From positions 1-64,000 of the forward strand of contig NZ_FRCD01000020.1 of the NCBI RefSeq assembly GCF_900142785.1: a stretch of DNA of 64,000 nt. The letters run 5' to 3'. The translations under genes were made by a program, and so were the position numbers. Positions 1-64,000 of the stretch are shown one piece after another (positions within the stretch are counted from its first letter, which is position 1; every line of letters starts with the position of its first letter). Under the pieces are notes generated by a model. It worked only from the letters and a program-made list of their open reading frames with translations. It had not been told where the DNA came from and searched no databases. The stretch is from Chryseobacterium carnipullorum. GTDB lineage: Bacteria; Bacteroidota; Bacteroidia; Flavobacteriales; Weeksellaceae.

Positions 1-105
1 TTACGCTTTAGTTTTTTTCTTACTTGGTTGTATATTGTATGTCAATGATCTTTTTTCTTTCCGCAAAACATAGAGAAGCTTTTCTGTCGTTCTGTCCTCT
101 ATTTG
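1..105 (-). other. Probable leader of an rRNA operon (16S gene beyond left edge)
   Basis: No protein gene is visible here. Read on the minus strand, the stretch contains the phrase GATCATTGACATAC followed by an A-rich run (positions about 10-55), which resembles the leader just upstream of 16S rRNA in Chryseobacterium-type genomes as I remember it. Three consensus promoters pointing the same way lie immediately upstream. The 16S gene itself is not in the window, so this is an inference. Confidence 0.5.
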
Positions 106-111
106 CGGTTG

Positions 112-142
112 CAAAAGTAATTATTTATTTCTAAATGACAAA
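112..142 (-). promoter_or_regulatory. Bacteroidetes-type promoter P1 of the left-edge operon
   Basis: On the minus strand a TTTG (139-142) is followed after 19 bp by TACTTTTG (112-119), matching the TTTG-N(17-20)-TAnnTTTG consensus. It is the proximal member of three tandem promoters aimed off the left edge. Confidence 0.6.
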
Positions 143-237
143 ATATTTTCCAAAGAAAATTTAAAGTTTTTTAAGTAACCTTAACCTCTTGACAAACATC
201 CGTCCTTACTGCTTCTGCGCTCCGTTTAACCGGACTG

Positions 238-267
238 CAAAGATACTAAAATTTTTAAATCCCGCAA
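238..267 (-). promoter_or_regulatory. Bacteroidetes-type promoter P2 of the left-edge operon
   Basis: The minus strand has TTG (265-267), a 19-bp spacer and TATCTTTG (238-245), an excellent match to the family consensus. It is the middle of three tandem promoters, an arrangement typical of strongly expressed stable-RNA operons. Confidence 0.6.
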
Positions 268-386
268 CTTTTATTTCTAAAAATTAATCAGATCATTTTC
301 TAGCCCTTAAAAAGCTTTTTCATAAATAGTATCGCTTACCTAAAAGCTCTTCTGTGCTACTAATCAACTCTCGTTTTTCAGTGGGG

Positions 387-419
387 CAAAGATAGCAACT
401 TATCACAACGCAAAACAAA
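387..419 (-). promoter_or_regulatory. Bacteroidetes-type promoter P3 of the left-edge operon
   Basis: The minus strand has TATCTTTG at 387-394. Two possible upstream TTTG elements lie at 411-414 (16-bp spacer) and 416-419 (21-bp spacer). It is the distal member of the tandem set. Positions 395-536 hold no gene that I can see. Confidence 0.5.
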
Positions 420-536
420 CTTATTTAACATAAAATTCATCATCCCGTCATATTAATGCATAAACAACTGGCAGGCAGAGAGAAAAATTTAAACTTATGT
501 TTAGTTTTAAAGTCTACTTGAATACAAAGTGCAGCC

Positions 537-1217
537 CTATTGTTTATTTTGTACATAGATAAGGCTTAAAAAGTCAGCATAGGACCTTTCCAACCCAATA
601 ATATCACCAGACTTTAGATTTAAGCCTCCTGTTCCTGAGGTATCTGATTTAACTTTTGCGGAAGAAACCTGAAAATATAGATTCTCGTCATTATTTTTTG
701 CCTGAACTTTAATTGTAGAGCCCAAAAGTTTCTTTGTTGATATAGTATATACTTCTCCGGGAATGATCTCCTGTGTAAGATATGATCTTGGGGTTAACAC
801 ATAATCCTTCTCATTGATGTTAATTTTTTGATTTTTATCAGAAGAAGCAAAAACGTAAAGCATTCCTTTCTGGCCTGCTAAGTTTTCTTTGGGAGTATAG
901 TACAGGGCAATTTTATAATTGGCCGGATTAAGAGGTTGCGGAATGCCCGTTATATTTTCAAAAGGTTTAAATGAAAATGTATTGGCTCCTATTTCTTTTG
1001 CCTTCTTATATATTAAAGAGAAAACAGCTGCATCATCATTGGAGAATCCCTGAACATCAATTTCGCCCAAATATTCGGCACCCTTTATAGCGTCCGCTTT
1101 TTTATACAGGAATTTATCTGTATTGTCATTTGTTTTCTCAATTTTTGAAAGATACACCTTTTGTGCATAACACAACTGTATACAAAATACGGAAAGGGCA
1201 ATTGCTAGATTCTTCAT
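537..1217 (-). CDS. Secreted hypothetical protein
   Basis: This 226-residue protein is not one I recognise. Residues 1-18 form a plain Sec signal peptide ending in CYA before QKVYLS. The mature part is rich in lysine, asparagine and tyrosine with no cysteine pair, zinc motif or membrane segment, so it is probably periplasmic or exported. It lies 1 bp downstream of rfbD on the same strand and is probably co-transcribed with it. Residues 20-95 are rich in short alternating polar/hydrophobic stretches, suggesting a beta-rich fold, but no function can be assigned. Confidence 0.75.
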   Translation of the reverse strand: MKNLAIALSVFCIQLCYAQKVYLSKIEKTNDNTDKFLYKKADAIKGAEYLGEIDVQGFSNDDAAVFSLIYKKAKEIGANTFSFKPFENITGIPQPLNPANYKIALYYTPKENLAGQKGMLYVFASSDKNQKININEKDYVLTPRSYLTQEIIPGEVYTISTKKLLGSTIKVQAKNNDENLYFQVSSAKVKSDTSGTGGLNLKSGDIIGLERSYADFLSLIYVQNKQ

Positions 1218-1218
1218 A

Positions 1219-2082
1219 TTATTGTTGTGTAATTGTTCTGACAGCTTCTTCGAGGCTATTTTCCCAATGTTTTGGTTCTATTTTATAAATCTCCTCTATT
1301 TTATCCAAAGACATGGTACTTCTGGCCGGTCTTTTTGCAGGAGTAGGATATTGGTCGGTTGTTAAAGGATTTAATTTTACTGAAGTTTTTGAAAATTCAG
1401 CGATCTTTTTAGCAAACTCAAACCATGTCGTTTCCGGATAGTTGGAGAAATGAAAAATACCAAAGGTTTTGTTGGGGGTTTGGATAATGTTCATGATTGT
1501 TTCTGCAAGATCATTTGCATTGGTAGGCTGACCAAACTGATCTGCAACAATCCCTAGTTCGTTCTTTTGAGAAAAGAGGTTGAGCATTGTTTTAACAAAA
1601 TTCTTATTAAATTCTGAATAGAGCCAAGAGGTTCTCAAAATAATGGTTTTAGGATTAAGTTCCAAGGCCAATTCTTCTCCTTTTCTCTTTGATTCACCAT
1701 ATATTCCCGTTGGATTTGTAAAATCGTCTTCTGAGTAGGAAAGGTTGGTATCGCCATCAAATACATAATCTGTGGAAACATGAATCAAAATGCTTTTATG
1801 ATCTGCACATGCCTGAGCAAGGTATCCTACTCCATCAGCATTGACAGCAAATGCTTTATCACTTTCTTTTTCGGCTAAATCAACTGCTGTGTAGGCTGAA
1901 GCATTGATACAGTAATCAGGTTTATTATCATAGAAGAAGTCATTGATCTGACTTTCGTCTGTAATATTCAAAGTCTGAGAGTCTGTAAATATGAATTCGT
2001 AGGAATTTTCAAAATCAGGTGCTATTTTTCTGATACAGTTACCCAACTGTCCGTTACTCCCTATTACTGCTATTTTTTTCAT
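1219..2082 (-). CDS. rfbD: dTDP-4-dehydrorhamnose reductase
   Basis: RmlD/RfbD is the NADPH-dependent last step of dTDP-L-rhamnose synthesis, a cytoplasmic supply of rhamnose for surface polysaccharides. The 287-residue length is normal for the family. The Rossmann motif GSNGQLG is at residues 8-14, the catalytic Tyr-xxx-Lys (YGESK) is Y128/K132, and the RTSW and QFGQPTNA phrases are typical of RmlD. The other rml genes are not in this window, although an exopolysaccharide block lies 6 kb away. The gene overlaps nothing and is followed after 1 bp by a secreted hypothetical protein. Confidence 0.9.
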   Translation of the reverse strand: MKKIAVIGSNGQLGNCIRKIAPDFENSYEFIFTDSQTLNITDESQINDFFYDNKPDYCINASAYTAVDLAEKESDKAFAVNADGVGYLAQACADHKSILIHVSTDYVFDGDTNLSYSEDDFTNPTGIYGESKRKGEELALELNPKTIILRTSWLYSEFNKNFVKTMLNLFSQKNELGIVADQFGQPTNANDLAETIMNIIQTPNKTFGIFHFSNYPETTWFEFAKKIAEFSKTSVKLNPLTTDQYPTPAKRPARSTMSLDKIEEIYKIEPKHWENSLEEAVRTITQQ

Positions 2083-2168
2083 CTGTAATTTATTATTTTA
2101 CTTATCAAAGGTACTGCTAAAGAAAATATATCCTTTCATCGCAAAAGATTATTTTTTCCGTTGTCTGA

Positions 2169-2654
2169 TTAAGAATTTTTTGCGTTCTGAGATCTTAAGT
2201 ATTTTACTCTTGGCTGGAAATCTTTTTGCTCCAGATTTACAAAGAACTTATGGAAAGTCTCTTTTATATCTTCGGGATGAACTTCAGATTTTCTTGTTGC
2301 AATATTAAAATAGATTACAGTAACCCATAATACAGCATGAACTGTTTTTTCATCCAGACTTTTCATCAGTATTTCTACTTTGGCTGTTCTGTCCTGTATT
2401 TCTATAGTCTTGCTGCTGATGACTACCTGAGTATTGTATCGTACTTCTTTTAAATAAGCGATCTCATTTTGAATGGCAATCCAGGTGCATCCCGTTTTCT
2501 TGGTATACTCTTCGTAGGTGAATCCGTAAAATGTTTCTACGTGATCTTCTCTTGCATTGAACATATAGTCCAGATATTTCACATTATTTAAATGTCCTAT
2601 CGGATCACAATCGCTGAACCTCACTTTTACGGTTGTTGATACTTCTCTTTCCAT
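2169..2654 (-). CDS. Acyl-CoA thioesterase, hotdog fold (YbgC/4HBT type)
   Basis: The 161-residue protein has the 4-hydroxybenzoyl-CoA thioesterase pattern near its N-terminus: VRFSDCDPIGHLNNVKYLDY at about residues 11-30, including the catalytic Asp of the SDCDPIGH stretch. Such enzymes hydrolyse acyl-CoA or acyl-ACP thioesters in the cytoplasm; the substrate cannot be read from sequence. A TATTTTTG box (minus strand, 2659-2666) sits immediately before the start, so the gene may be leaderless or use another promoter. A terminator separates it from the ompH gene upstream. Confidence 0.85.
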   Translation of the reverse strand: MEREVSTTVKVRFSDCDPIGHLNNVKYLDYMFNAREDHVETFYGFTYEEYTKKTGCTWIAIQNEIAYLKEVRYNTQVVISSKTIEIQDRTAKVEILMKSLDEKTVHAVLWVTVIYFNIATRKSEVHPEDIKETFHKFFVNLEQKDFQPRVKYLRSQNAKNS

Positions 2655-2662
2655 AGCGCAAA

Positions 2663-2693
2663 AATAAAAAAACCGCCCCTAAAAGAGGCGGTT
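2663..2693 (-). terminator. Rho-independent terminator after ompH
   Basis: The minus strand reads AACCGCC, a 9-nt loop, GGCGGTT and then a long T run (2670 downward). The stem arms are 2671-2677 and 2687-2693. It ends the uppS-bamA-ompH-ompH unit. Confidence 0.8.
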
Positions 2694-2717
2694 AATTTAT
2701 AAAACTTTGTTAATTTC

Positions 2718-3221
2718 TTAGTTGATCCCTAATTCTTTCTTAACAGCAGCTGTAGCATCTGCACCTGATTTGTAAACCAATGCTGCAGAATTTGCATCCA
2801 TAATGAATTCATATCCGCTAGTTTTAGCTACTTTCTCGATAGCATCGTTCAGTTTTTTCTCGATAGGTCCGAAAGCAACATCTTGTTTAGCCTGAAGATC
2901 TTTCTGAGCTTTATCCTGCATTTGAGCTATTTCTTCCTGAATCTTTTGTAATTCTGCTTCTCTAGCTTTGTTTTCATCAGCAGTTTTCTTAGGAGCTTCC
3001 TCGCTGTACTGCTTTAATTTAGCTTGTCCTGCGTCAGCTTTTTTCTTGATCTCCGCTTGTTTTGCATCTAAGAAAGCTTTTATATCAGTATCTGCTTTTT
3101 TCTTTTCAGGCATTGCATTAAGCACCCCCATTAAATCTACAGTAGCTAATTTCTGAGCTTTTGCCATACTTACCGATACAACCATTATTACCGCGGCAAA
3201 TAATACACTTAATTTTTTCAT
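2718..3221 (-). CDS. OmpH/Skp family periplasmic chaperone
   Basis: The 167-residue protein has a signal peptide (residues 1-22, ending AKA), then QKLATVDLMGVLNAMPE, the usual OmpH/Skp strand, followed by a long lysine/glutamine/alanine-rich coiled coil (about 45-120) and a C-terminal beta segment ending KKELGIN. Skp proteins form trimers that carry unfolded outer-membrane proteins through the periplasm to the BAM complex. It is the second of two ompH genes directly downstream of bamA, a standard Bacteroidetes order. A terminator follows it. Confidence 0.9.
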   Translation of the reverse strand: MKKLSVLFAAVIMVVSVSMAKAQKLATVDLMGVLNAMPEKKKADTDIKAFLDAKQAEIKKKADAGQAKLKQYSEEAPKKTADENKAREAELQKIQEEIAQMQDKAQKDLQAKQDVAFGPIEKKLNDAIEKVAKTSGYEFIMDANSAALVYKSGADATAAVKKELGIN

Positions 3222-3289
3222 AATTGGTAAAATAAATAATTTAATTTGTTTTTAGATTTTAATTTAAGGTAAAAGTTAATTTAAAAAAG

Positions 3290-3850
3290 TTACTTTTTAC
3301 TTTTACTACTTGTCTTTTCTTTTTTATCAGATCCTTTTGATCCTTTTAACAAGACATCCAATACTTTTTCTGTATAATCATATCTGGGCTGATGGATAAT
3401 CACATTAGTGTTGCTTTTATCAATAACTATGCCTAATCCGTTCTTTTCAAACACTGTTTTAACAGCGCTCCAGATCTGATCCTGGAAAGGTACTACCAGA
3501 TTTGTTCTCAACTTTGTAATTTCCCCGTTGGTCCCAAAACGTAAGCTTGTAGTCGTTTTTATATTCTTATCAAGATCTACTACTTCTTTTTCTCTAAGTT
3601 TAAGCTGGTCTCCAATAAGCAAAACTTTTTCACTTTCAAATGCCGCTCTTTTTCTTTCGTACTCAGACTGCAGATTTTGAAGTTCTGACTGCCAGGTATC
3701 GATCTGTGAATTTAATCTCGCTTCGGCTTCTTTGTACTGAGGTAATTTATTTAAAATATACTCTGTATCCACCACTCCTATTTTCTGGGCATTTGAAAAC
3801 CCGAAAAGCAGTAAAAGTACAAATGTGAAAATGATTTTAAAGTTTTTCAT
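3290..3850 (-). CDS. OmpH/Skp family periplasmic chaperone
   Basis: The 186-residue protein has a signal peptide (1-21) followed by QKIGVVDTEYILNKLP, a coiled-coil body (about 40-100) and a lysine/serine-rich C-terminal tail. It is a paralogue of the next gene downstream; two Skp-like genes in a row after bamA are usual in flavobacteria. The gap to bamA is only 9 bp, so co-transcription is almost certain. The tail (residues 168-186) is longer and more basic than in the sister protein. Confidence 0.9.
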   Translation of the reverse strand: MKNFKIIFTFVLLLLFGFSNAQKIGVVDTEYILNKLPQYKEAEARLNSQIDTWQSELQNLQSEYERKRAAFESEKVLLIGDQLKLREKEVVDLDKNIKTTTSLRFGTNGEITKLRTNLVVPFQDQIWSAVKTVFEKNGLGIVIDKSNTNVIIHQPRYDYTEKVLDVLLKGSKGSDKKEKTSSKSKK

Positions 3851-3859
3851 AGGTATGAA

Positions 3860-6397
3860 TTATAATGATTGGTTCATCAAGAAGTGGGTTTTCCATCCAG
3901 ATGGCTCTGTTCCGGAAACGGTCTTATCGAATCCATAAGCAAAGTCAAATCCGATCAAACCGAAAGCCCCCATATATACTCTGACCCCAACACCTACCGA
4001 TCTTTTCAGCTGGAATGGGTTGTATGTGCTCCATGAGTTCCATACGTTACCTCCTTCAGCAAAGGTAAGTGCATAAATTTTAGCGGTTTGATTCATCGAG
4101 ATCGGATATCTTAATTCTAGTGTAAATCTGTTATAGATTGTACCACCTCCTTTTTGTGTAATATCATCCACTTCTCCTCCATATGTAGATGCATTTTCGT
4201 ATCCTCTTAAAGGAATCAATTCACGACCGTCATATCTACCTCCAAACAAACCTGTACCACCAACGTAGAATCTTTCGAATGGCGGAGCACCCAGTTTTTT
4301 GTTATATCCGTCCATAAATCCCATTTCAGCAGAAGATCTCAACACCAGTTTTCCGGCAACTTCGTTATATACATCAGCCTTGAACTTGATTTTATAGAAT
4401 TCCATCCACTTGTACTTGTCAACAGGAGACATTGTAGAATAGTCTTTGTTACTGAACAAAGAGTAAGGTGCGGTCAACTTAGCGGAAACTTCGATATTTG
4501 ATCCCATTGTTGGGAAGATAGGGTCGATACCTGCTGAGTTTCTGCTTAAACCTAAGTTAAGACTTAAGTTATTGGCATCCCCATAGTATTCTGTGGTATC
4601 CCCAAACTGGAATGGATAGTTACTGAATTTATAATTCTGATACTGGATTCCGGTGTATAATGAGAAATAGTCATCCGGCCAGTTCAGTAATCTGTTCAGA
4701 CCAACTGATGCAGAGAAGATGTTAAGCTTCTGGCTACCACCACTACTGTCACTATATTTTACTCTGGAAGTATTTAAACTTACCGAAAGGGCAGTAGGTC
4801 TCGTTCCAAATAACCAAGGTTCAGTAAATGAAACGCCATAGTTTTGGAAATACTGTCCTGCCTGTGCCTGAATGGATAAAGTTTGACCATCTCCCTGAGG
4901 CACTGGCTTAAAGTCTTTAAATTTAAGGAAGTTTTTCAAAGAGAAGTTGTTGAAGGTAAGTCCTAAGGTACCAATAAAGCTGTTACCACCGTAACCAGCC
5001 TGTAACTGCACCTGGGAAGACCCTTTTTCAACCAGTTTCCAATTGATATCTACTGTATTATCCTGCTGGTTTGGCTGAATATCCTGACCTACCTGTTGTG
5101 GATCAAAGAAAGACATCCCTGCAAGATCAAAATAGGTTCTCTTAATTTCTGTCTTTTTGAAAAGCTGTCCCGGTTTTGTTCTTAAAGCTCTAAGTATAAC
5201 ATGATCATGAGTCGTGGTATTCCCCTGCCAGGTTACCTTATTCCAGGTAGCCTGTTCCCCTTCATTGATTCTAACCTCAAGGTTTACGGCATCTCCTGAT
5301 ACTGATTTTTCAACCGGTGTTATATTAGAGAAAAGGTAACCGTTATTCATATACATAGACTTGATGTCTGAATCGTCTTCTTTACCTCCGTCTTCTCCAA
5401 CTTTTTTGTTGAAACCTACCGCATCGTAGATATCTCCTTTTTTATATCCTAGCAATCTCTGTAAGTATTCTGTAGGGTAAACGGTATTTCCGGTGAATGT
5501 AACATCTCCGATATAGTACTTCTTCCCTTCGTTTAATTTTACGTTGATTTCGTAGTTATTTCTTTTATTTCTCCATACGGAATCTGAAACAATAGCAGCA
5601 TCTCTATATCCCAAAGAGTTATAGTAGCTTACAAGGCTCTGCTTGTCTTCCTGATATTTTTCTTCAATAAATTTAGAAGATTTCAGAATTCCTCCGATAC
5701 CAAATCTTTTTTGTTTGGTTTCTTTGAAGGCTTTTTTTCTAAGTTGTGCATCAGTAACCGTTTGGTTGCCTTCAAATTCGATATGGTCGATTTTTACTCT
5801 TTTCCCTTTCTCTACATTGATGGTCCAGTCTACCATAGACGGATCGTTTGCATTGACCTTATCCTGAATGGTAATTTTGGCATCAGCAAATCCTTTTTTC
5901 ACGTAATCCTTAGGGACTTTTGTCTTAAGTCCGGAGATCAGGTTTTGGGTGATCTTTGTTCCCGGCTTCAGATTATTGTCTTTAACCAGTTTTTCGTTTT
6001 TAGATTTACCGATTCCTTTACCTGTGAATTTTACTTCTCCAAGTTCTTTAAGGTCTTGTAAGTAGAATCTTAAAATTATGGTTTGCCCTTCAATACTCTG
6101 AACATATACTTCAACTTCTGAAAAAGACTGGGTATCCCAAAGCTTTTTAACAGCGTTGCTGATTTTTTGTCCTGGAATATCTACAACTTCGCCTTTTGTT
6201 AAGCCCGTAAATCGTAAGATCTGTGCTGGCGTATATTTTTTTACCCCATCTACAACAATGTCTTTAAGAGTGTAAGTTCCTGCTTCATTTTCGGCATGTA
6301 CTGCACTATTTACTTTAGTGCTGTCCTGAGGAGTTACTTGTCCATAAAAATGCGCCGAAGCAGCAAACATTATGATGGGTAATAGTCTAAACTTCAT
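3860..6397 (-). CDS. bamA: Outer membrane protein assembly factor BamA
   Basis: BamA is the essential outer-membrane barrel that folds and inserts other beta-barrel proteins. The 845-residue protein has a signal peptide (1-19), a short linker, several POTRA repeats (about 45-430; typical phrases such as VDHIEFEGNQTVTDAQLRKK) and a C-terminal 16-strand barrel that includes the conserved loop phrase GGRYDGRELIPLRGYE. The last residues (MNQSL) are not the usual aromatic C-terminus of proteobacterial barrels, which is common in Bacteroidetes. It sits between uppS and two ompH genes. Confidence 0.95.
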   Translation of the reverse strand: MKFRLLPIIMFAASAHFYGQVTPQDSTKVNSAVHAENEAGTYTLKDIVVDGVKKYTPAQILRFTGLTKGEVVDIPGQKISNAVKKLWDTQSFSEVEVYVQSIEGQTIILRFYLQDLKELGEVKFTGKGIGKSKNEKLVKDNNLKPGTKITQNLISGLKTKVPKDYVKKGFADAKITIQDKVNANDPSMVDWTINVEKGKRVKIDHIEFEGNQTVTDAQLRKKAFKETKQKRFGIGGILKSSKFIEEKYQEDKQSLVSYYNSLGYRDAAIVSDSVWRNKRNNYEINVKLNEGKKYYIGDVTFTGNTVYPTEYLQRLLGYKKGDIYDAVGFNKKVGEDGGKEDDSDIKSMYMNNGYLFSNITPVEKSVSGDAVNLEVRINEGEQATWNKVTWQGNTTTHDHVILRALRTKPGQLFKKTEIKRTYFDLAGMSFFDPQQVGQDIQPNQQDNTVDINWKLVEKGSSQVQLQAGYGGNSFIGTLGLTFNNFSLKNFLKFKDFKPVPQGDGQTLSIQAQAGQYFQNYGVSFTEPWLFGTRPTALSVSLNTSRVKYSDSSGGSQKLNIFSASVGLNRLLNWPDDYFSLYTGIQYQNYKFSNYPFQFGDTTEYYGDANNLSLNLGLSRNSAGIDPIFPTMGSNIEVSAKLTAPYSLFSNKDYSTMSPVDKYKWMEFYKIKFKADVYNEVAGKLVLRSSAEMGFMDGYNKKLGAPPFERFYVGGTGLFGGRYDGRELIPLRGYENASTYGGEVDDITQKGGGTIYNRFTLELRYPISMNQTAKIYALTFAEGGNVWNSWSTYNPFQLKRSVGVGVRVYMGAFGLIGFDFAYGFDKTVSGTEPSGWKTHFLMNQSL

Positions 6398-6424
6398 TTT
6401 ATCGAGTCTTTCTTTTCTTTAAAT

Positions 6425-7174
6425 TTATTGGGCATTTATCTGATCGCCAGTTAATCCGTATCTTCTTTCTTTATTTTGATAATCAACAATACATTGGAAG
6501 AAGATATCTTTTGTAAAATCCGGCCACAGGACATTTAGAAATTGTAGTTCTGCGTAAGCAATCTGCCAAAGGAGGAAGTTGCTTATTCTAATTTCACCAC
6601 TCGTTCTGATCAGAAGATCTACAGGAGGAAAGTCTTTTGTATAAAGATAACTTTCGAATAATTTTTCATCAATATTCTCAATATCCACTTTTCCTTCTTT
6701 GACATCGGAGCTGATATTTTTTACAGCCTCTACTATTTCATTCTGTGAACCGTAGCTTATTGCCAGCACTAAATTACCTTTTGTGTTTTCTTTGGTAAGT
6801 TCTACTACACGTTCCAGCTGTTCTCTCACCAGGAGAGGCAGTTTTTCCAGATTCCCTATCACATGCATTCTGAGTCCTTTGCTGAAAATTTCTTCAGCTT
6901 CCAGCAACAGGGTTTCCACCAGCAGATTCATCAGTGTACTTACTTCATCTGCAGGACGGCTCCAGTTTTCAGAAGAAAATGTATACAGTGTTAAATAGGG
7001 TATATCAATCTCATTACAGGCATTAATGGCATTTCTTACTGCATTAATGGCATTCTTGTGACCGAAGGTTCTTTCTTCGCCACGAGTTTTTGCCCATCTT
7101 CCATTGCCATCCATAATGATGGCGACGTGTTTCGGTAAATTCTCAGAATTTATTTTATCTTTAATCAACGACAT
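6425..7174 (-). CDS. uppS: Isoprenyl transferase (undecaprenyl diphosphate synthase)
   Basis: UppS condenses isopentenyl diphosphate units to make the C55 lipid carrier for peptidoglycan and surface polysaccharides. The 249-residue protein has the signature HVAIIMDGNGRWAK (residues 16-29, catalytic D22), then FSSENWSRP and, near the C-terminus, the DLLIRTSGEIRISNFLLWQ block that binds diphosphate. It lies 27 bp before bamA and 5 bp after a DUF6089-like gene on the same strand, an order typical for flavobacteria. Confidence 0.95.
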   Translation of the reverse strand: MSLIKDKINSENLPKHVAIIMDGNGRWAKTRGEERTFGHKNAINAVRNAINACNEIDIPYLTLYTFSSENWSRPADEVSTLMNLLVETLLLEAEEIFSKGLRMHVIGNLEKLPLLVREQLERVVELTKENTKGNLVLAISYGSQNEIVEAVKNISSDVKEGKVDIENIDEKLFESYLYTKDFPPVDLLIRTSGEIRISNFLLWQIAYAELQFLNVLWPDFTKDIFFQCIVDYQNKERRYGLTGDQINAQ

Positions 7175-7179
7175 ATTAA

Positions 7180-8070
7180 TTAATCACAATAGCATGGTGG
7201 TCTTCCGAATGAGTAGCTGAGTCCTAAACTAACTGTATTCATCCAATCTTTAGACCTTTCATCACCAATATTTCTTTTGTTAATAAGTTCTTGCTCTCTT
7301 TCTTTAGAGACTGCAAAATAGTTTCCGGACTGCAGCAGCGAACCGCCAGTAGCAGGATCTAAAATATCTGCATTAAAGCTGGAGGTTACATCCTTAGGCA
7401 TAATCCTGCTGTGATCCAACTGATCTGTTAATGTATATCTAAATGTAGCTTCTGCAAATATAGACCAATTATGATTGAACTTATATTTTAAACCTACCCC
7501 GAAAGGGATATGCATCGTTACTTTTTTTCCTACTGTATATTGTGGAGTACTTGTAAAATCCATTTCATTAAGAGGAGCCTGTGCTACTCCGTCTGCATCT
7601 CTTCTAAAGTCGTTTACAAGATTCGCTTTAGGTGCATCAAACATTAAAGCACCAATACCTCCGAAGATGTACGGGCTTACCATGCTTACCTGCTCGTTAT
7701 TGATAGGGAAAAAGTTGTATTCGAACATTAAGCTGGTTTCGTATACGTTATTTTTTCCGTATGAATTTCTATTCACTCTATATTCTTCTTTCGCAGCTTT
7801 ATCGCTGAACTGGATCTGGTTGTACCCTAAGTCCAATCTAACGGTTTGATGCGGGTTAAAATTAAATCTGTATAATAAACCTCCATAAAATGGGAATCCC
7901 CATTCTGACACTCTGTCTAAATCCAACGGCTTTTGTAAAATGTAATTGGTCCTCCCTACGTCCCCAACTAGGTTACTCATTCCTAGACGAACTCCCAATT
8001 CGTTTCTTTGTGCTTTAACACTTACCATTCCAAGGAAGGCAAGAAAGCTAAACAATAATTTTTTATTCAT
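7180..8070 (-). CDS. DUF6089-like outer-membrane beta-barrel protein
   Basis: I start at the internal Met at 8070 because it opens a clean signal peptide (MNKKLLFSFLAFLGMVSVKA); an upstream in-frame Met at 8115 would place 15 unlikely residues before it. The mature protein of about 277 residues begins QRNELGVRLGMSNLVGDVG, shows alternating aromatic strands (YGGLLYRF, YIFGGIGAL, WSIFAEATFRYTLTD) and ends YSFGRPPCYCD. This pattern fits the DUF6089 family found upstream of uppS/bamA in Bacteroidetes. The role is unknown; an outer-membrane location is inferred. Confidence 0.8.
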   Translation of the reverse strand: MNKKLLFSFLAFLGMVSVKAQRNELGVRLGMSNLVGDVGRTNYILQKPLDLDRVSEWGFPFYGGLLYRFNFNPHQTVRLDLGYNQIQFSDKAAKEEYRVNRNSYGKNNVYETSLMFEYNFFPINNEQVSMVSPYIFGGIGALMFDAPKANLVNDFRRDADGVAQAPLNEMDFTSTPQYTVGKKVTMHIPFGVGLKYKFNHNWSIFAEATFRYTLTDQLDHSRIMPKDVTSSFNADILDPATGGSLLQSGNYFAVSKEREQELINKRNIGDERSKDWMNTVSLGLSYSFGRPPCYCD

Positions 8071-8249
8071 AAAAGAATATGGATTTATGGTTATTTTAAA
8101 ATTTAATTTTTGCAAATATAAAACATTTTTATATTAATGATATTCTTAATGTATAGTTAAAAATAAACAAAAAAACATAATTTGTTATAAAGTAAACGGC
8201 AAAGTGCCAAAAATATTCTTTTTTCCTTAGATTCCAAATACTGACAGTA

Positions 8250-8280
8250 TAAGAAAACCCCCATTTGCTGAGGGTTTAAA
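8250..8280 (-). terminator. Terminator after the Wzc-type kinase gene
   Basis: A hairpin with arms AAACCC (8255-8260) and GGGTTT (8272-8277) lies 4 bp past the stop codon on the minus strand and is followed by TTCTTAT. The T run is weak. Confidence 0.55.
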
Positions 8281-8283
8281 ACG

Positions 8284-10782
8284 CTATTTTTTATTAAATA
8301 TTGTCTGTATCTTATTTCGTATTTTTATCAATAGTGGTTCTTCATAATTTTTGTCTTCATCAAAATATCCATAACCATATCCATACCCATATCCATAACC
8401 GTAGCCGTACCCCTGTTTTGTATTATAGTCATTATAAATGAGACCTAAATGATTAATCTCCTCATTATGGTACTTTTCAGTGATCATTTTCAGCATATAC
8501 TTTTCAGTATATTCATGACGCACCACATAAATATTGGCATCAGAATACTTCATCAGTTCATAAGAGTCTGCTACCAAACCTACCGGAGGCGAATCTATAA
8601 TAATGAAATCATACTTCTCTTTTAGCTCTTCTATAAATTTGATGTTTCTTTTGCTCATTAAAAGTTCCGAAGGATTGGGAGGAATAGGTCCGGAAGTAGC
8701 CACATCAAGATTAGGAATATTGGTATTATTAATGATTTGTTCTATTCCTACTTCTCCTGTAAGATAGTTTGAAATACCATATTTATTATCAATTTTAAAA
8801 TCTCCAAAAATCTTAGGTTTTCTCAAGTCCATTCCAAGCAGGATGGTCTTTTTGTCGCTTAACCCTATTACGGAAGCCAGGTTGATAGAAATATATGTTT
8901 TCCCTTCTCCTCCGATGGATGAAGTAACCAAAATCGTTTTCCCTTTACCGTCTTCTCTATTATTCTCCATCAGAAATCTCATGCTTGCCCTTATTCCTCT
9001 GAAGGCCTCTGAAACAGATGATTTCGGATGTTCTAAAACAGTAAGCATATTTTCATTACTATTATTTCCAATGACACCAAGAAGTGGAATCTTTGTGGCA
9101 CTCAACAATTCTTTAATGTTACGGATCTTATTATCCAATACTTCTCCTATCAGGATAAATAAAAATGGGAGCAATAGCAGTCCGGTCATAATTCCCATCT
9201 TTATTGCTTTCACATTCGGACCTATCGGAGCCTGTCCCAGATTTTTTGCCGGGTCTATTACCGTGATGTCAGACTGGTTGGTCGCCACCTTCATCTGCGC
9301 TTCATTCTGCCTTCCTAAAAGACTGTTGTAAGTCGCTTCGATCATGCTGTATCCTCTTTCTGCATCAAGATATTTTCTTTCTTTTTCAGGATATGAATTC
9401 AAATCAATATTGGCTTCTGCTACCTGCTGATCTATTTTATTGATTTCATCATAGTATTTCGTATAATAATTTCTCAGAGAACCGGATGATCCAGCTTTAG
9501 CCTCATCAATAAGCCTGTTTATTTCTCTAATAGGTTCAGAATTTGGCTTATAGATCATTGCCATTTCTCTTTTCTTTGCATATAAAGCTTTAAGCTCTGT
9601 CACAGAGGCAGAGAAGAACCCATCTTCAAAACCAGCAGCATTCGTGCTGATCATTTTCTCGAAATCCTGAGCCTGCAGTGTATTTTTGATGTTATTCAAA
9701 GAACTAATCTTGCTCACGATATCGGCTTTTCTCCCTTCAAGCTCTTTTATTTTATCTAGAGATTTTTCGTCCCTGTCTTTGATATTGTAGAGTTTTTCCG
9801 AAGTTTTCAGATAGTTCAGAACCGCTGCACTTGAATCCAGCTTTTTACGGATATTATCTACGTTGTTTTGCAGATAAAGGTCCGTGTTTTTGTTAACGAT
9901 GTTTTTATCAGCCAGTCTTTTTTTCTGAAGTTCGGCTACCGATTTATTTAAGAAGTTGACGGTACTATTAAGATTAAATCCTCTTTTATTAATAATCATA
10001 ATTGTCCCTATCTCCTTGTCAAATTCTACCCCTATGGTAGAAACGATATCATTCACACTTTGATTTACAGAACCAAGAGTCACAATAATATTGTCAACTT
10101 TTATTTTAGGAGTTTCGGTATTTCTAAGGAGCCTAAATCTAAGATTCGGGGAATTATACCATTCGTTGATCTTTATAATTTTATTCGCAGGTTTGGCATA
10201 TGCGTTAATAGACTGAAAACCTTCGGATTCATAACTATACAAACTGGTAGACTGACCTTCCTCCGGAAGAACTACCTCATAAGAGTCTCCTCCCTTTGGA
10301 ATCAGGGTAATAGGATAATTAATCTGCTGAAGATGTTTTTTATCGATCTGCAGAAAAATTGGTGAGTCGGTTTTATCAATATATGTTGATTTGATGATAC
10401 CCTTGGTCGAATAATTCACGAAAAGATCAAGCTCTTTTACCAAAAACTCGTTATGAGATCTTGATAATAACATTTTCTTAAGATAAACTCCGTCCTGATT
10501 TCCATTTTGTCCCCAGATAAAATTGATAGACTGGTTAGGGGTAAAATAGCTTGATGTATTGTTTGATATGCTTAAAGAAAGGTTTGAAGCATAAATGCTT
10601 TGTGCATAATATTTACTGTATACCCAGGAAATAACATAACCGATAAACAGCATCAATACAAACCAGTACCAGTTTTTGAGTATTCTTCTTACAAAATGTT
10701 CTATATCAAATAATGCAAACGATCCGTACTTATCCTTCTGGGGCTCGTTTTTACCTACTTTGGTGTCTTTCTCTGGAATCAT
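8284..10782 (-). CDS. Wzc-type polysaccharide co-polymerase with tyrosine autokinase domain
   Basis: This 832-residue inner-membrane protein regulates the length and export of exopolysaccharide. A transmembrane helix at about 35-57 (WYWFVLMLFIGYVIS) opens a long periplasmic region with coiled coils, and a second helix lies near 530-550 (GIMTGLLLLPFLFILIGE). The cytoplasmic BY-kinase follows: Walker A (SSIGGEGKT, near 615-623), Walker A' (GMDLRKP) and Walker B (FIIIDSPP, near 727). The C-terminal tail carries eight consecutive Gly-Tyr pairs, the tyrosine cluster that is autophosphorylated in this family. The gene starts 2 bp after the export lipoprotein gene, so the two form an operon. Confidence 0.93.
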   Translation of the reverse strand: MIPEKDTKVGKNEPQKDKYGSFALFDIEHFVRRILKNWYWFVLMLFIGYVISWVYSKYYAQSIYASNLSLSISNNTSSYFTPNQSINFIWGQNGNQDGVYLKKMLLSRSHNEFLVKELDLFVNYSTKGIIKSTYIDKTDSPIFLQIDKKHLQQINYPITLIPKGGDSYEVVLPEEGQSTSLYSYESEGFQSINAYAKPANKIIKINEWYNSPNLRFRLLRNTETPKIKVDNIIVTLGSVNQSVNDIVSTIGVEFDKEIGTIMIINKRGFNLNSTVNFLNKSVAELQKKRLADKNIVNKNTDLYLQNNVDNIRKKLDSSAAVLNYLKTSEKLYNIKDRDEKSLDKIKELEGRKADIVSKISSLNNIKNTLQAQDFEKMISTNAAGFEDGFFSASVTELKALYAKKREMAMIYKPNSEPIREINRLIDEAKAGSSGSLRNYYTKYYDEINKIDQQVAEANIDLNSYPEKERKYLDAERGYSMIEATYNSLLGRQNEAQMKVATNQSDITVIDPAKNLGQAPIGPNVKAIKMGIMTGLLLLPFLFILIGEVLDNKIRNIKELLSATKIPLLGVIGNNSNENMLTVLEHPKSSVSEAFRGIRASMRFLMENNREDGKGKTILVTSSIGGEGKTYISINLASVIGLSDKKTILLGMDLRKPKIFGDFKIDNKYGISNYLTGEVGIEQIINNTNIPNLDVATSGPIPPNPSELLMSKRNIKFIEELKEKYDFIIIDSPPVGLVADSYELMKYSDANIYVVRHEYTEKYMLKMITEKYHNEEINHLGLIYNDYNTKQGYGYGYGYGYGYGYGYFDEDKNYEEPLLIKIRNKIQTIFNKK

Positions 10783-10784
10783 GA

Positions 10785-11624
10785 TTAAAGGTTTTTAAGA
10801 AGCAGGTAAATTGATAATGCTGTCGTAATCACGGACACCCCAGTAGTTAAGGTCTGTACAGGATCTTTTCCAAATCCGTTTAAGCTCTTTCCTCTTGTAT
10901 TCAGATAGATTTCGTCGCCATTCTGTATATAATAGTAAGGCGAATTCATGATATCTTCGCGGGTAAGGTCTATTTTTGCTGTTTTGATTCCTTCCGGTAA
11001 TTTTCTGTGAATGACGATGTTCTTTCTGTCTATAGTTCTGTTCAGACCCCCGTTAATAGCAAGTGCCTCAGTGATGGTAAGTGTATTTTTGTGTACTACT
11101 TTTTCTCCAGAAAGACCTGTGGTTTCTACGTCTCCCAAAATATAGTACGTTATTCCGTTTGTGTTTAACCTTACTTCAGCCTTTCCTTCCTGAAAGTTTT
11201 CATTTACTTTTTCCTGAAGCTCCTGGCTAATATCTTCTAATGTTCTTCCTTCAGCTTTGACATATCCTATTCCGAACACATTAATATCTCCTTTGGAATC
11301 AACTTTTAATCCGTTGAAATAGAAACTCATATTCCCTCCTGTACCGGCTCCCCCCCCCGTACCCATCAATGAAGAGCTGCCTCCTCCGGATGAATTCAGA
11401 GATGAATAAAACTGAGCTGCATCTCCCTTGGGAGTGGTCACAATATTGAGATTAAGTATATCGTTCTTGGTAATCCTGTAGGTAGGAATATTGTAGGGAA
11501 CAAGTCCTTCTTCGTTGATCACCAGGCTTTCGCTGGGCTGCATATACCTTACATCTTTTTTGGTGATGCAGGAGGTAATAAAAAAGGGTAATAGTAAAAA
11601 TAAATACTTTAAGTTCTTCATCAT
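10785..11624 (-). CDS. Polysaccharide export outer-membrane lipoprotein (Wza type)
   Basis: The 279-residue protein has a lipobox (FFITSC, lipidated Cys near residue 19), a Poly_export domain (YRITKNDILNLNIV, about 50-140), a SLBB-like segment (YYILGDVETTGL to ITEALAINGGL, about 145-200) and a C-terminal hydrophobic helix (SVITTALSIYLLLKNL). It would form the outer-membrane export channel that works with the Wzc-type kinase encoded 2 bp downstream. Two Met codons are possible at the start (11624 and 11621). Near residue 90 the coding strand carries a run of nine G (11350-11358), a candidate slippage site. Confidence 0.9.
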   Translation of the reverse strand: MMKNLKYLFLLLPFFITSCITKKDVRYMQPSESLVINEEGLVPYNIPTYRITKNDILNLNIVTTPKGDAAQFYSSLNSSGGGSSSLMGTGGGAGTGGNMSFYFNGLKVDSKGDINVFGIGYVKAEGRTLEDISQELQEKVNENFQEGKAEVRLNTNGITYYILGDVETTGLSGEKVVHKNTLTITEALAINGGLNRTIDRKNIVIHRKLPEGIKTAKIDLTREDIMNSPYYYIQNGDEIYLNTRGKSLNGFGKDPVQTLTTGVSVITTALSIYLLLKNL

Positions 11625-11650
11625 GTTTGAATGTTTTGCAAAAGTAAAAA

Positions 11651-12778
11651 TTAAATTGATATTTTCTTATTATTTCGTAAACGATAAATCACATCTGGTA
11701 GATAAGCTCCCAAAAAGCCTAAAAAAAGGACAATCAGTAATAGTAGATTTATATTGATATGCCTTAAATAGTAGGCCACCGTTACAATCATAAGATAATA
11801 AACAATAATATAAAAAGTGGAACGTCTATGGGTAAGATCTAATTTCAAAAGTTTGTGATGGATATGGTTTTTATCTGCGTCAAAAGGCGACTTTTTGTTG
11901 CATATCCTTATTATAATTACATTCAGGGTATCCACGATGGGCAGAATAAGAATAGCTACTGCTACCACTGGTGCCGACTGAAGGTGATACCTTGGAACAT
12001 TAGGAAGTTCCTTATCAATAAAAATATCAATAAAGCATATGGATGTAAAAGCCAGCAGAAAACCGAGAAGCATGGATCCGGTATCTCCCATAAATATTTT
12101 ATTGGCTCTGTAATTCGATAAATTGTAATATAAAAATGCGAGAACGGTACCAATAATGATCACTGATAAAACAACCAGAGGATAATTGTATTCGCCGAGT
12201 CTATAATAGCTTATTCCGAAGAGACCACTACAAATGACGGAATATCCACCGGCAAGACCGTCTATTCCATCAATCAGATTGAATGCGTTAATCAGAACTA
12301 TAAAAGTAATAATACTAAACACTATACTGATGATATACCCCAGTTCATAGATGCCGAATATTCCAAATAAGCTTCTGATCCTAATATCTGACCCTATGAC
12401 AATAAGAGAAGATACTACGATCTGAGCAACAAGTTTTTTATATGCCCGCATTACGACAATATCATCCATCACTCCAATATATAAGAGAATAATTAATGAA
12501 GCAAATAAAAATTTATAGAGGTCAAAGAGTTCATAAGCAAAAATAGATGCCGTAATCCCGATCGAGTAAAAAATGGCAATCCCGCCAAGATTGGGGATTT
12601 TCCTAAGGTGAGAGCTTCTTATCCCCGGCTCATCCATAAGATTCTTTCTTCTGGATATTTTAATGATGGTGGGAATAGAGAAAAAGGTAATTAAAAAAGC
12701 AAACAGAAAGCCCAACCCTATTTTCACGTAAAAAATAGAAATCCCTGATTCGCTTAAGAACAATTCAAAATTTTTCAT
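11651..12778 (-). CDS. WecA/TagO-type polyprenyl-phosphate glycosyl-1-phosphate transferase
   Basis: The enzyme loads the first sugar phosphate onto undecaprenyl phosphate and so starts polysaccharide assembly at the inner membrane. I choose the Met at 12778 over the one at 12805 because an A9 run stands just before it, as is usual for translation starts here. About 375 residues with roughly 10-11 membrane helices carry MDEPGIRSSHLRKIPNLGG (about 48-66), GDTGSMLLGF (about 230) and the DADKNHIHH metal/substrate loop (about 300). The HIHH motif favours the WecA branch over MraY. Confidence 0.9.
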   Translation of the reverse strand: MKNFELFLSESGISIFYVKIGLGFLFAFLITFFSIPTIIKISRRKNLMDEPGIRSSHLRKIPNLGGIAIFYSIGITASIFAYELFDLYKFLFASLIILLYIGVMDDIVVMRAYKKLVAQIVVSSLIVIGSDIRIRSLFGIFGIYELGYIISIVFSIITFIVLINAFNLIDGIDGLAGGYSVICSGLFGISYYRLGEYNYPLVVLSVIIIGTVLAFLYYNLSNYRANKIFMGDTGSMLLGFLLAFTSICFIDIFIDKELPNVPRYHLQSAPVVAVAILILPIVDTLNVIIIRICNKKSPFDADKNHIHHKLLKLDLTHRRSTFYIIVYYLMIVTVAYYLRHININLLLLIVLFLGFLGAYLPDVIYRLRNNKKISI

Positions 12779-12894
12779 TCTTTTTTTTTCAAGCACATCA
12801 TCCACCCCTCCAATAAAACTTATTTCAGTGCCTTACAAGAGGCTTTCCGTCAAAGTTTTAGTATTGACCGAAATAATTGTACTTATCATTTGTG

Positions 12895-13881
12895 TTATAA
12901 CATTCTTCTTATCAATTTTTTTTGTCCTGCAAAAAATAACAGATAAAAAATCTTTTTTTTCAACGGCAAAGATAAAAGATAATTCTTACCAAAACGACTA
13001 TAGCTCAATATATCTTGAATTTTTATTTTTCTTTCCTTCCTGAAAATAGTGAGCTCATGAACCATTTTATTGAAAATTTCTTCATTCTTTACAAAAGCTA
13101 CATAAGCCAGAAAAGAATACACGCCTTCAAAAATCTGAAAGTTTTTCAATTCTTTCCTTTTATAGGAATATTCTGATCCTTCAAACACGGATTCTACATC
13201 TTGTACAGCTTTCAGGATATCGAGCCCCTTTTCTGTATGTGTTTTTGTAATAGAATCTGTCCGTTCCAGATACTGATAATGAAAACTCTGCGTCTGAGCC
13301 AACACTTTACATTCCAAAAGAAGTTGTGGGATCAGCTGGATATCTTCAAAGTGCACTCCCGCTTTGAATCTTTTATGAGCAAAAAGCTCTCTATTAAACA
13401 GTTTATTGCATGCAAAATAGCTAAGATCTGAAAAAACGGAAAAATGATTATCCAGCTCTATTCTTTCAGGCATGTTGGGAATCTGGGTCAGCTTTTGAGT
13501 GACTTTTCCATTTTGATCCACTTTCTGAATATTACAGATCACCATTTTGGCTTCATGCTTTTCCGCCAGCTGCATCATTTCTGCAAACATCTTTTCAGTC
13601 ACATAATCGTCACTATCCACAAAACCGATATATTTTCCTGATGCTTTTTCCAGCCCAAAATTCCGGGCATCGCTTAAACCTCCATTTTCTTTGCTAAAAG
13701 CTTTTATCTTATCCGGAAAATTCCGGGCATATTCTTCTATAATCAATCCGGAGCCATCTTTACTCCCATCATCTACAACGATAATTTCAATCGTCTGAAG
13801 ACTTTGATTAACCAGAGAATCCAGACATTTAGCAAGATAATTCTCTACATTATATACGGGAACTATAATTGAAACCATCAT
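12895..13881 (-). CDS. Glycosyltransferase family 2
   Basis: A 328-residue GT-A enzyme. It begins MVSIIVPVYNVENYL, has the nucleotide-sugar phrase IIVVDDGSKDGSG and the metal-binding FVDSDDY near residue 93, followed by a C-terminal region typical of glycan-elongating transferases. The donor and acceptor are unknown. It overlaps the SGNH hydrolase gene upstream by 4 bp (start within its stop), showing translational coupling, and lies upstream of the WecA-type gene, so it probably adds a sugar to the same exopolysaccharide. Confidence 0.9.
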   Translation of the reverse strand: MMVSIIVPVYNVENYLAKCLDSLVNQSLQTIEIIVVDDGSKDGSGLIIEEYARNFPDKIKAFSKENGGLSDARNFGLEKASGKYIGFVDSDDYVTEKMFAEMMQLAEKHEAKMVICNIQKVDQNGKVTQKLTQIPNMPERIELDNHFSVFSDLSYFACNKLFNRELFAHKRFKAGVHFEDIQLIPQLLLECKVLAQTQSFHYQYLERTDSITKTHTEKGLDILKAVQDVESVFEGSEYSYKRKELKNFQIFEGVYSFLAYVAFVKNEEIFNKMVHELTIFRKERKIKIQDILSYSRFGKNYLLSLPLKKKIFYLLFFAGQKKLIRRML

Positions 13882-14654
13882 CTCTTATCTGCTAAATTAA
13901 CAATCCCTTTGGCTAAAAATTCACTGAACTTTTGATATCCCTGTTTATTTAAATGAAGCGGATCTGCGTATAAATTCCGGTCTTTATCAAAATTAACGGT
14001 CACTTCATCGAAATTTAAGATGACTACTTTTTTATCCAGTCCATTATGCTTTACATTTTCAAGTAGCGCCTTTCTATACTCTTGTATCTTAAATTCAGCA
14101 CCTCCATTTAAAAATAATTCCGCACTTTTATTGCTGAGGCTGCTTATTATATTCTTATTCTTAAAGTTTTCTTCAATTCCAAATTCAGGAAGAGAGACCA
14201 CCACCGGTTTGATATTATAATGCAGTAATGTTTTAATGATCATCATCATGTGATGAGCATAAAAATCGGGGCCGACATGGGTTGCAGCATCGTTGACACC
14301 GGCAATCACAATGCAGTAATCCGGTTTTTTTTCGATTACCTTTCTGGAAGAGAATTCTTCTACATTCTCCTTGAAAAGGTTTTCATAGATCCTTTTGGTT
14401 TTAGCGCCAGGATTCCCGGATGAATAAATCTCCGTCTGAATTCCTTTATCCAGAAGCTTTTTTTCCAGAAGAGAATCAAGATTCTGCCGGACAACCCAGC
14501 TATCTCCAATAATACCAATCTGTAAACCCGTTTCCGGTTTTGTGTCTGAAGGAAAATATTCTTCCTCCGGGGCATAGGAGTATTTATTCCAGAAATAGAT
14601 GACACAGAACACTCCGCTCAACAGAACAATACTTAATACTATTTTTTTTTTCAT
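13878..14654 (-). CDS. SGNH/GDSL-family hydrolase, membrane anchored
   Basis: The 258-residue protein has one N-terminal membrane anchor or signal (KKIVLSIVLLSGVFCVIYFW), then the SGNH blocks: GDSW at residues 50-53 (nucleophile S52), VIAGVNDAATH (block III Asn) and ADPLHLNKQGY (Asp/His). SGNH proteins of this sort remove or transfer O-acyl groups on glycans. Its position directly upstream of, and overlapping, a GT2 gene suggests a task on the polysaccharide made by this locus. Confidence 0.85.
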   Translation of the reverse strand: MKKKIVLSIVLLSGVFCVIYFWNKYSYAPEEEYFPSDTKPETGLQIGIIGDSWVVRQNLDSLLEKKLLDKGIQTEIYSSGNPGAKTKRIYENLFKENVEEFSSRKVIEKKPDYCIVIAGVNDAATHVGPDFYAHHMMMIIKTLLHYNIKPVVVSLPEFGIEENFKNKNIISSLSNKSAELFLNGGAEFKIQEYRKALLENVKHNGLDKKVVILNFDEVTVNFDKDRNLYADPLHLNKQGYQKFSEFLAKGIVNLADKR

Positions 14655-14665
14655 CTTGTGTATAC

Positions 14666-15733
14666 TTAAAAGGTCAGCCTGGGATTAAGCGTTCCTCTTT
14701 TTGCGTCTTCAAAATCTTTTCTGGAACACGGAATACAGTTTTCTATATTATCGTCATCTCCAAAATACCATAAATTACTGAAGGTATCTCTCTTGAAAGC
14801 ATACTGATCTTCATCAATCAAGACATAGAACAGCTCATAATGTCTTTCTCGGGGATGTGAGCGCTGGATATTAATTCCTTCGATCAGATACCAGATCATT
14901 TGTGCCATTAACTGATGATTCAGCTGATTTTCTGAATAAATATTATAATTAAAAATTCCTACAGACTTTAAATTTTCGCTCAATCCTATTTCTTTCATGT
15001 AGGCACAGATTTCTCTTCTGTTCAGGCCATTGACCTGAGGATTCATAGAGAAAGGTTCGCTGAAACTTTCAATAGCGTCACAATTTAGTGTTACCAAATC
15101 TGTTTTTCTGAAAAAAGGTTCTGTCTTTTCCGTAGAATTCATCATTTCGGCAAGGCGTATGATATCAAATTCAACTTCTTTGATAAGCCTTATTGAATCC
15201 GCCTCATTCAAATGTTTTTGATATCCTAAATGGTGATAGTTTTTAATGGAAAAATTTTTAGATCCCAATATCTTTCCTAAAAAAGTATATTCATTGATAG
15301 CTTCCCCCTGCTGCAGGGAAATAATATTGCTGATCTGGGTATAATTGATATTTTTCTTATGAAAATTCAATGTTGAAAATAGGGAGAAAGCAAAATCATT
15401 GGATCCTCCGATAATAACAGGAATGGCTCTTTTATTATGACAAGCCGACAAAACCTCCTGAAGAATATAATGGGAGTCCTGAACAGATTTTCCGGAAACC
15501 AGATCTCCGAGATCTACTACAGGAATTTCAAAATCCAATTGTGAAAGTTTATAAAATTCTTTTCTTACGGCTGTGAAATCCTGCACTTCCGCATCGCCTC
15601 CCGCTCCTCTGTAATCCGAAACAAAGAGAAGAACAATGCTGTCTTCTTTGATATCCTTCGTGATCCGGCTGCCTATCTGCCAGCTTTCTGCTTTGAAATT
15701 TCGTGGTGAAATGATAAAATCTTCAAAATCCAT
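14666..15733 (-). CDS. Arginase/formimidoylglutamase-fold protein with eroded metal site
   Basis: The 355-residue protein has the ureohydrolase fold: VLLFVSDYRGAGGDAEVQ (about 33-50), IPVIIGGSNDFAFSLF (about 110-125) and LVTLNCDAIESFSEP (about 213-227). Active enzymes have GGxHD/E and DxDxxD at the last two places; here the His is replaced (GGSND) and only one Asp of the second set remains, so binuclear Mn binding is doubtful. Related proteins are often named formimidoylglutamase in Bacteroidetes. Enzymatic activity should not be assumed. Confidence 0.75.
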   Translation of the reverse strand: MDFEDFIISPRNFKAESWQIGSRITKDIKEDSIVLLFVSDYRGAGGDAEVQDFTAVRKEFYKLSQLDFEIPVVDLGDLVSGKSVQDSHYILQEVLSACHNKRAIPVIIGGSNDFAFSLFSTLNFHKKNINYTQISNIISLQQGEAINEYTFLGKILGSKNFSIKNYHHLGYQKHLNEADSIRLIKEVEFDIIRLAEMMNSTEKTEPFFRKTDLVTLNCDAIESFSEPFSMNPQVNGLNRREICAYMKEIGLSENLKSVGIFNYNIYSENQLNHQLMAQMIWYLIEGINIQRSHPRERHYELFYVLIDEDQYAFKRDTFSNLWYFGDDDNIENCIPCSRKDFEDAKRGTLNPRLTF

Positions 15734-15840
15734 ATTATAATCTGAAAACTTGAGAATAAGTTAATGTATTAATTGCTTTATCGAACAAACATACAAAAAA
15801 ACCGGAGCAAGTTCATCTACCCTGTCGTTTTTTGTGCATA

Positions 15841-15873
15841 AAAAAGCCGTCAACACTCCTGTCAACGGCTTTG
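15841..15873 (-). terminator. Terminator after topA
   Basis: The inverted repeat has arms AAAGCCGT and ACGGCTTT, with an inner GTTGAC/GTCAAC pairing, and a T run on the minus strand. It lies 17 bp past the topA stop. Confidence 0.8.
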
Positions 15874-15889
15874 TATATTGATTCTGATA

Positions 15890-18448
15890 TTACTTCTTTT
15901 TGGCAGCTGGTTTTTTGGCAGCCGTTGTTTTTTTAGCAGCAGGTTTCTTGGCGGCCGGCTTCTTTTTCTCTGCAAAGGCATTTTTATCCTGATCCGTGAT
16001 CCATTTTTTCACCTCATCCAGAGACACCTCCTTTAGCTCTTCAGCCTCGTACTTTGTATCATCTTTTTTCTTCGGAATCTTGAACATTGCTTTTCCAAAT
16101 TTAACAAAAGGACCCCATCTTCCGTTTTCAATAGAGATTTTCTCTTTTTCCCATTGCTGGATGTATCGGTTGGCTTCTTTTTCCAGCTTGGCATCAATCA
16201 GCTCATTGATATCGCTTTGTGAAAGATTGTCGAAATTATATTTCTTCGGAACATTAATGAAGAGGTCTTTATATTTGATGAACGGTCCGAATCTTCCTGT
16301 TCCTTTAGTTACCGGATCTCCTTTATAAGTAGCGATGGGTGCATCTGCTCTCTTCTTTTCGTTGATGATCTCTTCTGCCCGCGCCTGGCTTACAGAAAGA
16401 GGATCTTCGCCTTTAGGAATGCTGATAAATGTTTCGCCCCATTTGACATAAGGTCCAAATCTTCCTACTCCTACTGAAACGCCCTGCCCTTCAAATTCAT
16501 TAAGTTCAAATGGTAATTTGAAAAGCTCCAGTGCTTCAGCTAAAGAGATGGTCGCAATATTCTGTCCGGTCATCAATGAAGCAAAAATAGGTTTTTCTTC
16601 ATCTTCAGTTTCACCAATCTGAATCATCGCTCCGAACCTTCCGATTCTTGCGTGAACATTTTTACCGGTTTTAGGATCTACTCCAAGCAGTCTGTCCCCA
16701 TTCGCTCTGTCTGCATTTTCTTCTACATCTTCAATTCTTGGATGGAATTTTGAATAGAAATTGGTCATCATTTCTTTCCACTTCTGATCTCCGTTGGCAA
16801 TTTCGTCAAAACTTTCTTCTACTCTTGCTGTAAATCCGTAGTCCAGAATTTCTTTGAAATTATCGGTCAGGAAATCATTAACGACTTCACCGATATCTGT
16901 AGGTACAAATTTATTTTTATCGCCCCCGAATTTTTCTTCAAGAACTTCTTTTTTGATCTTATCTTTTATCAGAGACATTTTGACGACTTCACGGGTGTGA
17001 GGATCAATCTCTCTTTTATCTACATATTCTCTGTTCTGAATGGTCTGGATCGTCGGCGCATAGGTAGACGGTCGTCCAATTCCTAATTCTTCCAGCTTCT
17101 TCACCAATCCTGCTTCCGTATATCTTGCGCTAGGTCTTGTAAATTTCTCTGAAGCTGTGATCTTTTTATAGCTTAGAATTTCGCCTACACTTACTTTAGG
17201 TAAAAGTTTTTCATTATTTTCTTCATCCTCTTCATCTGTCTTTACGATCCCATAAGCCTTCAAGAAACCATCGAAAATGATTACCTCACCCTGTGCTTCA
17301 AAATGCTGGGGTAATGATGCATTTCCTATTTCAATCACGGTCTTCTCAATTTTAGCATTAGCCATCTGTGAAGCCAGTGTTCTTTTATATATTAATTGGT
17401 ATAATCTGTTTAATTGTACATCACTTACACTTTTTACGGCAAAATCAGTGGGACGAATTGCTTCGTGAGCTTCCTGCGCAGAAGCAGATTTTGTGGTATA
17501 GTTTCTTGGGGAAGAATATTCAGCTCCGTATTCTGAAGTGATCTGTTTTTTAGCGCCTTCAATAGCTTCCTGCGAAAGGTTCACAGAGTCTGTTCTCATG
17601 TAGGTAATGTATCCTTCTTCATACAATCTTTGTGCAAGACGCATGGTATTGGTCACATTATATCCTAATCTTGAAGAGGCTTCCTGCTGTAGTGTGGATG
17701 TGGTGAATGGTGCAGATGCTGAACGTGTTCCCGGTCTTGTTTCAACATTCAGAACTTTAAATTCTGTAGTTTTTGCTTTTTCAAGGAATTTCTCTGCTTC
17801 TTCTTCTTTTTCGAAGTCTTTTTTAAGTTTAGCCGAAATTTCCTGCTCGGTTTTGTTTAAAAAGATTCCGTCCAGCTTAAAACTTGCTTTCGGGATAAAC
17901 TCGCGAATTTCCTTTTCTCTTTCTACAATTAATCTTACGGCTACAGACTGTACCCTTCCTGCAGAAAGGCCCGGTTTTACTTTTTTCCAAAGAACCGGAG
18001 ACATTTCAAAACCTACAATCCTGTCCAAAACTCTTCTTGCCTGTTGGGCATTCACTAAATTTTGGTCAATATCTCTGGGATTTTCAATAGCTTTTAGAAT
18101 GGCATTTTTAGTAATCTCGTGGAAAACAATTCTTTTTCTGTTTTCAGGCTTTAATTTCAATTCATCGGCAAGGTGCCATGCAATAGCTTCACCTTCGCGG
18201 TCCTCATCGGAAGCGAGCCATACCATTTCGGCTTTCTTTACCGCTGCCTTTAATTCTGTTACCAGTTTCTTTTTATCAGCCGAAACTTCGTAATCAGGAC
18301 TGAATGTGGCAAGGTCTATTCCCATTCCTTTTTTTGGAAGATCACGGATGTGTCCGAAACTTGATTTTACTTCGAAATCCTTCCCTAAATATTTCTGAAT
18401 AGTTTTTGCTTTTGCCGGGGACTCTACGATTACTAAATTTTTCGACAT
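15890..18448 (-). CDS. topA: DNA topoisomerase I (type IA)
   Basis: TopA relaxes negative supercoils by passing a strand through a transient break joined to an active-site Tyr. The 852-residue protein opens with the Toprim domain (NLVIVESPAKAKTIQKYLG; acidic DEDREGEA cluster near residue 81) and has the catalytic GYITYMRTDS with Y283. Four repeated C-terminal modules of the GRFGPFIKY/GRWGPFVKF type (about 600-800) replace zinc fingers, a common flavobacterial form. The tail is a low-complexity AAKKPAAKK stretch that would add DNA affinity. Confidence 0.96.
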   Translation of the reverse strand: MSKNLVIVESPAKAKTIQKYLGKDFEVKSSFGHIRDLPKKGMGIDLATFSPDYEVSADKKKLVTELKAAVKKAEMVWLASDEDREGEAIAWHLADELKLKPENRKRIVFHEITKNAILKAIENPRDIDQNLVNAQQARRVLDRIVGFEMSPVLWKKVKPGLSAGRVQSVAVRLIVEREKEIREFIPKASFKLDGIFLNKTEQEISAKLKKDFEKEEEAEKFLEKAKTTEFKVLNVETRPGTRSASAPFTTSTLQQEASSRLGYNVTNTMRLAQRLYEEGYITYMRTDSVNLSQEAIEGAKKQITSEYGAEYSSPRNYTTKSASAQEAHEAIRPTDFAVKSVSDVQLNRLYQLIYKRTLASQMANAKIEKTVIEIGNASLPQHFEAQGEVIIFDGFLKAYGIVKTDEEDEENNEKLLPKVSVGEILSYKKITASEKFTRPSARYTEAGLVKKLEELGIGRPSTYAPTIQTIQNREYVDKREIDPHTREVVKMSLIKDKIKKEVLEEKFGGDKNKFVPTDIGEVVNDFLTDNFKEILDYGFTARVEESFDEIANGDQKWKEMMTNFYSKFHPRIEDVEENADRANGDRLLGVDPKTGKNVHARIGRFGAMIQIGETEDEEKPIFASLMTGQNIATISLAEALELFKLPFELNEFEGQGVSVGVGRFGPYVKWGETFISIPKGEDPLSVSQARAEEIINEKKRADAPIATYKGDPVTKGTGRFGPFIKYKDLFINVPKKYNFDNLSQSDINELIDAKLEKEANRYIQQWEKEKISIENGRWGPFVKFGKAMFKIPKKKDDTKYEAEELKEVSLDEVKKWITDQDKNAFAEKKKPAAKKPAAKKTTAAKKPAAKKK

Positions 18449-18675
18449 TCTAAAAAAATTTTTTGCAAAAGTAAAGCTTTTTTATTATATACTTTTTGTT
18501 AAAACGTTTTAATTTGATATTTAGATGCGTTTAAGATGCGTTCCCAAGGGCCTTTTTAAGGATATCAAGTCCTTTAGAGCGTACGGTTTAGGGTAAAATT
18601 CAGCTTCAATAAAATAGATCATATAGAATTTTTCATCAATTATTATAGATGTAAAACATATAGAAGCCATAAAAA

Positions 18676-18701
18676 AGCAGAATAGGGTTTCCTATTCTGC
18701 T
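18676..18701 (-). terminator. Terminator after the T9SS-secreted protein gene
   Basis: Perfect arms AGCAGAATAG (18676-18685) and CTATTCTGCT (18692-18701) around a 6-nt loop are followed on the minus strand by a T run (18671-18675). Confidence 0.8.
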
Positions 18702-18721
18702 CTGCTTTTGATTTTTTAATT

Positions 18722-21700
18722 CTATTGTTTGATTATTTTCACCATCTTTTCAGAATCATTAATTCTTATTAAATAGATTCCTGAAGTAAGAGTGGAAAGA
18801 TCTGTTTTTCCGTTTTCAAACTTCCCTTTCTTCACAATTTGCCCTGACATATTATACACCTGATAGTAATAACCATTTTCTTCCGGCGCATTGATATGAA
18901 GAACATCTTTTACAGGGTTTGGAAAGAAAGAAATACTATTTTGAACTACTTTTTCTTTTACCTCCGCACTGCTTAGGATCTCAGCCTGTTTACCTGAAGC
19001 CAATACGGCAACCTGCAACTCCGGAATCGGGCCTGCTTCATTTCCTCCGGCATCATATTTCACTCTCACACATCGGCAGCTTGTTCCCAGATACGGATCA
19101 TTATTATCATTGAAAGCGATAAAACGGTTGGCTGTAGCTGCTGCATCAAATAGGACATTGATTGATCTTCCCAGATAGTTCGCTGCCAACGCTCCTGTCC
19201 ACACCCCCGGATACTGAAAGTTAACCGTATTAAAAGTTCCCTGTGGAGATTGATTGGCAAGAACACTTCTGAACCCGCGAGATCCTGAGTCCGGAAAATT
19301 CCCAACGATATATGACGGACCTACAAACATATAACCTATCGTAGAAGTCGTTGAAGGATTTCTTACCCTAAACCCTGAATAGTCTGCCGACACACTATAA
19401 AAAGTAGCTACATTTTTATCTTTTTTATACCAGGGCGACTGTCCAAAATCCTGATTAGATATTAACGCTGCAGTTGTAATATCCGGAATTCTCCATCCTT
19501 CAGGACAAGGATCAAAAGGTGATTTTTCCCCTCCTCGCCCCCATCTGTCAGGAGCAAGATTAGGCTCATCGGCCAGCCAGTCCGTTCCATTGGTATAATT
19601 AGGTATTGTACTGTTATATGGAGCAAAAGAACTGGGAATCATATATACCAGAGGATTTTTTACTGAATAGGACAATACTTTGGCAATTTTATCTGCCGGT
19701 CTGTCTGCAATCTGCACATTCGAAGCAGCTGCATAGGCATTGTAAGGAACAATATAACTCCCTGACATATTATTGTAGATAGCCGGCGTAAGGGTGCTGT
19801 ATGCAATCGTTCCACTGTCTGTTGCGGATCCTAAAAACACATTAAAAGAAGCCTTATTATCGGCATATTGAAATGTAGGAATCGGATCTTTTCTTCCCCA
19901 TTGGTAGTGGAGTCCTGTGGAAGCTCTTATTTTTGCCAGTTCTGCAGTTGTAGGGGTAAGTGCATTGGCCACCATAGGAAATGTTTCTACTGCTCCCAGG
20001 TTCCTGTCCATAAATTCTGTCTGGAGTACAACATCAGCTTTACTTACATAGTTCACATAATTTACAGCATCCGCTACCGGAGCTTCAGTTGTATAAGTAA
20101 AGGATCCAATCGAAGAATCTGTTATCCAGATATGCCAGCTCCAGTATACCGGGGAAGCAATACTCCCATTATGGAGTGTTACTACAGCATTCCCACTTTG
20201 GTTCGGCGTGATCTCAACTGAAATTTTGGTATCACCAATAGCCTGGAGTGATGAAGGAGAAGGATTAACGACTGAAATTCTGTTTATTAAAACTGTATTG
20301 GTGGTCCATAGTACATTTGCTTTTAGATTATTAAAACTTGAAGGATTAAGTATTTCCTGATTATTTAAAAGTTGACTCTGTACCGAAAACGCTTTACTTA
20401 CAGGAATTTGTATGGTGTAAGGCTGTGTATTTTTAATAGACTGATACGTATTGGGATTGTACATTCCCTCTCTGTATTCCATAGGAGGAGCAAGATATTC
20501 AGAAGGAAAATCATAGCGGTCTACAATATAAAGCGGATCTTTAATACACCGGCATCCATTGGCTTCGGATGTATACATTCCTGACATCGGCATATAAAAA
20601 TATCTACCTTTGATAGCAGGATAATTAGGATCCGGAATATCGGGCTGCCCTTTGTCCGGAATCATATAAAGCCCTCTGACACTTACAGCCGGAGAAGCAT
20701 CAAAGTGTCGGGCCATCGTCGCGGTCCATAAGGCAGTATGGTGTTGATCGGTGTACTGTCCCAGATGGGCATTTCGGATCAACTGTCCTGTTCCTGGAAA
20801 AATACCCATATTATTTCCTCCTACATTCGAAAGATCGAATCCCAGGTTCGGATAGATACGAAATCCCGTCATGAATGCGGGAGTTCCTGTATCATTTGGT
20901 TTTATAATATGGTATTTATTTGTTTCGAAAACATTTTTAGCCATGTTGGTTCTGACACCGAAAGGAGAAAAATCGATCCTTATATCATCAATGTAGGACT
21001 GTGAGCCTAAATTGGCCACAAGCATGGATGGTATTCTCCATCCGTTTGGGCATGGATCGTAAGGGGATTTGTCTCTGTAAGGCCGGGCCTGACTATCATT
21101 ATTGTACCCTGTGCTGATGGTCCCCACAGAATTGTCGGACCAAAGATTAAGTTCTGACAGCCTGTTATCCGGAAGATTAGCTGAACGGCCAAACCAGTTG
21201 ACAGGAAGATTCAGGTTGTTGTTGTAATATGCCTGTCCACTGTTGTCATCTTTATTCACATAGATTAGGCTCAGGGGATTCTTTACTGAAATCCTCATAT
21301 TATTCCCTATTTCGGCATTTGCAAGGGAAACAAATCTTGTCAGATTATCAATACTTACGGCACCGTTAAAATTTTTCGCTCCCCTATGCCTTACTCTCCC
21401 TACCGATCCGGACACCTCATAAAAGTCATTTCCTCTTGTTACCAAAGGTGGAATAGGATCTTTTCTACCCCATTGATAAAGGAGTCCAATGCTTCTGTTC
21501 CAGTCCGAAGAAGTAATGGAATTGCTTAAAGCTCCCAGATTACGGTCCATCCACTGCCAATCGGAATCAGGAATTGGCTCAACCGTCCCATCTGTTTTCA
21601 TTCTTGTGATACTGTCAAAACTTTTATAAACAGATCCTTTAGTAGGATCATCCGTCACCCAGATATGCCAGCTCCAATAGATCTCGTTATTGACTCTCAT

Positions 21701-22156
21701 AACAATAACAGCATTTCCCTTTTTGGTTTTATTGATTGGAACTTTTATTTTGGCATTCTGATCAGAATCCATAATCTCCAGCGAGTAGCCGGGCCCTGAT
21801 TTAATCAATCCATGGGTATCTTCCCACAACACATCTGCTGTTACCGGGCCGGCTGGAATTCCGCCGTCCTTGATGTATTTATCTTCCTTCCACATAGCGT
21901 AAGCTTTTCTTACCGGGACCAGAAGACCTTCACCGCTTTGGATGGGGTCAAAAACATAACTATTAGGAGCTTTGGTCCAATCCGGGACTACCTCTACTCT
22001 GCTATTTGGACTAACTAAAGTATCACTCCTCAACATTGCTCTCTCTGCAAATCTGGATGAAGTCGGAATTTCATTTAATCCCCTACTATTCATCGAATAG
22101 GTACCCATCGACACTAAGCAAAAAATTGCCGCAAAATTTTTAACTAAATTTTTCAT
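18722..22156 (-). CDS. Large secreted protein with two homologous modules and T9SS sorting domain
   Basis: The 1144-residue protein has an N-terminal signal (NFAAIFCLVSMGTYS) and a C-terminal type A T9SS sorting domain (SISFFPNPVKDVLHI to MVKIIKQ), so it should be exported through the outer membrane and attached or released. The middle contains one module twice: each copy has a WSWHIWVTDD/WSWHIWITDS phrase, MDRNLGA, GLLYQWGRKDPIP/GLHYQWGRKDPIP and SPFDPCP(N/E)GWRIP. The copies lie at about residues 80-540 and 570-1040. This resembles Bacteroidetes surface modules of the FISUMP/C-type-lectin-like sort; a ligand is unknown. Confidence 0.85.
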   Translation of the reverse strand: MKNLVKNFAAIFCLVSMGTYSMNSRGLNEIPTSSRFAERAMLRSDTLVSPNSRVEVVPDWTKAPNSYVFDPIQSGEGLLVPVRKAYAMWKEDKYIKDGGIPAGPVTADVLWEDTHGLIKSGPGYSLEIMDSDQNAKIKVPINKTKKGNAVIVMRVNNEIYWSWHIWVTDDPTKGSVYKSFDSITRMKTDGTVEPIPDSDWQWMDRNLGALSNSITSSDWNRSIGLLYQWGRKDPIPPLVTRGNDFYEVSGSVGRVRHRGAKNFNGAVSIDNLTRFVSLANAEIGNNMRISVKNPLSLIYVNKDDNSGQAYYNNNLNLPVNWFGRSANLPDNRLSELNLWSDNSVGTISTGYNNDSQARPYRDKSPYDPCPNGWRIPSMLVANLGSQSYIDDIRIDFSPFGVRTNMAKNVFETNKYHIIKPNDTGTPAFMTGFRIYPNLGFDLSNVGGNNMGIFPGTGQLIRNAHLGQYTDQHHTALWTATMARHFDASPAVSVRGLYMIPDKGQPDIPDPNYPAIKGRYFYMPMSGMYTSEANGCRCIKDPLYIVDRYDFPSEYLAPPMEYREGMYNPNTYQSIKNTQPYTIQIPVSKAFSVQSQLLNNQEILNPSSFNNLKANVLWTTNTVLINRISVVNPSPSSLQAIGDTKISVEITPNQSGNAVVTLHNGSIASPVYWSWHIWITDSSIGSFTYTTEAPVADAVNYVNYVSKADVVLQTEFMDRNLGAVETFPMVANALTPTTAELAKIRASTGLHYQWGRKDPIPTFQYADNKASFNVFLGSATDSGTIAYSTLTPAIYNNMSGSYIVPYNAYAAASNVQIADRPADKIAKVLSYSVKNPLVYMIPSSFAPYNSTIPNYTNGTDWLADEPNLAPDRWGRGGEKSPFDPCPEGWRIPDITTAALISNQDFGQSPWYKKDKNVATFYSVSADYSGFRVRNPSTTSTIGYMFVGPSYIVGNFPDSGSRGFRSVLANQSPQGTFNTVNFQYPGVWTGALAANYLGRSINVLFDAAATANRFIAFNDNNDPYLGTSCRCVRVKYDAGGNEAGPIPELQVAVLASGKQAEILSSAEVKEKVVQNSISFFPNPVKDVLHINAPEENGYYYQVYNMSGQIVKKGKFENGKTDLSTLTSGIYLIRINDSEKMVKIIKQ

Positions 22157-22252
22157 ATTCTTGAACTTGTGTGCTATTACTTAGAAATACAATTTTCAAA
22201 CCCTTATTGTCAATAAAAAATTGATAATATAAATATCATTGATTTTATTTTA

Positions 22253-22260
22253 CAAAGATA
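22253..22260 (-). promoter_or_regulatory. Possible -7 box for the T9SS-secreted protein gene
   Basis: TATCTTTG occurs on the minus strand about 97 bp upstream of the start codon, in an otherwise gene-free AT-rich stretch. No clear TTG lies at the right distance, so support is partial. Confidence 0.35.
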
Positions 22261-22387
22261 TTAATTATATCATGAATAAATCATTAATAAATCATTATAT
22301 ACATATAAATAAATCTCTAACTAAACACTAATAAGCGGATGGCTTTTTTCAAATAATCTTTAAACAAAGAATTTCCAAAACAAAAAA

Positions 22388-22409
22388 AAGACAGCCAAAA
22401 AGCTGTCTT
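22388..22409 (-). terminator. Terminator after the EpsG-like gene
   Basis: Arms AAGACAGC and GCTGTCTT around CAAAAA, with an adjoining run of T on the minus strand (22382-22387), lie 29 bp past the stop codon. Confidence 0.8.
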
Positions 22410-22437
22410 TTAAATTATATAAAGAATAAATAGTTTC

Positions 22438-23577
22438 TTAAGGAAGAATATGATTTCTATAAAGTTCAATGGTAAATCTTCCAATTTTTATATTATTAAA
22501 AGAAGAGAAAACGACAAAATTAAAAATAACAAGTGCAATGATAAACGCGTAAATCATTTTTTTGACGCCACTTGATACTACGTACATTGTATTAGGAATC
22601 AGCACGTACGAAAACCCAATAAATGCACCAACAAGTCTGGAGGAGAAAACCGGATTGTTTCTGAATATAAAATAAAAGCATATCCCGATAACGGCGTAGC
22701 ATCTATGATATTCATAATAGGGGTATAACTCTTTCATTTTGTTATCGAAAACAAAAAGGAAGAAGGTTAGAATCATCATCATCGCCTCAGGAATTCCGAA
22801 GCCACCATTCAGTCTTTCAACAGACTCTTCCATGTAGCCATTCAAACCTGCCACCAAAACATTATCCGAGGCCATGCCATTTAAAAAATCTCCGAAAACC
22901 CTGTATACCTCAAAGGGCGAAAGAAATATCGAGATGATGATCAGAATCAGCATTGCTGCTTTGCTTAAAGGAATACGGGCCAGCCAATACATAGGAAGAA
23001 ACAAATAACTCACGGTATGGATCCCGGATGCGATGAATATAAAGAAGAGATAATGCCAAAGTTTCCGCTGTTTGATATACCGTATCGCAAAGTAAACAAT
23101 AAATGTTCCCAGATTCTGTCTGATCTGCCCACTTTCTCCTACAAAAAAATAGGGAACAAACATGAACAAAGTGAAAGTAAAAGGATAAAAAGTATTGTCT
23201 TCAGTATACTCTATCTTAAAGAAAATAGCACAGATAGCCATCACCAAAGTAAGGACATAAAAAGGAGCATTGAAAACTCCTAACAATATTTTATTAATCA
23301 AGGTGTACAGCCATTCTACATCGAGCTGCTCCGGGCCTTCCATATGAAGCATCTTCATAAATATACTGGTGTAACTTTTCGTATCAGAATAAATGTACAG
23401 CCCCCGATAACTTCCGTAATCCGGCCCTACATTATCTCTGAAACCAACCAATAGAATAAGGTAGATTCCTAAAAACCAAAACCATTTTTTATCTACTTTT
23501 TTTCCAAAAACTTCCTGTACACTGAAAAAAAACATGTAGGCGATCGCAACTATAAAATAGGGGTGTAATATACTCAT
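22438..23577 (-). CDS. EpsG-family polysaccharide polymerase-like membrane protein
   Basis: This 379-residue multi-pass membrane protein has about ten hydrophobic helices. It carries the features usual for EpsG/Wzy-like proteins: a KKWFWFLGIYLILLVGFRDNVGPDYGSY stretch split around residues 30-58 with the conserved R-x(4)-GxDYxxY motif, then FFVGESGQIRQNLG near residue 148. It probably polymerises or helps assemble exopolysaccharide repeat units. The gene stands alone between terminators, about 7 kb from the other exopolysaccharide genes, and is divergent from the flexirubin operon. Confidence 0.8.
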   Translation of the reverse strand: MSILHPYFIVAIAYMFFFSVQEVFGKKVDKKWFWFLGIYLILLVGFRDNVGPDYGSYRGLYIYSDTKSYTSIFMKMLHMEGPEQLDVEWLYTLINKILLGVFNAPFYVLTLVMAICAIFFKIEYTEDNTFYPFTFTLFMFVPYFFVGESGQIRQNLGTFIVYFAIRYIKQRKLWHYLFFIFIASGIHTVSYLFLPMYWLARIPLSKAAMLILIIISIFLSPFEVYRVFGDFLNGMASDNVLVAGLNGYMEESVERLNGGFGIPEAMMMILTFFLFVFDNKMKELYPYYEYHRCYAVIGICFYFIFRNNPVFSSRLVGAFIGFSYVLIPNTMYVVSSGVKKMIYAFIIALVIFNFVVFSSFNNIKIGRFTIELYRNHILP

Positions 23578-23910
23578 GCTAGTCTACTATTTTTTTAAAC
23601 TGTTGCAATCTGCACAGAGAAGATCCAGACCTGTAATAAGGTATCGCATACAGTGGAAAAGGGAATACTATGGTCCATAGAAATCCGTTTATTTTTTCAT
23701 CATTTTTTTTCAACATATCTAAAACAGATTCTTATTTCTTTAATAATAATATTGATTTAAAATATATTTTTGAGAGGGAACTTTTGCAAAAGTAGATTAT
23801 TTTTTTATTCTGCCTAGAATATTTTGTTGATTTTCAGACAAAACTTATAAGATAAATGTTTTGAACTACTACCGAAAAAATTAAATTTGCAGACTTGATT
23901 TCACAATGTA
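23578..23910. other. Divergent intergenic region between EpsG-like gene and flexirubin operon
   Basis: A 333-bp AT-rich region without a gene. It contains the plus-strand flexirubin promoter (23859-23889). On the minus strand a TACTTTTG box (23787-23794) could serve the EpsG-like gene, but it lacks a good upstream TTG and would leave a leader of about 200 nt. Confidence 0.6.
23859..23889 (+). promoter_or_regulatory. Promoter of flexirubin operon part 1
   Basis: TTTTG (23859-23863), an 18-bp spacer and TAAATTTG (23882-23889) match the Bacteroidetes sigma-A consensus closely. Transcription would begin near 23896, giving a leader of about 15 nt before the MMPL/acyltransferase gene. Confidence 0.75.
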
Positions 23911-26900
23911 ATGCATCGTTTTTTTATATTTTTATATTATCTGATCTCTAAAAACAGGATTATTTCTGCAATTATTGCTTTAGGAATAGCCTTATTATGC
24001 GGATTTTTTGCTTCAAAAATTAATTTTGAAGAGGATATCAACCAGATCATCCCTAAGAATGAAAAATCAGATCTTACAGCCAAAGTTCTTCAACAACTCA
24101 ATTTTTCTGATAAGATCATTGTGATTATTGAAAATAAATCCGATGAAGAGAGCTTTCTTCTTTCTGAAACAGCCGATACTTTTTTGCAAAAGATAGAGCC
24201 TCTTAAAAAACACATTGGTTCCGTACAGGGAAAGGTGAATGACAGTGAGATCTCAGAAACCTTTGATTTTGTCAACCAGAATCTCCCTCTTTTTCTTGAT
24301 GAAAACGATTATAAGGAAATTGAACGTAAACTTCAAAAAGACAGCATTTCAAAACAGGTAGAGAATAATTATGTTTCACTGGTTTCGCCAACGAGCCTTG
24401 TGATGAAAGATTTCATCAAAAAAGATCCGCTGGGAATTACCTACTTAGGAATCAAAAAATTAAATGCTTTAAATATCAGCAAAGACTTTAAGCTTGAAGA
24501 CAGTTATATTGTCACGAAGGACGGCAAAAACCTTCTCCTTTTCATTGATCCTAAAAAGAAGAGTAATGATACTAAAGGTAATGAAGCCTTTATTAACCAG
24601 CTCAATCAGATTAAAGACCATATCAATACACAGTTCAAAGGAAAAACGGAACTCAGTTATTTCGGTTCACCCGTTATTGCAGTAGCCAATGCACAGCAGA
24701 TCAAAAAGGACATCCAAAACACAGTTATGATCTCCATGACCGTTCTCCTAGTCCTGCTGATTTATTATTTCAGAAACTTTTTCACCCCTATTATTGTATT
24801 CCTCCCGACTGTATTTTCAGTTTTACTGGCTCTCCTTATCCTTTATTTTATCAAAGATAAAATCTCTGCTATTTCTCTAAGCGTGGGAGCTATCCTTATC
24901 GGAATTACGATTGATTATGCTTTGCATATTCTTACGCATTATAAGCATAACAATAATATAGAAGAGCTTTATAAAGAAATTACACAACCCATCGTGCTGA
25001 GCAGCGCCACGACTGCCGTATCTTTTCTGTGTCTGGTATTTGTCCGCTCTGAAGCTTTGAAGGATCTTGGCCTTTTCGCTGCTATTACTGTTATTTTATC
25101 GTCCGTTACCGCATTAATCATCGTGCCTCAACTTTACAAGCCAAAGCAGAAGGAAGAGCATCACAACACCAATTTTATTGACAGGATAGGATCTTACCCG
25201 TATGAAAAAAACAAACCTCTGATTATTGGCTGTTCGGTCATTATCATTGCCTGTATTTTTGGTTTCAGGCATGTGGGATTCAATGAAGATATAGGCGCTC
25301 TTAATTTTATTCCGAAAGAATTAAAAATAAGTGAAGCAAAACTGCAGAAGCTTTCTGACATCACTTCAAAATCTATTTATACCATTTCTTACGGAAATTC
25401 GGAAGAAGAGGCACTGACAAGAAATTCCCGTCTGAGTAATTTCCTGGAGAAAGAGAAGGAAGAAGGAAAGATCCTTAGCTACAGTTCACTCGGAAACGTT
25501 GTCCTGTCTGAAAAAGATCAGAAACAAAGAATTGAGGTATGGAATCAATTCTGGGATGCCGGTAAAAAAAGCAGAACTGTTTCAGAACTGATGAACAGCG
25601 GTACTCAATTTGGGTTCAACAGCAGTGCTTTTGACAATTTCAATGAAGTTTTAAATAAAAATTATACAGCCTTAAATCTTAAGGACTATGAGAAAGTAAA
25701 AGCATTACAGATCTCCGAGTTTCTGAGCCATGAAAAGGGATTTTATACAGTCACCAATGTGGTAAAAGTAGATGAAAAGAAAAGAGATGCTTTCATAAGG
25801 GATGTTGAAAAGAATCATGATGCACTGGCCATCGACCGCCAACAGATGAATGAAAACTTTTTGGGGCTTCTGAAGAGAGATTTCAGTACCCTGATTAATT
25901 ATTCCCTTTTGGCTATCGTATTGACCATTATTGTTTTTTTCAGGAATTTTGAACTTACCGTTCTTACCATGTTTCCCATTGTTCTCACGGGTGTGGTAAC
26001 GGCCGGAATCCTGTATTTCCTCGGACTGGAATTAAATATTTTCAGTACCGTAGTCTGTACCCTGGTTTTCGGAGTGGGAGATGACTTCAGCATATTCCTT
26101 ACCAAAGCTATGCAAAAGGAACATACGACCGGGAAAAATGAACTTCCCACGTACAGAACCTCAATTATTCTGGCTGTTTTCACAACGATATTGTCTATCG
26201 GTTCCTTGATTTTCGCCAAACATCCTGCTTTACATTCATTAGCATTGGTTGCCCTGATCGGGATGTTTTCTGTCATTATCATTACCTCTACCCTATATCC
26301 TTTCTGGTTTAGATTACTGATCACAAACAGGGCAAAGAAAGGTTTATCGCCTGTTACCTTCCGACTATTCATTAGATCTGTTATTTGCTTCTTTTATTAT
26401 GGACTGGGTGGATTTATTTTTTCGCTGATCGGAAGCCTGTTTGTCAAAAGATCGAAAGGGAAAACTTTAGATATCATTAAATTAATTTTAGCTAAATTTT
26501 TAACATCAGTACTTTATACTACTCCTTTTGTACGAAAAAGAGTAATAAGAAATCCGTCAGAAGATTTTAGTAAACCTGCCGTGATCATTGCCAATCACAC
26601 TTCATTTCTGGATACCCTGGCAATCTCTATGGCTACCCATAAGATTATATATTTGGTCAATGACTGGGTGTATGAGTCTCCTGTTTTTGGAAAACTGGTA
26701 AGGGCTTTGGGCTTTTATCCTGTGTCGCAGGGAATAGAGAATGGTATAGAAAAGCTGAAAGAAAAAATTGATCAGGGATATTCTCTGGTTGTTTTCCCGG
26801 AAGCCGAACGTTCTTATACGAATGATGTAAAAAGATTCCACAAAGGAGCATTTTATTTGGCTGAACAATTTGGATTGGATATTCTACCACTATATATTCA

Positions 26901-27564
26901 CGGAAATTCTGAAGTACTGCCAAAAGGGGATTTTATTATTTACGACGGAAGCATCACGGTGAAAGTAGGAGAAAGAATTCGCAAAGAGGATTTAAGTTTT
27001 GGACAAAACTATTCCGAAAGAACGAAAAAAATCAATGCTTATTTCAGACAGAAATTTGCAGGGCTGAGAAGTGAACTGGAAGATGAAAATTACTTTAAGA
27101 AAAAATTATTCTTTAGCTATTTATTTAAGGATCATGAAGTGGTAAAGGAAGTCAGGGATGATTTTAATGCCAACAAATCTGTTTATTTCGAATTAAACAA
27201 ACATATTCCTAAAGATGCCACTATTCTGCATATGGCCGATGATTTCGGACAAAAAGATATATTGCTGACTCTTTACCAGGCAGAAAGAAGAATTTTTTCA
27301 TTCATCAGGAATGAAGAAAGAAGGCAAACCGCTATGCAAACGTATCTTGTAAAAAGAAGAAAACTGCATTACATCAATACTATTTCTGATATCCATAAGA
27401 GTATCGATATCCTTTTGGTTTCAGATCATAGCTTTGACCTCAATACACTAGAGAAACTTCCGGGTACCATCATCTTCCTGAATACCGCCGGTACAGAGAT
27501 GACTCATTCAGATTATTCCCTAGAATTTAATTCAAATACAATAAAAATATTCAAAAAACACTAA
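23911..27564 (+). CDS. MMPL/RND-type exporter fused to a PlsC-like acyltransferase
   Basis: The 1217-residue protein combines parts that are separate in many aryl polyene clusters. Residues 1-810 form an RND/MMPL exporter: helix near 16-36, periplasmic loop, helix bundle near 270-410 (with GAILIGITIDYALH), a second loop and a second bundle near 655-810 (with VFGVGDDFSIFLTK). After a further hydrophobic stretch, a PlsC-like acyltransferase domain spans about 870-1070 with the HX4D box NHTSFLD and FPEAERS in place of FPEGTRS. The last 150 residues resemble a degenerate methyltransferase fold (ILHMADDFGQKDILL). In flexirubin and aryl polyene systems such proteins acylate or move the lipid product. 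Confidence 0.85.
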   Translation: MHRFFIFLYYLISKNRIISAIIALGIALLCGFFASKINFEEDINQIIPKNEKSDLTAKVLQQLNFSDKIIVIIENKSDEESFLLSETADTFLQKIEPLKKHIGSVQGKVNDSEISETFDFVNQNLPLFLDENDYKEIERKLQKDSISKQVENNYVSLVSPTSLVMKDFIKKDPLGITYLGIKKLNALNISKDFKLEDSYIVTKDGKNLLLFIDPKKKSNDTKGNEAFINQLNQIKDHINTQFKGKTELSYFGSPVIAVANAQQIKKDIQNTVMISMTVLLVLLIYYFRNFFTPIIVFLPTVFSVLLALLILYFIKDKISAISLSVGAILIGITIDYALHILTHYKHNNNIEELYKEITQPIVLSSATTAVSFLCLVFVRSEALKDLGLFAAITVILSSVTALIIVPQLYKPKQKEEHHNTNFIDRIGSYPYEKNKPLIIGCSVIIIACIFGFRHVGFNEDIGALNFIPKELKISEAKLQKLSDITSKSIYTISYGNSEEEALTRNSRLSNFLEKEKEEGKILSYSSLGNVVLSEKDQKQRIEVWNQFWDAGKKSRTVSELMNSGTQFGFNSSAFDNFNEVLNKNYTALNLKDYEKVKALQISEFLSHEKGFYTVTNVVKVDEKKRDAFIRDVEKNHDALAIDRQQMNENFLGLLKRDFSTLINYSLLAIVLTIIVFFRNFELTVLTMFPIVLTGVVTAGILYFLGLELNIFSTVVCTLVFGVGDDFSIFLTKAMQKEHTTGKNELPTYRTSIILAVFTTILSIGSLIFAKHPALHSLALVALIGMFSVIIITSTLYPFWFRLLITNRAKKGLSPVTFRLFIRSVICFFYYGLGGFIFSLIGSLFVKRSKGKTLDIIKLILAKFLTSVLYTTPFVRKRVIRNPSEDFSKPAVIIANHTSFLDTLAISMATHKIIYLVNDWVYESPVFGKLVRALGFYPVSQGIENGIEKLKEKIDQGYSLVVFPEAERSYTNDVKRFHKGAFYLAEQFGLDILPLYIHGNSEVLPKGDFIIYDGSITVKVGERIRKEDLSFGQNYSERTKKINAYFRQKFAGLRSELEDENYFKKKLFFSYLFKDHEVVKEVRDDFNANKSVYFELNKHIPKDATILHMADDFGQKDILLTLYQAERRIFSFIRNEERRQTAMQTYLVKRRKLHYINTISDIHKSIDILLVSDHSFDLNTLEKLPGTIIFLNTAGTEMTHSDYSLEFNSNTIKIFKKH

Positions 27565-27607
27565 ATAAATATGAAAAGCATATTTTTGTAAACGCTAAAG
27601 AATATTA

Positions 27608-28522
27608 ATGAAAAAGAATATACTCGTAATCTACTATTCTCAGACCGGACAGCTGGAAGATATTGTAAAAAATATGGCCCAACCTTTTGAATCTAAAAAG
27701 GAGGAATATAACGTTACCTACTACAATATCCAGCTAAAGGAAGATTTTCCTTTCCCATGGCCGGGTGATGTTTTCTTCAATACATTCCCTGAATCCTACC
27801 TTCAGATCCCGAAAGAGATCTTTCCCCCTTCTGAAGAAATTCTGGGTAAAAAGTATGACCTCATCTTATTCGGATATCAGGTATGGTATCTTACCCCATC
27901 CATCCCTATCATTTCATTTTTAAAGAGTGGTTTTGCGGAAAAAATAATGAAAGGCACAGATGTGGTTACGATTTCGGGAACCAGAAATATGTGGATGCTT
28001 TCTCAGGAGAAACTGAAAGTACATTTAAGAGATCTGGGAGCAAAACTGGTAGGAAATATTGCTTTAGTAGACAGGCACGACAACTATACAAGTGTACTCA
28101 CCATCTTGCGCTGGCTGACGACAGGAAAGAAAGAAAAATCAGGAATGCTTCCTGCTGCCGGGATCTCAGATGAAGAAATTTCAGGATCTTCAAAGTATGG
28201 CACTATTATAGAGAAACATCTCAGCAGCGGAAACCTGTCTGGCCTTCAGCCTGATCTGGTACAAAACGGAGCTGTAGAGATCCGTCCTTTTCTGGTAAGA
28301 GTAGAAAAAGTAGGAAACAAGATCTTCACTGTATGGTCTAATCTGATTATCAAGAAAAAAGAGAAGCGCCCATTGCTGATAAAATTCTTTAAGGTATATT
28401 TGATGGCCGCGATATGGATTATCTCACCTATCGTCTTAGTTTTACACTTACTGACAACCCCCATATTTTGGTTTAAAAGACAAAAACAGAAAACATATTT
28501 ACAAGGAATTAATTTAAAATAG
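27608..28522 (+). CDS. darA: DarA-like dialkylresorcinol-forming aromatase (flavodoxin-like)
   Basis: The 304-residue protein starts with a flavodoxin-like FMN loop (KNILVIYYSQTGQLEDIV) and ends with a hydrophobic helix near 265-290 that would hold it at the membrane. In known dialkylresorcinol pathways DarB makes a cyclohexanedione and DarA oxidises it to the resorcinol ring; an FMN fold suits that step. Assignment rests on the fold and on its place 1 bp before a DarB-like ketosynthase. The gap to the exporter gene is 43 bp. Confidence 0.75.
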   Translation: MKKNILVIYYSQTGQLEDIVKNMAQPFESKKEEYNVTYYNIQLKEDFPFPWPGDVFFNTFPESYLQIPKEIFPPSEEILGKKYDLILFGYQVWYLTPSIPIISFLKSGFAEKIMKGTDVVTISGTRNMWMLSQEKLKVHLRDLGAKLVGNIALVDRHDNYTSVLTILRWLTTGKKEKSGMLPAAGISDEEISGSSKYGTIIEKHLSSGNLSGLQPDLVQNGAVEIRPFLVRVEKVGNKIFTVWSNLIIKKKEKRPLLIKFFKVYLMAAIWIISPIVLVLHLLTTPIFWFKRQKQKTYLQGINLK

Positions 28523-28523
28523 A

Positions 28524-29663
28524 ATGTACGACGTATTTATAACAAAAGCATCAACATATTTACCTAATAACCCGGTATCAAATGATGAAATGGAGACTTA
28601 TCTTGGTCTGATAAATGACGCTCCTTCTAAAGCAAAATCATTGATTTTAAGAAACAACAAGATCACAACAAGATACTATGCTTTGGATAAAGAAGGAAAT
28701 CCTACTCATACCAATGCACAGCTGACTGCAAAAGCTGTAGAAGGACTATTCGATGAAAATTTCAAAAAAGAAGATATGAAACTGTTATCTGTAGGAACCA
28801 CTTCTCCGGATCAGATGCAGCCTTCACATGCTTCCATGGTTCATGGTGAGCTGAATATCGGCAAATCTATTGAAATCAATACTGCTACAGGTCTCTGCAA
28901 CTCCGGAATGAATGCCCTGAACTACGGATTTCTTTCTGTAAAAGCCGGGGTGAATGAAAATGCGGTATGTGCAGGATCAGAAAGAATGTCTGCATGGATG
29001 ACAGCAGATAAATTCAACCATGAAGCTGAAAATTTAAAAGCATTGGAAGAAAGACCTATTGTTGCCTTTAAAAGAGAATTCCTGAGATGGATGCTTTCTG
29101 ATGGTGCAGGTTCTTTCCTTCTTCAAAATAAGCCAAGAGAAAATGGGATCTCTTTAAGAATAGATTTCATCGATTTTTATTCTTACGCTCACGAGATTGA
29201 AGCATGTATGTATGCCGGATGTGACAAACAGGAAGACGGAAGCCTGAAATCATGGGCAGATTATCCTTCTGATGAATGGCTGAAACAATCCATCTTTGCC
29301 ATCAAACAGGACACCAAAATCCTGGACAAATACATCCTGGTGAAAGGAGCCGAAAGCTTAAGATCTTCTTTTGACAAGCATAATCTAGATCCGGAAAAGA
29401 TTGACCATGTTCTGGCCCACATTTCTTCAGGCTATTTTAAAGATGGTCTTAAAGAAGAATTTGCTAAGAAAGGAATGGATTTCCCTGCAGAAAAGTGGTT
29501 CTATAATCTTTCTGAAGTAGGAAACATTGGTGCCGGCTCTATTTTTATCGCATTGGAAGAACTGATGAATTCAGGAAAGCTGAAAAAAGGAGAGCAAGTA
29601 TTATTGTGTGTTCCTGAAAGTGGAAGATTTGCCTATTCTTGTGCCCTATTAACGGTTTGCTAA
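28524..29663 (+). CDS. darB: DarB-like beta-ketoacyl synthase (KAS III family)
   Basis: The 379-residue thiolase-fold enzyme has an intact Cys-His-Asn triad: C125 in TGLCNSG, H299 in LAHISSG and N334 in VGNIGAGS. In dialkylresorcinol synthesis DarB joins a beta-ketoacyl chain with an unsaturated acyl partner and closes the ring. The gene starts 1 bp after darA and its stop overlaps the next start by one base (TAATG), so the four downstream products are tightly coupled. Confidence 0.85.
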   Translation: MYDVFITKASTYLPNNPVSNDEMETYLGLINDAPSKAKSLILRNNKITTRYYALDKEGNPTHTNAQLTAKAVEGLFDENFKKEDMKLLSVGTTSPDQMQPSHASMVHGELNIGKSIEINTATGLCNSGMNALNYGFLSVKAGVNENAVCAGSERMSAWMTADKFNHEAENLKALEERPIVAFKREFLRWMLSDGAGSFLLQNKPRENGISLRIDFIDFYSYAHEIEACMYAGCDKQEDGSLKSWADYPSDEWLKQSIFAIKQDTKILDKYILVKGAESLRSSFDKHNLDPEKIDHVLAHISSGYFKDGLKEEFAKKGMDFPAEKWFYNLSEVGNIGAGSIFIALEELMNSGKLKKGEQVLLCVPESGRFAYSCALLTVC

Positions 29664-30094
29664 TGGAGCATCAACTACCCACATCCGACCAAAACTTTGT
29701 AGAAAGTCTTATTCCGCAGCGCTTCCCATTTGTCATGGTCCATGAGATCATGGAATACAATGAAGAAAACCTCATATCCGGATTTGAAATAAAAGAAGAC
29801 AACATCTTTGTGCAGGAGGGTATTTTCCAGGCTTCAGGGCTTATCGAGCATCAGGCGCAGAGTGTTGCTTTACATACCGGTTACAAGTACTTCCTTTTAG
29901 GAAAAGATGCTCCTACCGGATATATTGGTGCTATCAAGTCTTTTGAAGCAGAAACTCTTCCGGAAACAGGAGACCGCCTGACATCGGAAGTGGCAATCCT
30001 GAATGAAGTAATGGGAGTAACGCTGGTAGACGTGGTAACCAAACTGAATGGCACCATCATTGCAAAATCCCAAATGAAAACTGCTGTAAAATAA
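29663..30094 (+). CDS. Hotdog-fold FabZ-like protein lacking the catalytic His
   Basis: I start at the ATG at 29663, which overlaps the darB stop, rather than at an upstream in-frame Met inside darB. The protein of 143 residues keeps the FabZ shape: LIPQRFPFVMVHEI (about 17-30) and GLIEHQAQS (about 58-66). The canonical enzyme has HRYPF, so the catalytic His is Gln here while the Glu remains. It may be a non-catalytic partner of the next gene product, with which it shares the phrase FEIKEDNIFV. Confidence 0.8.
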   Translation: MEHQLPTSDQNFVESLIPQRFPFVMVHEIMEYNEENLISGFEIKEDNIFVQEGIFQASGLIEHQAQSVALHTGYKYFLLGKDAPTGYIGAIKSFEAETLPETGDRLTSEVAILNEVMGVTLVDVVTKLNGTIIAKSQMKTAVK

Positions 30095-30099
30095 CTGTA

Positions 30100-30540
30100 A
30101 TGGAAATCAAGGAAGACCTCATCAATATACATCACTTTCTGCCGCATCGTGAGCCCATGCTGATGGCAGATTATATTCTGGAACTGACCAAAGAAAAAGT
30201 TGTGACTTCCTTTGAAATAAAAGAAGATAATATCTTTGTCCACAACGATGAATTTGTAGAAGCCGGACTTATTGAAAATCTGGCTCAGACCTGTTCTTCA
30301 ATTCTCGGACAGAGTTTTTTCGAAAATCCTGAAGCAGATACCAAAGTGATTGGTTTTATTACCAACATCAAAAAAATTGAATTGTTTGCCCTTCCAAAAA
30401 CAGGCGATAAGATCATTTCAAAAGCCTCGCTGATCTCTCAGTACGAAAATATCTGTACGATCTTTTGCGAAACCTTTAATCAAGGTGAATTGCTGATCAG
30501 AGCGGAAATCAATCTGTTTATTCAGGAAGTGAAATCTTAA
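30100..30540 (+). CDS. Hotdog-fold 3-hydroxyacyl-ACP dehydratase (FabZ-like)
   Basis: The 146-residue protein has both catalytic regions: FLPHREPMLMADYI (His about residue 16) and AGLIENLAQT (Glu about residue 54). Dehydratases of this kind make the trans double bonds of the aryl polyene chain. It lies 5 bp after its His-less paralogue, and the pair could form a heterodimer. The gene ends in the first bases of a 208-bp tandem duplication. Confidence 0.85.
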   Translation: MEIKEDLINIHHFLPHREPMLMADYILELTKEKVVTSFEIKEDNIFVHNDEFVEAGLIENLAQTCSSILGQSFFENPEADTKVIGFITNIKKIELFALPKTGDKIISKASLISQYENICTIFCETFNQGELLIRAEINLFIQEVKS

Positions 30541-30566
30541 GAATCAATTGATTTAAAATATTTAAG

Positions 30567-30590
30567 CCAACCCGAAAAGGTTGGTTTTTT
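30567..30590 (+). terminator. Terminator of flexirubin operon part 1 (copy 1)
   Basis: CCAACC (30567-30572), loop CGAAAA, GGTTGG (30579-30584), then six T. It is 26 bp past the dehydratase stop. Confidence 0.85.
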
Positions 30591-30774
30591 CTTTGAGAGG
30601 TAGTAAAGAGAGAAACTGTATAATGAGAAGATACTGAATTAGCAGAAGTTCTCAAAGCCACTTTTACTGTTCTTTTACCCAACCTCATAAGACATTGAAA
30701 TACCACCAGTAATCTCCAGCTTTTCTCCCCAATATTTAAAAATCTTAAGAATCAATTGATTTAAAATATTTAAG

Positions 30775-30798
30775 CCAACCCGAAAAGGTTGGTTTTTT
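30775..30798 (+). terminator. Terminator copy 2, in the duplicated unit
   Basis: The same hairpin and T run as at 30567, displaced by exactly 208 bp through the tandem duplication. Confidence 0.85.
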
Positions 30799-30986
30799 CT
30801 TTGAGAGGTAGTAAAGAGAGAAACTGTATAATGAGAAGATACTGAATTAGCAGAAGTTCTCAAAGCCACTTTTACTGTTCTTTTACCCAACCTCATAAGA
30901 CATTGAAATACCACCAGTAATCTCCAGCTTTTCTCCCCAATATTTAATAACCCTTATTTTTCGATATATTTGATGAAAATAAAGTC

Positions 30987-31256
30987 ATGAGTGTAAAAGT
31001 AAGATTCTATTCAGATCAGGTTGAATTTGAGTTTGAAAATTCTGTGGAGTTTCCGGTAGCCCCGGTAATAGGTGACGAAGTGAATCTTCTTTCATTTTTC
31101 AAATACCAGACTTCCGAGAGGATAGAATACTACAATAATATGGAAGACCTTTATCTGTATAATGACGCAGTGGTTTCACAACGTACCTGGTGCAATGATC
31201 TTGAAAAGCAAGAAGTCTATTTGCTGGTCAAGCTGAATTACAGACAAAGGAAGTAA
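30987..31256 (+). CDS. Small hypothetical protein
   Basis: The 89-residue protein is not recognised. It is acidic and beta-rich (VKVRFYSDQVEFEFEN; VIGDEVNLLSFF; EVYLLVKLNYRQRK) without signal peptide or membrane segment. A TATATTTG box at 30965-30972 lies 15 bp upstream, right after the 208-bp duplication, but no clear TTG precedes it. The hairpin terminator at 31291-31312 follows the gene. It could belong to either the pigment cluster or the neighbouring block. Confidence 0.65.
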   Translation: MSVKVRFYSDQVEFEFENSVEFPVAPVIGDEVNLLSFFKYQTSERIEYYNNMEDLYLYNDAVVSQRTWCNDLEKQEVYLLVKLNYRQRK

Positions 31257-31279
31257 AAACCCTTTTTAATATTAAATGT

Positions 31280-31341
31280 AGAAAACAAAAAGCGGAGCAT
31301 TGCTGCTCCGCTTACAAAATTGGTATTATCAAAGTTTAGTA
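31280..31341. repeat. 62-bp direct repeat, left copy
   Basis: This stretch is identical to 39823-39884, where it forms the terminator, stop codon and last Tyr codon of the M16 peptidase gene. Here no peptidase gene is attached. The two copies bracket about 8.5 kb. Confidence 0.95.
31291..31312. terminator. Bidirectional hairpin terminator in the left 62-bp repeat
   Basis: AGCGGAGCA (31291-31299), loop TTGC, TGCTCCGCT (31304-31312), preceded by AAAACAAAA so that the minus strand has a T run. It would end the small gene upstream and the minus-strand block to the right. Confidence 0.8.
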
Positions 31342-31378
31342 GCGGAAGAAAACCTTTTTGGGTAGAGAAAAAAAAGAT

Positions 31379-31852
31379 TTAATTAATTTCATCAATTCTA
31401 AGCTTCGCTGCTTTTAGAATAAGTTTGGCCGCTTCATAAAAACGCCCATGATATTGTTCAGAAATCCCTTGAGCATACAATTTCTTTTCGATTGAATCTT
31501 TTTTTAGAATAATTGAATTATTTCCTCCATCCAAAATACCCACCAGCCGATTTGGACTTTGCGGCAGCGCTATATCTTTTTGATGAGTTTTTATGATGAG
31601 TTCGCAGATTTTTTTATACTCTGCGATAGTAATTCTTCTATTGTCATATTGTTCATTATTCTTTGAAGACTTTACAATCACAGGTTTTTTTCTTTTGCTT
31701 ATTGTAGGGATTAAAGTGACAAAAAGCTGATCTCCTTTTATCACCATTACATTTTCATGTTTAAGCTGAATATATTCCTTTGCATTCTTTTGTGAAGTAC
31801 AGGAAAGCAAGAAAAGAGAGCACAAGATGATATAAATAGATGTAATTTTCAT
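31379..31852 (-). CDS. Small lipoprotein, unknown function
   Basis: I start at the Met at 31852, which gives a clean lipoprotein signal (MKITSIYIILCSLFLLSC, lipidated Cys at residue 18); an upstream Met at 31888 would spoil it. The mature part of about 140 residues ends RFYEAAKLILKAAKLRIDEIN. The same C-terminal pattern occurs in the gene at 32994-33452 (YATKLIVMAAGLKMEDL), so the two are distant paralogues within the block. No known domain is recognised. Confidence 0.7.
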   Translation of the reverse strand: MKITSIYIILCSLFLLSCTSQKNAKEYIQLKHENVMVIKGDQLFVTLIPTISKRKKPVIVKSSKNNEQYDNRRITIAEYKKICELIIKTHQKDIALPQSPNRLVGILDGGNNSIILKKDSIEKKLYAQGISEQYHGRFYEAAKLILKAAKLRIDEIN

Positions 31853-31899
31853 AGTTGAATTTCTAATAGATAGGACCGACGAATACATGTTCTAAACAT

Positions 31900-32159
31900 T
31901 CATTGTTTTGTTAGAATAATTTCTTTAGGAAGTGCCTGTGGAAATGGATGGTATTATAATATTGGTAATCCGTTTTCATCATGTTACTCTCTAGATTAAG
32001 TTTCCAGTTAAGCTGTGTTTTGGAAGAATCTGTAAAGTTGATAATCATATTTCCCGTAGTGTTGCAAAAATCCGAATCAACATAAACCAAAGAGTATTTA
32101 TCATCTGATTCTATTTCCTTTTTGACATAAAGCCTCCCCTCTAAAATCTTGAAGAGTGA
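31900..32159 (-). pseudogene. Decayed remnant of a DUF6705-like gene
   Basis: No long open frame exists here, but minus-strand translation gives a C-terminal half like that of the array proteins. One frame has CNTTGNMIINFTDSSKTQLN and later TDYQYYNT; after a one-base shift near 31943-31950 the next frame continues HPFPQALPKEIILTKQ and stops. The intact array proteins end YYNSVIQGNDFPINFPKD IVLTKQ (split here), so stop position and spacing agree. The N-terminal half and signal peptide are missing, and the remnant abuts the gene at 32163. Confidence 0.75.
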
Positions 32160-32162
32160 CCT

Positions 32163-32978
32163 CTACTGTGAATATAGCAAGTATAATGTGTCAATAAAGC
32201 TATCATTTGCAATAATTTCCGCTTCTTTCCCTTTAAAAGAGAAATATTGATATTGAGAATTTTCTTTTCTTAATTTTTCGAATTTTTCTTGACTAATATT
32301 TACCCCATTAAAGAAGTAATAATCTGGTGGCGGATCACTTACAATCACAACAGCTCCAATTTCAAATCCTCCATAGTTGATTTCAAATTTTTTATTTTCA
32401 ATTTTTTCATTTCTTGAGAAAATTATTGACTGATCTCCGTAATCGTAACCACTGATACTATCCTGTACTTTATTATCGTTTCGTCTTGTTTCATTAAGCT
32501 TGTCAAAATTAAAGTACAATACATTTTCACTCTTAATAAAATCATTAGGGACTATTAATAAGAAATATCCATTTTCATTAGTAGTGGTTTTTATAAATTT
32601 GCTTTTAGAAATAAAAAATACCTCCGCATTAGAAATCACTTTTTGAGATTCTTTAAAAATAAGCCTTCCTGATATTTTTGTACTATCCGTTACTGTTTGT
32701 TCAGCAGCCGTAGGAAAGTTATTATTAACCTGAGCTTGTGAAAAATTTAGGTTTGTTACCAAAATAATCCCAGCAGCAATCATAGATAAACGTTTTGAAG
32801 GAATTCTCCCGCAGACATCCTTACCTTCGGCATTAGTGATAATATTTTGAATCTCTTGATTGGTTTTGCCTGTAAAATCTACTACACATTTAGAACATTT
32901 TTCACAGAACTTATCTTGCAAAAAATCCTGCATATTTTCCCATTGTTCAGGACATGGGCTATTTATTCTGATTTTCAT
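32163..32978 (-). CDS. Membrane protein with N-terminal Cys-rich domain and carboxypeptidase-regulatory-like domain
   Basis: The 271-residue protein begins with a cysteine-rich module (PCPEQWENMQ, then FCEKCSKCVVDFTGKT, residues 8-41) that recurs in Chryseobacterium-type proteins before a single membrane helix (about 66-81, LSMIAAGIILVTNLNFS). An extracytoplasmic part follows with a carboxypeptidase-regulatory-like or CNA-B-like beta domain (SGRLIFKESQKVISNAEVFF, then TTTNENGYFLLIV, about 103-145). Function is unknown; a sensor or anchoring role is conceivable. It is followed by the DUF6705-like remnant. Confidence 0.7.
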   Translation of the reverse strand: MKIRINSPCPEQWENMQDFLQDKFCEKCSKCVVDFTGKTNQEIQNIITNAEGKDVCGRIPSKRLSMIAAGIILVTNLNFSQAQVNNNFPTAAEQTVTDSTKISGRLIFKESQKVISNAEVFFISKSKFIKTTTNENGYFLLIVPNDFIKSENVLYFNFDKLNETRRNDNKVQDSISGYDYGDQSIIFSRNEKIENKKFEINYGGFEIGAVVIVSDPPPDYYFFNGVNISQEKFEKLRKENSQYQYFSFKGKEAEIIANDSFIDTLYLLYSQ

Positions 32979-32993
32979 AACATTATTTTTGGT

Positions 32994-33452
32994 TTATCTA
33001 TAATCTATTAAATCTTCCATTTTAAGCCCCGCAGCCATTACAATCAACTTGGTAGCATACCAAAAATCTTTTTGAAATGCACTCCTCTGAGATTTACTGT
33101 TTAATCCTGAAGCATAATATTTTTTTTTATTTCCAAAATCATCATTTAAAGTTATTGTTGTGAAAGATCCATCCATTAAATTATTCTTCACTGAAATTGT
33201 ATCATTTTTAATCCTTAGAATTGCATTACAGATTTTATCCAATCTTTTCTTCGAGATTTTTGAACTATATCCTATATTTTTGTTTTTCTTTACAAAAACT
33301 ATGATTTCATTTCTTTTGAAGGCTTCGAACGAAATATCAACCTTCTTTCCAATTATAATTGCGTTTGAATGTTGAAATTTCACATAAACATCCTGAGAAA
33401 ATAAAGATTGGGAGAAGAGTAAAAAGACAAATACAAATAATATTTTACGCAT
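32994..33452 (-). CDS. Small secreted protein, unknown function
   Basis: The 152-residue protein has a signal peptide (MRKILFVFVFLLFSQSLFS) and a lysine-rich mature part ending WYATKLIVMAAGLKMEDLIDYR. It resembles the C-terminal region of the lipoprotein at 31379-31852 (short pattern K(L/x)xxICxxI and A-x-KLI-x(2)-A), suggesting distant paralogy. It lies 9 bp after the last array gene (33462-34037), so it is probably read in the same transcript. Confidence 0.7.
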   Translation of the reverse strand: MRKILFVFVFLLFSQSLFSQDVYVKFQHSNAIIIGKKVDISFEAFKRNEIIVFVKKNKNIGYSSKISKKRLDKICNAILRIKNDTISVKNNLMDGSFTTITLNDDFGNKKKYYASGLNSKSQRSAFQKDFWYATKLIVMAAGLKMEDLIDYR

Positions 33453-33461
33453 AATTAGAGT

Positions 33462-34037
33462 TTATTGTTTTGTTAATACAATATCTTTAGGAAAATTAAT
33501 AGGGAAATCATTACCCTGTATTACAGAATTGTAATACGGGCAAGTATCATCTATAGTGCTTGGGTTGTAGATCAAATGTAAGCTCATTTGGGTTTTGGCA
33601 TTATCTAAAAATGTCACATCCAGATTCGCTGTTTTACCACATATACCAGTAACGAAATAAATTTGTTTTTGAGAAGGATTGGAAAATTTAAAATTAATTC
33701 CTTTAAATTGAGGTTTTTGGTTATCAAAATTAGCAATTCTATCAATGGAAACTATTCCGTTTGCTTCTATGACTTTTCTTTCTCCTAAAATTCGATCTTG
33801 ATAAATCCCTTCTCCGTTAGTTCCTACAAAATATTTTACCTTTTTAAATTGAATATAGAGAGTTTTGCCCATCCAATTTCCTTTCCATAATCCTACATAA
33901 AGATCTAATTCTCCATTTAAATCTTTAAAGTATGAGTTATTGGGTGCATCTGCTCCATTTGCATTTAGAGAGTATACTTGTTGGGAAAATAACAATGAGC
34001 TTAGTAATATTGTTATTATTGAAAATATCTTTTTCAT
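33462..34037 (-). CDS. DUF6705-like secreted protein, array copy 1
   Basis: The 191-residue protein has a signal peptide (MKKIFSIITILLSSLLFSQQ). The mature part starts VYSLNANGADAPNNSYFKDL and has the shared core LYVGLWKGNW (about 50-59) and paired cysteines (CGKTANLDVTF and DDTCPYY) that could form a disulfide. The first 44 residues equal those of array copy 3 and the YFVTGICGKT region equals that of copy 7. It is the promoter-distal copy of the array. The family name is from memory; function is unknown. A lipocalin-like barrel is possible from the GLWKGNW motif but unproven. Confidence 0.85.
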   Translation of the reverse strand: MKKIFSIITILLSSLLFSQQVYSLNANGADAPNNSYFKDLNGELDLYVGLWKGNWMGKTLYIQFKKVKYFVGTNGEGIYQDRILGERKVIEANGIVSIDRIANFDNQKPQFKGINFKFSNPSQKQIYFVTGICGKTANLDVTFLDNAKTQMSLHLIYNPSTIDDTCPYYNSVIQGNDFPINFPKDIVLTKQ

Positions 34038-34053
34038 AATTGCGTTATCCTAA

Positions 34054-34072
34054 AACCTCCAAAAAGGAGGTT
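34054..34072 (-). repeat. Array spacer hairpin 1
   Basis: AACCTCC (34054-34060), five-base loop, GGAGGTT (34066-34072), between copies 2 and 1. On the minus strand it is followed by TTAGG, so it may act as a weak terminator or mRNA-stabilising hairpin. Confidence 0.75.
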
Positions 34073-34076
34073 AATT

Positions 34077-34661
34077 TTACTGTTTCGTTAGCACTATATC
34101 TTTAGGAAAATTAATAGGGAAATCATTACCCTGTATTACAGAATTGTAATACGGGCAAGTATCATCTATAGTGCTTGGATTGTAGATCAAATGTAAGCTC
34201 ATTTGGGTTTGGGCATTATCTAAAAAAGTAACATCCAGATTAGCTGTTTTACCACACATATTTTTCGGTGCAAAATAAAATTGTTTTTGGGATGGATTAG
34301 AAAATTTTGGAGCAACACCATAAAACTCAGAATATTGTTCATCAAAAGTAGAAATCTTATCAATTTCAATTGAACCATTTGAGCTGATAATTTTTCGTTC
34401 ACCTACAATTCTATCCCTATAAATAAAATGAGGGCTATTGGGCTTTCCTAAAGGATATTTTACTTTTTTAAATTGTATATAAATAGTTTTTCCATCCCAA
34501 TTTCCTTTCCATAATCCTATATATGGATTGAGTTCGCTGTTTAAATCTTTGAGATATGACCCCTGTGGTATATTCAATCTGTCTTCGTAATTTAGAGGGT
34601 ATTCTTGTCCATATATTATAATTGATAAAAATATCGATAGTGAAATTATTATATTTTTCAT
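34077..34661 (-). CDS. DUF6705-like secreted protein, array copy 2
   Basis: A 194-residue member of the array with signal peptide MKNIIISLSIFLSIIIYG and mature start QEYPLNYEDRLNIPQGSY. The core IGLWKGNWDGKTIYIQFKK (about 49-67) and the two conserved cysteines are present. The middle segment (PLGKPNSPHFIYRDRIVGER) most resembles that of copy 7, and the C-terminal region is the invariant one. The upstream spacer to copy 3 carries a different hairpin from the rest of the array. Function is unknown. Confidence 0.85.
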   Translation of the reverse strand: MKNIIISLSIFLSIIIYGQEYPLNYEDRLNIPQGSYLKDLNSELNPYIGLWKGNWDGKTIYIQFKKVKYPLGKPNSPHFIYRDRIVGERKIISSNGSIEIDKISTFDEQYSEFYGVAPKFSNPSQKQFYFAPKNMCGKTANLDVTFLDNAQTQMSLHLIYNPSTIDDTCPYYNSVIQGNDFPINFPKDIVLTKQ

Positions 34662-34670
34662 AATTTTATT

Positions 34671-34692
34671 AAAGCCTCTCTTCAGAGGCTTT
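34671..34692 (-). terminator. Hairpin between array copies 3 and 2
   Basis: AAAGCCTCT (34671-34679), loop CTTC, AGAGGCTTT (34684-34692): a 9-bp perfect stem unlike the other array spacers. It could end or weaken transcription after copy 3. Confidence 0.65.
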
Positions 34693-34695
34693 ACA

Positions 34696-35275
34696 TTATT
34701 GCTTTGTTAATACAATATCTTTAGGAAAATTAATAGGGAAATCATTGCCCTGTATTACAGAATTGTAATACGGACAAGTATCATCTATAGTGCTTGGATT
34801 GTAGATCAAATGTAAGCTCATTTGGGTTTTAGCAGCATTTAAAAATGTTACATCTAGATTTGCAGTTTTACCGCACATATTGTCAGGCGCAAAATAAAGC
34901 TGGGGAGATTGCGAAGAATCAAATTTTTTATGTATTCCGCTAAATTCGTGAAATTGATTATTATCAAAATTAGTTATTTTATCTACTTCAATAATGCTAT
35001 TAGTATTAACTATTTTTCTTTCTCCTAAAATCATATCCTTATATTCCTTTTCCATTTATACCAAGAAAATATTTTTGTTTTTTTAATTCAAGAAATACTA
35101 TTTTTCCATTCCAATTTCCCTTCCATAATCCAATATATGGATTTAATTCTCCATTTAAATCTTTAAAGTATGAGTTATTGGGCGCATCTGCTCCATTTGC
35201 ATTTAGAGAGTATACTTGTTGGGAAAATAACAATGAGCTTAGTAATATTGTTATTATTGAAAATATCTTTTTCAT
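34696..35275 (-). pseudogene. DUF6705-like array copy 3, disrupted by a one-base frameshift
   Basis: The first 78 codons (35275 down to about 35042) encode the signal peptide and IGLWKGNWNGK core and stop after NGKGI. The next frame resumes at once with YKDMILGERKIVNTNS and runs to the invariant C-terminus at 34696. Adding one base near 35040-35046 (coding strand GGAATATAAGGATATG) restores a protein of about 193 residues like its sisters. The N-terminal part equals copy 1 and the C-terminal part equals copy 6. A sequencing error cannot be excluded. Confidence 0.85.
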
Positions 35276-35291
35276 AATTGCGTTATCCTAA

Positions 35292-35310
35292 AACCTCCAA
35301 AAAGGAGGTT
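35292..35310 (-). repeat. Array spacer hairpin 2
   Basis: Same stem as at 34054 (arms 35292-35298 and 35304-35310), located between copies 4 and 3. Confidence 0.75.
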
Positions 35311-35314
35311 CATT

Positions 35315-35896
35315 TTACTGTTTCGTTAGCACTATATCTTTAGGAAAATTAATAGGGAAATCATTACCCTGTATTACAGAATTGTAATACGGGCAAGTAT
35401 CATCTATAGTGCTTGGATTGTAGATCAAATGTAAGCTCATTTGGGTTTTGGCATTATCTAAAAAAGTAACATCCAGATTAGCTGTTTTACCGCACATATT
35501 TTTCGGTACAAAATAAAATTGTTTTTGCGATGGATTATTAAACTTTGAGGAAATGCCTCTAAATTCAGGTAATTGTTCATCAAAATTAGAAATTCTGTCT
35601 ATTTCAACTGCGCCACTTGAATTAATAATTTTTCTTTCTCCTAAAATTTTATCAATATAAATTCCATCATTAGGATTAGTTCCTAAATAATATTTTATTT
35701 TTCTTAAATCCAGATATATTGTTTTATCATTCCAATTACCTTTCCACAGCCCAATATAATGATTAAGTTCACCATCCATATCTTTAAAATAGGCTCCATT
35801 TGGTAAATCACTTTTCCCTTCTGTATGTAAAGGATAAACCTGAGAATATATTGATACTGATATGAATGATAATAATATTAAGAATATGTTTTTCAT
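35315..35896 (-). CDS. DUF6705-like secreted protein, array copy 4
   Basis: A 193-residue member with signal peptide MKNIFLILLSFISVSIYS and mature start QVYPLHTEGKSDLPNGAYFK. It has IGLWKGNWNDKTIYLDLRK (about 49-67), a distinctive middle (YYLGTNPNDGIYIDKILGER) and the invariant C-terminus with both cysteines. Its start phrase TEGKxDLP is shared with copy 7. Function is unknown. Confidence 0.85.
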   Translation of the reverse strand: MKNIFLILLSFISVSIYSQVYPLHTEGKSDLPNGAYFKDMDGELNHYIGLWKGNWNDKTIYLDLRKIKYYLGTNPNDGIYIDKILGERKIINSSGAVEIDRISNFDEQLPEFRGISSKFNNPSQKQFYFVPKNMCGKTANLDVTFLDNAKTQMSLHLIYNPSTIDDTCPYYNSVIQGNDFPINFPKDIVLTKQ

Positions 35897-35913
35897 AATT
35901 ACGTTATCCTAAA

Positions 35914-35932
35914 ACCTCCAAAAAGGAGGTTT
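35914..35932 (-). repeat. Array spacer hairpin 3
   Basis: Same stem (35914-35920 and 35926-35932), between copies 5 and 4. Confidence 0.75.
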
Positions 35933-35935
35933 ATT

Positions 35936-36520
35936 TTACTGTTTCGTTAGCACTATATCTTTAGGAAAATTAATAGGGAAATCATTACCCTGTATTACAG
36001 AATTGTAATACGGGCAAGTATCATCTATAGTGCTTGGATTGTAGATCAAATGTAAACTCATCTGTGTTTTGGCAGCATCTAAAAATGTTATATCCAGATT
36101 GGCTGTTTTACCACACATATTTTTCGGTACAAAATAAAATTGTTTTTGGGATGGATTAGAGTATTTAGCATTAACCCCACTGAATTCATGATATTGGTTG
36201 CTATCAAAATTAGAAATCCTATCTATCAAAATACTTCCATCTGCATTAATTATTTTTCGTTCACCTAATATTTTATCTTGATAAACACCGTTGGTAGGAG
36301 TTGTTCCTAAATAATATTTAGCTTTTTTTAATTCTATATAAATTATCTTTCCATTCCAATTTCCTTTCCATAATCCTATATAAGGGTTGAGTTCTCCGTC
36401 TAAATCTTTAAAATATGATCCTCTAGGTGCATCCTCAACATGAATGTTTAAAGGATATATCTGTTGTGAATAAAAAATTGAGGATGATAATGCTATCAGT
36501 AATAAAAATATGTTTTTCAT
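35936..36520 (-). CDS. DUF6705-like secreted protein, array copy 5
   Basis: A 194-residue member with signal peptide MKNIFLLLIALSSSIFYS and mature start QQIYPLNIHVEDAPRGSYFK. The first 58 or so residues match copy 6 exactly, including the signal. The middle (KYYLGTTPTNGVYQDKILGER) is closest to copy 4, and the C-terminal domain is invariant apart from DITFLDAAKTQ. Function is unknown. Confidence 0.85.
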   Translation of the reverse strand: MKNIFLLLIALSSSIFYSQQIYPLNIHVEDAPRGSYFKDLDGELNPYIGLWKGNWNGKIIYIELKKAKYYLGTTPTNGVYQDKILGERKIINADGSILIDRISNFDSNQYHEFSGVNAKYSNPSQKQFYFVPKNMCGKTANLDITFLDAAKTQMSLHLIYNPSTIDDTCPYYNSVIQGNDFPINFPKDIVLTKQ

Positions 36521-36536
36521 AATTGCGTTATCCTAA

Positions 36537-36555
36537 AACCTCCAAAAAGGAGGTT
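36537..36555 (-). repeat. Array spacer hairpin 4
   Basis: Same stem (36537-36543 and 36549-36555), between copies 6 and 5. Confidence 0.75.
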
Positions 36556-36559
36556 CATT

Positions 36560-37138
36560 TTACTGTTTCGTTAGCACGATATCTTTAGGGAAATTTATTG
36601 GAAAATCATTACCCTGTATTACAGAATTGTAATACGGACAAGTATCATCTATAGTGCTTGGATTGTAGATCAAATGTAAGCTCATTTGGGTTTTAGCAGC
36701 ATTTAAAAATGTTACATCCAGATTAGCTGTTTTACCGCACATATTGTCAGGCGCAAAATAAAGCTGGGGAGATTGTGAAGAATCAAATTTTTTATGTATT
36801 CCGCTAAATTCGTGAAATTGATTATTATCAAAATACGTAATTTTATCGATTTCTATAACACCATTAGAATTAATTATTTTTCTTTCTCCATATAATCTGT
36901 CTTTGTAATAAGAGTGACTACCAGTTGAAGCAGTTTTAATTTTTCTAAACTCCAGATATACTATTTTTCCATTCCAATTTCCTTTCCATAATCCTATATA
37001 AGGGTTGAGTTCTCCGTCTAAATCTTTAAAATATGATCCTCTAGGTGCATCCTCAACATGAATGTTTAAAGGATATATCTGTTGTGAATAAAAAATTGAG
37101 GATGATAATGCTATCAGTAATAAAAATATGTTTTTCAT
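36560..37138 (-). CDS. DUF6705-like secreted protein, array copy 6 (mosaic)
   Basis: A 192-residue member that is clearly chimeric. The first 58 or so residues equal copy 5, the segment KTASTGSHSYYKDRLYGER is unique, and from NNQFHEFSGIHKKFDSS to the end it equals copy 3. The signal peptide, IGLWKGNWNGK core and conserved cysteines are intact. Function is unknown. Confidence 0.85.
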   Translation of the reverse strand: MKNIFLLLIALSSSIFYSQQIYPLNIHVEDAPRGSYFKDLDGELNPYIGLWKGNWNGKIVYLEFRKIKTASTGSHSYYKDRLYGERKIINSNGVIEIDKITYFDNNQFHEFSGIHKKFDSSQSPQLYFAPDNMCGKTANLDVTFLNAAKTQMSLHLIYNPSTIDDTCPYYNSVIQGNDFPINFPKDIVLTKQ

Positions 37139-37154
37139 AATTGCGTTATCCTAA

Positions 37155-37173
37155 AACCTCCAAAAAGGAGGTT
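37155..37173 (-). repeat. Array spacer hairpin 5
   Basis: Same stem (37155-37161 and 37167-37173), between copies 7 and 6. Confidence 0.75.
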
Positions 37174-37177
37174 TATT

Positions 37178-37762
37178 TTATTGTTTTGTTAGCACTATAT
37201 CTTTAGGAAAATTAATAGGGAAATCATTACCCTGTATTACAGAATTGTAATACGGGCAAGTATCATCTATAGTGCTTGGATTGTAGATCAAATGTAAGCT
37301 CATTTGGGTTTGGGCATTATCTAAAAAAGTAACATCCAGATTAGCTGTTTTACCACATATACCAGTAACGAAATAAATTTGCTTTTGGGATGGATTGGAG
37401 AATTTAAAGTTAATTCCATCATATTCATGATATGGATTGTTATCAAAAGTTGAAATTTTATCTATCTCAACAGCACCATTAGAATTAATAATTTTCCTTT
37501 CACCCACTATTCTATCATAATAGATATAATGGACATCTGATAATTTTCCAGAAAGGTATTTTATTTTTCTAAACTCTAGATATACTATTTTCCCATTCCA
37601 ATTTCCTTTCCATAAACCAACATAAGGGTTCAGTTCATTATTCAAATCTTTAAAATACGAACCACTTGGTAAATCAATTTTTCCTTCAGTATATAATGGA
37701 TAGATTTGTTGTGAATAAATTAAATTTGATATTAATATCAATAGTAAGAATATATTTTTCAT
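37178..37762 (-). CDS. DUF6705-like secreted protein, array copy 7 (promoter-proximal)
   Basis: A 194-residue member with signal peptide MKNIFLLLILISNLIYS and mature start QQIYPLYTEGKIDLPSGSYF. It has VGLWKGNWNGKIVYLEFRK, a middle segment (YLSGKLSDVHYIYYDRIVGER) related to copy 2, and YFVTGICGKT as in copy 1. It is the first array gene after the JAMM-like lipoprotein gene, 18 bp downstream of it without a hairpin, so both should share a transcript. Function is unknown. Confidence 0.85.
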   Translation of the reverse strand: MKNIFLLLILISNLIYSQQIYPLYTEGKIDLPSGSYFKDLNNELNPYVGLWKGNWNGKIVYLEFRKIKYLSGKLSDVHYIYYDRIVGERKIINSNGAVEIDKISTFDNNPYHEYDGINFKFSNPSQKQIYFVTGICGKTANLDVTFLDNAQTQMSLHLIYNPSTIDDTCPYYNSVIQGNDFPINFPKDIVLTKQ

Positions 37763-37780
37763 TGTTTTATTTTATTTAAG

Positions 37781-39067
37781 TTAAGGACAAGGTATTGGGT
37801 TCGCTAATGAATTTCCATTTAATGAAATTTGTGAGCTTTTACCATTACTATCTATAGAATACATTTTCGCTCCATTTATATTCATTTTGTCTCTCATAAA
37901 TTTCAGAAAATTTTTCTGATAAAATTCAGGTGATTGATTAGCTTTTGCTAAATCGTAATCATTAACATATTTCTTATTTAACTCAGTATCAATCGTATTC
38001 TGATCAAATATAGACAAACTGGCAACATCTATACCATCACCTCTTAATTGATAAACGGTACCATCTGGGTTTACAACGTTCATAAACACATTTTCCTGAG
38101 GAATACCATTATTATTAGCATTAATAAGGAGTTTAATGAAAGTATTAATGTCATCGGGAGAGAATATAGGAATTAATCTTTCATGATGACTGTGCATATA
38201 TCCGTACGTTGTATTAAAGAATTTAAAATCTATAGTGTTTGATCCTACCACATTACTTAATTGCTGATATTGTGTAGCCGTTTGTCCAGGTGGAGGGTTA
38301 TTTACTCTAAAACCATATTCAAAAGACTCTCCCGTTTTTGTTTTTAAATAATCAACCTTCGCTTTGTAAGTGGCATCATTATTCTGAATTTTTAGCTTAG
38401 CACAAGGCGTTTGAGGTTGCGATTGAGTACCACCACCTCCGGGATAAGGATACGTAGGTCCTTGAGGATTAGGATTTGAAGGTCCATCTCCGCCTTGCAT
38501 TTCATCACATTTAGTAATATATCCCGTTACCTCCCAATGACCAGAACCATTGGGTTCATTTTCATTATCAGGATACCACATTTCTACCACAGTAACAGAA
38601 CACAATTTTAATCTTCCCGCCATAGAGCTTTGTTCTCTGGTTTGTTCTACAGGTTTTCTTTTTTTTGCAGTGGTATATCCCTGGAAGAACTTAAGATGTT
38701 CCTTATTATTATCATAGACAAATGTTATCTGATCACCATATCTGGGAACTTCTATGCACGCAACAATGTCTTTTCCGTTGGCAACAGGAACTACTAAAAA
38801 GCTTTCATCGGTATAGCCCATGGTCATAGCATAATCCCATAGAGGTATTCCATTTACTTTCTTGATTTGAGCTTCATTTTCATGATAGACCTTCATTACA
38901 TTTTTTATGTAGGTTTCATCTTCTTTCCACAGACTTTTACTGGTGTATTCTTTAGAATAAATCAGAGGGGGATCAGAGGATGAAATCACATCATCATGGA
39001 CGCAGGAATGAAGCACAAAACCCAGAACTACCATCATCGATAGCCATAGCATAATTTTTTTTCTCAT
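37781..39067 (-). CDS. Lipoprotein with a JAMM-like metal motif, heading the array
   Basis: The 428-residue protein has a lipobox (VLGFVLHSC, Cys at residue 22), an N-terminal domain with IKNVMKVYHENEAQI, a Pro/Gly/Gln-rich linker (about 195-222) and a C-terminal domain. That domain has E250 (SFEYGF), H292-S-H294 (YMHSHHERL) and D305 (FSPDD), which fits the spacing E-x(n)-HxH-x10-D of JAMM/MPN metalloproteases, with the usual Ser shifted by one place. It is 18 bp upstream of array copy 7. Family membership is inferred from these few residues only. Confidence 0.65.
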   Translation of the reverse strand: MRKKIMLWLSMMVVLGFVLHSCVHDDVISSSDPPLIYSKEYTSKSLWKEDETYIKNVMKVYHENEAQIKKVNGIPLWDYAMTMGYTDESFLVVPVANGKDIVACIEVPRYGDQITFVYDNNKEHLKFFQGYTTAKKRKPVEQTREQSSMAGRLKLCSVTVVEMWYPDNENEPNGSGHWEVTGYITKCDEMQGGDGPSNPNPQGPTYPYPGGGGTQSQPQTPCAKLKIQNNDATYKAKVDYLKTKTGESFEYGFRVNNPPPGQTATQYQQLSNVVGSNTIDFKFFNTTYGYMHSHHERLIPIFSPDDINTFIKLLINANNNGIPQENVFMNVVNPDGTVYQLRGDGIDVASLSIFDQNTIDTELNKKYVNDYDLAKANQSPEFYQKNFLKFMRDKMNINGAKMYSIDSNGKSSQISLNGNSLANPIPCP

Positions 39068-39275
39068 AAGCGTGTTTTTTTTAGTGAGCTAAATATAAAT
39101 ATTTTTTATTACTCCACAAATATGTGAAATAAAATCCAAAGTCAATACCTCTTTTCAGGGTATTTCTGCCCTATTTTCGATGCATGTTAACAATATTATA
39201 CAAACACTTTTTTATCACGATCATTTTTCATTTTTCACAGTCGCCATATTGAAAATTTTCATTATTTATTAAAGG

Positions 39276-39304
39276 TTGACAATCACAAAAAAAAATTATA
39301 TTTG
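39276..39304 (+). promoter_or_regulatory. Promoter of the XRE regulator gene
   Basis: TTG (39276-39278), 18-bp spacer, TATATTTG (39297-39304): a near-perfect consensus 23 bp before the start codon. The divergent JAMM-like lipoprotein gene starts 260 bp away at 39067; the region between is AT-rich without another gene. Confidence 0.75.
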
Positions 39305-39327
39305 TTCATTATTAAAAAAAACTTCCG

Positions 39328-39708
39328 ATGAACAAAACTATTGGCAAAAGAATAAGAAACTTCAGAGAAGCTAAAGGCTTTTCTCAGGAGGAACTCGCAG
39401 AAAGGCTAAAAATTTCACGTTCTGCCTATCAGCGGCTGGAAAATGGCGAAACCAATTCCTGGATCAATCATATAGAAAGTATCTGTACCTCATTGGAAGT
39501 AAATTTGGATGATATTTTAAAACCTGAAGAAGGATTTGTTCAGGTTAATAATAACAATGAATCTTCTAATGATAATGGAAGTGGTGTAATTCAGAACCAA
39601 ACGATCAACTATAATCTTTCAGACAAACTCATCGAACAATACGAAGAAAGGCTAAAACAAAAAGATGAAGAAATTAAATTTCTAAAAAGCCTTATAGAAA
39701 AAAAATAA
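39328..39708 (+). CDS. XRE-family transcriptional regulator
   Basis: The 126-residue protein has a classic helix-turn-helix (IGKRIRNFREAKGFSQEELA, then LKISRSAYQRLENGETNSWI, residues 4-48) followed by an asparagine-rich linker and a C-terminal coiled coil (EQYEERLKQKDEEIKFLKSL), which suggests dimerisation. It is divergent from the lipoprotein/array operon and lies next to the right 62-bp repeat, so it is the best candidate to control the array. Its own promoter overlaps the shared intergenic region, so autoregulation is plausible. Confidence 0.9.
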   Translation: MNKTIGKRIRNFREAKGFSQEELAERLKISRSAYQRLENGETNSWINHIESICTSLEVNLDDILKPEEGFVQVNNNNESSNDNGSGVIQNQTINYNLSDKLIEQYEERLKQKDEEIKFLKSLIEKK

Positions 39709-39822
39709 CAATATTAGGTAGATCAGACTTATTCTGCCGAAGTATTCAAAAACCGAAAATTCTCCCAATCTAAAACTCCTTCACCTTAAATACAGGGAAA
39801 CAGGAAGAAAAAAAATAAATCC

Positions 39823-39884
39823 AGAAAACAAAAAGCGGAGCATTGCTGCTCCGCTTACAAAATTGGTATTATCAAAGTTTAGTA
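39823..39884. repeat. 62-bp direct repeat, right copy
   Basis: Identical to 31280-31341. It contains the terminator hairpin (39834-39855), 23 bp up to the M16 stop codon, the stop codon and the last Tyr codon of that gene. Identity ends one base into the next codon. Confidence 0.95.
39834..39855 (-). terminator. Terminator of the M16 peptidase gene
   Basis: AGCGGAGCA, loop TTGC, TGCTCCGCT with a T run on the minus strand, 23 bp past the stop. It may also stop transcription coming from the XRE gene. Confidence 0.85.
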
Positions 39885-42791
39885 CCCGAAGATCTCTTCA
39901 AGAGATACCTCCTGGAATGTTCCCATTTTATTGATAGATTCCATATTCAGGTTTTCTTTTTTACCGATGATGGCCGTGTTGTATTTTACCGGCTTTACCT
40001 CAGTATCATAGAAACTGGTAAGTTGAGGCAAAGTTAATCCCTGAATTTCAGAATAAACATCTTTTCTGATATCATAGTCAACCCCTAGTTTTTTAAGCGC
40101 CATTTGGCTAAAGAAAATATTCGTTCTGTTAATTCTGTTTGAAGCAATCTGCTTCAGCGCAGAACCTCTTGAGTTCTCAAACTGTGCCGGAATCTGCGGA
40201 AGAGATGCCATAAGGTCACTCATCGCATTAACTGCCAAAGGAAGCTTATTAGCCTGAGTTCCGATATAGTTCGTGATATAATTGGCATGCCCTTTTTCGG
40301 TAGCATTCGCGTAAGAAACATAAGCAGAATAAGCCAGTGACTTACTTTCTCTGATCTCCTGGAATACGATAGAAGACAAACCTCTTCCGAAATACTCATT
40401 GAAAACATTCGCTTTTCCGAAGTTGCTTACATTCACTTCATTTCCTTTCGCTACTTTAGACATTTCCATCTGAACCATGTCGTAGTTTGTAAAGTATACT
40501 TTTCCTTCTGCTGCAGGCTCCTGATATTCTTTAGCTGTTGCAGGCTGAAGGCTCGCTGTTGCAATATAAGGTTTCACCGCTTTCTCCAGACCTGACTGAT
40601 CCTGTCCGTAAAGCAAAACTTCATAAGGTGATTGGTTCAGCGCTTTGATCTTTTTGGTCAATTCTGCCACATCGATGCTTTCAAGACGCTCTTTAGAAAC
40701 AACATCTGCCATTCTGGAATTTTTTCCATATTTAGCATAGTTCGTCAAAGCATTCATGATTCTTGTCTTATCTTTTTTAGCAGCATCTCTGGACTCCAGA
40801 ATCGTCTTCACTGTCTTGCTATAAATGTCTTTATCCGCTTTTACATTGGTCAGCCAATGATTCATCAGCTCTACGCCTTTCTTCATATTACTTTCCAATC
40901 CGCTTAATGTAATAAAGATCTGGTCATTGGACGTCCTGAAACTGTAAGTGATTCCTAATTTATAGAACTCCCCTTTCAGCTGCTCAGGAGTATATTTATC
41001 GGTCCCAAGATATTCGAAAAGGGTTACTGCTATTGAAAGTTCTTTATCATTATCTGTTCCGAAAGGGAAAATATAACTGATTTGAGCCACATCATTATAC
41101 TTGTTCTTTACAAAGCTTATTTTTTTATCTTTGATTTGGAAAGTCTGGATTGCAGTCTTATAATCGATAAATTCCGGCTTGCTTTCAGATACTTTTGCCG
41201 CTAAAATATCTTTAAGGAATGGGGATTGAGCATCTCTGTTCAGCTTGATCGGAGTAATTCCGGGATTCTGTACACGAACCAGTTTATCATTCACTCCTTT
41301 TTCCTTGTAAACGACCACATAATTATCTTTGAAAAATTCATTTGCAAATTTTACAACATCTGCCTTCGTTATTTTTTCATATTGGTTAATATCATCAAGC
41401 TCCTGCTCCCAGCTTATTCCGTTGATGTAGGTGCTGTAAAGATTAGTGGCAAGACCGTCTGCCGTCTCCCAGGTCTTCATACGCTGCACCTTCTTGTCAT
41501 TAACGATTGCTTTCAGCATCCAATCCGGGAACTGACCTTTTTTCACTAAATCCAGCTGATCTAATAACAGCTTTTTAGCATCATCAAAACTCTGCCCGTC
41601 TTTCGGAGTTACAGACATTGCAAAAGCACCATATGTTTTGAAAGGGGATTCATAAGCTCCTGCACTTTGTACTTTCTGCTTCTGATTAATGTTGAGATCA
41701 ATAAGACCGGCATCACCTCTGTTGCTTAAAATTTCTGCCACCACATCAGCCAACCTCGCGTTCTGAGTTCCATTAGAGTCCGATCTCCAGGCCATCGTCA
41801 TTCTCGGTGTACTTGGACTTTTTACCGTTCTTGTCACAATGCTTTCCATCGGCTGCTCAGATACCATCTTTTTCATCGGCAGCTCTTTGTATTTGAAAGT
41901 TCCAAAATACTGATCTACCATTTTAATGGTCTTATCAAAATCCAGATCTCCTACCAAAACAACAGCCATATTATTAGGCACATAGTACGTATCAAAATAT
42001 TTATGAATAGCAACCATTGATGGACTCTTCAGGTGTTCTGAAGTTCCTATTGTTGTCTGCTGTCCGTTCGGATGTTTTGGGAAAAGGGCCTCCATCATCG
42101 CATAGTTGACAAGACGTCCGTCATTATCCTGAGCTCTGTTGTATTCTTCATATACCGCCTCCAATTCTGTGTGGAAAAGACGTAATACCAATTCTGAAAA
42201 ACGTTCTTTTTCTACTTTAAGCCATTTTTCAAGCTCATTGGAAGGAATGTTGTTTTTATAAACCGTTTCATCTAACCATGTGTGGGCATTTGTTCCTGTT
42301 GCTCCTAATGAAGAAATCGCTTTGTCATATTCATTGGCAATGGCATATTTGGACGCTTCCTGAGAAACCTCATCTATTTTTTTATAGAGTAATTTTTTCT
42401 TTTCAGGATCCTTTTCAGCTTTGTGCTGCTCATAAAGGTCAGAGATCTGCTGCAAAAGTACTTTTTCCTTTGCCCAGTCCTGAGTTCCCAAATGAGAAGT
42501 TCCCTTGAAAACCATATGTTCCAGGTAGTGAGCTAAACCGGTATTATCACCCGGATCATTATTTGATCCCGTTCTTACCGGAATATAGGTCTGAATTCTT
42601 GGCGCATCATCATTTTTAGCCAGATACACTTTCAATCCGTTTTTCAGGGTATAAACTCTCACCCCGGTTTGATCATTTTTCACGGTTTCATAGGTATACC
42701 CCTGGCTGTCCGTCACCTTCTGAGTATCAAACTTCTGTGCCATTGCGTGCAACATGCAGAAAAGCGATACAGAAATAAAAAATTTCTTCAT
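39879..42791 (-). CDS. M16-family zinc metallopeptidase, periplasmic
   Basis: The 970-residue protein has a signal peptide (1-18, ending AMA) and the full double M16 architecture. The N-terminal domain carries the inverted zinc motif HYLEH (H88, H92) with the distal glutamate in the ELEAVYEEYNRAQ helix about 75 residues later. The C-terminal half holds inactive M16 domains. It would degrade peptides in the periplasm. It stands alone, between the block and flexirubin part 2, and its 3' end is duplicated 8.5 kb away. Confidence 0.92.
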   Translation of the reverse strand: MKKFFISVSLFCMLHAMAQKFDTQKVTDSQGYTYETVKNDQTGVRVYTLKNGLKVYLAKNDDAPRIQTYIPVRTGSNNDPGDNTGLAHYLEHMVFKGTSHLGTQDWAKEKVLLQQISDLYEQHKAEKDPEKKKLLYKKIDEVSQEASKYAIANEYDKAISSLGATGTNAHTWLDETVYKNNIPSNELEKWLKVEKERFSELVLRLFHTELEAVYEEYNRAQDNDGRLVNYAMMEALFPKHPNGQQTTIGTSEHLKSPSMVAIHKYFDTYYVPNNMAVVLVGDLDFDKTIKMVDQYFGTFKYKELPMKKMVSEQPMESIVTRTVKSPSTPRMTMAWRSDSNGTQNARLADVVAEILSNRGDAGLIDLNINQKQKVQSAGAYESPFKTYGAFAMSVTPKDGQSFDDAKKLLLDQLDLVKKGQFPDWMLKAIVNDKKVQRMKTWETADGLATNLYSTYINGISWEQELDDINQYEKITKADVVKFANEFFKDNYVVVYKEKGVNDKLVRVQNPGITPIKLNRDAQSPFLKDILAAKVSESKPEFIDYKTAIQTFQIKDKKISFVKNKYNDVAQISYIFPFGTDNDKELSIAVTLFEYLGTDKYTPEQLKGEFYKLGITYSFRTSNDQIFITLSGLESNMKKGVELMNHWLTNVKADKDIYSKTVKTILESRDAAKKDKTRIMNALTNYAKYGKNSRMADVVSKERLESIDVAELTKKIKALNQSPYEVLLYGQDQSGLEKAVKPYIATASLQPATAKEYQEPAAEGKVYFTNYDMVQMEMSKVAKGNEVNVSNFGKANVFNEYFGRGLSSIVFQEIRESKSLAYSAYVSYANATEKGHANYITNYIGTQANKLPLAVNAMSDLMASLPQIPAQFENSRGSALKQIASNRINRTNIFFSQMALKKLGVDYDIRKDVYSEIQGLTLPQLTSFYDTEVKPVKYNTAIIGKKENLNMESINKMGTFQEVSLEEIFGY

Positions 42792-43044
42792 AAGTCTTAT
42801 TTATTTAATCCAAATTTCTAAGAGTTCTATTAGTCTCCATTTACAGCACACTTGTTACAGCAAATTCATTACAAATCTGAGATTAAGATTTTCGGCTTAA
42901 AAATTGAATTTACACTCTGACAATACCGATCCGGGTCATTGGGATTTAATATGATTTACATATAATGTATTTTCACTATTTTAGCCAACTCATTAAAAAG
43001 GTGATGCATTTTTCATCTTAAAGTAAAAGAATAATACGGTTTAC

Positions 43045-43449
43045 ATGAAAAAACAAGACCTGCCTCAGGATGAAAGCAATCTGAAGTCAGCAAACATGAC
43101 CGAAGTCTTGTATGTGACGGACGAAAACGACAATTATACGACTGCCAACAGCATAGGCTGGGAAGCTAAAAAAGCAGCATTGGAAGAATCTCTGGAGCTT
43201 ATTCATGAAAGAATTGAAGAGGCCAGAAAGGAGGTTGCCAATAACACGGTAAGTCCCATTATTTATTTCATGGAACTTAATAAAATGGATTTGGGGGTTC
43301 TTTCTTCTTATGTCGGAATGTGGCAGTGGAGAGTGAAAAGACATACCAAACCCAAAGTATTCAAAACACTAAGCGAAACCGTACTGAAAAAATATGCCGA
43401 TGCATTCGGAATTTCAGTGGATGAACTAAAGAACTTTGACGGAAAATAA
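43045..43449 (+). CDS. Small HTH-like protein at the head of flexirubin part 2
   Basis: The 134-residue cytoplasmic protein has an acidic N-terminal part, a helical middle (AALEESLELIHERIEEARKE) and a C-terminal region (GVLSSYVGMWQWRVKRH, then LSETVLKKYADAFGISVDEL). The last phrase is typical of the end of a Cro/CI helix-turn-helix (YADALGISVDEL type). It could be a local regulator. It lies 67 bp before the BtrH-like gene and looks like the first gene of the long operon. Confidence 0.65.
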   Translation: MKKQDLPQDESNLKSANMTEVLYVTDENDNYTTANSIGWEAKKAALEESLELIHERIEEARKEVANNTVSPIIYFMELNKMDLGVLSSYVGMWQWRVKRHTKPKVFKTLSETVLKKYADAFGISVDELKNFDGK

Positions 43450-43516
43450 CACGGAAAATGAAGCATACACTTTATGCACAATTTCATTTCGCCAATGAAA
43501 AAGATAAAAGCAGCAA

Positions 43517-44512
43517 ATGAAAATTAACTTTGAACACCATCAGACCGCGCATTGCGAAAACGGTGTCGCCTCCAATCTGTTACTCAATAAAGGCTTAAAA
43601 CTCAGTGAACCCATGATCTTCGGGATCGGCTCCGGATTGTTTTTTGTCTATCTGCCATTTTTGAAAGTTAATTTTGCTCCAGGCTTCAGCTATCGTCCGA
43701 TGCCCGGTGCTATTTTCAGTAAAGCAGCGAAAAGATTGGGCATTAAAATCAAAAGAGAAAAATTTTCCAACCCTAAAGAGGCACAGTCCGCTTTAGAGCG
43801 GAACTTAAATCAGAATATCCCGACAGGACTTCAGGTGGGCGTTTTCAACCTTACCTATTTTCCTGAAGAATATAAATTCCACTTCAATGCCCACAACCTT
43901 GTGGTATATGGAAAGGAAGACGGAAAATTCCTGATCAGCGATCCGGTAATGGATTATACAACGTCACTATCCGAGGCCGAGCTGGAAAAAGTAAGATATG
44001 CTAAAGGTGCACTTCCGCCAAAAGGACATATGTACTACCCTACTTACATCCCTGAAGAAGTAAACATTGAAGAAGCCATCAAAAAAGGAATCAAGGATAC
44101 CTGTAAAAATATGCTTGCTCCCGTTCCGCTTATTGGTGTAAAAGCCATGAGATGGGTCGCCAAAAGCATCCCGAAATGGGCTGCAAAGAAAGGCACCAAA
44201 GTCACCAATCACTATCTTGGTCAATTGATCAGAATGCAGGAAGAGATTGGGACGGGAGGAGGTGGTTTCAGATTTATTTATGGAGCATTTCTTCAGGAAG
44301 CAGCAGTCATTCTCAAAAATGATGAATTAAAGGAATTATCCAAAGAAATCACCGCCATTGGTGATCTGTGGAGAGATTTTGCCGTAGATATTGCCCGTGT
44401 TTACAAAAACAGGAATTCAAAAAGTGATATCTACAACAACCTTTCAAAATCTATGCTTCACATTGCTGATCTGGAAGAAGCTTTCTATAAAAAACTGAGA
44501 AAAGCGATCTGA
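43517..44512 (+). CDS. BtrH-like acyltransferase
   Basis: The 331-residue protein matches the butirosin BtrH architecture: an N-terminal papain-like domain with candidate nucleophile C13 in TAHCENGVASNLL and a His further on (FHFNAHNLVVYG), then a C-terminal DUF4872-like helical domain. BtrH moves an acyl group from an ACP to butirosin's aminoglycoside. In a flexirubin cluster such an enzyme could form the ester between the aryl polyene acid and the dialkylresorcinol; that is inference. It ends 1 bp before the ABC ATPase gene. Confidence 0.75.
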   Translation: MKINFEHHQTAHCENGVASNLLLNKGLKLSEPMIFGIGSGLFFVYLPFLKVNFAPGFSYRPMPGAIFSKAAKRLGIKIKREKFSNPKEAQSALERNLNQNIPTGLQVGVFNLTYFPEEYKFHFNAHNLVVYGKEDGKFLISDPVMDYTTSLSEAELEKVRYAKGALPPKGHMYYPTYIPEEVNIEEAIKKGIKDTCKNMLAPVPLIGVKAMRWVAKSIPKWAAKKGTKVTNHYLGQLIRMQEEIGTGGGGFRFIYGAFLQEAAVILKNDELKELSKEITAIGDLWRDFAVDIARVYKNRNSKSDIYNNLSKSMLHIADLEEAFYKKLRKAI

Positions 44513-44513
44513 T

Positions 44514-45272
44514 ATGGCAGAGAATATGATTGAGATTAAAAATCTTTATAAAAAATATAAAAACTCCGAAGAGTTTTCTGTCAATGACATCTCGCTGAAT
44601 ATTGAGAAAAATGAGATCTATGGAATTCTGGGGCCCAATGGCGCCGGAAAAACCACTTTGATTTCCATGCTTTCAGGATTGATAAAACCTACTTCCGGAC
44701 AATTTACCATCAATGGATTCTCACCCCAGAAGGACAATTTTAAAATCAAACAGATTATCGGAATCGTTCCACAGGAATACGCGCTTTATCCTACCCTTAC
44801 TGCCAAAGAAAACCTGATGTTTTATGGAAGTCTGTACGGCTTAAAGCATAAGGATCTTAAAAGAACCATCGATGAATCTTTAGAGACGATGGGACTTTCA
44901 AAATTTGCAGATAAAAAAGTAGAACAGTTCTCCGGAGGAATGAAACGCCGCTGCAACCTTATCGCAGGAACACTTCACACTCCTAAAGTATTATTTCTTG
45001 ATGAACCTACTGTAGGTGTTGATGTTCAGTCTAAAAAAGTAATCATCGATTTCTTACAGGAACTGAATAAAAACGGAACGTGTATTATTTATACCTCCCA
45101 TCACCTTTCCGAGGCAGAAGAATTCTGTACCAAGATCGCTATTATCGACAGAGGAAGAATTCATGCCGTAGGAACACCTGAAGAACTGGTGTCACAGATT
45201 ACCCACGCTGAAAACCTGGAAGACGTTTTCATTTCATTAACAGGAAAAGAATTAAGAGATGTTGTTGTATAA
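44514..45272 (+). CDS. ABC transporter ATP-binding protein
   Basis: The 252-residue ATPase has Walker A GPNGAGKTT (about 41-49), Q loop IVPQEYALYP, signature FSGGMKRR, Walker B VLFLDEPTVGVD and switch His in TSHHLSE. The type is that of ABC-2 drug/lipid exporters. It overlaps the permease gene by 14 bp, so the two subunits are made together. In this cluster it is likely to move pigment or a precursor out of the cytoplasm. Confidence 0.93.
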   Translation: MAENMIEIKNLYKKYKNSEEFSVNDISLNIEKNEIYGILGPNGAGKTTLISMLSGLIKPTSGQFTINGFSPQKDNFKIKQIIGIVPQEYALYPTLTAKENLMFYGSLYGLKHKDLKRTIDESLETMGLSKFADKKVEQFSGGMKRRCNLIAGTLHTPKVLFLDEPTVGVDVQSKKVIIDFLQELNKNGTCIIYTSHHLSEAEEFCTKIAIIDRGRIHAVGTPEELVSQITHAENLEDVFISLTGKELRDVVV

Positions 45273-46527
45273 ACTTTGGAGAAGCTTCGTGAAGGAAATC
45301 CTTCTTCTGAAGAGAGATATTGGAGGAATAGTCATTATTTTCGTTATGCCGTTGCTGCTTATTGTAACGATTACCTTAATTCAGGATTCTACCTTCAAAA
45401 ATCTGGAAGGTTCAAAAATCCCGATTATTTTTATTGATAATGACAAGTCTGAGGTATCAAAAAACATAAAAAAAGAACTGGAAACCAGCAAAACATTCCA
45501 GTTACTAACGAATTACACGGAACAATCAGCGCAGAATGCCGTATTTTCCGGAGATTACCAGATGGCCATCGTCATTCCAGAAAATTTAACAAAAGATTTA
45601 AATTTAAATATTGATTCCAAAGTTCAGACGATCGTAAGTTCATTTGGCCTGGAAGGTGATTCTGCCGTGGTAAAAAAAACCGCACCAAAGGCGAAAGACA
45701 TTCATCTGTATTTTGACCCTGCTACTAATGCGGGATTCAAAAATTCAGTCATGAATTCAGTGAATAAAATGGTTTTTGAGATCGAAAACAAAAAGATCTA
45801 TAAAGCATTTCAGGATCAGCTCGGAACTGAAGAAAATCTGGAGGAAAATAAAAGCCTGATCAGTTTCAAAGAGATCACCCCTAAAAAAGGAATCATAGAT
45901 GTCATGCCGAATTCCGTTCAGCACAACGTTCCTGCATGGACTCTTTTTGCGATCTTTTTTATTGTAGTTCCTTTATCAATCAACCTGGTTAAGGAAAAAA
46001 GTCAGGGCACCAGCGTAAGAGCAAGGATCAGTCCTACTCCTTATTTTGTCCATATATTAGGGAAGACATTCACTTATCTGATCATCTGTATCATTCAGTT
46101 TTTACTCATGGTGGCAGTGGGAATCTATCTTTTCCCATATATGGATCTGCCTGCTTTCGATGTTTCAGGAAAAATGTTCCAGCTTATTGTGGTGACTTTG
46201 TTTTCCGGATTGGCAGCTATAGGATTTGGTGTTTTACTGGGAACTATTGCAGATACTCAGGAACAGTCAGCCCCTTTTGGAGCTACTTCAGTCGTGGTTT
46301 TGGCCGCTATCGGAGGAATATGGGTTCCTGTATTTTTAATGCCGGAATTTATGCAGACCGTGGCCAAGTTTTCCCCGATGAACTGGGGACTGAACGCCTA
46401 CTACGATATTATTTTAAGAAACAGTGGTATTGGAGGTATTGCGAAAGAACTTGCATTCCTGTTCTTATTCTACATTGCCATGGTATCTATTTCTATTTTT
46501 TACGAACAAAAACAAAATGCAGTCTAA
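45259..46527 (+). CDS. ABC-2 type transporter permease
   Basis: The 422-residue membrane protein has one N-terminal helix (about 17-38), a periplasmic domain of about 190 residues and five more helices (about 225-415) with the phrase SINLVKEKSQGTSVRARISP typical of ABC-2 permeases. It pairs with the preceding ATPase. Its last codons overlap the thioesterase start by 11 bp. Confidence 0.9.
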   Translation: MLLYKLWRSFVKEILLLKRDIGGIVIIFVMPLLLIVTITLIQDSTFKNLEGSKIPIIFIDNDKSEVSKNIKKELETSKTFQLLTNYTEQSAQNAVFSGDYQMAIVIPENLTKDLNLNIDSKVQTIVSSFGLEGDSAVVKKTAPKAKDIHLYFDPATNAGFKNSVMNSVNKMVFEIENKKIYKAFQDQLGTEENLEENKSLISFKEITPKKGIIDVMPNSVQHNVPAWTLFAIFFIVVPLSINLVKEKSQGTSVRARISPTPYFVHILGKTFTYLIICIIQFLLMVAVGIYLFPYMDLPAFDVSGKMFQLIVVTLFSGLAAIGFGVLLGTIADTQEQSAPFGATSVVVLAAIGGIWVPVFLMPEFMQTVAKFSPMNWGLNAYYDIILRNSGIGGIAKELAFLFLFYIAMVSISIFYEQKQNAV

Positions 46528-46942
46528 AGAAAACATATTAACCTGTACGGAAGAAGTAAGGGTAAGGTTCAATGAAACAGATCCGCTGGGTATCGTCTGG
46601 CACGGACATTATATCGTGTATTTCGAAGACGGAAGAGAAGCTTTCGGAAGAGAGCACGGCCTTACTTATCTTGATATTCAGAGAGAAGGCTATGTGACAC
46701 CTATTGTGAAAAGCACCTGTGAACATTTCCTTCCGTTAAAATATGGAGAAACGTTCAGGATTGTTACGACTTTTGTGAATTCCGTATCGGCAAAACTCAT
46801 CTATACCTACGAACTGTTCAATCAGGAGGATAAACTTGTATGCAGTGGTGAAACCATCCAGGTTTTCTTAGACAGTAGCGGAAGCTTGTGCCTGTATAAT
46901 CCTGATTTTTTTCAGGCATGGAAAGATAAAATGGGATTGTGA
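46517..46942 (+). CDS. Acyl-ACP/CoA thioesterase, hotdog fold (YbgC/4HBT type)
   Basis: I start at the Met at 46517 (MQSKENIL), because an upstream Met at 46424 would add 31 residues read inside the permease gene. The 141-residue protein has VRFNETDPLGIVWHGHYIVYFE with the catalytic Asp of the TDPLG stretch. In aryl polyene clusters similar thioesterases free or edit ACP-bound chains. The stop overlaps the next start by one base (TGATG). Confidence 0.85.
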   Translation: MQSKENILTCTEEVRVRFNETDPLGIVWHGHYIVYFEDGREAFGREHGLTYLDIQREGYVTPIVKSTCEHFLPLKYGETFRIVTTFVNSVSAKLIYTYELFNQEDKLVCSGETIQVFLDSSGSLCLYNPDFFQAWKDKMGL

Positions 46943-48075
46943 TGAAGAAAGAAATTTATATTACAGACTACCACTGCGTCACTCCTTTAGGGTTTGATGT
47001 AACTTCTAACTGGAATCATCTGGTAGAAGGAACATCAGGCGTGGGTCTGCATCAGGTGATAGAAAATCAGGAAGCTTTTTATGCTTCCATTATTGATACC
47101 GAAAAGCTTGAAGAAGAATTTAAAAACAATTTTGATAGTCAAAATTTTACAAGACTGGAAAAAATGTTTCTTCTCAGTCTTAAACCTCTTATAGAAAAGC
47201 ATGAAATTTCGGAAGAAACCGCTTTCATATTATCTACCACCAAAGGAAACATCAGCTTGTTAAAAAACCAGACCGAATTGCCTGAAGGTGCTTATCTGTC
47301 AAATTTAGCCCAGAAGATGGCTGATCATTTTGGGTTTAAAACCAAACCCATTGTGGTTTCCAATGCCTGTGTTTCAGGTGTAATGGCCATTGCGGTTGCT
47401 AAAAATATGATCCAGGCCGGAAAATATAAAGACGCTTTTGTAATGGCCGGCGATGAGGTTTCAGAGTTTGTAATCTCAGGATTCAATTCTTTCCAGGCCA
47501 TTGGAACAGAGCCCTGTAAACCTTACGACAAAAACAGGAATGGAATCAACATAGGTGAAGCAGCAGCAGCAATGTATATTACTTCTGCGTTGGATAAAAA
47601 CGAAAAGTTTAGGTTTAAAATATTGGGAGACTCCGCCGTTAATGATGCCAATCATATTTCCGGACCATCCAGAACAGGAGACGGATTGTATGCCAGCATC
47701 AGAAATGCAATGACTGAAGCTCATGTAACCCCAAAGCAGGTTGATTTTATTTCTGCCCACGGAACCGCGACCCTGTATAATGACGAGATGGAAGCGATTG
47801 CTTTCAACAGGATGGAACTTCAACATGTTCCGTTAAACAGTATGAAAGGCTATTACGGCCACTGTCTCGGAGCATCAGGACTTCTGGAAAGCATTATTTC
47901 CATGGAAAGCGCCCGTCACGGACTGTTGATTCCCTCTAAAAATTTTAAAGAAATGGGAGTTTCCCAGCCTTTAAATATTATTGAAGAGAACCAGCCGGCA
48001 TCGGTTCAATATATTTTAAAAACAGCTTCAGGATTCGGAGGATGCAATGCAGCGATAGTTTTGGAAAAATATTAA
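46942..48075 (+). CDS. Beta-ketoacyl-ACP synthase (KAS I/II type, stand-alone)
   Basis: I take the ATG at 46942; a GTG three bases earlier is less likely. The 377-residue ketosynthase has a complete Cys-His-His triad: C143 (SNACVSG), H273 (SAHGTAT) and H307 ([10 protein letters not shown]), with the KxxxGH motif as MKGYYGH. It could start or elongate the aryl polyene chain. It sits between the thioesterase and a short ketosynthase-like gene. Confidence 0.9.
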
Positions 48076-48076
48076 A

Positions 48077-48625
48077 ATGAAAGTGATGAAAAAAACCGAC
48101 ACCTGTACCATAGAACACTCAAAAATAACTGTTAACGGAAATCCTGTTTTTGAGAGCCAGACAGAGACATTTCATGACTTTGCGAAAGAAGCCTATAAAA
48201 GCTTAGAACTTAATTATCCCAAGTTTCACAAGATGGATCATCTGAGCAAGCTGGCTTTTCTTGCCGCAGATATGATTTTAAAAGAGGAAGACCACAGCAG
48301 AACAGCAGTGGTTCTGGCCAACAGATCATCAAGTCTGGATACGGATTTTAAATACCAGGAAAGCATCAACTCGGAGGAGAATTACTTCCCAAGTCCTGCC
48401 GTATTTGTTTACACGTTACCTAACATTTGTGTAGGTGAAATCAGTATTAAACATAAAATGCAAACGGAAAATGCTTTTTTTGTTCTGGATGAATTGGATG
48501 AACAATTTTTAAACGATTATGCAGAACAGATCCTGATATCCGGGAAAGCAGAAAAAGTTCTCTGTGGCTGGACAGAACTTTATCAGGAAAATTATAAAGC
48601 TTTTGTATATTTGCTAACCCTGTAA
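48077..48625 (+). CDS. Short ketosynthase-like protein (KAS N-terminal-like domain)
   Basis: The 182-residue protein corresponds only to the N-terminal half of a ketosynthase fold. The phrase [20 protein letters not shown] (about 111-130) is typical of the short beta-ketoacyl-synthase-like family in aryl polyene clusters (Pfam Ketoacyl-synt_2 as I recall). There is no His pair and no obvious catalytic site, so it is probably structural or regulatory. A Met at 48086 is an alternative start. Confidence 0.7.
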
Positions 48626-48668
48626 AAATGTAACAATATAACAGTGCAGCAATGTAACAATCCTAAAA

Positions 48669-48695
48669 TTGGTAAACTGGTACATTGATACATTG
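48669..48695. repeat. Inverted repeat, arm upstream of the ACP gene
   Basis: This 27-bp stretch matches the reverse complement of 48983-49009 at 24 of 27 positions, so the ACP gene is flanked by inverted repeats about 290 bp apart. The surrounding spacer (48626-48710) also contains repeated CATTG/CAATG words. Confidence 0.8.
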
Positions 48696-48710
48696 GTAAA
48701 TTAAATAATT

Positions 48711-48968
48711 ATGGAAAATTTAAAAACAGAATTGAAGCACAAAATTATTGAAGTTCTTAACCTGGAAGACGTTTCTGTAGAAGAGATCAAAGATACAGAT
48801 CCTTTATTCGGAGGCGGATTGGGTCTTGATTCTATCGATGCTCTTGAGCTTATTGTTCTTTTGGATAAAGATTATGGAATAAAATTAGCCGATCCTAAAA
48901 AAGGAAAGGAAATTTTCCAGTCTATCGAAATAATGGCTCAGTTCATTGAGGACAACAGAACGAAATAA
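48711..48968 (+). CDS. Acyl carrier protein
   Basis: The 85-residue acidic protein has the phosphopantetheine site GLGLDSIDALEL, with S41 as the attachment Ser. It would carry the growing aryl polyene chain among the cluster's ketosynthases and dehydratases. It is the only ACP in the window and is bordered on both sides by unusual repeat-bearing spacers of 85-87 bp, while other genes in the operon touch or overlap. Confidence 0.93.
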   Translation: MENLKTELKHKIIEVLNLEDVSVEEIKDTDPLFGGGLGLDSIDALELIVLLDKDYGIKLADPKKGKEIFQSIEIMAQFIEDNRTK

Positions 48969-48982
48969 TGTATTCAATCTAG

Positions 48983-49037
48983 CAATGTATCCATCTACCA
49001 GTTTATCAATATTGTAATACTGGTAGATGGATGCATT
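48983..49037. repeat. Long hairpin downstream of the ACP gene
   Basis: Arms 48984-49002 and 49019-49037 pair over 19 bp with one G-T pair and a 16-nt loop; the core is ATCCATCTACCAGT/ACTGGTAGATGGAT. There is no T run, so it is more likely an mRNA-stability element or a dispersed repeat than a terminator. Confidence 0.85.
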
Positions 49038-49055
49038 ATTACATTTTAAGATAAA

Positions 49056-50255
49056 ATGAGTCGAAAAATTGCCATAACAGGAATGGGCATCATTTCTTCC
49101 ATCGGAAATAACGTGGAGGAAAATTTTATTTCTTTACAGACCGGAAAACATGGAATTTCGGACATTGAAATGTTTGACACCCGCCATGCCGGAACAATCA
49201 AAACCGGCGAAATAAAATGGTCTAATGAAGATCTTGTACAGAAGCTTCAGCTGCCTGAAAATAATAATGTAACGAGAACTTCTTTATTAGGCATGATAGC
49301 GGCTAAAGAAGCTGTAGAATCAGCCGGAATTTCTGACATCAATGAATACAGAACCGGACTGATATCCTCTACCAGTGTAGCCGGAATGGATATCACTGAG
49401 AAGTATTTCTACACTTACGAAGACTTTCCTGAAAAGCAAAAATACATCGATGCCCACGACGCAGGAAATTCCTCACTGGCCATCGCAGACTATCTTGAAC
49501 TAAAAGGTATCGTTTCTACCATCAGTACAGCCTGCTCTTCTGCAGCCAATGCTATCATGATGGGCGCTAAACTGATCAAAAACGGAATTTTAGACCGTGT
49601 AATTGTAGGCGGTACAGATTCCCTTTCAAAATTTACACTGAATGGATTCAACACGCTGATGATCCTTACAGATTCTTATAATACTCCATTTGATAACGAT
49701 AGAAAAGGTCTGAATCTGGGAGAAGCAGCAGCCTTTATCGTTCTTGAATCTGATGAGGTGGTAAAAAAAGAAAACAAAAAAGTCCTGGCTTATCTTTCCG
49801 GCTACGGGAATGCGAATGATGCTCACCATCAGACTGCATCTTCAGACAATGGACAGGGAGCCTTTTTAGCGATGCAGCAGGCATTGAAAATATCAGGATT
49901 ATCAAAAAATGATATCGATTATATCAACGTTCACGGAACGGCGACTCCAAATAATGATCTTTCAGAAGGAATTGCTATGATCAGAATCTTTGGCGAAGGA
50001 CAGGTTCCTGAATTCAGTTCCACCAAGGCTTTTACCGGACATACACTGGCAGCGGCAGCAGGCATTGAAGCTGTTTTCTCCATCTTGGCTATGCAGCATA
50101 ATGTTATTTTTCCTAATCTGAATTTTAAAACGAAAATGGCAGAATTTGATTTAACTCCGGTGACGGAGCTGAAAGAGAAAAACATTAATCATGTTCTTTC
50201 CAATTCCTTCGGATTCGGTGGAAACTGTTCTACTTTAATTTTCTCAAAATCATGA
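49056..50255 (+). CDS. Beta-ketoacyl-ACP synthase, KS subunit of a KS/CLF pair
   Basis: The 399-residue enzyme has an intact triad: C160 (STACSSAAN), H293 (NVHGTAT) and H329 (FTGHTLAAAAG). It overlaps by 4 bp a gene for a ketosynthase homologue without catalytic residues. The arrangement parallels KS/chain-length-factor heterodimers of type II polyketide and aryl polyene systems (ApeO/ApeC). It probably does most of the polyene elongation. Confidence 0.92.
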   Translation: MSRKIAITGMGIISSIGNNVEENFISLQTGKHGISDIEMFDTRHAGTIKTGEIKWSNEDLVQKLQLPENNNVTRTSLLGMIAAKEAVESAGISDINEYRTGLISSTSVAGMDITEKYFYTYEDFPEKQKYIDAHDAGNSSLAIADYLELKGIVSTISTACSSAANAIMMGAKLIKNGILDRVIVGGTDSLSKFTLNGFNTLMILTDSYNTPFDNDRKGLNLGEAAAFIVLESDEVVKKENKKVLAYLSGYGNANDAHHQTASSDNGQGAFLAMQQALKISGLSKNDIDYINVHGTATPNNDLSEGIAMIRIFGEGQVPEFSSTKAFTGHTLAAAAGIEAVFSILAMQHNVIFPNLNFKTKMAEFDLTPVTELKEKNINHVLSNSFGFGGNCSTLIFSKS

Positions 50256-51316
50256 GTGCAGTATACATCAACAGTGCATCCTGCATCTCTGTACAGGACA
50301 CTTTAAAAGATCATTTTTTTCAGGATCTTAAGGCAGACCCATCGGTTCAGGTCTTAAAAGCTATAGATCCGAACTATAAAGAATTCATTCCTCCTGCCAT
50401 GATCAGGAGAATGTCTAAAACCGTAAAAATGAGCTCAGTAGCTTCAAATTACGCTTTAAAAGAGGCTGGAATTGAAAAACCGGACGCCATTATTGTAGGA
50501 ACCGGAATGGGATGTTCACAGGATTCTGAAAAGTTTCTGAAAAATGTCATCGACAATAATGAAGAATTTCTGACGCCAACATTTTTTATCCAGTCTACTC
50601 ACAATACGGTTGCCGGACAGATTGCTTTGGGACTTCAATGTCATGCATACAATTTCACGTATGTCAATACCTCTTCATCTCTGGAATTTTCGTTTCTGGA
50701 TGCTCAACTTCAGATCAACGACGGAGAGGCTGAAAATGTTCTTGTAGGCGCTGCAGATGAGCAAACTAACAGAACAATGGAATTATACCGTCTTAACAAT
50801 ACCATCAAAAAAGAAGAGGATCTTCCCGCTGATTATTTACATTCGGAGACGGACGGGGTGATCTGGGGTGAAGGCGCGGCCTTCTTTGTTTTAGGAAAAG
50901 ACAAGACTGAAAATTCTTACGCTCAACTTAAAGATATTCAAATCATTAACCGATTGAACACTGAAGAAATAAACTCATGTATTGAAAGCTTTTTAGCCAA
51001 AAATAAGGTAAAGAAAGAAGATATTGATGCGGTTATTTTAGGTTTCAGTGGCGATGCAAAATCTGATGTGTATTATACAAAAGCAATGGATTTGTTTCAA
51101 AATTCAGCATTGCTTTTTTACAAACATCTGAGTGGAGAGTTTAATACCGCGAGTGGTTTTTCAACCTTTATGGCTTGTCATATTTTAAAAGAACAACAGA
51201 TTCCGGACGTCATGATGATCAATGCCACGAAAAAAGAGGAGATACGATCTATTCTTATTTACAATCATCTGGCTGGAAGCGATCACAGTCTGGTATTATT
51301 GGAACGGGCTTTGTAA
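50252..51316 (+). CDS. Chain-length-factor-like ketosynthase without catalytic triad
   Basis: The 354-residue protein has the ketosynthase fold but the Cys position reads NTSSSLEF (N139-T140-S141), the first His motif reads GFSGDAK and the KxxxGH position reads KHLSGEF. All three catalytic residues are therefore missing. As in chain length factors, it should pair with the KS encoded just upstream and set chain length. It begins inside the stop of that KS gene. Confidence 0.88.
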   Translation: MSAVYINSASCISVQDTLKDHFFQDLKADPSVQVLKAIDPNYKEFIPPAMIRRMSKTVKMSSVASNYALKEAGIEKPDAIIVGTGMGCSQDSEKFLKNVIDNNEEFLTPTFFIQSTHNTVAGQIALGLQCHAYNFTYVNTSSSLEFSFLDAQLQINDGEAENVLVGAADEQTNRTMELYRLNNTIKKEEDLPADYLHSETDGVIWGEGAAFFVLGKDKTENSYAQLKDIQIINRLNTEEINSCIESFLAKNKVKKEDIDAVILGFSGDAKSDVYYTKAMDLFQNSALLFYKHLSGEFNTASGFSTFMACHILKEQQIPDVMMINATKKEEIRSILIYNHLAGSDHSLVLLERAL

Positions 51317-51374
51317 ACAGCAAAGATCTTTTTGAGACAGGGAGAAAAATAAGGACAATTTAAAATAACAGAAG

Positions 51375-52130
51375 ATGAAACATTACCCGTTTATTCTATT
51401 TTATCTTTTCTGCAATGTATTCATTTATGCGTTTCATGGAACTTTCTGGGTGTATCTGGTCTGTTTATTTGCATTTTCTGTTCTGGTAGTATGGGGTTCA
51501 TTTGATATTACGTTGGGGTATTTTGTGAATAGCATGACTCACAAAAGAACCAAAATGAATGAAGTTGCCCTAACCTTTGATGATGGACCCACTGAGTTTA
51601 CCCCCCGATTTTTAGATTTACTTAAAGAACATCAGATCAAAGCTACCTTTTTCTGTATCGGGAAACAGATTGAGCAATATCCGGAAACCTTTCAAAGAAT
51701 TATTGCTGAAGGTCATACCATTGGTAATCACACATTTTCACATTCAAACAATACCGGATTTTTATCTGCTGTCAAAATGATTTCCGAGATTGAGAAGTGT
51801 GATGAAATCATGTTCCGTGTGGGCCACCTTAAAACAGATTTATACCGTCCTCCTTTTGGGGTTACCAATCCAAATATCGCCAAAGCCATTAGAAAAACCC
51901 ACAAAACAAGCATCGGCTGGAATGTCCGCTCACTGGATACGGTGACAGACGATGAAAATAAGATTTACAAAAGAGTTACCAGTAACCTTAAAAAAGGAAG
52001 TATTATTCTTCTCCATGATACCTCTGAAAAGACTTATAACGTTTTGGTCGATTTATTGTTATTTTTGAAGGACAAAAAATATTCGACGTTTACCGTCAAT
52101 TCAATTACAAAATCAAATAAAAATGATTAA
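51375..52130 (+). CDS. Polysaccharide deacetylase family protein (NodB fold)
   Basis: The 251-residue protein has two N-terminal membrane helices (about 3-45) and a NodB domain with all usual motifs: TFDDGP (67-72), GNHTFSH (zinc His pair), RPPFG and IILLHD. It should hydrolyse an N- or O-acetyl bond outside the inner membrane. Such a gene is a frequent member of flexirubin loci, but its substrate there is not known to me. It overlaps the LolA gene by 8 bp. Confidence 0.88.
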   Translation: MKHYPFILFYLFCNVFIYAFHGTFWVYLVCLFAFSVLVVWGSFDITLGYFVNSMTHKRTKMNEVALTFDDGPTEFTPRFLDLLKEHQIKATFFCIGKQIEQYPETFQRIIAEGHTIGNHTFSHSNNTGFLSAVKMISEIEKCDEIMFRVGHLKTDLYRPPFGVTNPNIAKAIRKTHKTSIGWNVRSLDTVTDDENKIYKRVTSNLKKGSIILLHDTSEKTYNVLVDLLLFLKDKKYSTFTVNSITKSNKND

Positions 52131-52749
52131 AAATATTGCTTTCGGAGCATTTTTATTAATTTCCGGGTTCATTTCTGCACAGATGACAGCCATGTCCGGA
52201 GCAGAAGCTAAAGCATTTGTGACGAAAGTATCTTCTGAAACTCAGGAGATCAAAACCCTTCAGAGCGATTTTACCCAGACCAAAAAAATGGATTTTCTGG
52301 ATAAGAATATCGTTACGTACGGTAAGATGTCACTAAAATCGCCTAATATGCTGAGCTGGAAGTACACCAAACCTTACCAGTACAGCATTGTTTTTAAAGA
52401 CAGTAAAATTTTCATTAATGACCAGGGCAAAAAGTCTTCTGTAGACGCGAAGAGTAAAACGTTTGAGAAGATCAATAAGCTGATCGTAGGAAGTTCAAAC
52501 GGGAAAATGTTCAGTGACCCGGAATTTACCGTTACCTATTTTAAAAACGGAAACTTCAATGTGGCCAAATTCATTCCGAAATCGGCTCAATTACTGAAAT
52601 ACATCAAACAGATCGAGTTACATTTCCCTAAAAACCAATCTACGGTTTCGCAGGTGAATATGACGGAAGCTTCAGGAGATACGACCAATATTGTTTTCAA
52701 AAATACCAAAATCAATGCAGCGATTGCAGCTTCAGAATTTAATTTATAG
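52123..52749 (+). CDS. LolA-like outer-membrane lipoprotein carrier
   Basis: The 208-residue periplasmic protein has a signal peptide (1-19, ending ISA) and the LolA fold (QEIKTLQSDFTQTKKMDFLD, then GKMSLKSPNMLSWKYTKPY). LolA-like proteins in aryl polyene clusters are thought to ferry the lipid-like pigment through the periplasm, separately from housekeeping LolA. Its end overlaps the next lipoprotein gene by 35 bp. Confidence 0.9.
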   Translation: MIKNIAFGAFLLISGFISAQMTAMSGAEAKAFVTKVSSETQEIKTLQSDFTQTKKMDFLDKNIVTYGKMSLKSPNMLSWKYTKPYQYSIVFKDSKIFINDQGKKSSVDAKSKTFEKINKLIVGSSNGKMFSDPEFTVTYFKNGNFNVAKFIPKSAQLLKYIKQIELHFPKNQSTVSQVNMTEASGDTTNIVFKNTKINAAIAASEFNL

Positions 52750-53356
52750 CCTGGTTATTCTACTGTTTGTTTCCTGTAAAAGCTACAAGCTTACAGATGC
52801 AAAACCAGTTCAAAGCACGGAAAAGACGGTTGAAAATCTATATTTTTCATCAGGCGAAGATTATGTTTATAAATGTCAGATGGATATTTATAAAAATCAT
52901 GTAAGTGGTATTCTGATCATCAAAAAACTGAATGAAACAACCCACCGTGTGGCTATGACTTCAGATTTTGGAAATAAATTGATTGATTTCGAGATTTCTG
53001 AAAATGATTTTAAACTGAATTATGTACTTCCGGATCTGGACAAAAAAATCGTTATTAATTTTCTAAGAAATGACTTTCGTGAATTGTTGAAAAGATCATA
53101 TCCTGTGAGTGAATCTTTTGAAAATGATCAGTCGAAAATCTATCTGTCTAAAGCGGATAACAAGGCTTATTATCTGTTCTTCAGTAAAGAAAACAGATTG
53201 TTGAAGAACATCATTTACACCAAAAACACTAAGGAAAAAATTGATTTCAGTTTTGAGGCAAAAAAACATATCTTCGCGGACAGCTTAAACCTCCGGCATA
53301 AGGATTTTAAGATCAATATAAAACTATTTCAAATAACCGAAACCGAACAGAATTAA
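52715..53356 (+). CDS. Lipoprotein of the flexirubin operon
   Basis: I start at the Met at 52715, which gives a proper lipoprotein signal (LIYSLVILLFVSC), instead of 52691. The mature part of about 195 residues is beta-rich (VYKCQMDIYKNHVSGILIIKK). Its size and place after LolA recall the DUF3261-type lipoprotein of enterobacterial aryl polyene loci, but I see no firm sequence match. It probably helps place the product in the outer membrane. Confidence 0.75.
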   Translation: MQRLQLQNLIYSLVILLFVSCKSYKLTDAKPVQSTEKTVENLYFSSGEDYVYKCQMDIYKNHVSGILIIKKLNETTHRVAMTSDFGNKLIDFEISENDFKLNYVLPDLDKKIVINFLRNDFRELLKRSYPVSESFENDQSKIYLSKADNKAYYLFFSKENRLLKNIIYTKNTKEKIDFSFEAKKHIFADSLNLRHKDFKINIKLFQITETEQN

Positions 53357-53357
53357 C

Positions 53358-53960
53358 ATGAAAAAACTTCTATTTTTAGCAATTGCTTTAATTTCAAGCC
53401 TTTCTTTTGCCCAGGTAACTTTTAATCCCGGCATACGAGTGGGCGCCAATATTGCTCATTTTTCGGATGGTCCTGTTCACGACTATTGGTATTACATTGA
53501 TAATCAAAACTATTATCATAGCGGAAGCAATACGTATGATATCAAATCAAAAATTGATTTTTATATTGGTTTTCAGGCGAATATCCGATTTGCTAAATTC
53601 TATGCTCTTCAACCGGAAATTTACTATACCCGTCAGGGAGCCAAATATGAAAGTCAAAACCCAGCGGTAGCTTCTAAAACGGTGAGCCTTTCTTATATAG
53701 GAGGAGCGGTAGTGAATAAATTTTATTTCGATAAATTCAATATTCATTTTGGTCCGACTTTGGAACTTCTTACCGATCATAAAAATATTGAATCTCCAAC
53801 AGATGCTGATTTAGGGTTATTATTTGGAGCAGGATATGATATTACCAAAAATTTTGGAGTAGAAGCCAGAATTAAAAAGGGCTTTGTATATATTAATGGC
53901 GACCATACGAATGTAACATTTCAAACGGGAGTTTATTATACCTTTAACATGAAAAAATAA
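53358..53960 (+). CDS. Small outer-membrane beta-barrel protein
   Basis: The 200-residue protein has a signal peptide (1-18, ending SFA) and alternating strands: VTFNPGIRVGANIAHF, FYIGFQANIRFAKFY, LQPEIYYTRQGAKY and a C-terminal strand FQTGVYYTFNMKK. This is the usual eight-stranded PorT/OmpW-like barrel of flavobacteria. It lies 1 bp after the lipoprotein gene, within the pigment operon, and may aid insertion in the outer membrane. Confidence 0.8.
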   Translation: MKKLLFLAIALISSLSFAQVTFNPGIRVGANIAHFSDGPVHDYWYYIDNQNYYHSGSNTYDIKSKIDFYIGFQANIRFAKFYALQPEIYYTRQGAKYESQNPAVASKTVSLSYIGGAVVNKFYFDKFNIHFGPTLELLTDHKNIESPTDADLGLLFGAGYDITKNFGVEARIKKGFVYINGDHTNVTFQTGVYYTFNMKK

Positions 53961-53964
53961 TTTT

Positions 53965-54336
53965 ATGCAGACTATTCTTACAGACTTTTATACTTTAGAA
54001 TCATACGAAAAAGCAGAAACCGGAAATTATACCGCTTATATTCATCTGAATAAAGACCATGCGATTTTTAAAGGTCATTTTCCCGGAAATCCTGTAACAC
54101 CAGGGGTTTGTATGATGCAGATCGTAAAAGAACTGACAGAAGAATTTACGGGTTCAAAATTATTTTTAAAAACAGCATCAAATGTAAAATTCATGGCGAT
54201 CATCAATCCATTTGAGACTCCGGACCTGAAACTCCAACTGGATATTACTGAAAATGAAGAAGATGTTAAAGTAAAAAACATCACTTCTTTTGGCGAGACT
54301 ATTGCATTAAAAATGTCTGTAAGCTATAAAAAATAA
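53965..54336 (+). CDS. Hotdog-fold 3-hydroxyacyl-ACP dehydratase-like protein (ApeI type)
   Basis: The 123-residue protein has FKGHFPGNPVTPGVCMMQIVKEL (split: GHFPGNPVTPGV about 36-47). This is the second catalytic block of FabA/FabZ, but the usual Glu after PGV is Gln (MMQ), as far as I can align it. The His-containing first block is absent, as in short ApeI-like proteins. It is the third hotdog dehydratase relative of the cluster. Confidence 0.78.
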   Translation: MQTILTDFYTLESYEKAETGNYTAYIHLNKDHAIFKGHFPGNPVTPGVCMMQIVKELTEEFTGSKLFLKTASNVKFMAIINPFETPDLKLQLDITENEEDVKVKNITSFGETIALKMSVSYKK

Positions 54337-54340
54337 CATC

Positions 54341-54817
54341 ATGAAACTTCTCTTATCTCTTGTAACGGCTTTTATTTTCTTTTTCCAGACGGACATTGAA
54401 GCGTTAAGAAACAGCTATGCTAAAGCTAATCTTTCCAATGCCAATACGGAAGCGTTCATCAATCTTGCAGAAAAGCAATCGGGTTCTGATGCCGTAACCA
54501 ACGGTTACAAAGCAGCGGCACAGATTATGGAGGCCAAGATTACCAAAAAGAACAGAAAAGCGCTTGTGAAAACAGGAGCAACAAGTCTTGAAAGCATTAT
54601 TAAAAGTAATCCCAATACTATAGAACTTCGCGTAATCAGGCTGAGTGTTCAGGAAAATATCCCGAAAATAGTGGGTTACAGAGGCAGTATCAAGGACGAC
54701 AAAGCATTCCTGATGAGTAATTACAGTAAGCAAAACGCAACGTTGAAAAGCTATGTGAAAAAGTTTGTGATGCAGTCTAAATCCTTTACAGACGCAGAAA
54801 GAGCCACTATAAAATAA
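54341..54817 (+). CDS. Exported hypothetical protein of the flexirubin operon
   Basis: The 158-residue protein has a short signal (MKLLLSLVTAFIFFFQ) and an all-helical, lysine-rich mature part (AFINLAEKQSGSDAVTNGYKAAAQ) with no recognised domain. Helical pairs suggest a TPR-like fold. It lies 4 bp after the ApeI-like gene and 4 bp before the glycosyltransferase, so it belongs to the operon; its function is unknown. Confidence 0.7.
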   Translation: MKLLLSLVTAFIFFFQTDIEALRNSYAKANLSNANTEAFINLAEKQSGSDAVTNGYKAAAQIMEAKITKKNRKALVKTGATSLESIIKSNPNTIELRVIRLSVQENIPKIVGYRGSIKDDKAFLMSNYSKQNATLKSYVKKFVMQSKSFTDAERATIK

Positions 54818-54821
54818 AACG

Positions 54822-55994
54822 ATGACCTTTCCTGAAGTACAAAATGCCATCAACGAAAAAAAGATTTGCATTTTAATCCCTACTTACAATAATGAAAAAA
54901 CTCTGAAAAGAGTCATAGACGGTGTTCTGAATTACACTGAAAACATTATTGCGGTCAATGACGGTTCAACAGATTCTACATCTCACATTTTAGCGCAGTA
55001 TCCGCAGATCACCGTGATTTCCCTGCCAGAGAACAAAGGAAAGGGAAACGGGCTTAAAACAGGCTTCAGAAAGGCAAAAAAACTGGGTTATCATTATGCC
55101 ATTACCATTGATTCAGACGGACAGCATTATCCGGATGACATTCCTGTATTCGTAGAGGCAATGATTCAGGAAGAAGAAGATGTACTTTTGATCGGAAACA
55201 GAAATATGTCTCAGGATGGAATTCCGAAAAAGAGCAGCTTTGGAAACAGATTTTCTAATTTCTGGTTCTGGTTTGAGACCGGAATAAAACTGGAAGACAC
55301 GCAATCCGGCTACAGATTATATCCACTATTAAAAATTCCCAGGAAATATTTTACCCCGAAATTTGAATTTGAAATCGAAATCATTGTCAGGACGGCCTGG
55401 AGACATGTTCCCGTAAAAAATGTTCCCATCAAGGTTTTATATGATCCTGCAGAAAGGGTTTCTCATTTCAGACCGTTCAAAGATTTTACCAGAATCAGCA
55501 TTCTGAATACTATTTTGGTAACCATCACGCTGCTTTATATTATTCCGCGAAACTTCGTGAATAATTTCAAAAAAAAAAGCTTTAAAAGATTCATAAAAGA
55601 AGATGTCCTGGAAAGTGACGGCAGCAACCGGACGAAGGCATTTTCAATCGCACTCGGTGTGTTTATCGGATTTTCACCTTTCTGGGGATTTCATACCCTG
55701 CTTGTGATTTCACTCTCCGTACTTTTTAAGCTGAATAAAGTTTTGGCCTTTGTGGCGTCCAACGTGAGTCTTCCGCCTTTTATTCCTTTTGTGATTGCGG
55801 CTTCTCTCTTTTTAGGTTCCCCATTTGTACATGGCGACAGTAATATTTTAAGCAGCGAGCTCAATTTCGAACTGATTAAAAACAATCTGCTTCAATATGT
55901 AATCGGAAGTGCTATTTTAGCGACATCGATGTCCGCTATTTGCGGAATTGCCACCTATCTTTTTCTGAATAAACTGAATCCGGAGAATGATTAG
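54822..55994 (+). CDS. GT2 glycosyltransferase-DUF2062 fusion
   Basis: The 390-residue protein joins a family 2 transferase (CILIPTYNNEKTL, IIAVNDGSTDST, ITIDSDGQHYPDD; about 15-235) to a membrane-bound DUF2062 domain (ALGVFIGFSPFWGFHTLLV, about 275-385). Such fusions occur in aryl polyene loci next to lipid-modifying genes and may transfer a sugar or related group to the lipid product. It is the last gene of the plus-strand operon; no clear terminator follows on that strand. Confidence 0.85.
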   Translation: MTFPEVQNAINEKKICILIPTYNNEKTLKRVIDGVLNYTENIIAVNDGSTDSTSHILAQYPQITVISLPENKGKGNGLKTGFRKAKKLGYHYAITIDSDGQHYPDDIPVFVEAMIQEEEDVLLIGNRNMSQDGIPKKSSFGNRFSNFWFWFETGIKLEDTQSGYRLYPLLKIPRKYFTPKFEFEIEIIVRTAWRHVPVKNVPIKVLYDPAERVSHFRPFKDFTRISILNTILVTITLLYIIPRNFVNNFKKKSFKRFIKEDVLESDGSNRTKAFSIALGVFIGFSPFWGFHTLLVISLSVLFKLNKVLAFVASNVSLPPFIPFVIAASLFLGSPFVHGDSNILSSELNFELIKNNLLQYVIGSAILATSMSAICGIATYLFLNKLNPEND

Positions 55995-56144
55995 GAGATT
56001 TTAGACATCAGATATGGGACATGAGACTTTATATATTAAGTTTAGCAACAAGCAACTAAAATACAATAAAACCCAAAAACACTCTGCCCCTCAAAACGGT
56101 ACCCCATACCACGTAAATCCATCCACTTTCATGTAATCCGCAAC

Positions 56145-56173
56145 AAAAAAGCCCTGAAGCAGAGCTTCAGGAC
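56145..56173 (-). terminator. Terminator of the M36 metallopeptidase gene
   Basis: Arms CTGAAGC (56154-56160) and GCTTCAG (56164-56170) with extra pairs and a T run on the minus strand (56145-56150). It lies 31 bp past the stop. Confidence 0.75.
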
Positions 56174-56203
56174 TTCCTTCTCTATACTGTTATTATTCTA
56201 CTT

Positions 56204-58876
56204 TTATTTTGAAACAATAATTTTCTGGCTGTAATCAATGGCATTCCCCTTGATGGTCACCATATACACTCCGTTCAATAGCGTATTAACGTTTACAGTG
56301 GTCTGTTTGTTCAGATTGATTTTTTCCGAAGAAACCAATTTTCCTGTCAAGTCATACACTGAAACGGTAGTAATCCCTGAAAGATCCATTCCTGATGGCG
56401 TTTTTATCGTGAATTCAGTTTGCACCGGATTCGGATAGATGGATATTCCTTTTGAAGCAGCAGAAGCTTCGTTCACTGCCAGGGTATTACATTCAGCCGG
56501 AACGTCGAAATTTTCAACCTGGTCGCTTAAGTCCGGAGCAGGCTGATTATAATCCTGCCATATTCCAACCAAACCTCCCGGTGCTGCATTAACGCCTAAC
56601 CCTCTTTTCGCAAATACCTTCCAGATCATACATTTATCTGCTCCGTTGGTTTTTGCCATGTCAGCCGCTAAGATGGCATTCCTTCCCTGTATAAAGTTCG
56701 GGTTACACTGCTGCAGTTTAAGGGCATCAACTACCAACTGAAGTACTCTTGCACTTCCGCTATTCGGATCTGCCAATACATTGCTGTTATAGCCATATTT
56801 CTCTACGTATTTCCAGTTAAGATCCCAAAGCATCGTTGCCCATACAAATCCTATACTGTGAACATCTGCTCTGGTAACCGGAATTACGGTACCATTAGTT
56901 AATCTTACATTATCGTTAACTTTCATCCCATTAGTTCTGGCATAGGTGTAATTATTAACGGTAAAATCAGGTGAATATTTCGCGGGTCTTATCCCTGCTC
57001 CATTTGTAGTTTGACTGGCTGTAAAAGTAGCCATTCCTCTGGGAACAGAAGCGTTGTCTCCCGGCTTGTTGGTTAGCATCAAGGCAAAGAAATCAGACCA
57101 TCCTTCTCCCATCTGCTCATTGGAAGTTCCGTAATTTAAACAGTTGTTTCCGGTACCCGTCATACGGTTGGTGATTCCATGTCCGTATTCGTGTGCCATA
57201 ACCCCATTGTCTAAGCTTCCGTCTTTATAAACGTAATTTAATTTATCGTATTTTAATGTTGCACTAATCGTTGCTCCATTGGTAATTTCAGACTGTAAGA
57301 ATTGTCCTTCCGTCTTTCCAATCATTATGGTCGGAATAGTAATAGTAGCATCTGTACCACCTAAACCTACCGGAGTATCACTATTGGGGTGATATTGTAT
57401 CACGCCTATAGCACCAGCATTCTGCAGATTTTTGGTTTTAACTGCAAAACCGCAAGTCGCCGCAGTTACTACCGCTATTTTACCGGTTAAGCTTCCTGCT
57501 GCTACAGCCGTACATGCATCTGCAGGCACAGAAAGTGCTAAATTTCCAGTTACAGGAGCATTTCCTTCAAGCGCAGGGCCAAACTGTGCCGTTCTGTTTA
57601 TTGGAACTCTTGCCGTATAAATTGATGGCGAATTATAAAAGAGATTCTGCATCTGAGTAGGCTCAAATAAATACATCTGCATTCTGGGGGCAGATCCGTC
57701 TGCCGGTGACTGGAAGTTCGCATTATTATAAGCTCCTCCGTCTCTGGCTTCTGCCAAAACAGCATCATTGCCTGCACCGGAGCCACTGAAATTAGTGGTC
57801 TGAAAATTTCTGGCTGTTTCTGTAAATCCAAATTTATAAAATACATCATGCATTTTATTATTGACATAAAATAAATTGGTCACCGCCGCAGAAGTATAGT
57901 TCTGTGGAGGTAATGTTACATCCATAGGGAAATCAAAAGCTCTTGCCGCTCCCCCATCGGCAGAAAACTGAACCGTATTGGTATTGTTTTCATCCGTATA
58001 TGCGTACGCATTATTTCCTCTGGTGTTCGTATAATGATTGGTACCATCAGAATGCCATCCTTCCGGAGAAGCTGTTAAGTCCCACGGATTATTCAGCAAT
58101 GCTCTGCTTCCAAAAGAAGGAGCTTCCACAGGGAATGGCAGAACGTTATAAGAGGCATTATCAGGAGCCAAAACAAAATTTTTGTTAAGGTTGCTGTTTT
58201 CCTGCTTTACAGAAACAGGAAGTATAGAAGGTTGAATATTGAGTTCTGTTTTCGGTAATTCTGTTGGAAAGTGCTCGTGAGCGCCATCATGGAAATCACA
58301 TGAAATTGTAAGATTTTCGCGGTATAGTACAGAACCGTCATCTGTGCTGATGATTAAAGTCCACAGGTTGCCTGTCCCTTTCTCTTCCAAGTCGAACTGG
58401 TATCCAAGGATCAATTCTCCGCCTTTAGAGAAGTAAACAAGTTTAGTTTTTAAAGATTCTTCTTTTCCCTGACTGTTTTTAACGGTAGTCAAGCCGTTCA
58501 GTTTCCTGGCTGCTTCTGCTACCAGAGACTCCTTATGGGCACTCTCCTTTCCTTTTATCAGGGAAGGATACGTTTTCACAAAAGTATCAGCAAAGCTCAG
58601 CACTTTATCTTCTCTTACCAAAACATTGGCAGAACTTCCAAAAACCGGAACACCATTGATGGTTTGCTGTATTCCTACCACATCACCTTTCAGACTTTTT
58701 GAAGGGTCAACATTCACAATGGTAAATGCTTTCAGCTCAGGATTTATTCTTTGAAATGTCTTTTCAGCATTAACGTAATCTTTGATCACCTGCTCATGTT
58801 TCTGAGCAGATAAAGCGCTATAACCGAAAAAAGAACAAAGCAATAAAAACTTAACACTTAGTCGAATTCTTTTCAT
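56204..58876 (-). CDS. M36-family (fungalysin) metallopeptidase with PA and T9SS domains
   Basis: The 890-residue secreted peptidase has a signal peptide (1-24), an FTP propeptide region (about 30-190), a catalytic domain with HEYGH (562-566) and NEQMGEGWSDFFAL supplying the third ligand, a protease-associated insert (about 440-530, GKIAVVTAATCGFAVKTKN) and a C-terminal type A T9SS sorting domain (SIYPNPVQTEF to KIIVSK). It should be a cell-surface or released broad protease. It interrupts the flexirubin region and probably has no part in pigment synthesis. Confidence 0.93.
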   Translation of the reverse strand: MKRIRLSVKFLLLCSFFGYSALSAQKHEQVIKDYVNAEKTFQRINPELKAFTIVNVDPSKSLKGDVVGIQQTINGVPVFGSSANVLVREDKVLSFADTFVKTYPSLIKGKESAHKESLVAEAARKLNGLTTVKNSQGKEESLKTKLVYFSKGGELILGYQFDLEEKGTGNLWTLIISTDDGSVLYRENLTISCDFHDGAHEHFPTELPKTELNIQPSILPVSVKQENSNLNKNFVLAPDNASYNVLPFPVEAPSFGSRALLNNPWDLTASPEGWHSDGTNHYTNTRGNNAYAYTDENNTNTVQFSADGGAARAFDFPMDVTLPPQNYTSAAVTNLFYVNNKMHDVFYKFGFTETARNFQTTNFSGSGAGNDAVLAEARDGGAYNNANFQSPADGSAPRMQMYLFEPTQMQNLFYNSPSIYTARVPINRTAQFGPALEGNAPVTGNLALSVPADACTAVAAGSLTGKIAVVTAATCGFAVKTKNLQNAGAIGVIQYHPNSDTPVGLGGTDATITIPTIMIGKTEGQFLQSEITNGATISATLKYDKLNYVYKDGSLDNGVMAHEYGHGITNRMTGTGNNCLNYGTSNEQMGEGWSDFFALMLTNKPGDNASVPRGMATFTASQTTNGAGIRPAKYSPDFTVNNYTYARTNGMKVNDNVRLTNGTVIPVTRADVHSIGFVWATMLWDLNWKYVEKYGYNSNVLADPNSGSARVLQLVVDALKLQQCNPNFIQGRNAILAADMAKTNGADKCMIWKVFAKRGLGVNAAPGGLVGIWQDYNQPAPDLSDQVENFDVPAECNTLAVNEASAASKGISIYPNPVQTEFTIKTPSGMDLSGITTVSVYDLTGKLVSSEKINLNKQTTVNVNTLLNGVYMVTIKGNAIDYSQKIIVSK

Positions 58877-58983
58877 ATCTTTTACTTTGATTTAATTTAC
58901 TTCCCTAGTTAGTAGCAAAAACAACAAAATGTTACATTATCGATACCAATGGGTTAATAATAATTATTTTATACCACGAAAAA

Positions 58984-59008
58984 GAGCATTTTACAAAACA
59001 AAATGCTC
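58984..59008 (-). terminator. Terminator of the right-end minus-strand operon
   Basis: Perfect arms GAGCATTTT and AAAATGCTC around ACAAAAC, followed on the minus strand by TTT and more T. It lies 29 bp past the hydrolase stop. Confidence 0.8.
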
Positions 59009-59037
59009 AACTTATTTCATTATTTTAAAATTAAATT

Positions 59038-60291
59038 TTACTTCACAATAAACTGAACGAGGTCCTTTAAAAACTCCTCATCTACATTTCCTTTGACTTC
59101 ATAATCTCCCGGAGATGGAATCCCTGAACCCCTAATAAACAAATGATTCAGTGAAGGATACCATTTAAAAGTTGCCATTTTATTGGTTTTCAACTGATTT
59201 TTCCAAAGGGCAAAGTCTTTTTCTGTCACCTGATAATCTCTTCCACCCTGTGCAAAAAACAGAGGTGACTTGATGTTTTTAACTTCATCAAGCGGTTTAT
59301 AGTTTAAAAGATATTTCCAATAGGAAGCAGACTGTCCCAGGGGAAGTTCTGAGTCCGGACTATTCAGATCAAATTTATCTGATTGTAAAAAAGCCACTTG
59401 CTTTTTGATGGTATCTACCGTTTCGGTTGAAATTTTTGAAGGGTCAATTTTGTGAAGGTATTCAAGCTGATCCATTATGACTTCCTGAAGCGGTCTGGCA
59501 TTACCGGCCATAAAAACATATTTTGAAATCTGAGCTTTCTCTGCGATCTTCGGCATCAGATAAGCGCCCAGGCTATGTCCCAACATGATGATCTGATACC
59601 CTTTGAAATTCTCATTATTTTTAAAATATGCTGCTGCATTGACTGCATCATTGATTGTTTCCTGTTCTGCTGTTGACTTTTCAGTGAAAGTTTCCGGATT
59701 GGAATAGGTTCTTTTGTCATATCGATATGAAGCAATTCCATTTTTAAAAAGCTCATCTGCAATATCTTTGAAAGGCTTATTTTCACCTAAGGTCTCGTCT
59801 CTGTCGCTTGCTCCGGATCCATGAACAAAAATGACTAGCTTTTTCTTATTACCATTTGCCGGAACAAGCAAAGTTCCCTTCAGTTCAATATCATCACTGG
59901 TCATCTTTAATGTATTTTTATCATCCGGCTGATCAAACATTTTATGAGGAACCAGAAAGAAACCGATCATCTTATCACCGCTGGTAAAAGTAATCTGGAT
60001 ATCCAGTTTAGATTTTTCAAATTCAGAATAATAGTAATAGGAATCTTTTTCATTATTTACCTCCAGAATGTTTTTAAATGCACCCAACTGCCCCTGAAGC
60101 TGCTCAGTAACCATGGCAAGGTCTGTGGCTTTGATCTCTCCGGCTACGGAAGCATCAAAAAATGAATGGGCTTTTTCTGGATTTTTATCAACCAATAAAG
60201 TCCTGATAAATTGGGCTCCGATGTCTTTTCTGCTTTGAGAAAATGACAGGAATGACAATACAATTAGAAATAGGGTTAAAAGTTTTTTCAT
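59038..60291 (-). CDS. Alpha/beta hydrolase with N-terminal DUF3887-like domain, secreted
   Basis: The 417-residue protein has a signal peptide (1-18), a small NTF2-like domain (about 20-115) and an alpha/beta hydrolase with the oxyanion phrase FVHGSGASDRDE, nucleophile elbow MLGHSLGAYL and a C-terminal His (SLNHLFI). It belongs to the dienelactone-hydrolase-like group; the substrate is unknown. It is the last gene of an operon 6 bp after the DUF1648-like gene. Confidence 0.85.
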   Translation of the reverse strand: MKKLLTLFLIVLSFLSFSQSRKDIGAQFIRTLLVDKNPEKAHSFFDASVAGEIKATDLAMVTEQLQGQLGAFKNILEVNNEKDSYYYYSEFEKSKLDIQITFTSGDKMIGFFLVPHKMFDQPDDKNTLKMTSDDIELKGTLLVPANGNKKKLVIFVHGSGASDRDETLGENKPFKDIADELFKNGIASYRYDKRTYSNPETFTEKSTAEQETINDAVNAAAYFKNNENFKGYQIIMLGHSLGAYLMPKIAEKAQISKYVFMAGNARPLQEVIMDQLEYLHKIDPSKISTETVDTIKKQVAFLQSDKFDLNSPDSELPLGQSASYWKYLLNYKPLDEVKNIKSPLFFAQGGRDYQVTEKDFALWKNQLKTNKMATFKWYPSLNHLFIRGSGIPSPGDYEVKGNVDEEFLKDLVQFIVK

Positions 60292-60297
60292 AATTAA

Positions 60298-60663
60298 TTA
60301 TTTAAAGACTACATCCGAAAAAGATAACGGACTCATCATCAAGGTTACAAAAATTGCAAGGATGATCAAAACCAGTTGGTACTGATAATAGGTTTTTGCC
60401 TGATCTTCTTCCTTCACTTCAAAAGTAAATTTAATCTTGTCCGGTCTTTTGATTGTCATCCAGATAAAGGTCAAGATAGCAAGATTCAAGGCGATAGGTA
60501 CAAAAAGAAATGCCTTACTTCCATAGCCATCATTCTTTCCTCCATACCCATGAATAGGGATAATGTCAGGAATAGAACTATATTGAGTAAGCAAATAAGC
60601 GGTATAACCGATAATAATAATGAAAGGAATACAGAACAGTAATTTTATATGTTTAGGGATCAT
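60298..60663 (-). CDS. DUF1648-like small membrane protein
   Basis: The 121-residue protein has three hydrophobic helices (about 7-27, 50-68, 94-112). Between the first two lies YSSIPDIIPIHGYGGKNDGYGSK, close to the P-x-H-(F/Y)-x(2)-GxxD pattern of DUF1648/SdpI-like proteins. It overlaps the C45-type gene by 4 bp (ATGA). Its role is unknown. Confidence 0.75.
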   Translation of the reverse strand: MIPKHIKLLFCIPFIIIIGYTAYLLTQYSSIPDIIPIHGYGGKNDGYGSKAFLFVPIALNLAILTFIWMTIKRPDKIKFTFEVKEEDQAKTYYQYQLVLIILAIFVTLMMSPLSFSDVVFK

Positions 60664-62342
60664 TTTAGTTTCTTTAAAGTTTTCTTCAGATATTTTTCTA
60701 CATTTTGCCTGTCCGGAACTGTAGTAATTTCTTTGGTCAGTGCTTTTTCAAATTCATTTTTGGCCTTTGAAAACTCATTCCTGCTGAAATAATATTTGCC
60801 CGCCTGATAATAGACCAGCCAGTAATCAGGGTTCATGGATTGATAGTTGGGAATAAGGTCATTTGTCATTGCGATGTCTTTATCCTTTAGGGCCATACTT
60901 AAATCTTCACCCATTAATTTAGATACCTGATAGTTTTCAAATTCTTCAGAATCTGCAAAAGGATCTCTGGGAATATTCAGTGCTGTTTTTGCCTGAAAGC
61001 TTTCCACTGCCTTTTTACCGGAAAAGATTTCATTGAGATCATAGCATACAAATTCTCCCAGTTGATAAGGATTGGAAGAAACCCAGACGAGCCTTTTTTC
61101 AGGGGAAAATATAACGGCGTGGTGTGCCAGAAGCTGATTGATTGCTTTTTCATTTCCGTAGCCTATTTTCCGGTCTTTTAAACCGGATCTATCTCTTAAA
61201 ACAGCGGCCATTTTTTCAGGATTCAGTTTTTTCTTTTCCTCCAAAAGTTCCTGAAGCTTTTCGTACCGGTATTCGGAATGACTTTCTAAAATCTGTTTTT
61301 GGTTTCTTTTATCATCTTTATACGCTTCTGATTGAAAATGATTGGTACAGAACATCCTGCCTGTATTCTCAACCCTGTAAACTCCGAAATTTTTAGGTGA
61401 AACTTCAATGATCACCGCATTTTTATCATGAGCACTTCCTACCAGAATGGATTCGGAAATAAACACTTTTCTTTTTTTTGCGATGGCGATAGCTTCGTCA
61501 ATATTTTTCGCATACTGTAGAATTTCCCGGGTCACAAGAGAGATCGGAGTCTTGGCAGTCAGAGGAATTTTAGATTTCCCGGCATTGATGGTTACTGTAA
61601 TCCCTTCTTTATTCATTCCGGACACTACGCCTATCATTCCGGGCCAGCTTACAGACATATAAGGAATTCCGGTTTCCGGCTCTACAAATTCGATGAGCTT
61701 ATTTTTAGCAAAATCATCTCCTACATAAAAATCAAAATTTCTCCCGATCAGCAAGTCTCCATCTTCCGTATTTTCATCCCATACTGCCAGGGAAGTACAT
61801 CCTACCATGGCCAGATCCTGCATGGCATGGCCGATGTCGTGGGCTCCGTGAAGATACAGGCTCCTGAGATATTTGGGAGCAATAAAATTGTACTGATCTG
61901 AAGAATATCGGGACAAACCGTATAATTCTGTTTGATAATCTTCCCGGACATTCAGGTACATTTTCCTGTTGTACCATTTTAGAAATCCTCTGAGGACCTT
62001 CTGTTTAAACTTTGACGGAACAAAACCTTCGACTTTGGAAAAGAAGATCTCTTCCTGCTGCTGCATCAGGACTTGGGTTAGTGCTCCGTTGTTATATCCA
62101 AGTTGCAGCGGGTTTCCTTTGATATAGAGCTCCCAAAGCTGTTGCTTATTCTTTGTCAGATAATTCTGATTAAAGCTGAATGTAGAATCATTGATCTTGT
62201 TGACCTTTGGAGTTTCCACCGTATAAGCACTGATATCGGGAATATGTCTGACCGATTTTGAAACTCCGCATGAAATAAGGGAAAGAATCAGGAACAAATA
62301 AATTCCCCCAGGTACTGTAGCAAGCCGGTTATTTTTTTTCAT
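60660..62342 (-). CDS. C45-family autoproteolytic acyltransferase/hydrolase, lipoprotein
   Basis: The 560-residue protein has a lipobox (FLILSLISC, Cys about residue 25), an Ntn-hydrolase domain with the probable nucleophile C182 in MVGCTSLAVW, preceded by HDIGHAMQDLA, and TPR-like helices at the C-terminus. C45 proteins cleave themselves to expose the Cys and then transfer or hydrolyse acyl groups. It overlaps the oxidoreductase gene by 14 bp. This pair recurs in flexirubin loci as I remember them, so a part in tailoring the pigment ester is plausible. Confidence 0.8.
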   Translation of the reverse strand: MKKNNRLATVPGGIYLFLILSLISCGVSKSVRHIPDISAYTVETPKVNKINDSTFSFNQNYLTKNKQQLWELYIKGNPLQLGYNNGALTQVLMQQQEEIFFSKVEGFVPSKFKQKVLRGFLKWYNRKMYLNVREDYQTELYGLSRYSSDQYNFIAPKYLRSLYLHGAHDIGHAMQDLAMVGCTSLAVWDENTEDGDLLIGRNFDFYVGDDFAKNKLIEFVEPETGIPYMSVSWPGMIGVVSGMNKEGITVTINAGKSKIPLTAKTPISLVTREILQYAKNIDEAIAIAKKRKVFISESILVGSAHDKNAVIIEVSPKNFGVYRVENTGRMFCTNHFQSEAYKDDKRNQKQILESHSEYRYEKLQELLEEKKKLNPEKMAAVLRDRSGLKDRKIGYGNEKAINQLLAHHAVIFSPEKRLVWVSSNPYQLGEFVCYDLNEIFSGKKAVESFQAKTALNIPRDPFADSEEFENYQVSKLMGEDLSMALKDKDIAMTNDLIPNYQSMNPDYWLVYYQAGKYYFSRNEFSKAKNEFEKALTKEITTVPDRQNVEKYLKKTLKKLK

Positions 62343-63863
62343 TCATCTTGATCATTTGTTTCAGACGCTTATCTATAAGTTCCTTTCCGAGAATTTCTGC
62401 ACAGGTATTGAATGCACCTATGGTTACTCCAAGAATTCCGTGCATATTGACAGACTGTCCCGTAAGGAAGAAATTATCAATCTTTGTACGGGGCGAAACC
62501 ATTGTTTTAAGAGGATTGTCTGAGTTTTTCATGTAACCGTACATATTCCCTCAAAACTGCCGATATAGTCCCTGTAAGACAGCGGTGATGAAGTGTAGAT
62601 ATTTTGTATGGAATGTCTGAGATTAGGAATTTTCTTTTCCAGTGCTGAGATCATTTTTTCCGCCTTTCCCATTTTAAATTCTTCGTACTTCAATCCTCTC
62701 TCGTGCTCTTCGGCCACTGTATTGATGGTTTTCTCCCAAGATTTCACCTCATCAAAATCCATATAAGAGATCACTGTAAGACTTTCAGCATAGTCAGGAT
62801 GATGCTTTGAGGCTGTAGAAGAGAGCATATAGGTTTCAGGCCAGTTTTCTCTGCTGTAACGGAATGCATTCCAGACCATTTCTTCTGATGAATAGTGGTA
62901 GATATTATAATTGAAGTTAGGGAAAGTTTGAGGTTTTAAAACCAGATACACACTGAAACATGAGGAAACCGGTTCCCAGCTCATCACCCTGTTGGAAAAA
63001 GATTTTCTCAGTCTTTCTTCCCCGATCAGTTTCATGACGGAACGGATTTCTATGTTTGAAATAAACTTACCGGCAATATATTCTTTGCCTGACTTTATTT
63101 TTACAGAAGACAGAATATTGTTTTCATTAAAAATAAATTCGGAAACCTCAGAATGCTTGTGTACCTCTGCTCCATACTGGCGAAGCTTTTTGATCAGGAG
63201 TTTTGTAATCTGACTTCCGCCCTTTATACATTTGTAAGCACTCTGAATGTAAGAATTTACTGTAAGAGCATGTACGTAGAACGGTATATTTTCTGAATCT
63301 CCGCCATATAAAAAATTGGAACCAAGCAGTACTGCCTGTAATTTTTTGTCCTGAGTAACAGACTCGATGAATCTTTTGGTATTGAGGTGAAGAATTTCTT
63401 CATTATAAGTATCCTTCCCAACTACCTGATATCTTGGAAACTGCGCACAAACGTACTGGATTTCTTCACAATAGTTTTCTAAGTTCTCTTTTTCATCAGG
63501 AAAATGGGCAGTGAGCTGTTCGACAAAGTTTTCATACCCCTGCGCATGAGGATATTCTATTCTTTCATTTCCAAAAGAAATTCTGTCGTAGCCATCCTCA
63601 TCCATTTTGTGAAGTTCCAGCTCATCCATAATGTCAAGATAGGAAAAGAACTGGTGAAGATTTTGTCCTTCCGAAAGACCTCCCAGATAATGAACTCCGG
63701 TATCGAAAATCAGCTTGTCCCGTGAAAAGGTCTGCAGATTTCCTCCATACTGGTTATTTTTCTCCAGTACACAGACTTTCAGGCCTTCTTTCGCCAAAAT
63801 CAGAGCCGAAACAAGGCCTCCCAATCCACTACCGATCACCAGTATGTCGTATTCTTTTTTCAA
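62329..63863 (-). pseudogene. FAD-dependent oxidoreductase (CrtI/phytoene-desaturase-like), frameshifted
   Basis: The first 440 codons encode a FAD-dependent desaturase-like enzyme: dinucleotide-binding GSGLGGLVSALILAKEG (about 11-27), then VLEKNNQYGG and FDTGVHYLGGL. Just after DYIGSFEG the frame is lost and stops at 62529, while another frame continues at once with MYGYMKNSDNPLK, TKIDNFFLTGQSVNMHG and a normal C-terminal helix to 62329. One base added near 62544-62550 (coding GAGGGAATATG) gives about 511 residues, the expected length. It is either a recent mutation or a sequencing error. Confidence 0.88.
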
Positions 63864-64000
63864 TAGGAGAAAAATTGTGTGTTTTTTTGATTAAGCATTA
63901 TAGAAAGATTAAACACAAAGACGCAAATGGTTGTTATTGAGTAGCTGTTTTTTTAAAACATACGGGCGCAAAATCAACAAATACGGTTGGGTTTAAAACC
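63864..64000. other. Right-end intergenic stretch
   Basis: No gene is visible. It contains the phrase CACAAAGACGCAAA (63913-63926), a word seen in dispersed repeats of flavobacterial genomes as I recall, and an AT-rich run. The upstream promoter of the oxidoreductase operon may lie here, but I see no clear consensus. Confidence 0.4.

What the first reader, a model, noticed from the sequence alone, without database searches (positions are those of the whole stretch)
33462..37762. Mosaic tandem array of seven secreted proteins with constant ends and variable middles
All seven copies share an identical C-terminal 40 residues, a similar signal and LWKGNW core, and differ between about residues 65 and 125. 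Blocks are shuffled: copies 1 and 3 share the N-terminal part, 5 and 6 share another, 3 and 6 share the C-terminal half, and 1 and 7 share YFVTGICGKT. This is what repeated gene conversion or unequal crossing-over leaves. A recombining cassette array of exported proteins could vary surface antigens, inhibitors or immunity factors.
Basis: partly seen in the sequence, partly recalled or inferred. Interest (0 to 1): 0.78.

Follow-up and report, generated by a model that had tools for sequence, protein, structure and literature searches.

The report
Shuffled immunity genes behind bacterial toxin
A Chryseobacterium-like bacterium carries seven reshuffled copies of what is most likely an antidote gene right behind a putative protease toxin gene, so it may be protected against several variants of a toxin that rivals use.

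Summary
The mosaic array is real. Seven tandem DUF6705 (PF20448) genes lie at 33462-37762 (-); six are intact, copy 3 is frameshifted. Recombination is shown: homoplasy permutation 0 of 2000; AU tests reject 9 of 12 cross-segment trees. All seven share the last 43 residues; residues 58-125 vary most. In 120 loci of the genus plus the window, a DUF6705 domain starts within 600 nt downstream of 121 of 128 such C-domain ORFs; the seven without carry other HxH-like ends followed by other small exported proteins, and two SprT-like ends behind the same leader are followed by DUF6438 proteins. Leaderless C-domain+DUF6705 pairs occur. C-domain distances track those of the adjacent DUF6705 (r=0.57); leader distances do not (r=0.03). 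Best reading: a polymorphic toxin with a homogeneous polyimmunity array, its constant ends serving as scaffold and recombination arms, its middles as specificity. The 8.5-kb island is bracketed by 82-bp repeats and absent from the same site in three relatives. Toxicity and binding are untested. Against a simple model, the closest toxin relative's immunity protein resembles copy 6 more than the adjacent copy 7.

The parts
37781..39067 (-). Putative toxin, 428 aa: lipoprotein leader (1 to about 150), Pro/Gly-rich linker, C-terminal JAMM/MPN-like metallopeptidase domain (about 216-427)
   Evidence: E250, H292, H294, D306 and lipobox C22 invariant, S303 in at least 90%, in an alignment of 74 leader+C proteins with an adjacent DUF6705; fold rows of the JAMM/MPN kind, top Z 7.7; no Pfam hit in the window protein
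37178..37762 (-). DUF6705 copy 7 (toxin-adjacent), 194 aa, signal peptide
   Evidence: PF20448 E 2.1e-10; 18 nt after the toxin gene
36560..37138 (-). DUF6705 copy 6, 192 aa; window copy closest to the immunity protein of the nearest toxin relative
35936..36520 (-). DUF6705 copy 5, 194 aa
35315..35896 (-). DUF6705 copy 4, 193 aa
   Evidence: PF20448 E 4.6e-12
34696..35275 (-). DUF6705 copy 3, frameshifted: ORFs 35039-35275 and 34696-35055 in different frames
34077..34661 (-). DUF6705 copy 2, 194 aa
33462..34037 (-). DUF6705 copy 1, 191 aa
   Evidence: PF20448 E 3.7e-10
34038..37177 (-). Range holding the six intergenic spacers (five of 39 nt, one of 34), each with a hairpin just before the next gene; five share the stem ACCTCC/GGAGGT, the one between copies 3 and 2 has another stem
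   Evidence: RNA folds -10.6 to -14.7 kcal/mol, z -3.1 to -5.2; sequences
32994..33452 (-). Companion gene, 152 aa, exported, weakly DUF6438-like; 9 nt after the array
   Evidence: Pfam DUF6438 E 0.006, below cut-off; 21 matches in 19 of 173 genomes, at least six of them within about 30 nt of a DUF6705 match by coordinates
32163..32978 (-). 271-aa protein with a Cys-rich N-terminus and a CarboxypepD_reg-like domain; a similar-looking protein follows DUF6705 in L151
   Evidence: PF13715 E 1.7e-4, below cut-off; L151 neighbour
31914..32141 (-). Degenerate 3' end of an eighth DUF6705 gene, closest to other genomes' DUF6705
   Evidence: tblastn of the DUF6705 set, E down to 3e-24
31379..31888 (-). 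Second companion-like gene, 169 aa, 29% identical to the 152-aa companion
   Evidence: E 1.3e-6
39328..39708 (+). Divergent XRE/Cro-type regulator
   Evidence: HTH_3 E 2.2e-12; a similar, always divergent regulator within 1.5 kb upstream of 40 of 93 toxins with enough upstream sequence
31268..31349 (.). Left copy of the 82-bp direct repeat bracketing the island
   Evidence: 93% identical; single copy at the same site in three relatives
39811..39892 (.). Right copy of the 82-bp direct repeat (hairpin/terminator-like stretch and last codons of the M16 peptidase gene)

Best explanation
The locus is a polymorphic-toxin locus with a homogeneous polyimmunity array. The 428-aa lipoprotein is probably displayed at the cell surface (its Cys is followed by acidic residues, similar to Bacteroidota surface-export signals) and carries a JAMM-type metallopeptidase domain that acts in the envelope of a neighbour. 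The DUF6705 proteins are exported lipocalin-like barrels that stay in the periplasm, bind the JAMM domain of matching toxins and block it. Near-identical 3' ends and a conserved LWKGNW core keep the scaffold and give homology for recombination; the divergent middle (about residues 58-125) sets which toxin variant is recognised. Duplication, divergence and recombination between copies thus gave one cell several antidote specificities. Shown: the mosaic, the linkage, the swapping of ends behind one leader, the toxin-immunity covariation, the conserved JAMM residues, the island. Inferred: toxicity, delivery, site of action, binding, and the role of the middle in specificity.
For: Linkage: a DUF6705 domain starts within 600 nt downstream, same strand, of 89 of 96 leader+C-domain ORFs and 32 of 32 C-domain ORFs without a full match to this leader, 121 of 128 in all (by ORF start 87 of 96 and 31 of 32). 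The seven without are the seven ORFs whose C-ends I saw to be of other HxH-like types (L083, L084, L119, L122, L169; L110, L154), followed by other small exported families, one in four tandem copies. Two SprT-like zincin ends behind the same leader (L127, L182) are followed by DUF6438 proteins. Reverse direction: of 20 loci picked through DUF6705 (12 outside the genus, 8 inside), 17 have an ORF matching the C-domain profile directly 5'. Displaced cassettes: leaderless C-domain+DUF6705 pairs in L176, L186, L152 and one in L099. Covariation (Mantel): C-domain vs adjacent DUF6705 r=0.567 (n=108), leader vs DUF6705 r=0.034, p=0.22 (n=80); in 35 loci with two or more copies, adjacent 0.529, second 0.266, last 0.231; by DUF6705 segment 20-64 0.402, 65-125 0.583, 126-194 0.542. 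Folds: DUF6705 model pLDDT 93, barrel resembling lipocalins and avidins; toxin C-domain resembles JAMM/MPN domains, top Z 7.7, with invariant E/HxH/D in 74 aligned. Export: two or more acidic residues at +2..+6 after the lipobox Cys in 85 of 104 toxins (9 had no lipobox by my rule) and in none of the 124 DUF6705 proteins with a lipobox; 64 more have no lipobox (literature PMC5080379, passages). Recombination. 3' end homogenised also at silent sites: pS 0.22 against 0.61 in the middle.
Against: No toxicity, cleavage or binding data. The nearest toxin relative (G149/L069, C-domain 84% identical) has an immunity protein closest to copy 6 (0.60 in the middle, 0.72 overall; copy 5 0.71 overall), not to the toxin-adjacent copy 7 (0.50, 0.65), so the cognate copy is uncertain. 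Copies further downstream also correlate with the toxin above zero (p 0.001 each), and the middle correlates only slightly better than the C-terminal segment, so 'the middle sets specificity' is weakly supported. pN/pS in the middle is 0.43: no positive selection seen. The leader-only control (1 of 9) is poor: six of the nine are split genes whose C-domain is the next ORF; the clean alternatives are only two SprT-like and seven other HxH-like ends. A pattern HxH-x(5-12)-SxxD is found in only 86 of 128 C-domain ORFs; those seen to miss it include fragments, long loop inserts and a Ser-to-Ala change. Fold matches are middling: Foldseek best E 0.02 and 0.06; the toxin's Z stays under 8, and the best DUF6705 row is a designed barrel (Z 9.3). 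The leader's CVHDD is like, not identical to, the published export signals. Mosaicism is not general: permutation 1 of 1000 in L176, 10 in L099, 40 in L146, but 584 in L100, 731 in L086, 164 in L152, 701 in L186.
Confidence: 0.77

Rival explanations
1. Self-protection only: the lipoprotein is an ordinary secreted or surface metallopeptidase used on nutrients or hosts, and the DUF6705 proteins are its periplasmic inhibitors, as potempins are for KLIKK proteases of Tannerella forsythia. No interbacterial warfare.
For: Exported small barrel encoded beside a metallopeptidase-like gene; potempin E (8ehd) is among the fold rows (Z 7.0); potempins are small lipoproteins encoded next to, and specific for, their protease, and vary with it (PMC7296668, passages). 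The intact window copies lack a lipobox by my rule and would be soluble.
Against: One protease should need one inhibitor, not six divergent ones; swapping of other catalytic-looking ends behind one leader and leaderless end+inhibitor pairs are marks of polymorphic toxins.
Confidence: 0.15
2. Antigenic variation: DUF6705 proteins are surface antigens and the array is a recombining cassette store that varies what a host or phages see.
For: Mosaic with constant ends and variable middles.
Against: No surface-export-like signal (none of 188 DUF6705 proteins with a lipobox followed by two or more acidic residues); every intact copy has its own start and signal peptide, so no silent store; tight link to JAMM-like C-domain genes in and outside the genus.
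Confidence: 0.04
3. The mosaic is partly an assembly artefact of a draft genome.
For: Draft of 55 contigs; exact repeats up to 208 bp; copy 3 is frameshifted within the region where block identity changes.
Against: The six intact ORFs stay in frame through the block changes and their middles are all different; two arrays in better assemblies also test as recombining (L176 in a 3-contig genome, 1 of 1000; L099 in a 1-contig genome, 10 of 1000).
Confidence: 0.04

Closest known systems
[quoted passage not shown] 2012, PMC3482391; section 39 read)
   Same: Tandem paralogs of one immunity family, same strand, short gaps, no toxin gene between them.
   Different: DUF6705 is not among the families named in that section; the array sits directly behind a full toxin gene; copies are mosaics with homogenised 3' ends, which that section does not describe.
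Tox-JAB-1 with Imm65 (PMC3482391, passages)
   Same: JAB/JAMM-type toxin domain in Bacteroidota with an exported immunity protein.
   Different: Tox-JAB-1 is described with RHS repeats and NxxxE; here the N-terminus is a short lipoprotein leader. No Imm65 match appeared among Pfam hits of three copies at E <= 0.1; that Pfam holds a model of that name is recalled, not checked.
SitA/SitI lipoprotein toxins of myxobacteria (PMC5562445, abstract and passages)
   Same: Outer-membrane lipoprotein leader with swapped C-terminal toxin ends and an adjacent immunity gene.
   Different: SitA is delivered by TraA/B outer membrane exchange, often has SitB, and two of its ends act in the cytoplasm; none of this was tested here.
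Immunity gene arrays by effector displacement in Vibrio cholerae T6SS (Kirchberger et al. 2017, PMC5361080, abstract and passages)
   Same: Active toxin gene followed by further immunity genes. In 34 of 38 multi-copy loci here (the window's included) the copies are not monophyletic, as that model expects.
   Different: The six intact window copies form a clade with only one outside sequence, so here duplication and conversion dominate; no match to the T6SS sheath protein VipB, one weak partial match to VipA.
Potempins and KLIKK proteases of Tannerella forsythia (PMC7296668, passages)
   Same: Small exported inhibitor encoded beside a secreted protease, varying with it.
   Different: In the passages seen, one inhibitor gene directly upstream of each protease gene, and no swapping of ends.
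Orphan immunity arrays (rAID) of gut Bacteroidales (PMC12247911, abstract and section list only)
   Same: Arrays of divergent immunity genes that protect against related toxins.
   Different: SUKH-domain, recombinase-associated and directed at T6SS effectors.

Membership tests
Polymorphic toxin system | Constant N-terminal trafficking region joined to exchangeable C-terminal ends | tested here: met
   Same leader profile with JAMM-like, SprT-like (2) and two further HxH-like types (7) of C-ends
Polymorphic toxin system | Immunity gene directly downstream, specific to the toxin end | tested here: met
   DUF6705 after 121 of 128 C-domain ORFs, not after the seven with other HxH-like ends nor the two SprT-like ones; covariation with the end but not the leader. 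That it confers immunity is not shown
Polymorphic toxin system | Displaced leaderless toxin-end + immunity cassettes | tested here: met
   L176, L186, L152, one in L099
Polymorphic toxin system | Toxicity of the C-end and its neutralisation by the immunity protein | not testable with these tools
   needs bench work
Homogeneous polyimmunity locus | Tandem paralogs of one immunity family, same strand, short gaps, uninterrupted by toxin genes | tested here: met
   Seven copies, 34-39 nt gaps
Homogeneous polyimmunity locus | Copy content differs between strains | not tested
   only one genome per species held
DUF6705 (PF20448) | Match above Pfam gathering score (24.4 bits) | tested here: met
   40.4, 46.6, 41.2 bits for the three copies scanned; 6 of 7 places above the cut-off, the seventh being part of the frameshifted copy
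JAMM/MPN metallopeptidase | E, HxH, S, D metal-site residues | tested here: met
   E250, H292, H294, D306 in all 74 aligned, S303 in at least 90%; over all 128 C-domain ORFs a fixed-spacing pattern fits 86
JAMM/MPN metallopeptidase | JAMM fold | tested here: inconclusive
   The 50 rows listed are JAMM/MPN proteins by title or, for a few, by recall; top Z 7.7, Foldseek best E 0.059
Tox-JAB-1 / Imm65 | RHS-repeat N-terminus | tested here: not met
   Window protein of 428 aa begins with a lipoprotein signal and has no Pfam match at E <= 1
Tox-JAB-1 / Imm65 | NxxxE motif | tested here: inconclusive
   No Asn in the consensus four before E250, but the alignment was not compared with Tox-JAB-1
SitA | Delivery by TraA/B outer membrane exchange | not tested
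   -
Lipocalin-like (calycin) barrel | Eight-stranded up-and-down barrel | tested here: inconclusive
   Z 8.7 to a lipocalin lipoprotein, about 7-8 to avidins, 9.3 to a designed barrel; Foldseek best E 0.02
Potempin | Barrel inhibitor of the adjacent protease | tested here: inconclusive
   Potempin E at Z 7.0 among the rows; no inhibition data

The most novel reading that the evidence does not exclude
The array is a specificity generator for immunity: constant 5' core and 3' ends act as recombination arms so that variable middles are reassorted into new antidotes before the matching toxin is met, a heritable, combinatorial repertoire against rival toxins, carried between strains as a ready-made island.
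Probability: 0.25. Interest if true: 0.82.

Novelty: new variant of a known kind. Interest (0 to 1): 0.62.

Why it matters
It gives a testable role to DUF6705, a family for which the library search found no paper, and to lipoproteins with a JAMM-like end, matched by the window protein in 111 of 173 genomes of the genus and without a Pfam match in the window protein. It offers a natural set of chimaeric immunity proteins on one scaffold, so the question which part of an immunity protein sets specificity can be asked directly. It also points to metallopeptidase-like toxins that act in the cell envelope, with exported barrel inhibitors, as a recurring weapon in Bacteroidota.

Tried and rejected
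Pfam on the toxin and 73 relatives gave no credible family among the 25 of 36 listed (best related hint DUF4329 E 0.0026 in two members; Zhang et al. say Tox-JAB-2 partly overlaps DUF4329). NCBIfam gave only weak hits for array and toxin (best E 0.016 and 0.026, far under their cut-offs); Rfam nothing at gathering score; no tRNA in the window. Diversifying selection: not seen. Simple rule 'adjacent copy is the cognate one': not clear for the window. Acquisition of each window copy from outside (displacement): not supported for this array, since the middles of the six intact copies form a group of 7 leaves with one outside sequence. T6SS delivery: a weak partial VipA match, no VipB match; left open. 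The genome-contig scan gave seven loci, six of them Chryseobacterium, and served to name the genus. Hairpins as terminators on the coding strand: the ten terminator-like sites all lie on the other strand. A paper on C. gallinarum that mentions polymorphic toxins concerns another domain, Ntox23 (PMC9329510, passages).

Dropped rows: 7 leader-only ORFs at contig ends and 5 C-domain fragments (all 5 with DUF6705 downstream) were left out of the linkage counts. DUF6705 ORFs outside 160-230 aa, and 11 of 119 C-domain ORFs without an adjacent full-length copy, were left out of the Mantel tests. For the folding alignments I gave 93 of 106 candidate DUF6705 loci (95 were printed; L089 and L154 dropped by hand) plus 6 window copies, and 73 of 74 candidate toxins (L184 dropped) plus the window's. 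The 8 in-genus loci were picked by hand from the best Pfam places; of the out-of-genus places, further ones in G298 and G365 were not fetched. Of 8 genomes with the island's left-flank gene, the three relatives with the shortest interval were examined; in four others the interval was about 0.5-1.5 kb and was not examined.


Full report
What is there. Seven tandem genes on the minus strand (33462-37762) encode DUF6705 proteins (PF20448). The family search of the whole genome gave 7 matches at E <= 0.01, all in this array. Six copies are intact; copy 3 is frameshifted.

The mosaic. Alignment of the seven genes shows blocks of 92-100% identity that change partner along the gene. A homoplasy permutation test gives 0 of 2000; without copy 3, 0 of 1000. 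AU tests reject 9 of 12 cross-segment trees at p<0.05; the three not rejected involve the short variable segment nt 166-300 (one) and the near-identical 3' end (two). The last 60 codons are homogenised also at silent sites (pS 0.22, pN/pS 0.09), the middle is not (pS 0.61, pN/pS 0.43). In 20 arrays with three or more copies (the window's included) the middle has the lowest identity of three segments in 17, ties in 1 and is not lowest in 2; only 4 of 20 have a C-terminal identity of 0.96 or more. In other arrays with four or more copies the permutation test gives 1 of 1000 in L176, 10 in L099, 40 in L146, and no signal in L100, L086, L152 and L186. So variable middles are common, strong mosaicism is not.

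The upstream gene. 37781-39067 encodes a lipoprotein of 428 aa: leader, Pro/Gly linker and a C-terminal domain. In an alignment of 74 (the window's and 73 leader+C proteins of 415-460 aa with an adjacent DUF6705) E250, H292, H294 and D306 are invariant and S303 nearly so. The predicted model resembles JAMM/MPN domains in the rows listed (top Z 7.7; some rows known as such by recall), although Pfam has no match to the window protein.

Linkage and swapping. I fetched 120 regions, covering the places listed with E <= 3.2e-18. By ORF start, DUF6705 begins within 600 nt downstream of 87 of 96 leader+C-domain ORFs and 31 of 32 C-domain ORFs without a full leader match. Three of the ten misses were start codons called too far upstream; counted from the DUF6705 domain the figures are 89 of 96 and 32 of 32 (one place, L154, counts as a miss here and as a hit). 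The seven remaining misses are the seven ORFs with C-ends of other HxH-like types, recognised by eye: HSHAG-type (HSNAG in L122), followed by a 163-174-aa exported family, and HTHT-type, followed by a 135-136-aa exported protein. The other 121 ends were not typed one by one. Two SprT-like ends behind the same leader are followed by DUF6438 proteins (L127, L182). The leader-only class (1 of 9 with DUF6705) is a poor control, because six of the nine are split genes. Leaderless C-domain ends with their own DUF6705 occur in rows (L176, L186, L152; one in L099). Starting from DUF6705 instead, 9 of 12 loci outside the genus and 8 of 8 hand-picked loci inside it have an ORF matching the C-domain profile directly 5', a few of them broken; of the other three, two have an unmatched lipoprotein-like or leader-matching ORF upstream and one is an orphan. 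DUF6705 occurs in 135 of 173 genomes of the genus (E <= 0.001) and in 17 of 395 drawn across the phylum, six of those 17 from the genus (E <= 1e-5).

Covariation. C-domain distances correlate with those of the adjacent DUF6705 (r=0.567, n=108 of 119 C-domain ORFs), leader distances do not (r=0.034, p=0.22, n=80); copies further downstream correlate less but still above zero (0.529, 0.266, 0.231 in 35 loci, p 0.001 each). This is what a toxin end and its antidote, moving together behind a shared leader, would give. Residues 65-125 of DUF6705 correlate best (0.583), but only slightly better than 126-194 (0.542).

How it most likely works. DUF6705 is predicted with high confidence (pLDDT 93) as a small barrel; the best rows are designed barrels, lipocalin-fold lipoproteins and avidins. 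The toxin's Cys is followed by two or more acidic residues in 85 of 104 cases, similar to Bacteroidota surface lipoproteins (PMC5080379, passages); none of the 124 DUF6705 proteins with a lipobox shows this, and 64 more have no lipobox. So the toxin would face outward and the barrels would stay in the periplasm to block JAMM domains arriving from neighbours. Several antidotes on one scaffold would cover several toxin variants. This last part is inference. One result cuts against the simplest form: the closest toxin relative (84% in the C-domain) has an immunity protein nearer to copy 6 than to the adjacent copy 7.

Origin. The locus is bracketed by an 82-bp direct repeat. In three relatives (G003, G031, G032; M16 protein 96, 93 and 91% identical) the flanking genes sit 81-89 bp apart with one copy of the repeat, and those genomes have no DUF6705 match at E <= 0.001. 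Four more genomes with both flanking genes have 0.5-1.5 kb between them and were not examined. The copies' middles differ at silent sites (0.61) more than the host gene M16 differs from G003 (0.45), which suggests that the array diversified before it arrived here; rates may differ.

Known kind. It fits the homogeneous polyimmunity locus (PMC3482391, section 39) and resembles, without being shown to belong to, Tox-JAB-1/Imm65, SitA/SitI, T6SS immunity arrays and potempins. No paper holding the word DUF6705 was found in the library, and none on JAMM lipoprotein toxins of this kind stood out in the listings, which show titles and abstract starts only; subscription papers are largely not covered.

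The recount replaced the linkage figures; it strengthened the linkage and showed the leader-only control to be weak, so I left the odds as they were.

Noticed in passing
31268-31349 and 39811-39892: 82-bp direct repeat (hairpin plus the end of the M16 peptidase gene) brackets an 8.5-kb island of lower G+C; three relatives have an empty site with one copy. No integrase among the island ORFs scanned with Pfam.
   Followed up: yes
30532-30947: A stretch of about 208 nt after the gene 30100-30540 is tandemly duplicated (seen in the sequence; offset of the two palindromes).
   Followed up: no
L127:3572-5667 and L182:3532-5652: SprT-like zincin end behind the same leader, followed by DUF6438 proteins: DUF6438 may be an immunity family too.
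   Followed up: partly
L122:2309-5890: Another kind of toxin end (HSNAG where relatives have HSHAG) followed by four tandem copies of a different exported 163-164-aa family: a second homogeneous immunity array.
   Followed up: partly
L266:2565-6566: Outside the genus (G562), a JAMM-like lipoprotein followed by four similar-looking DUF6705 copies, the last with a different C-end; too few informative sites for the recombination test.
   Followed up: partly
34662-34695: The spacer between copies 3 and 2 has a hairpin in the usual place but with a different sequence from the other five.
   Followed up: partly
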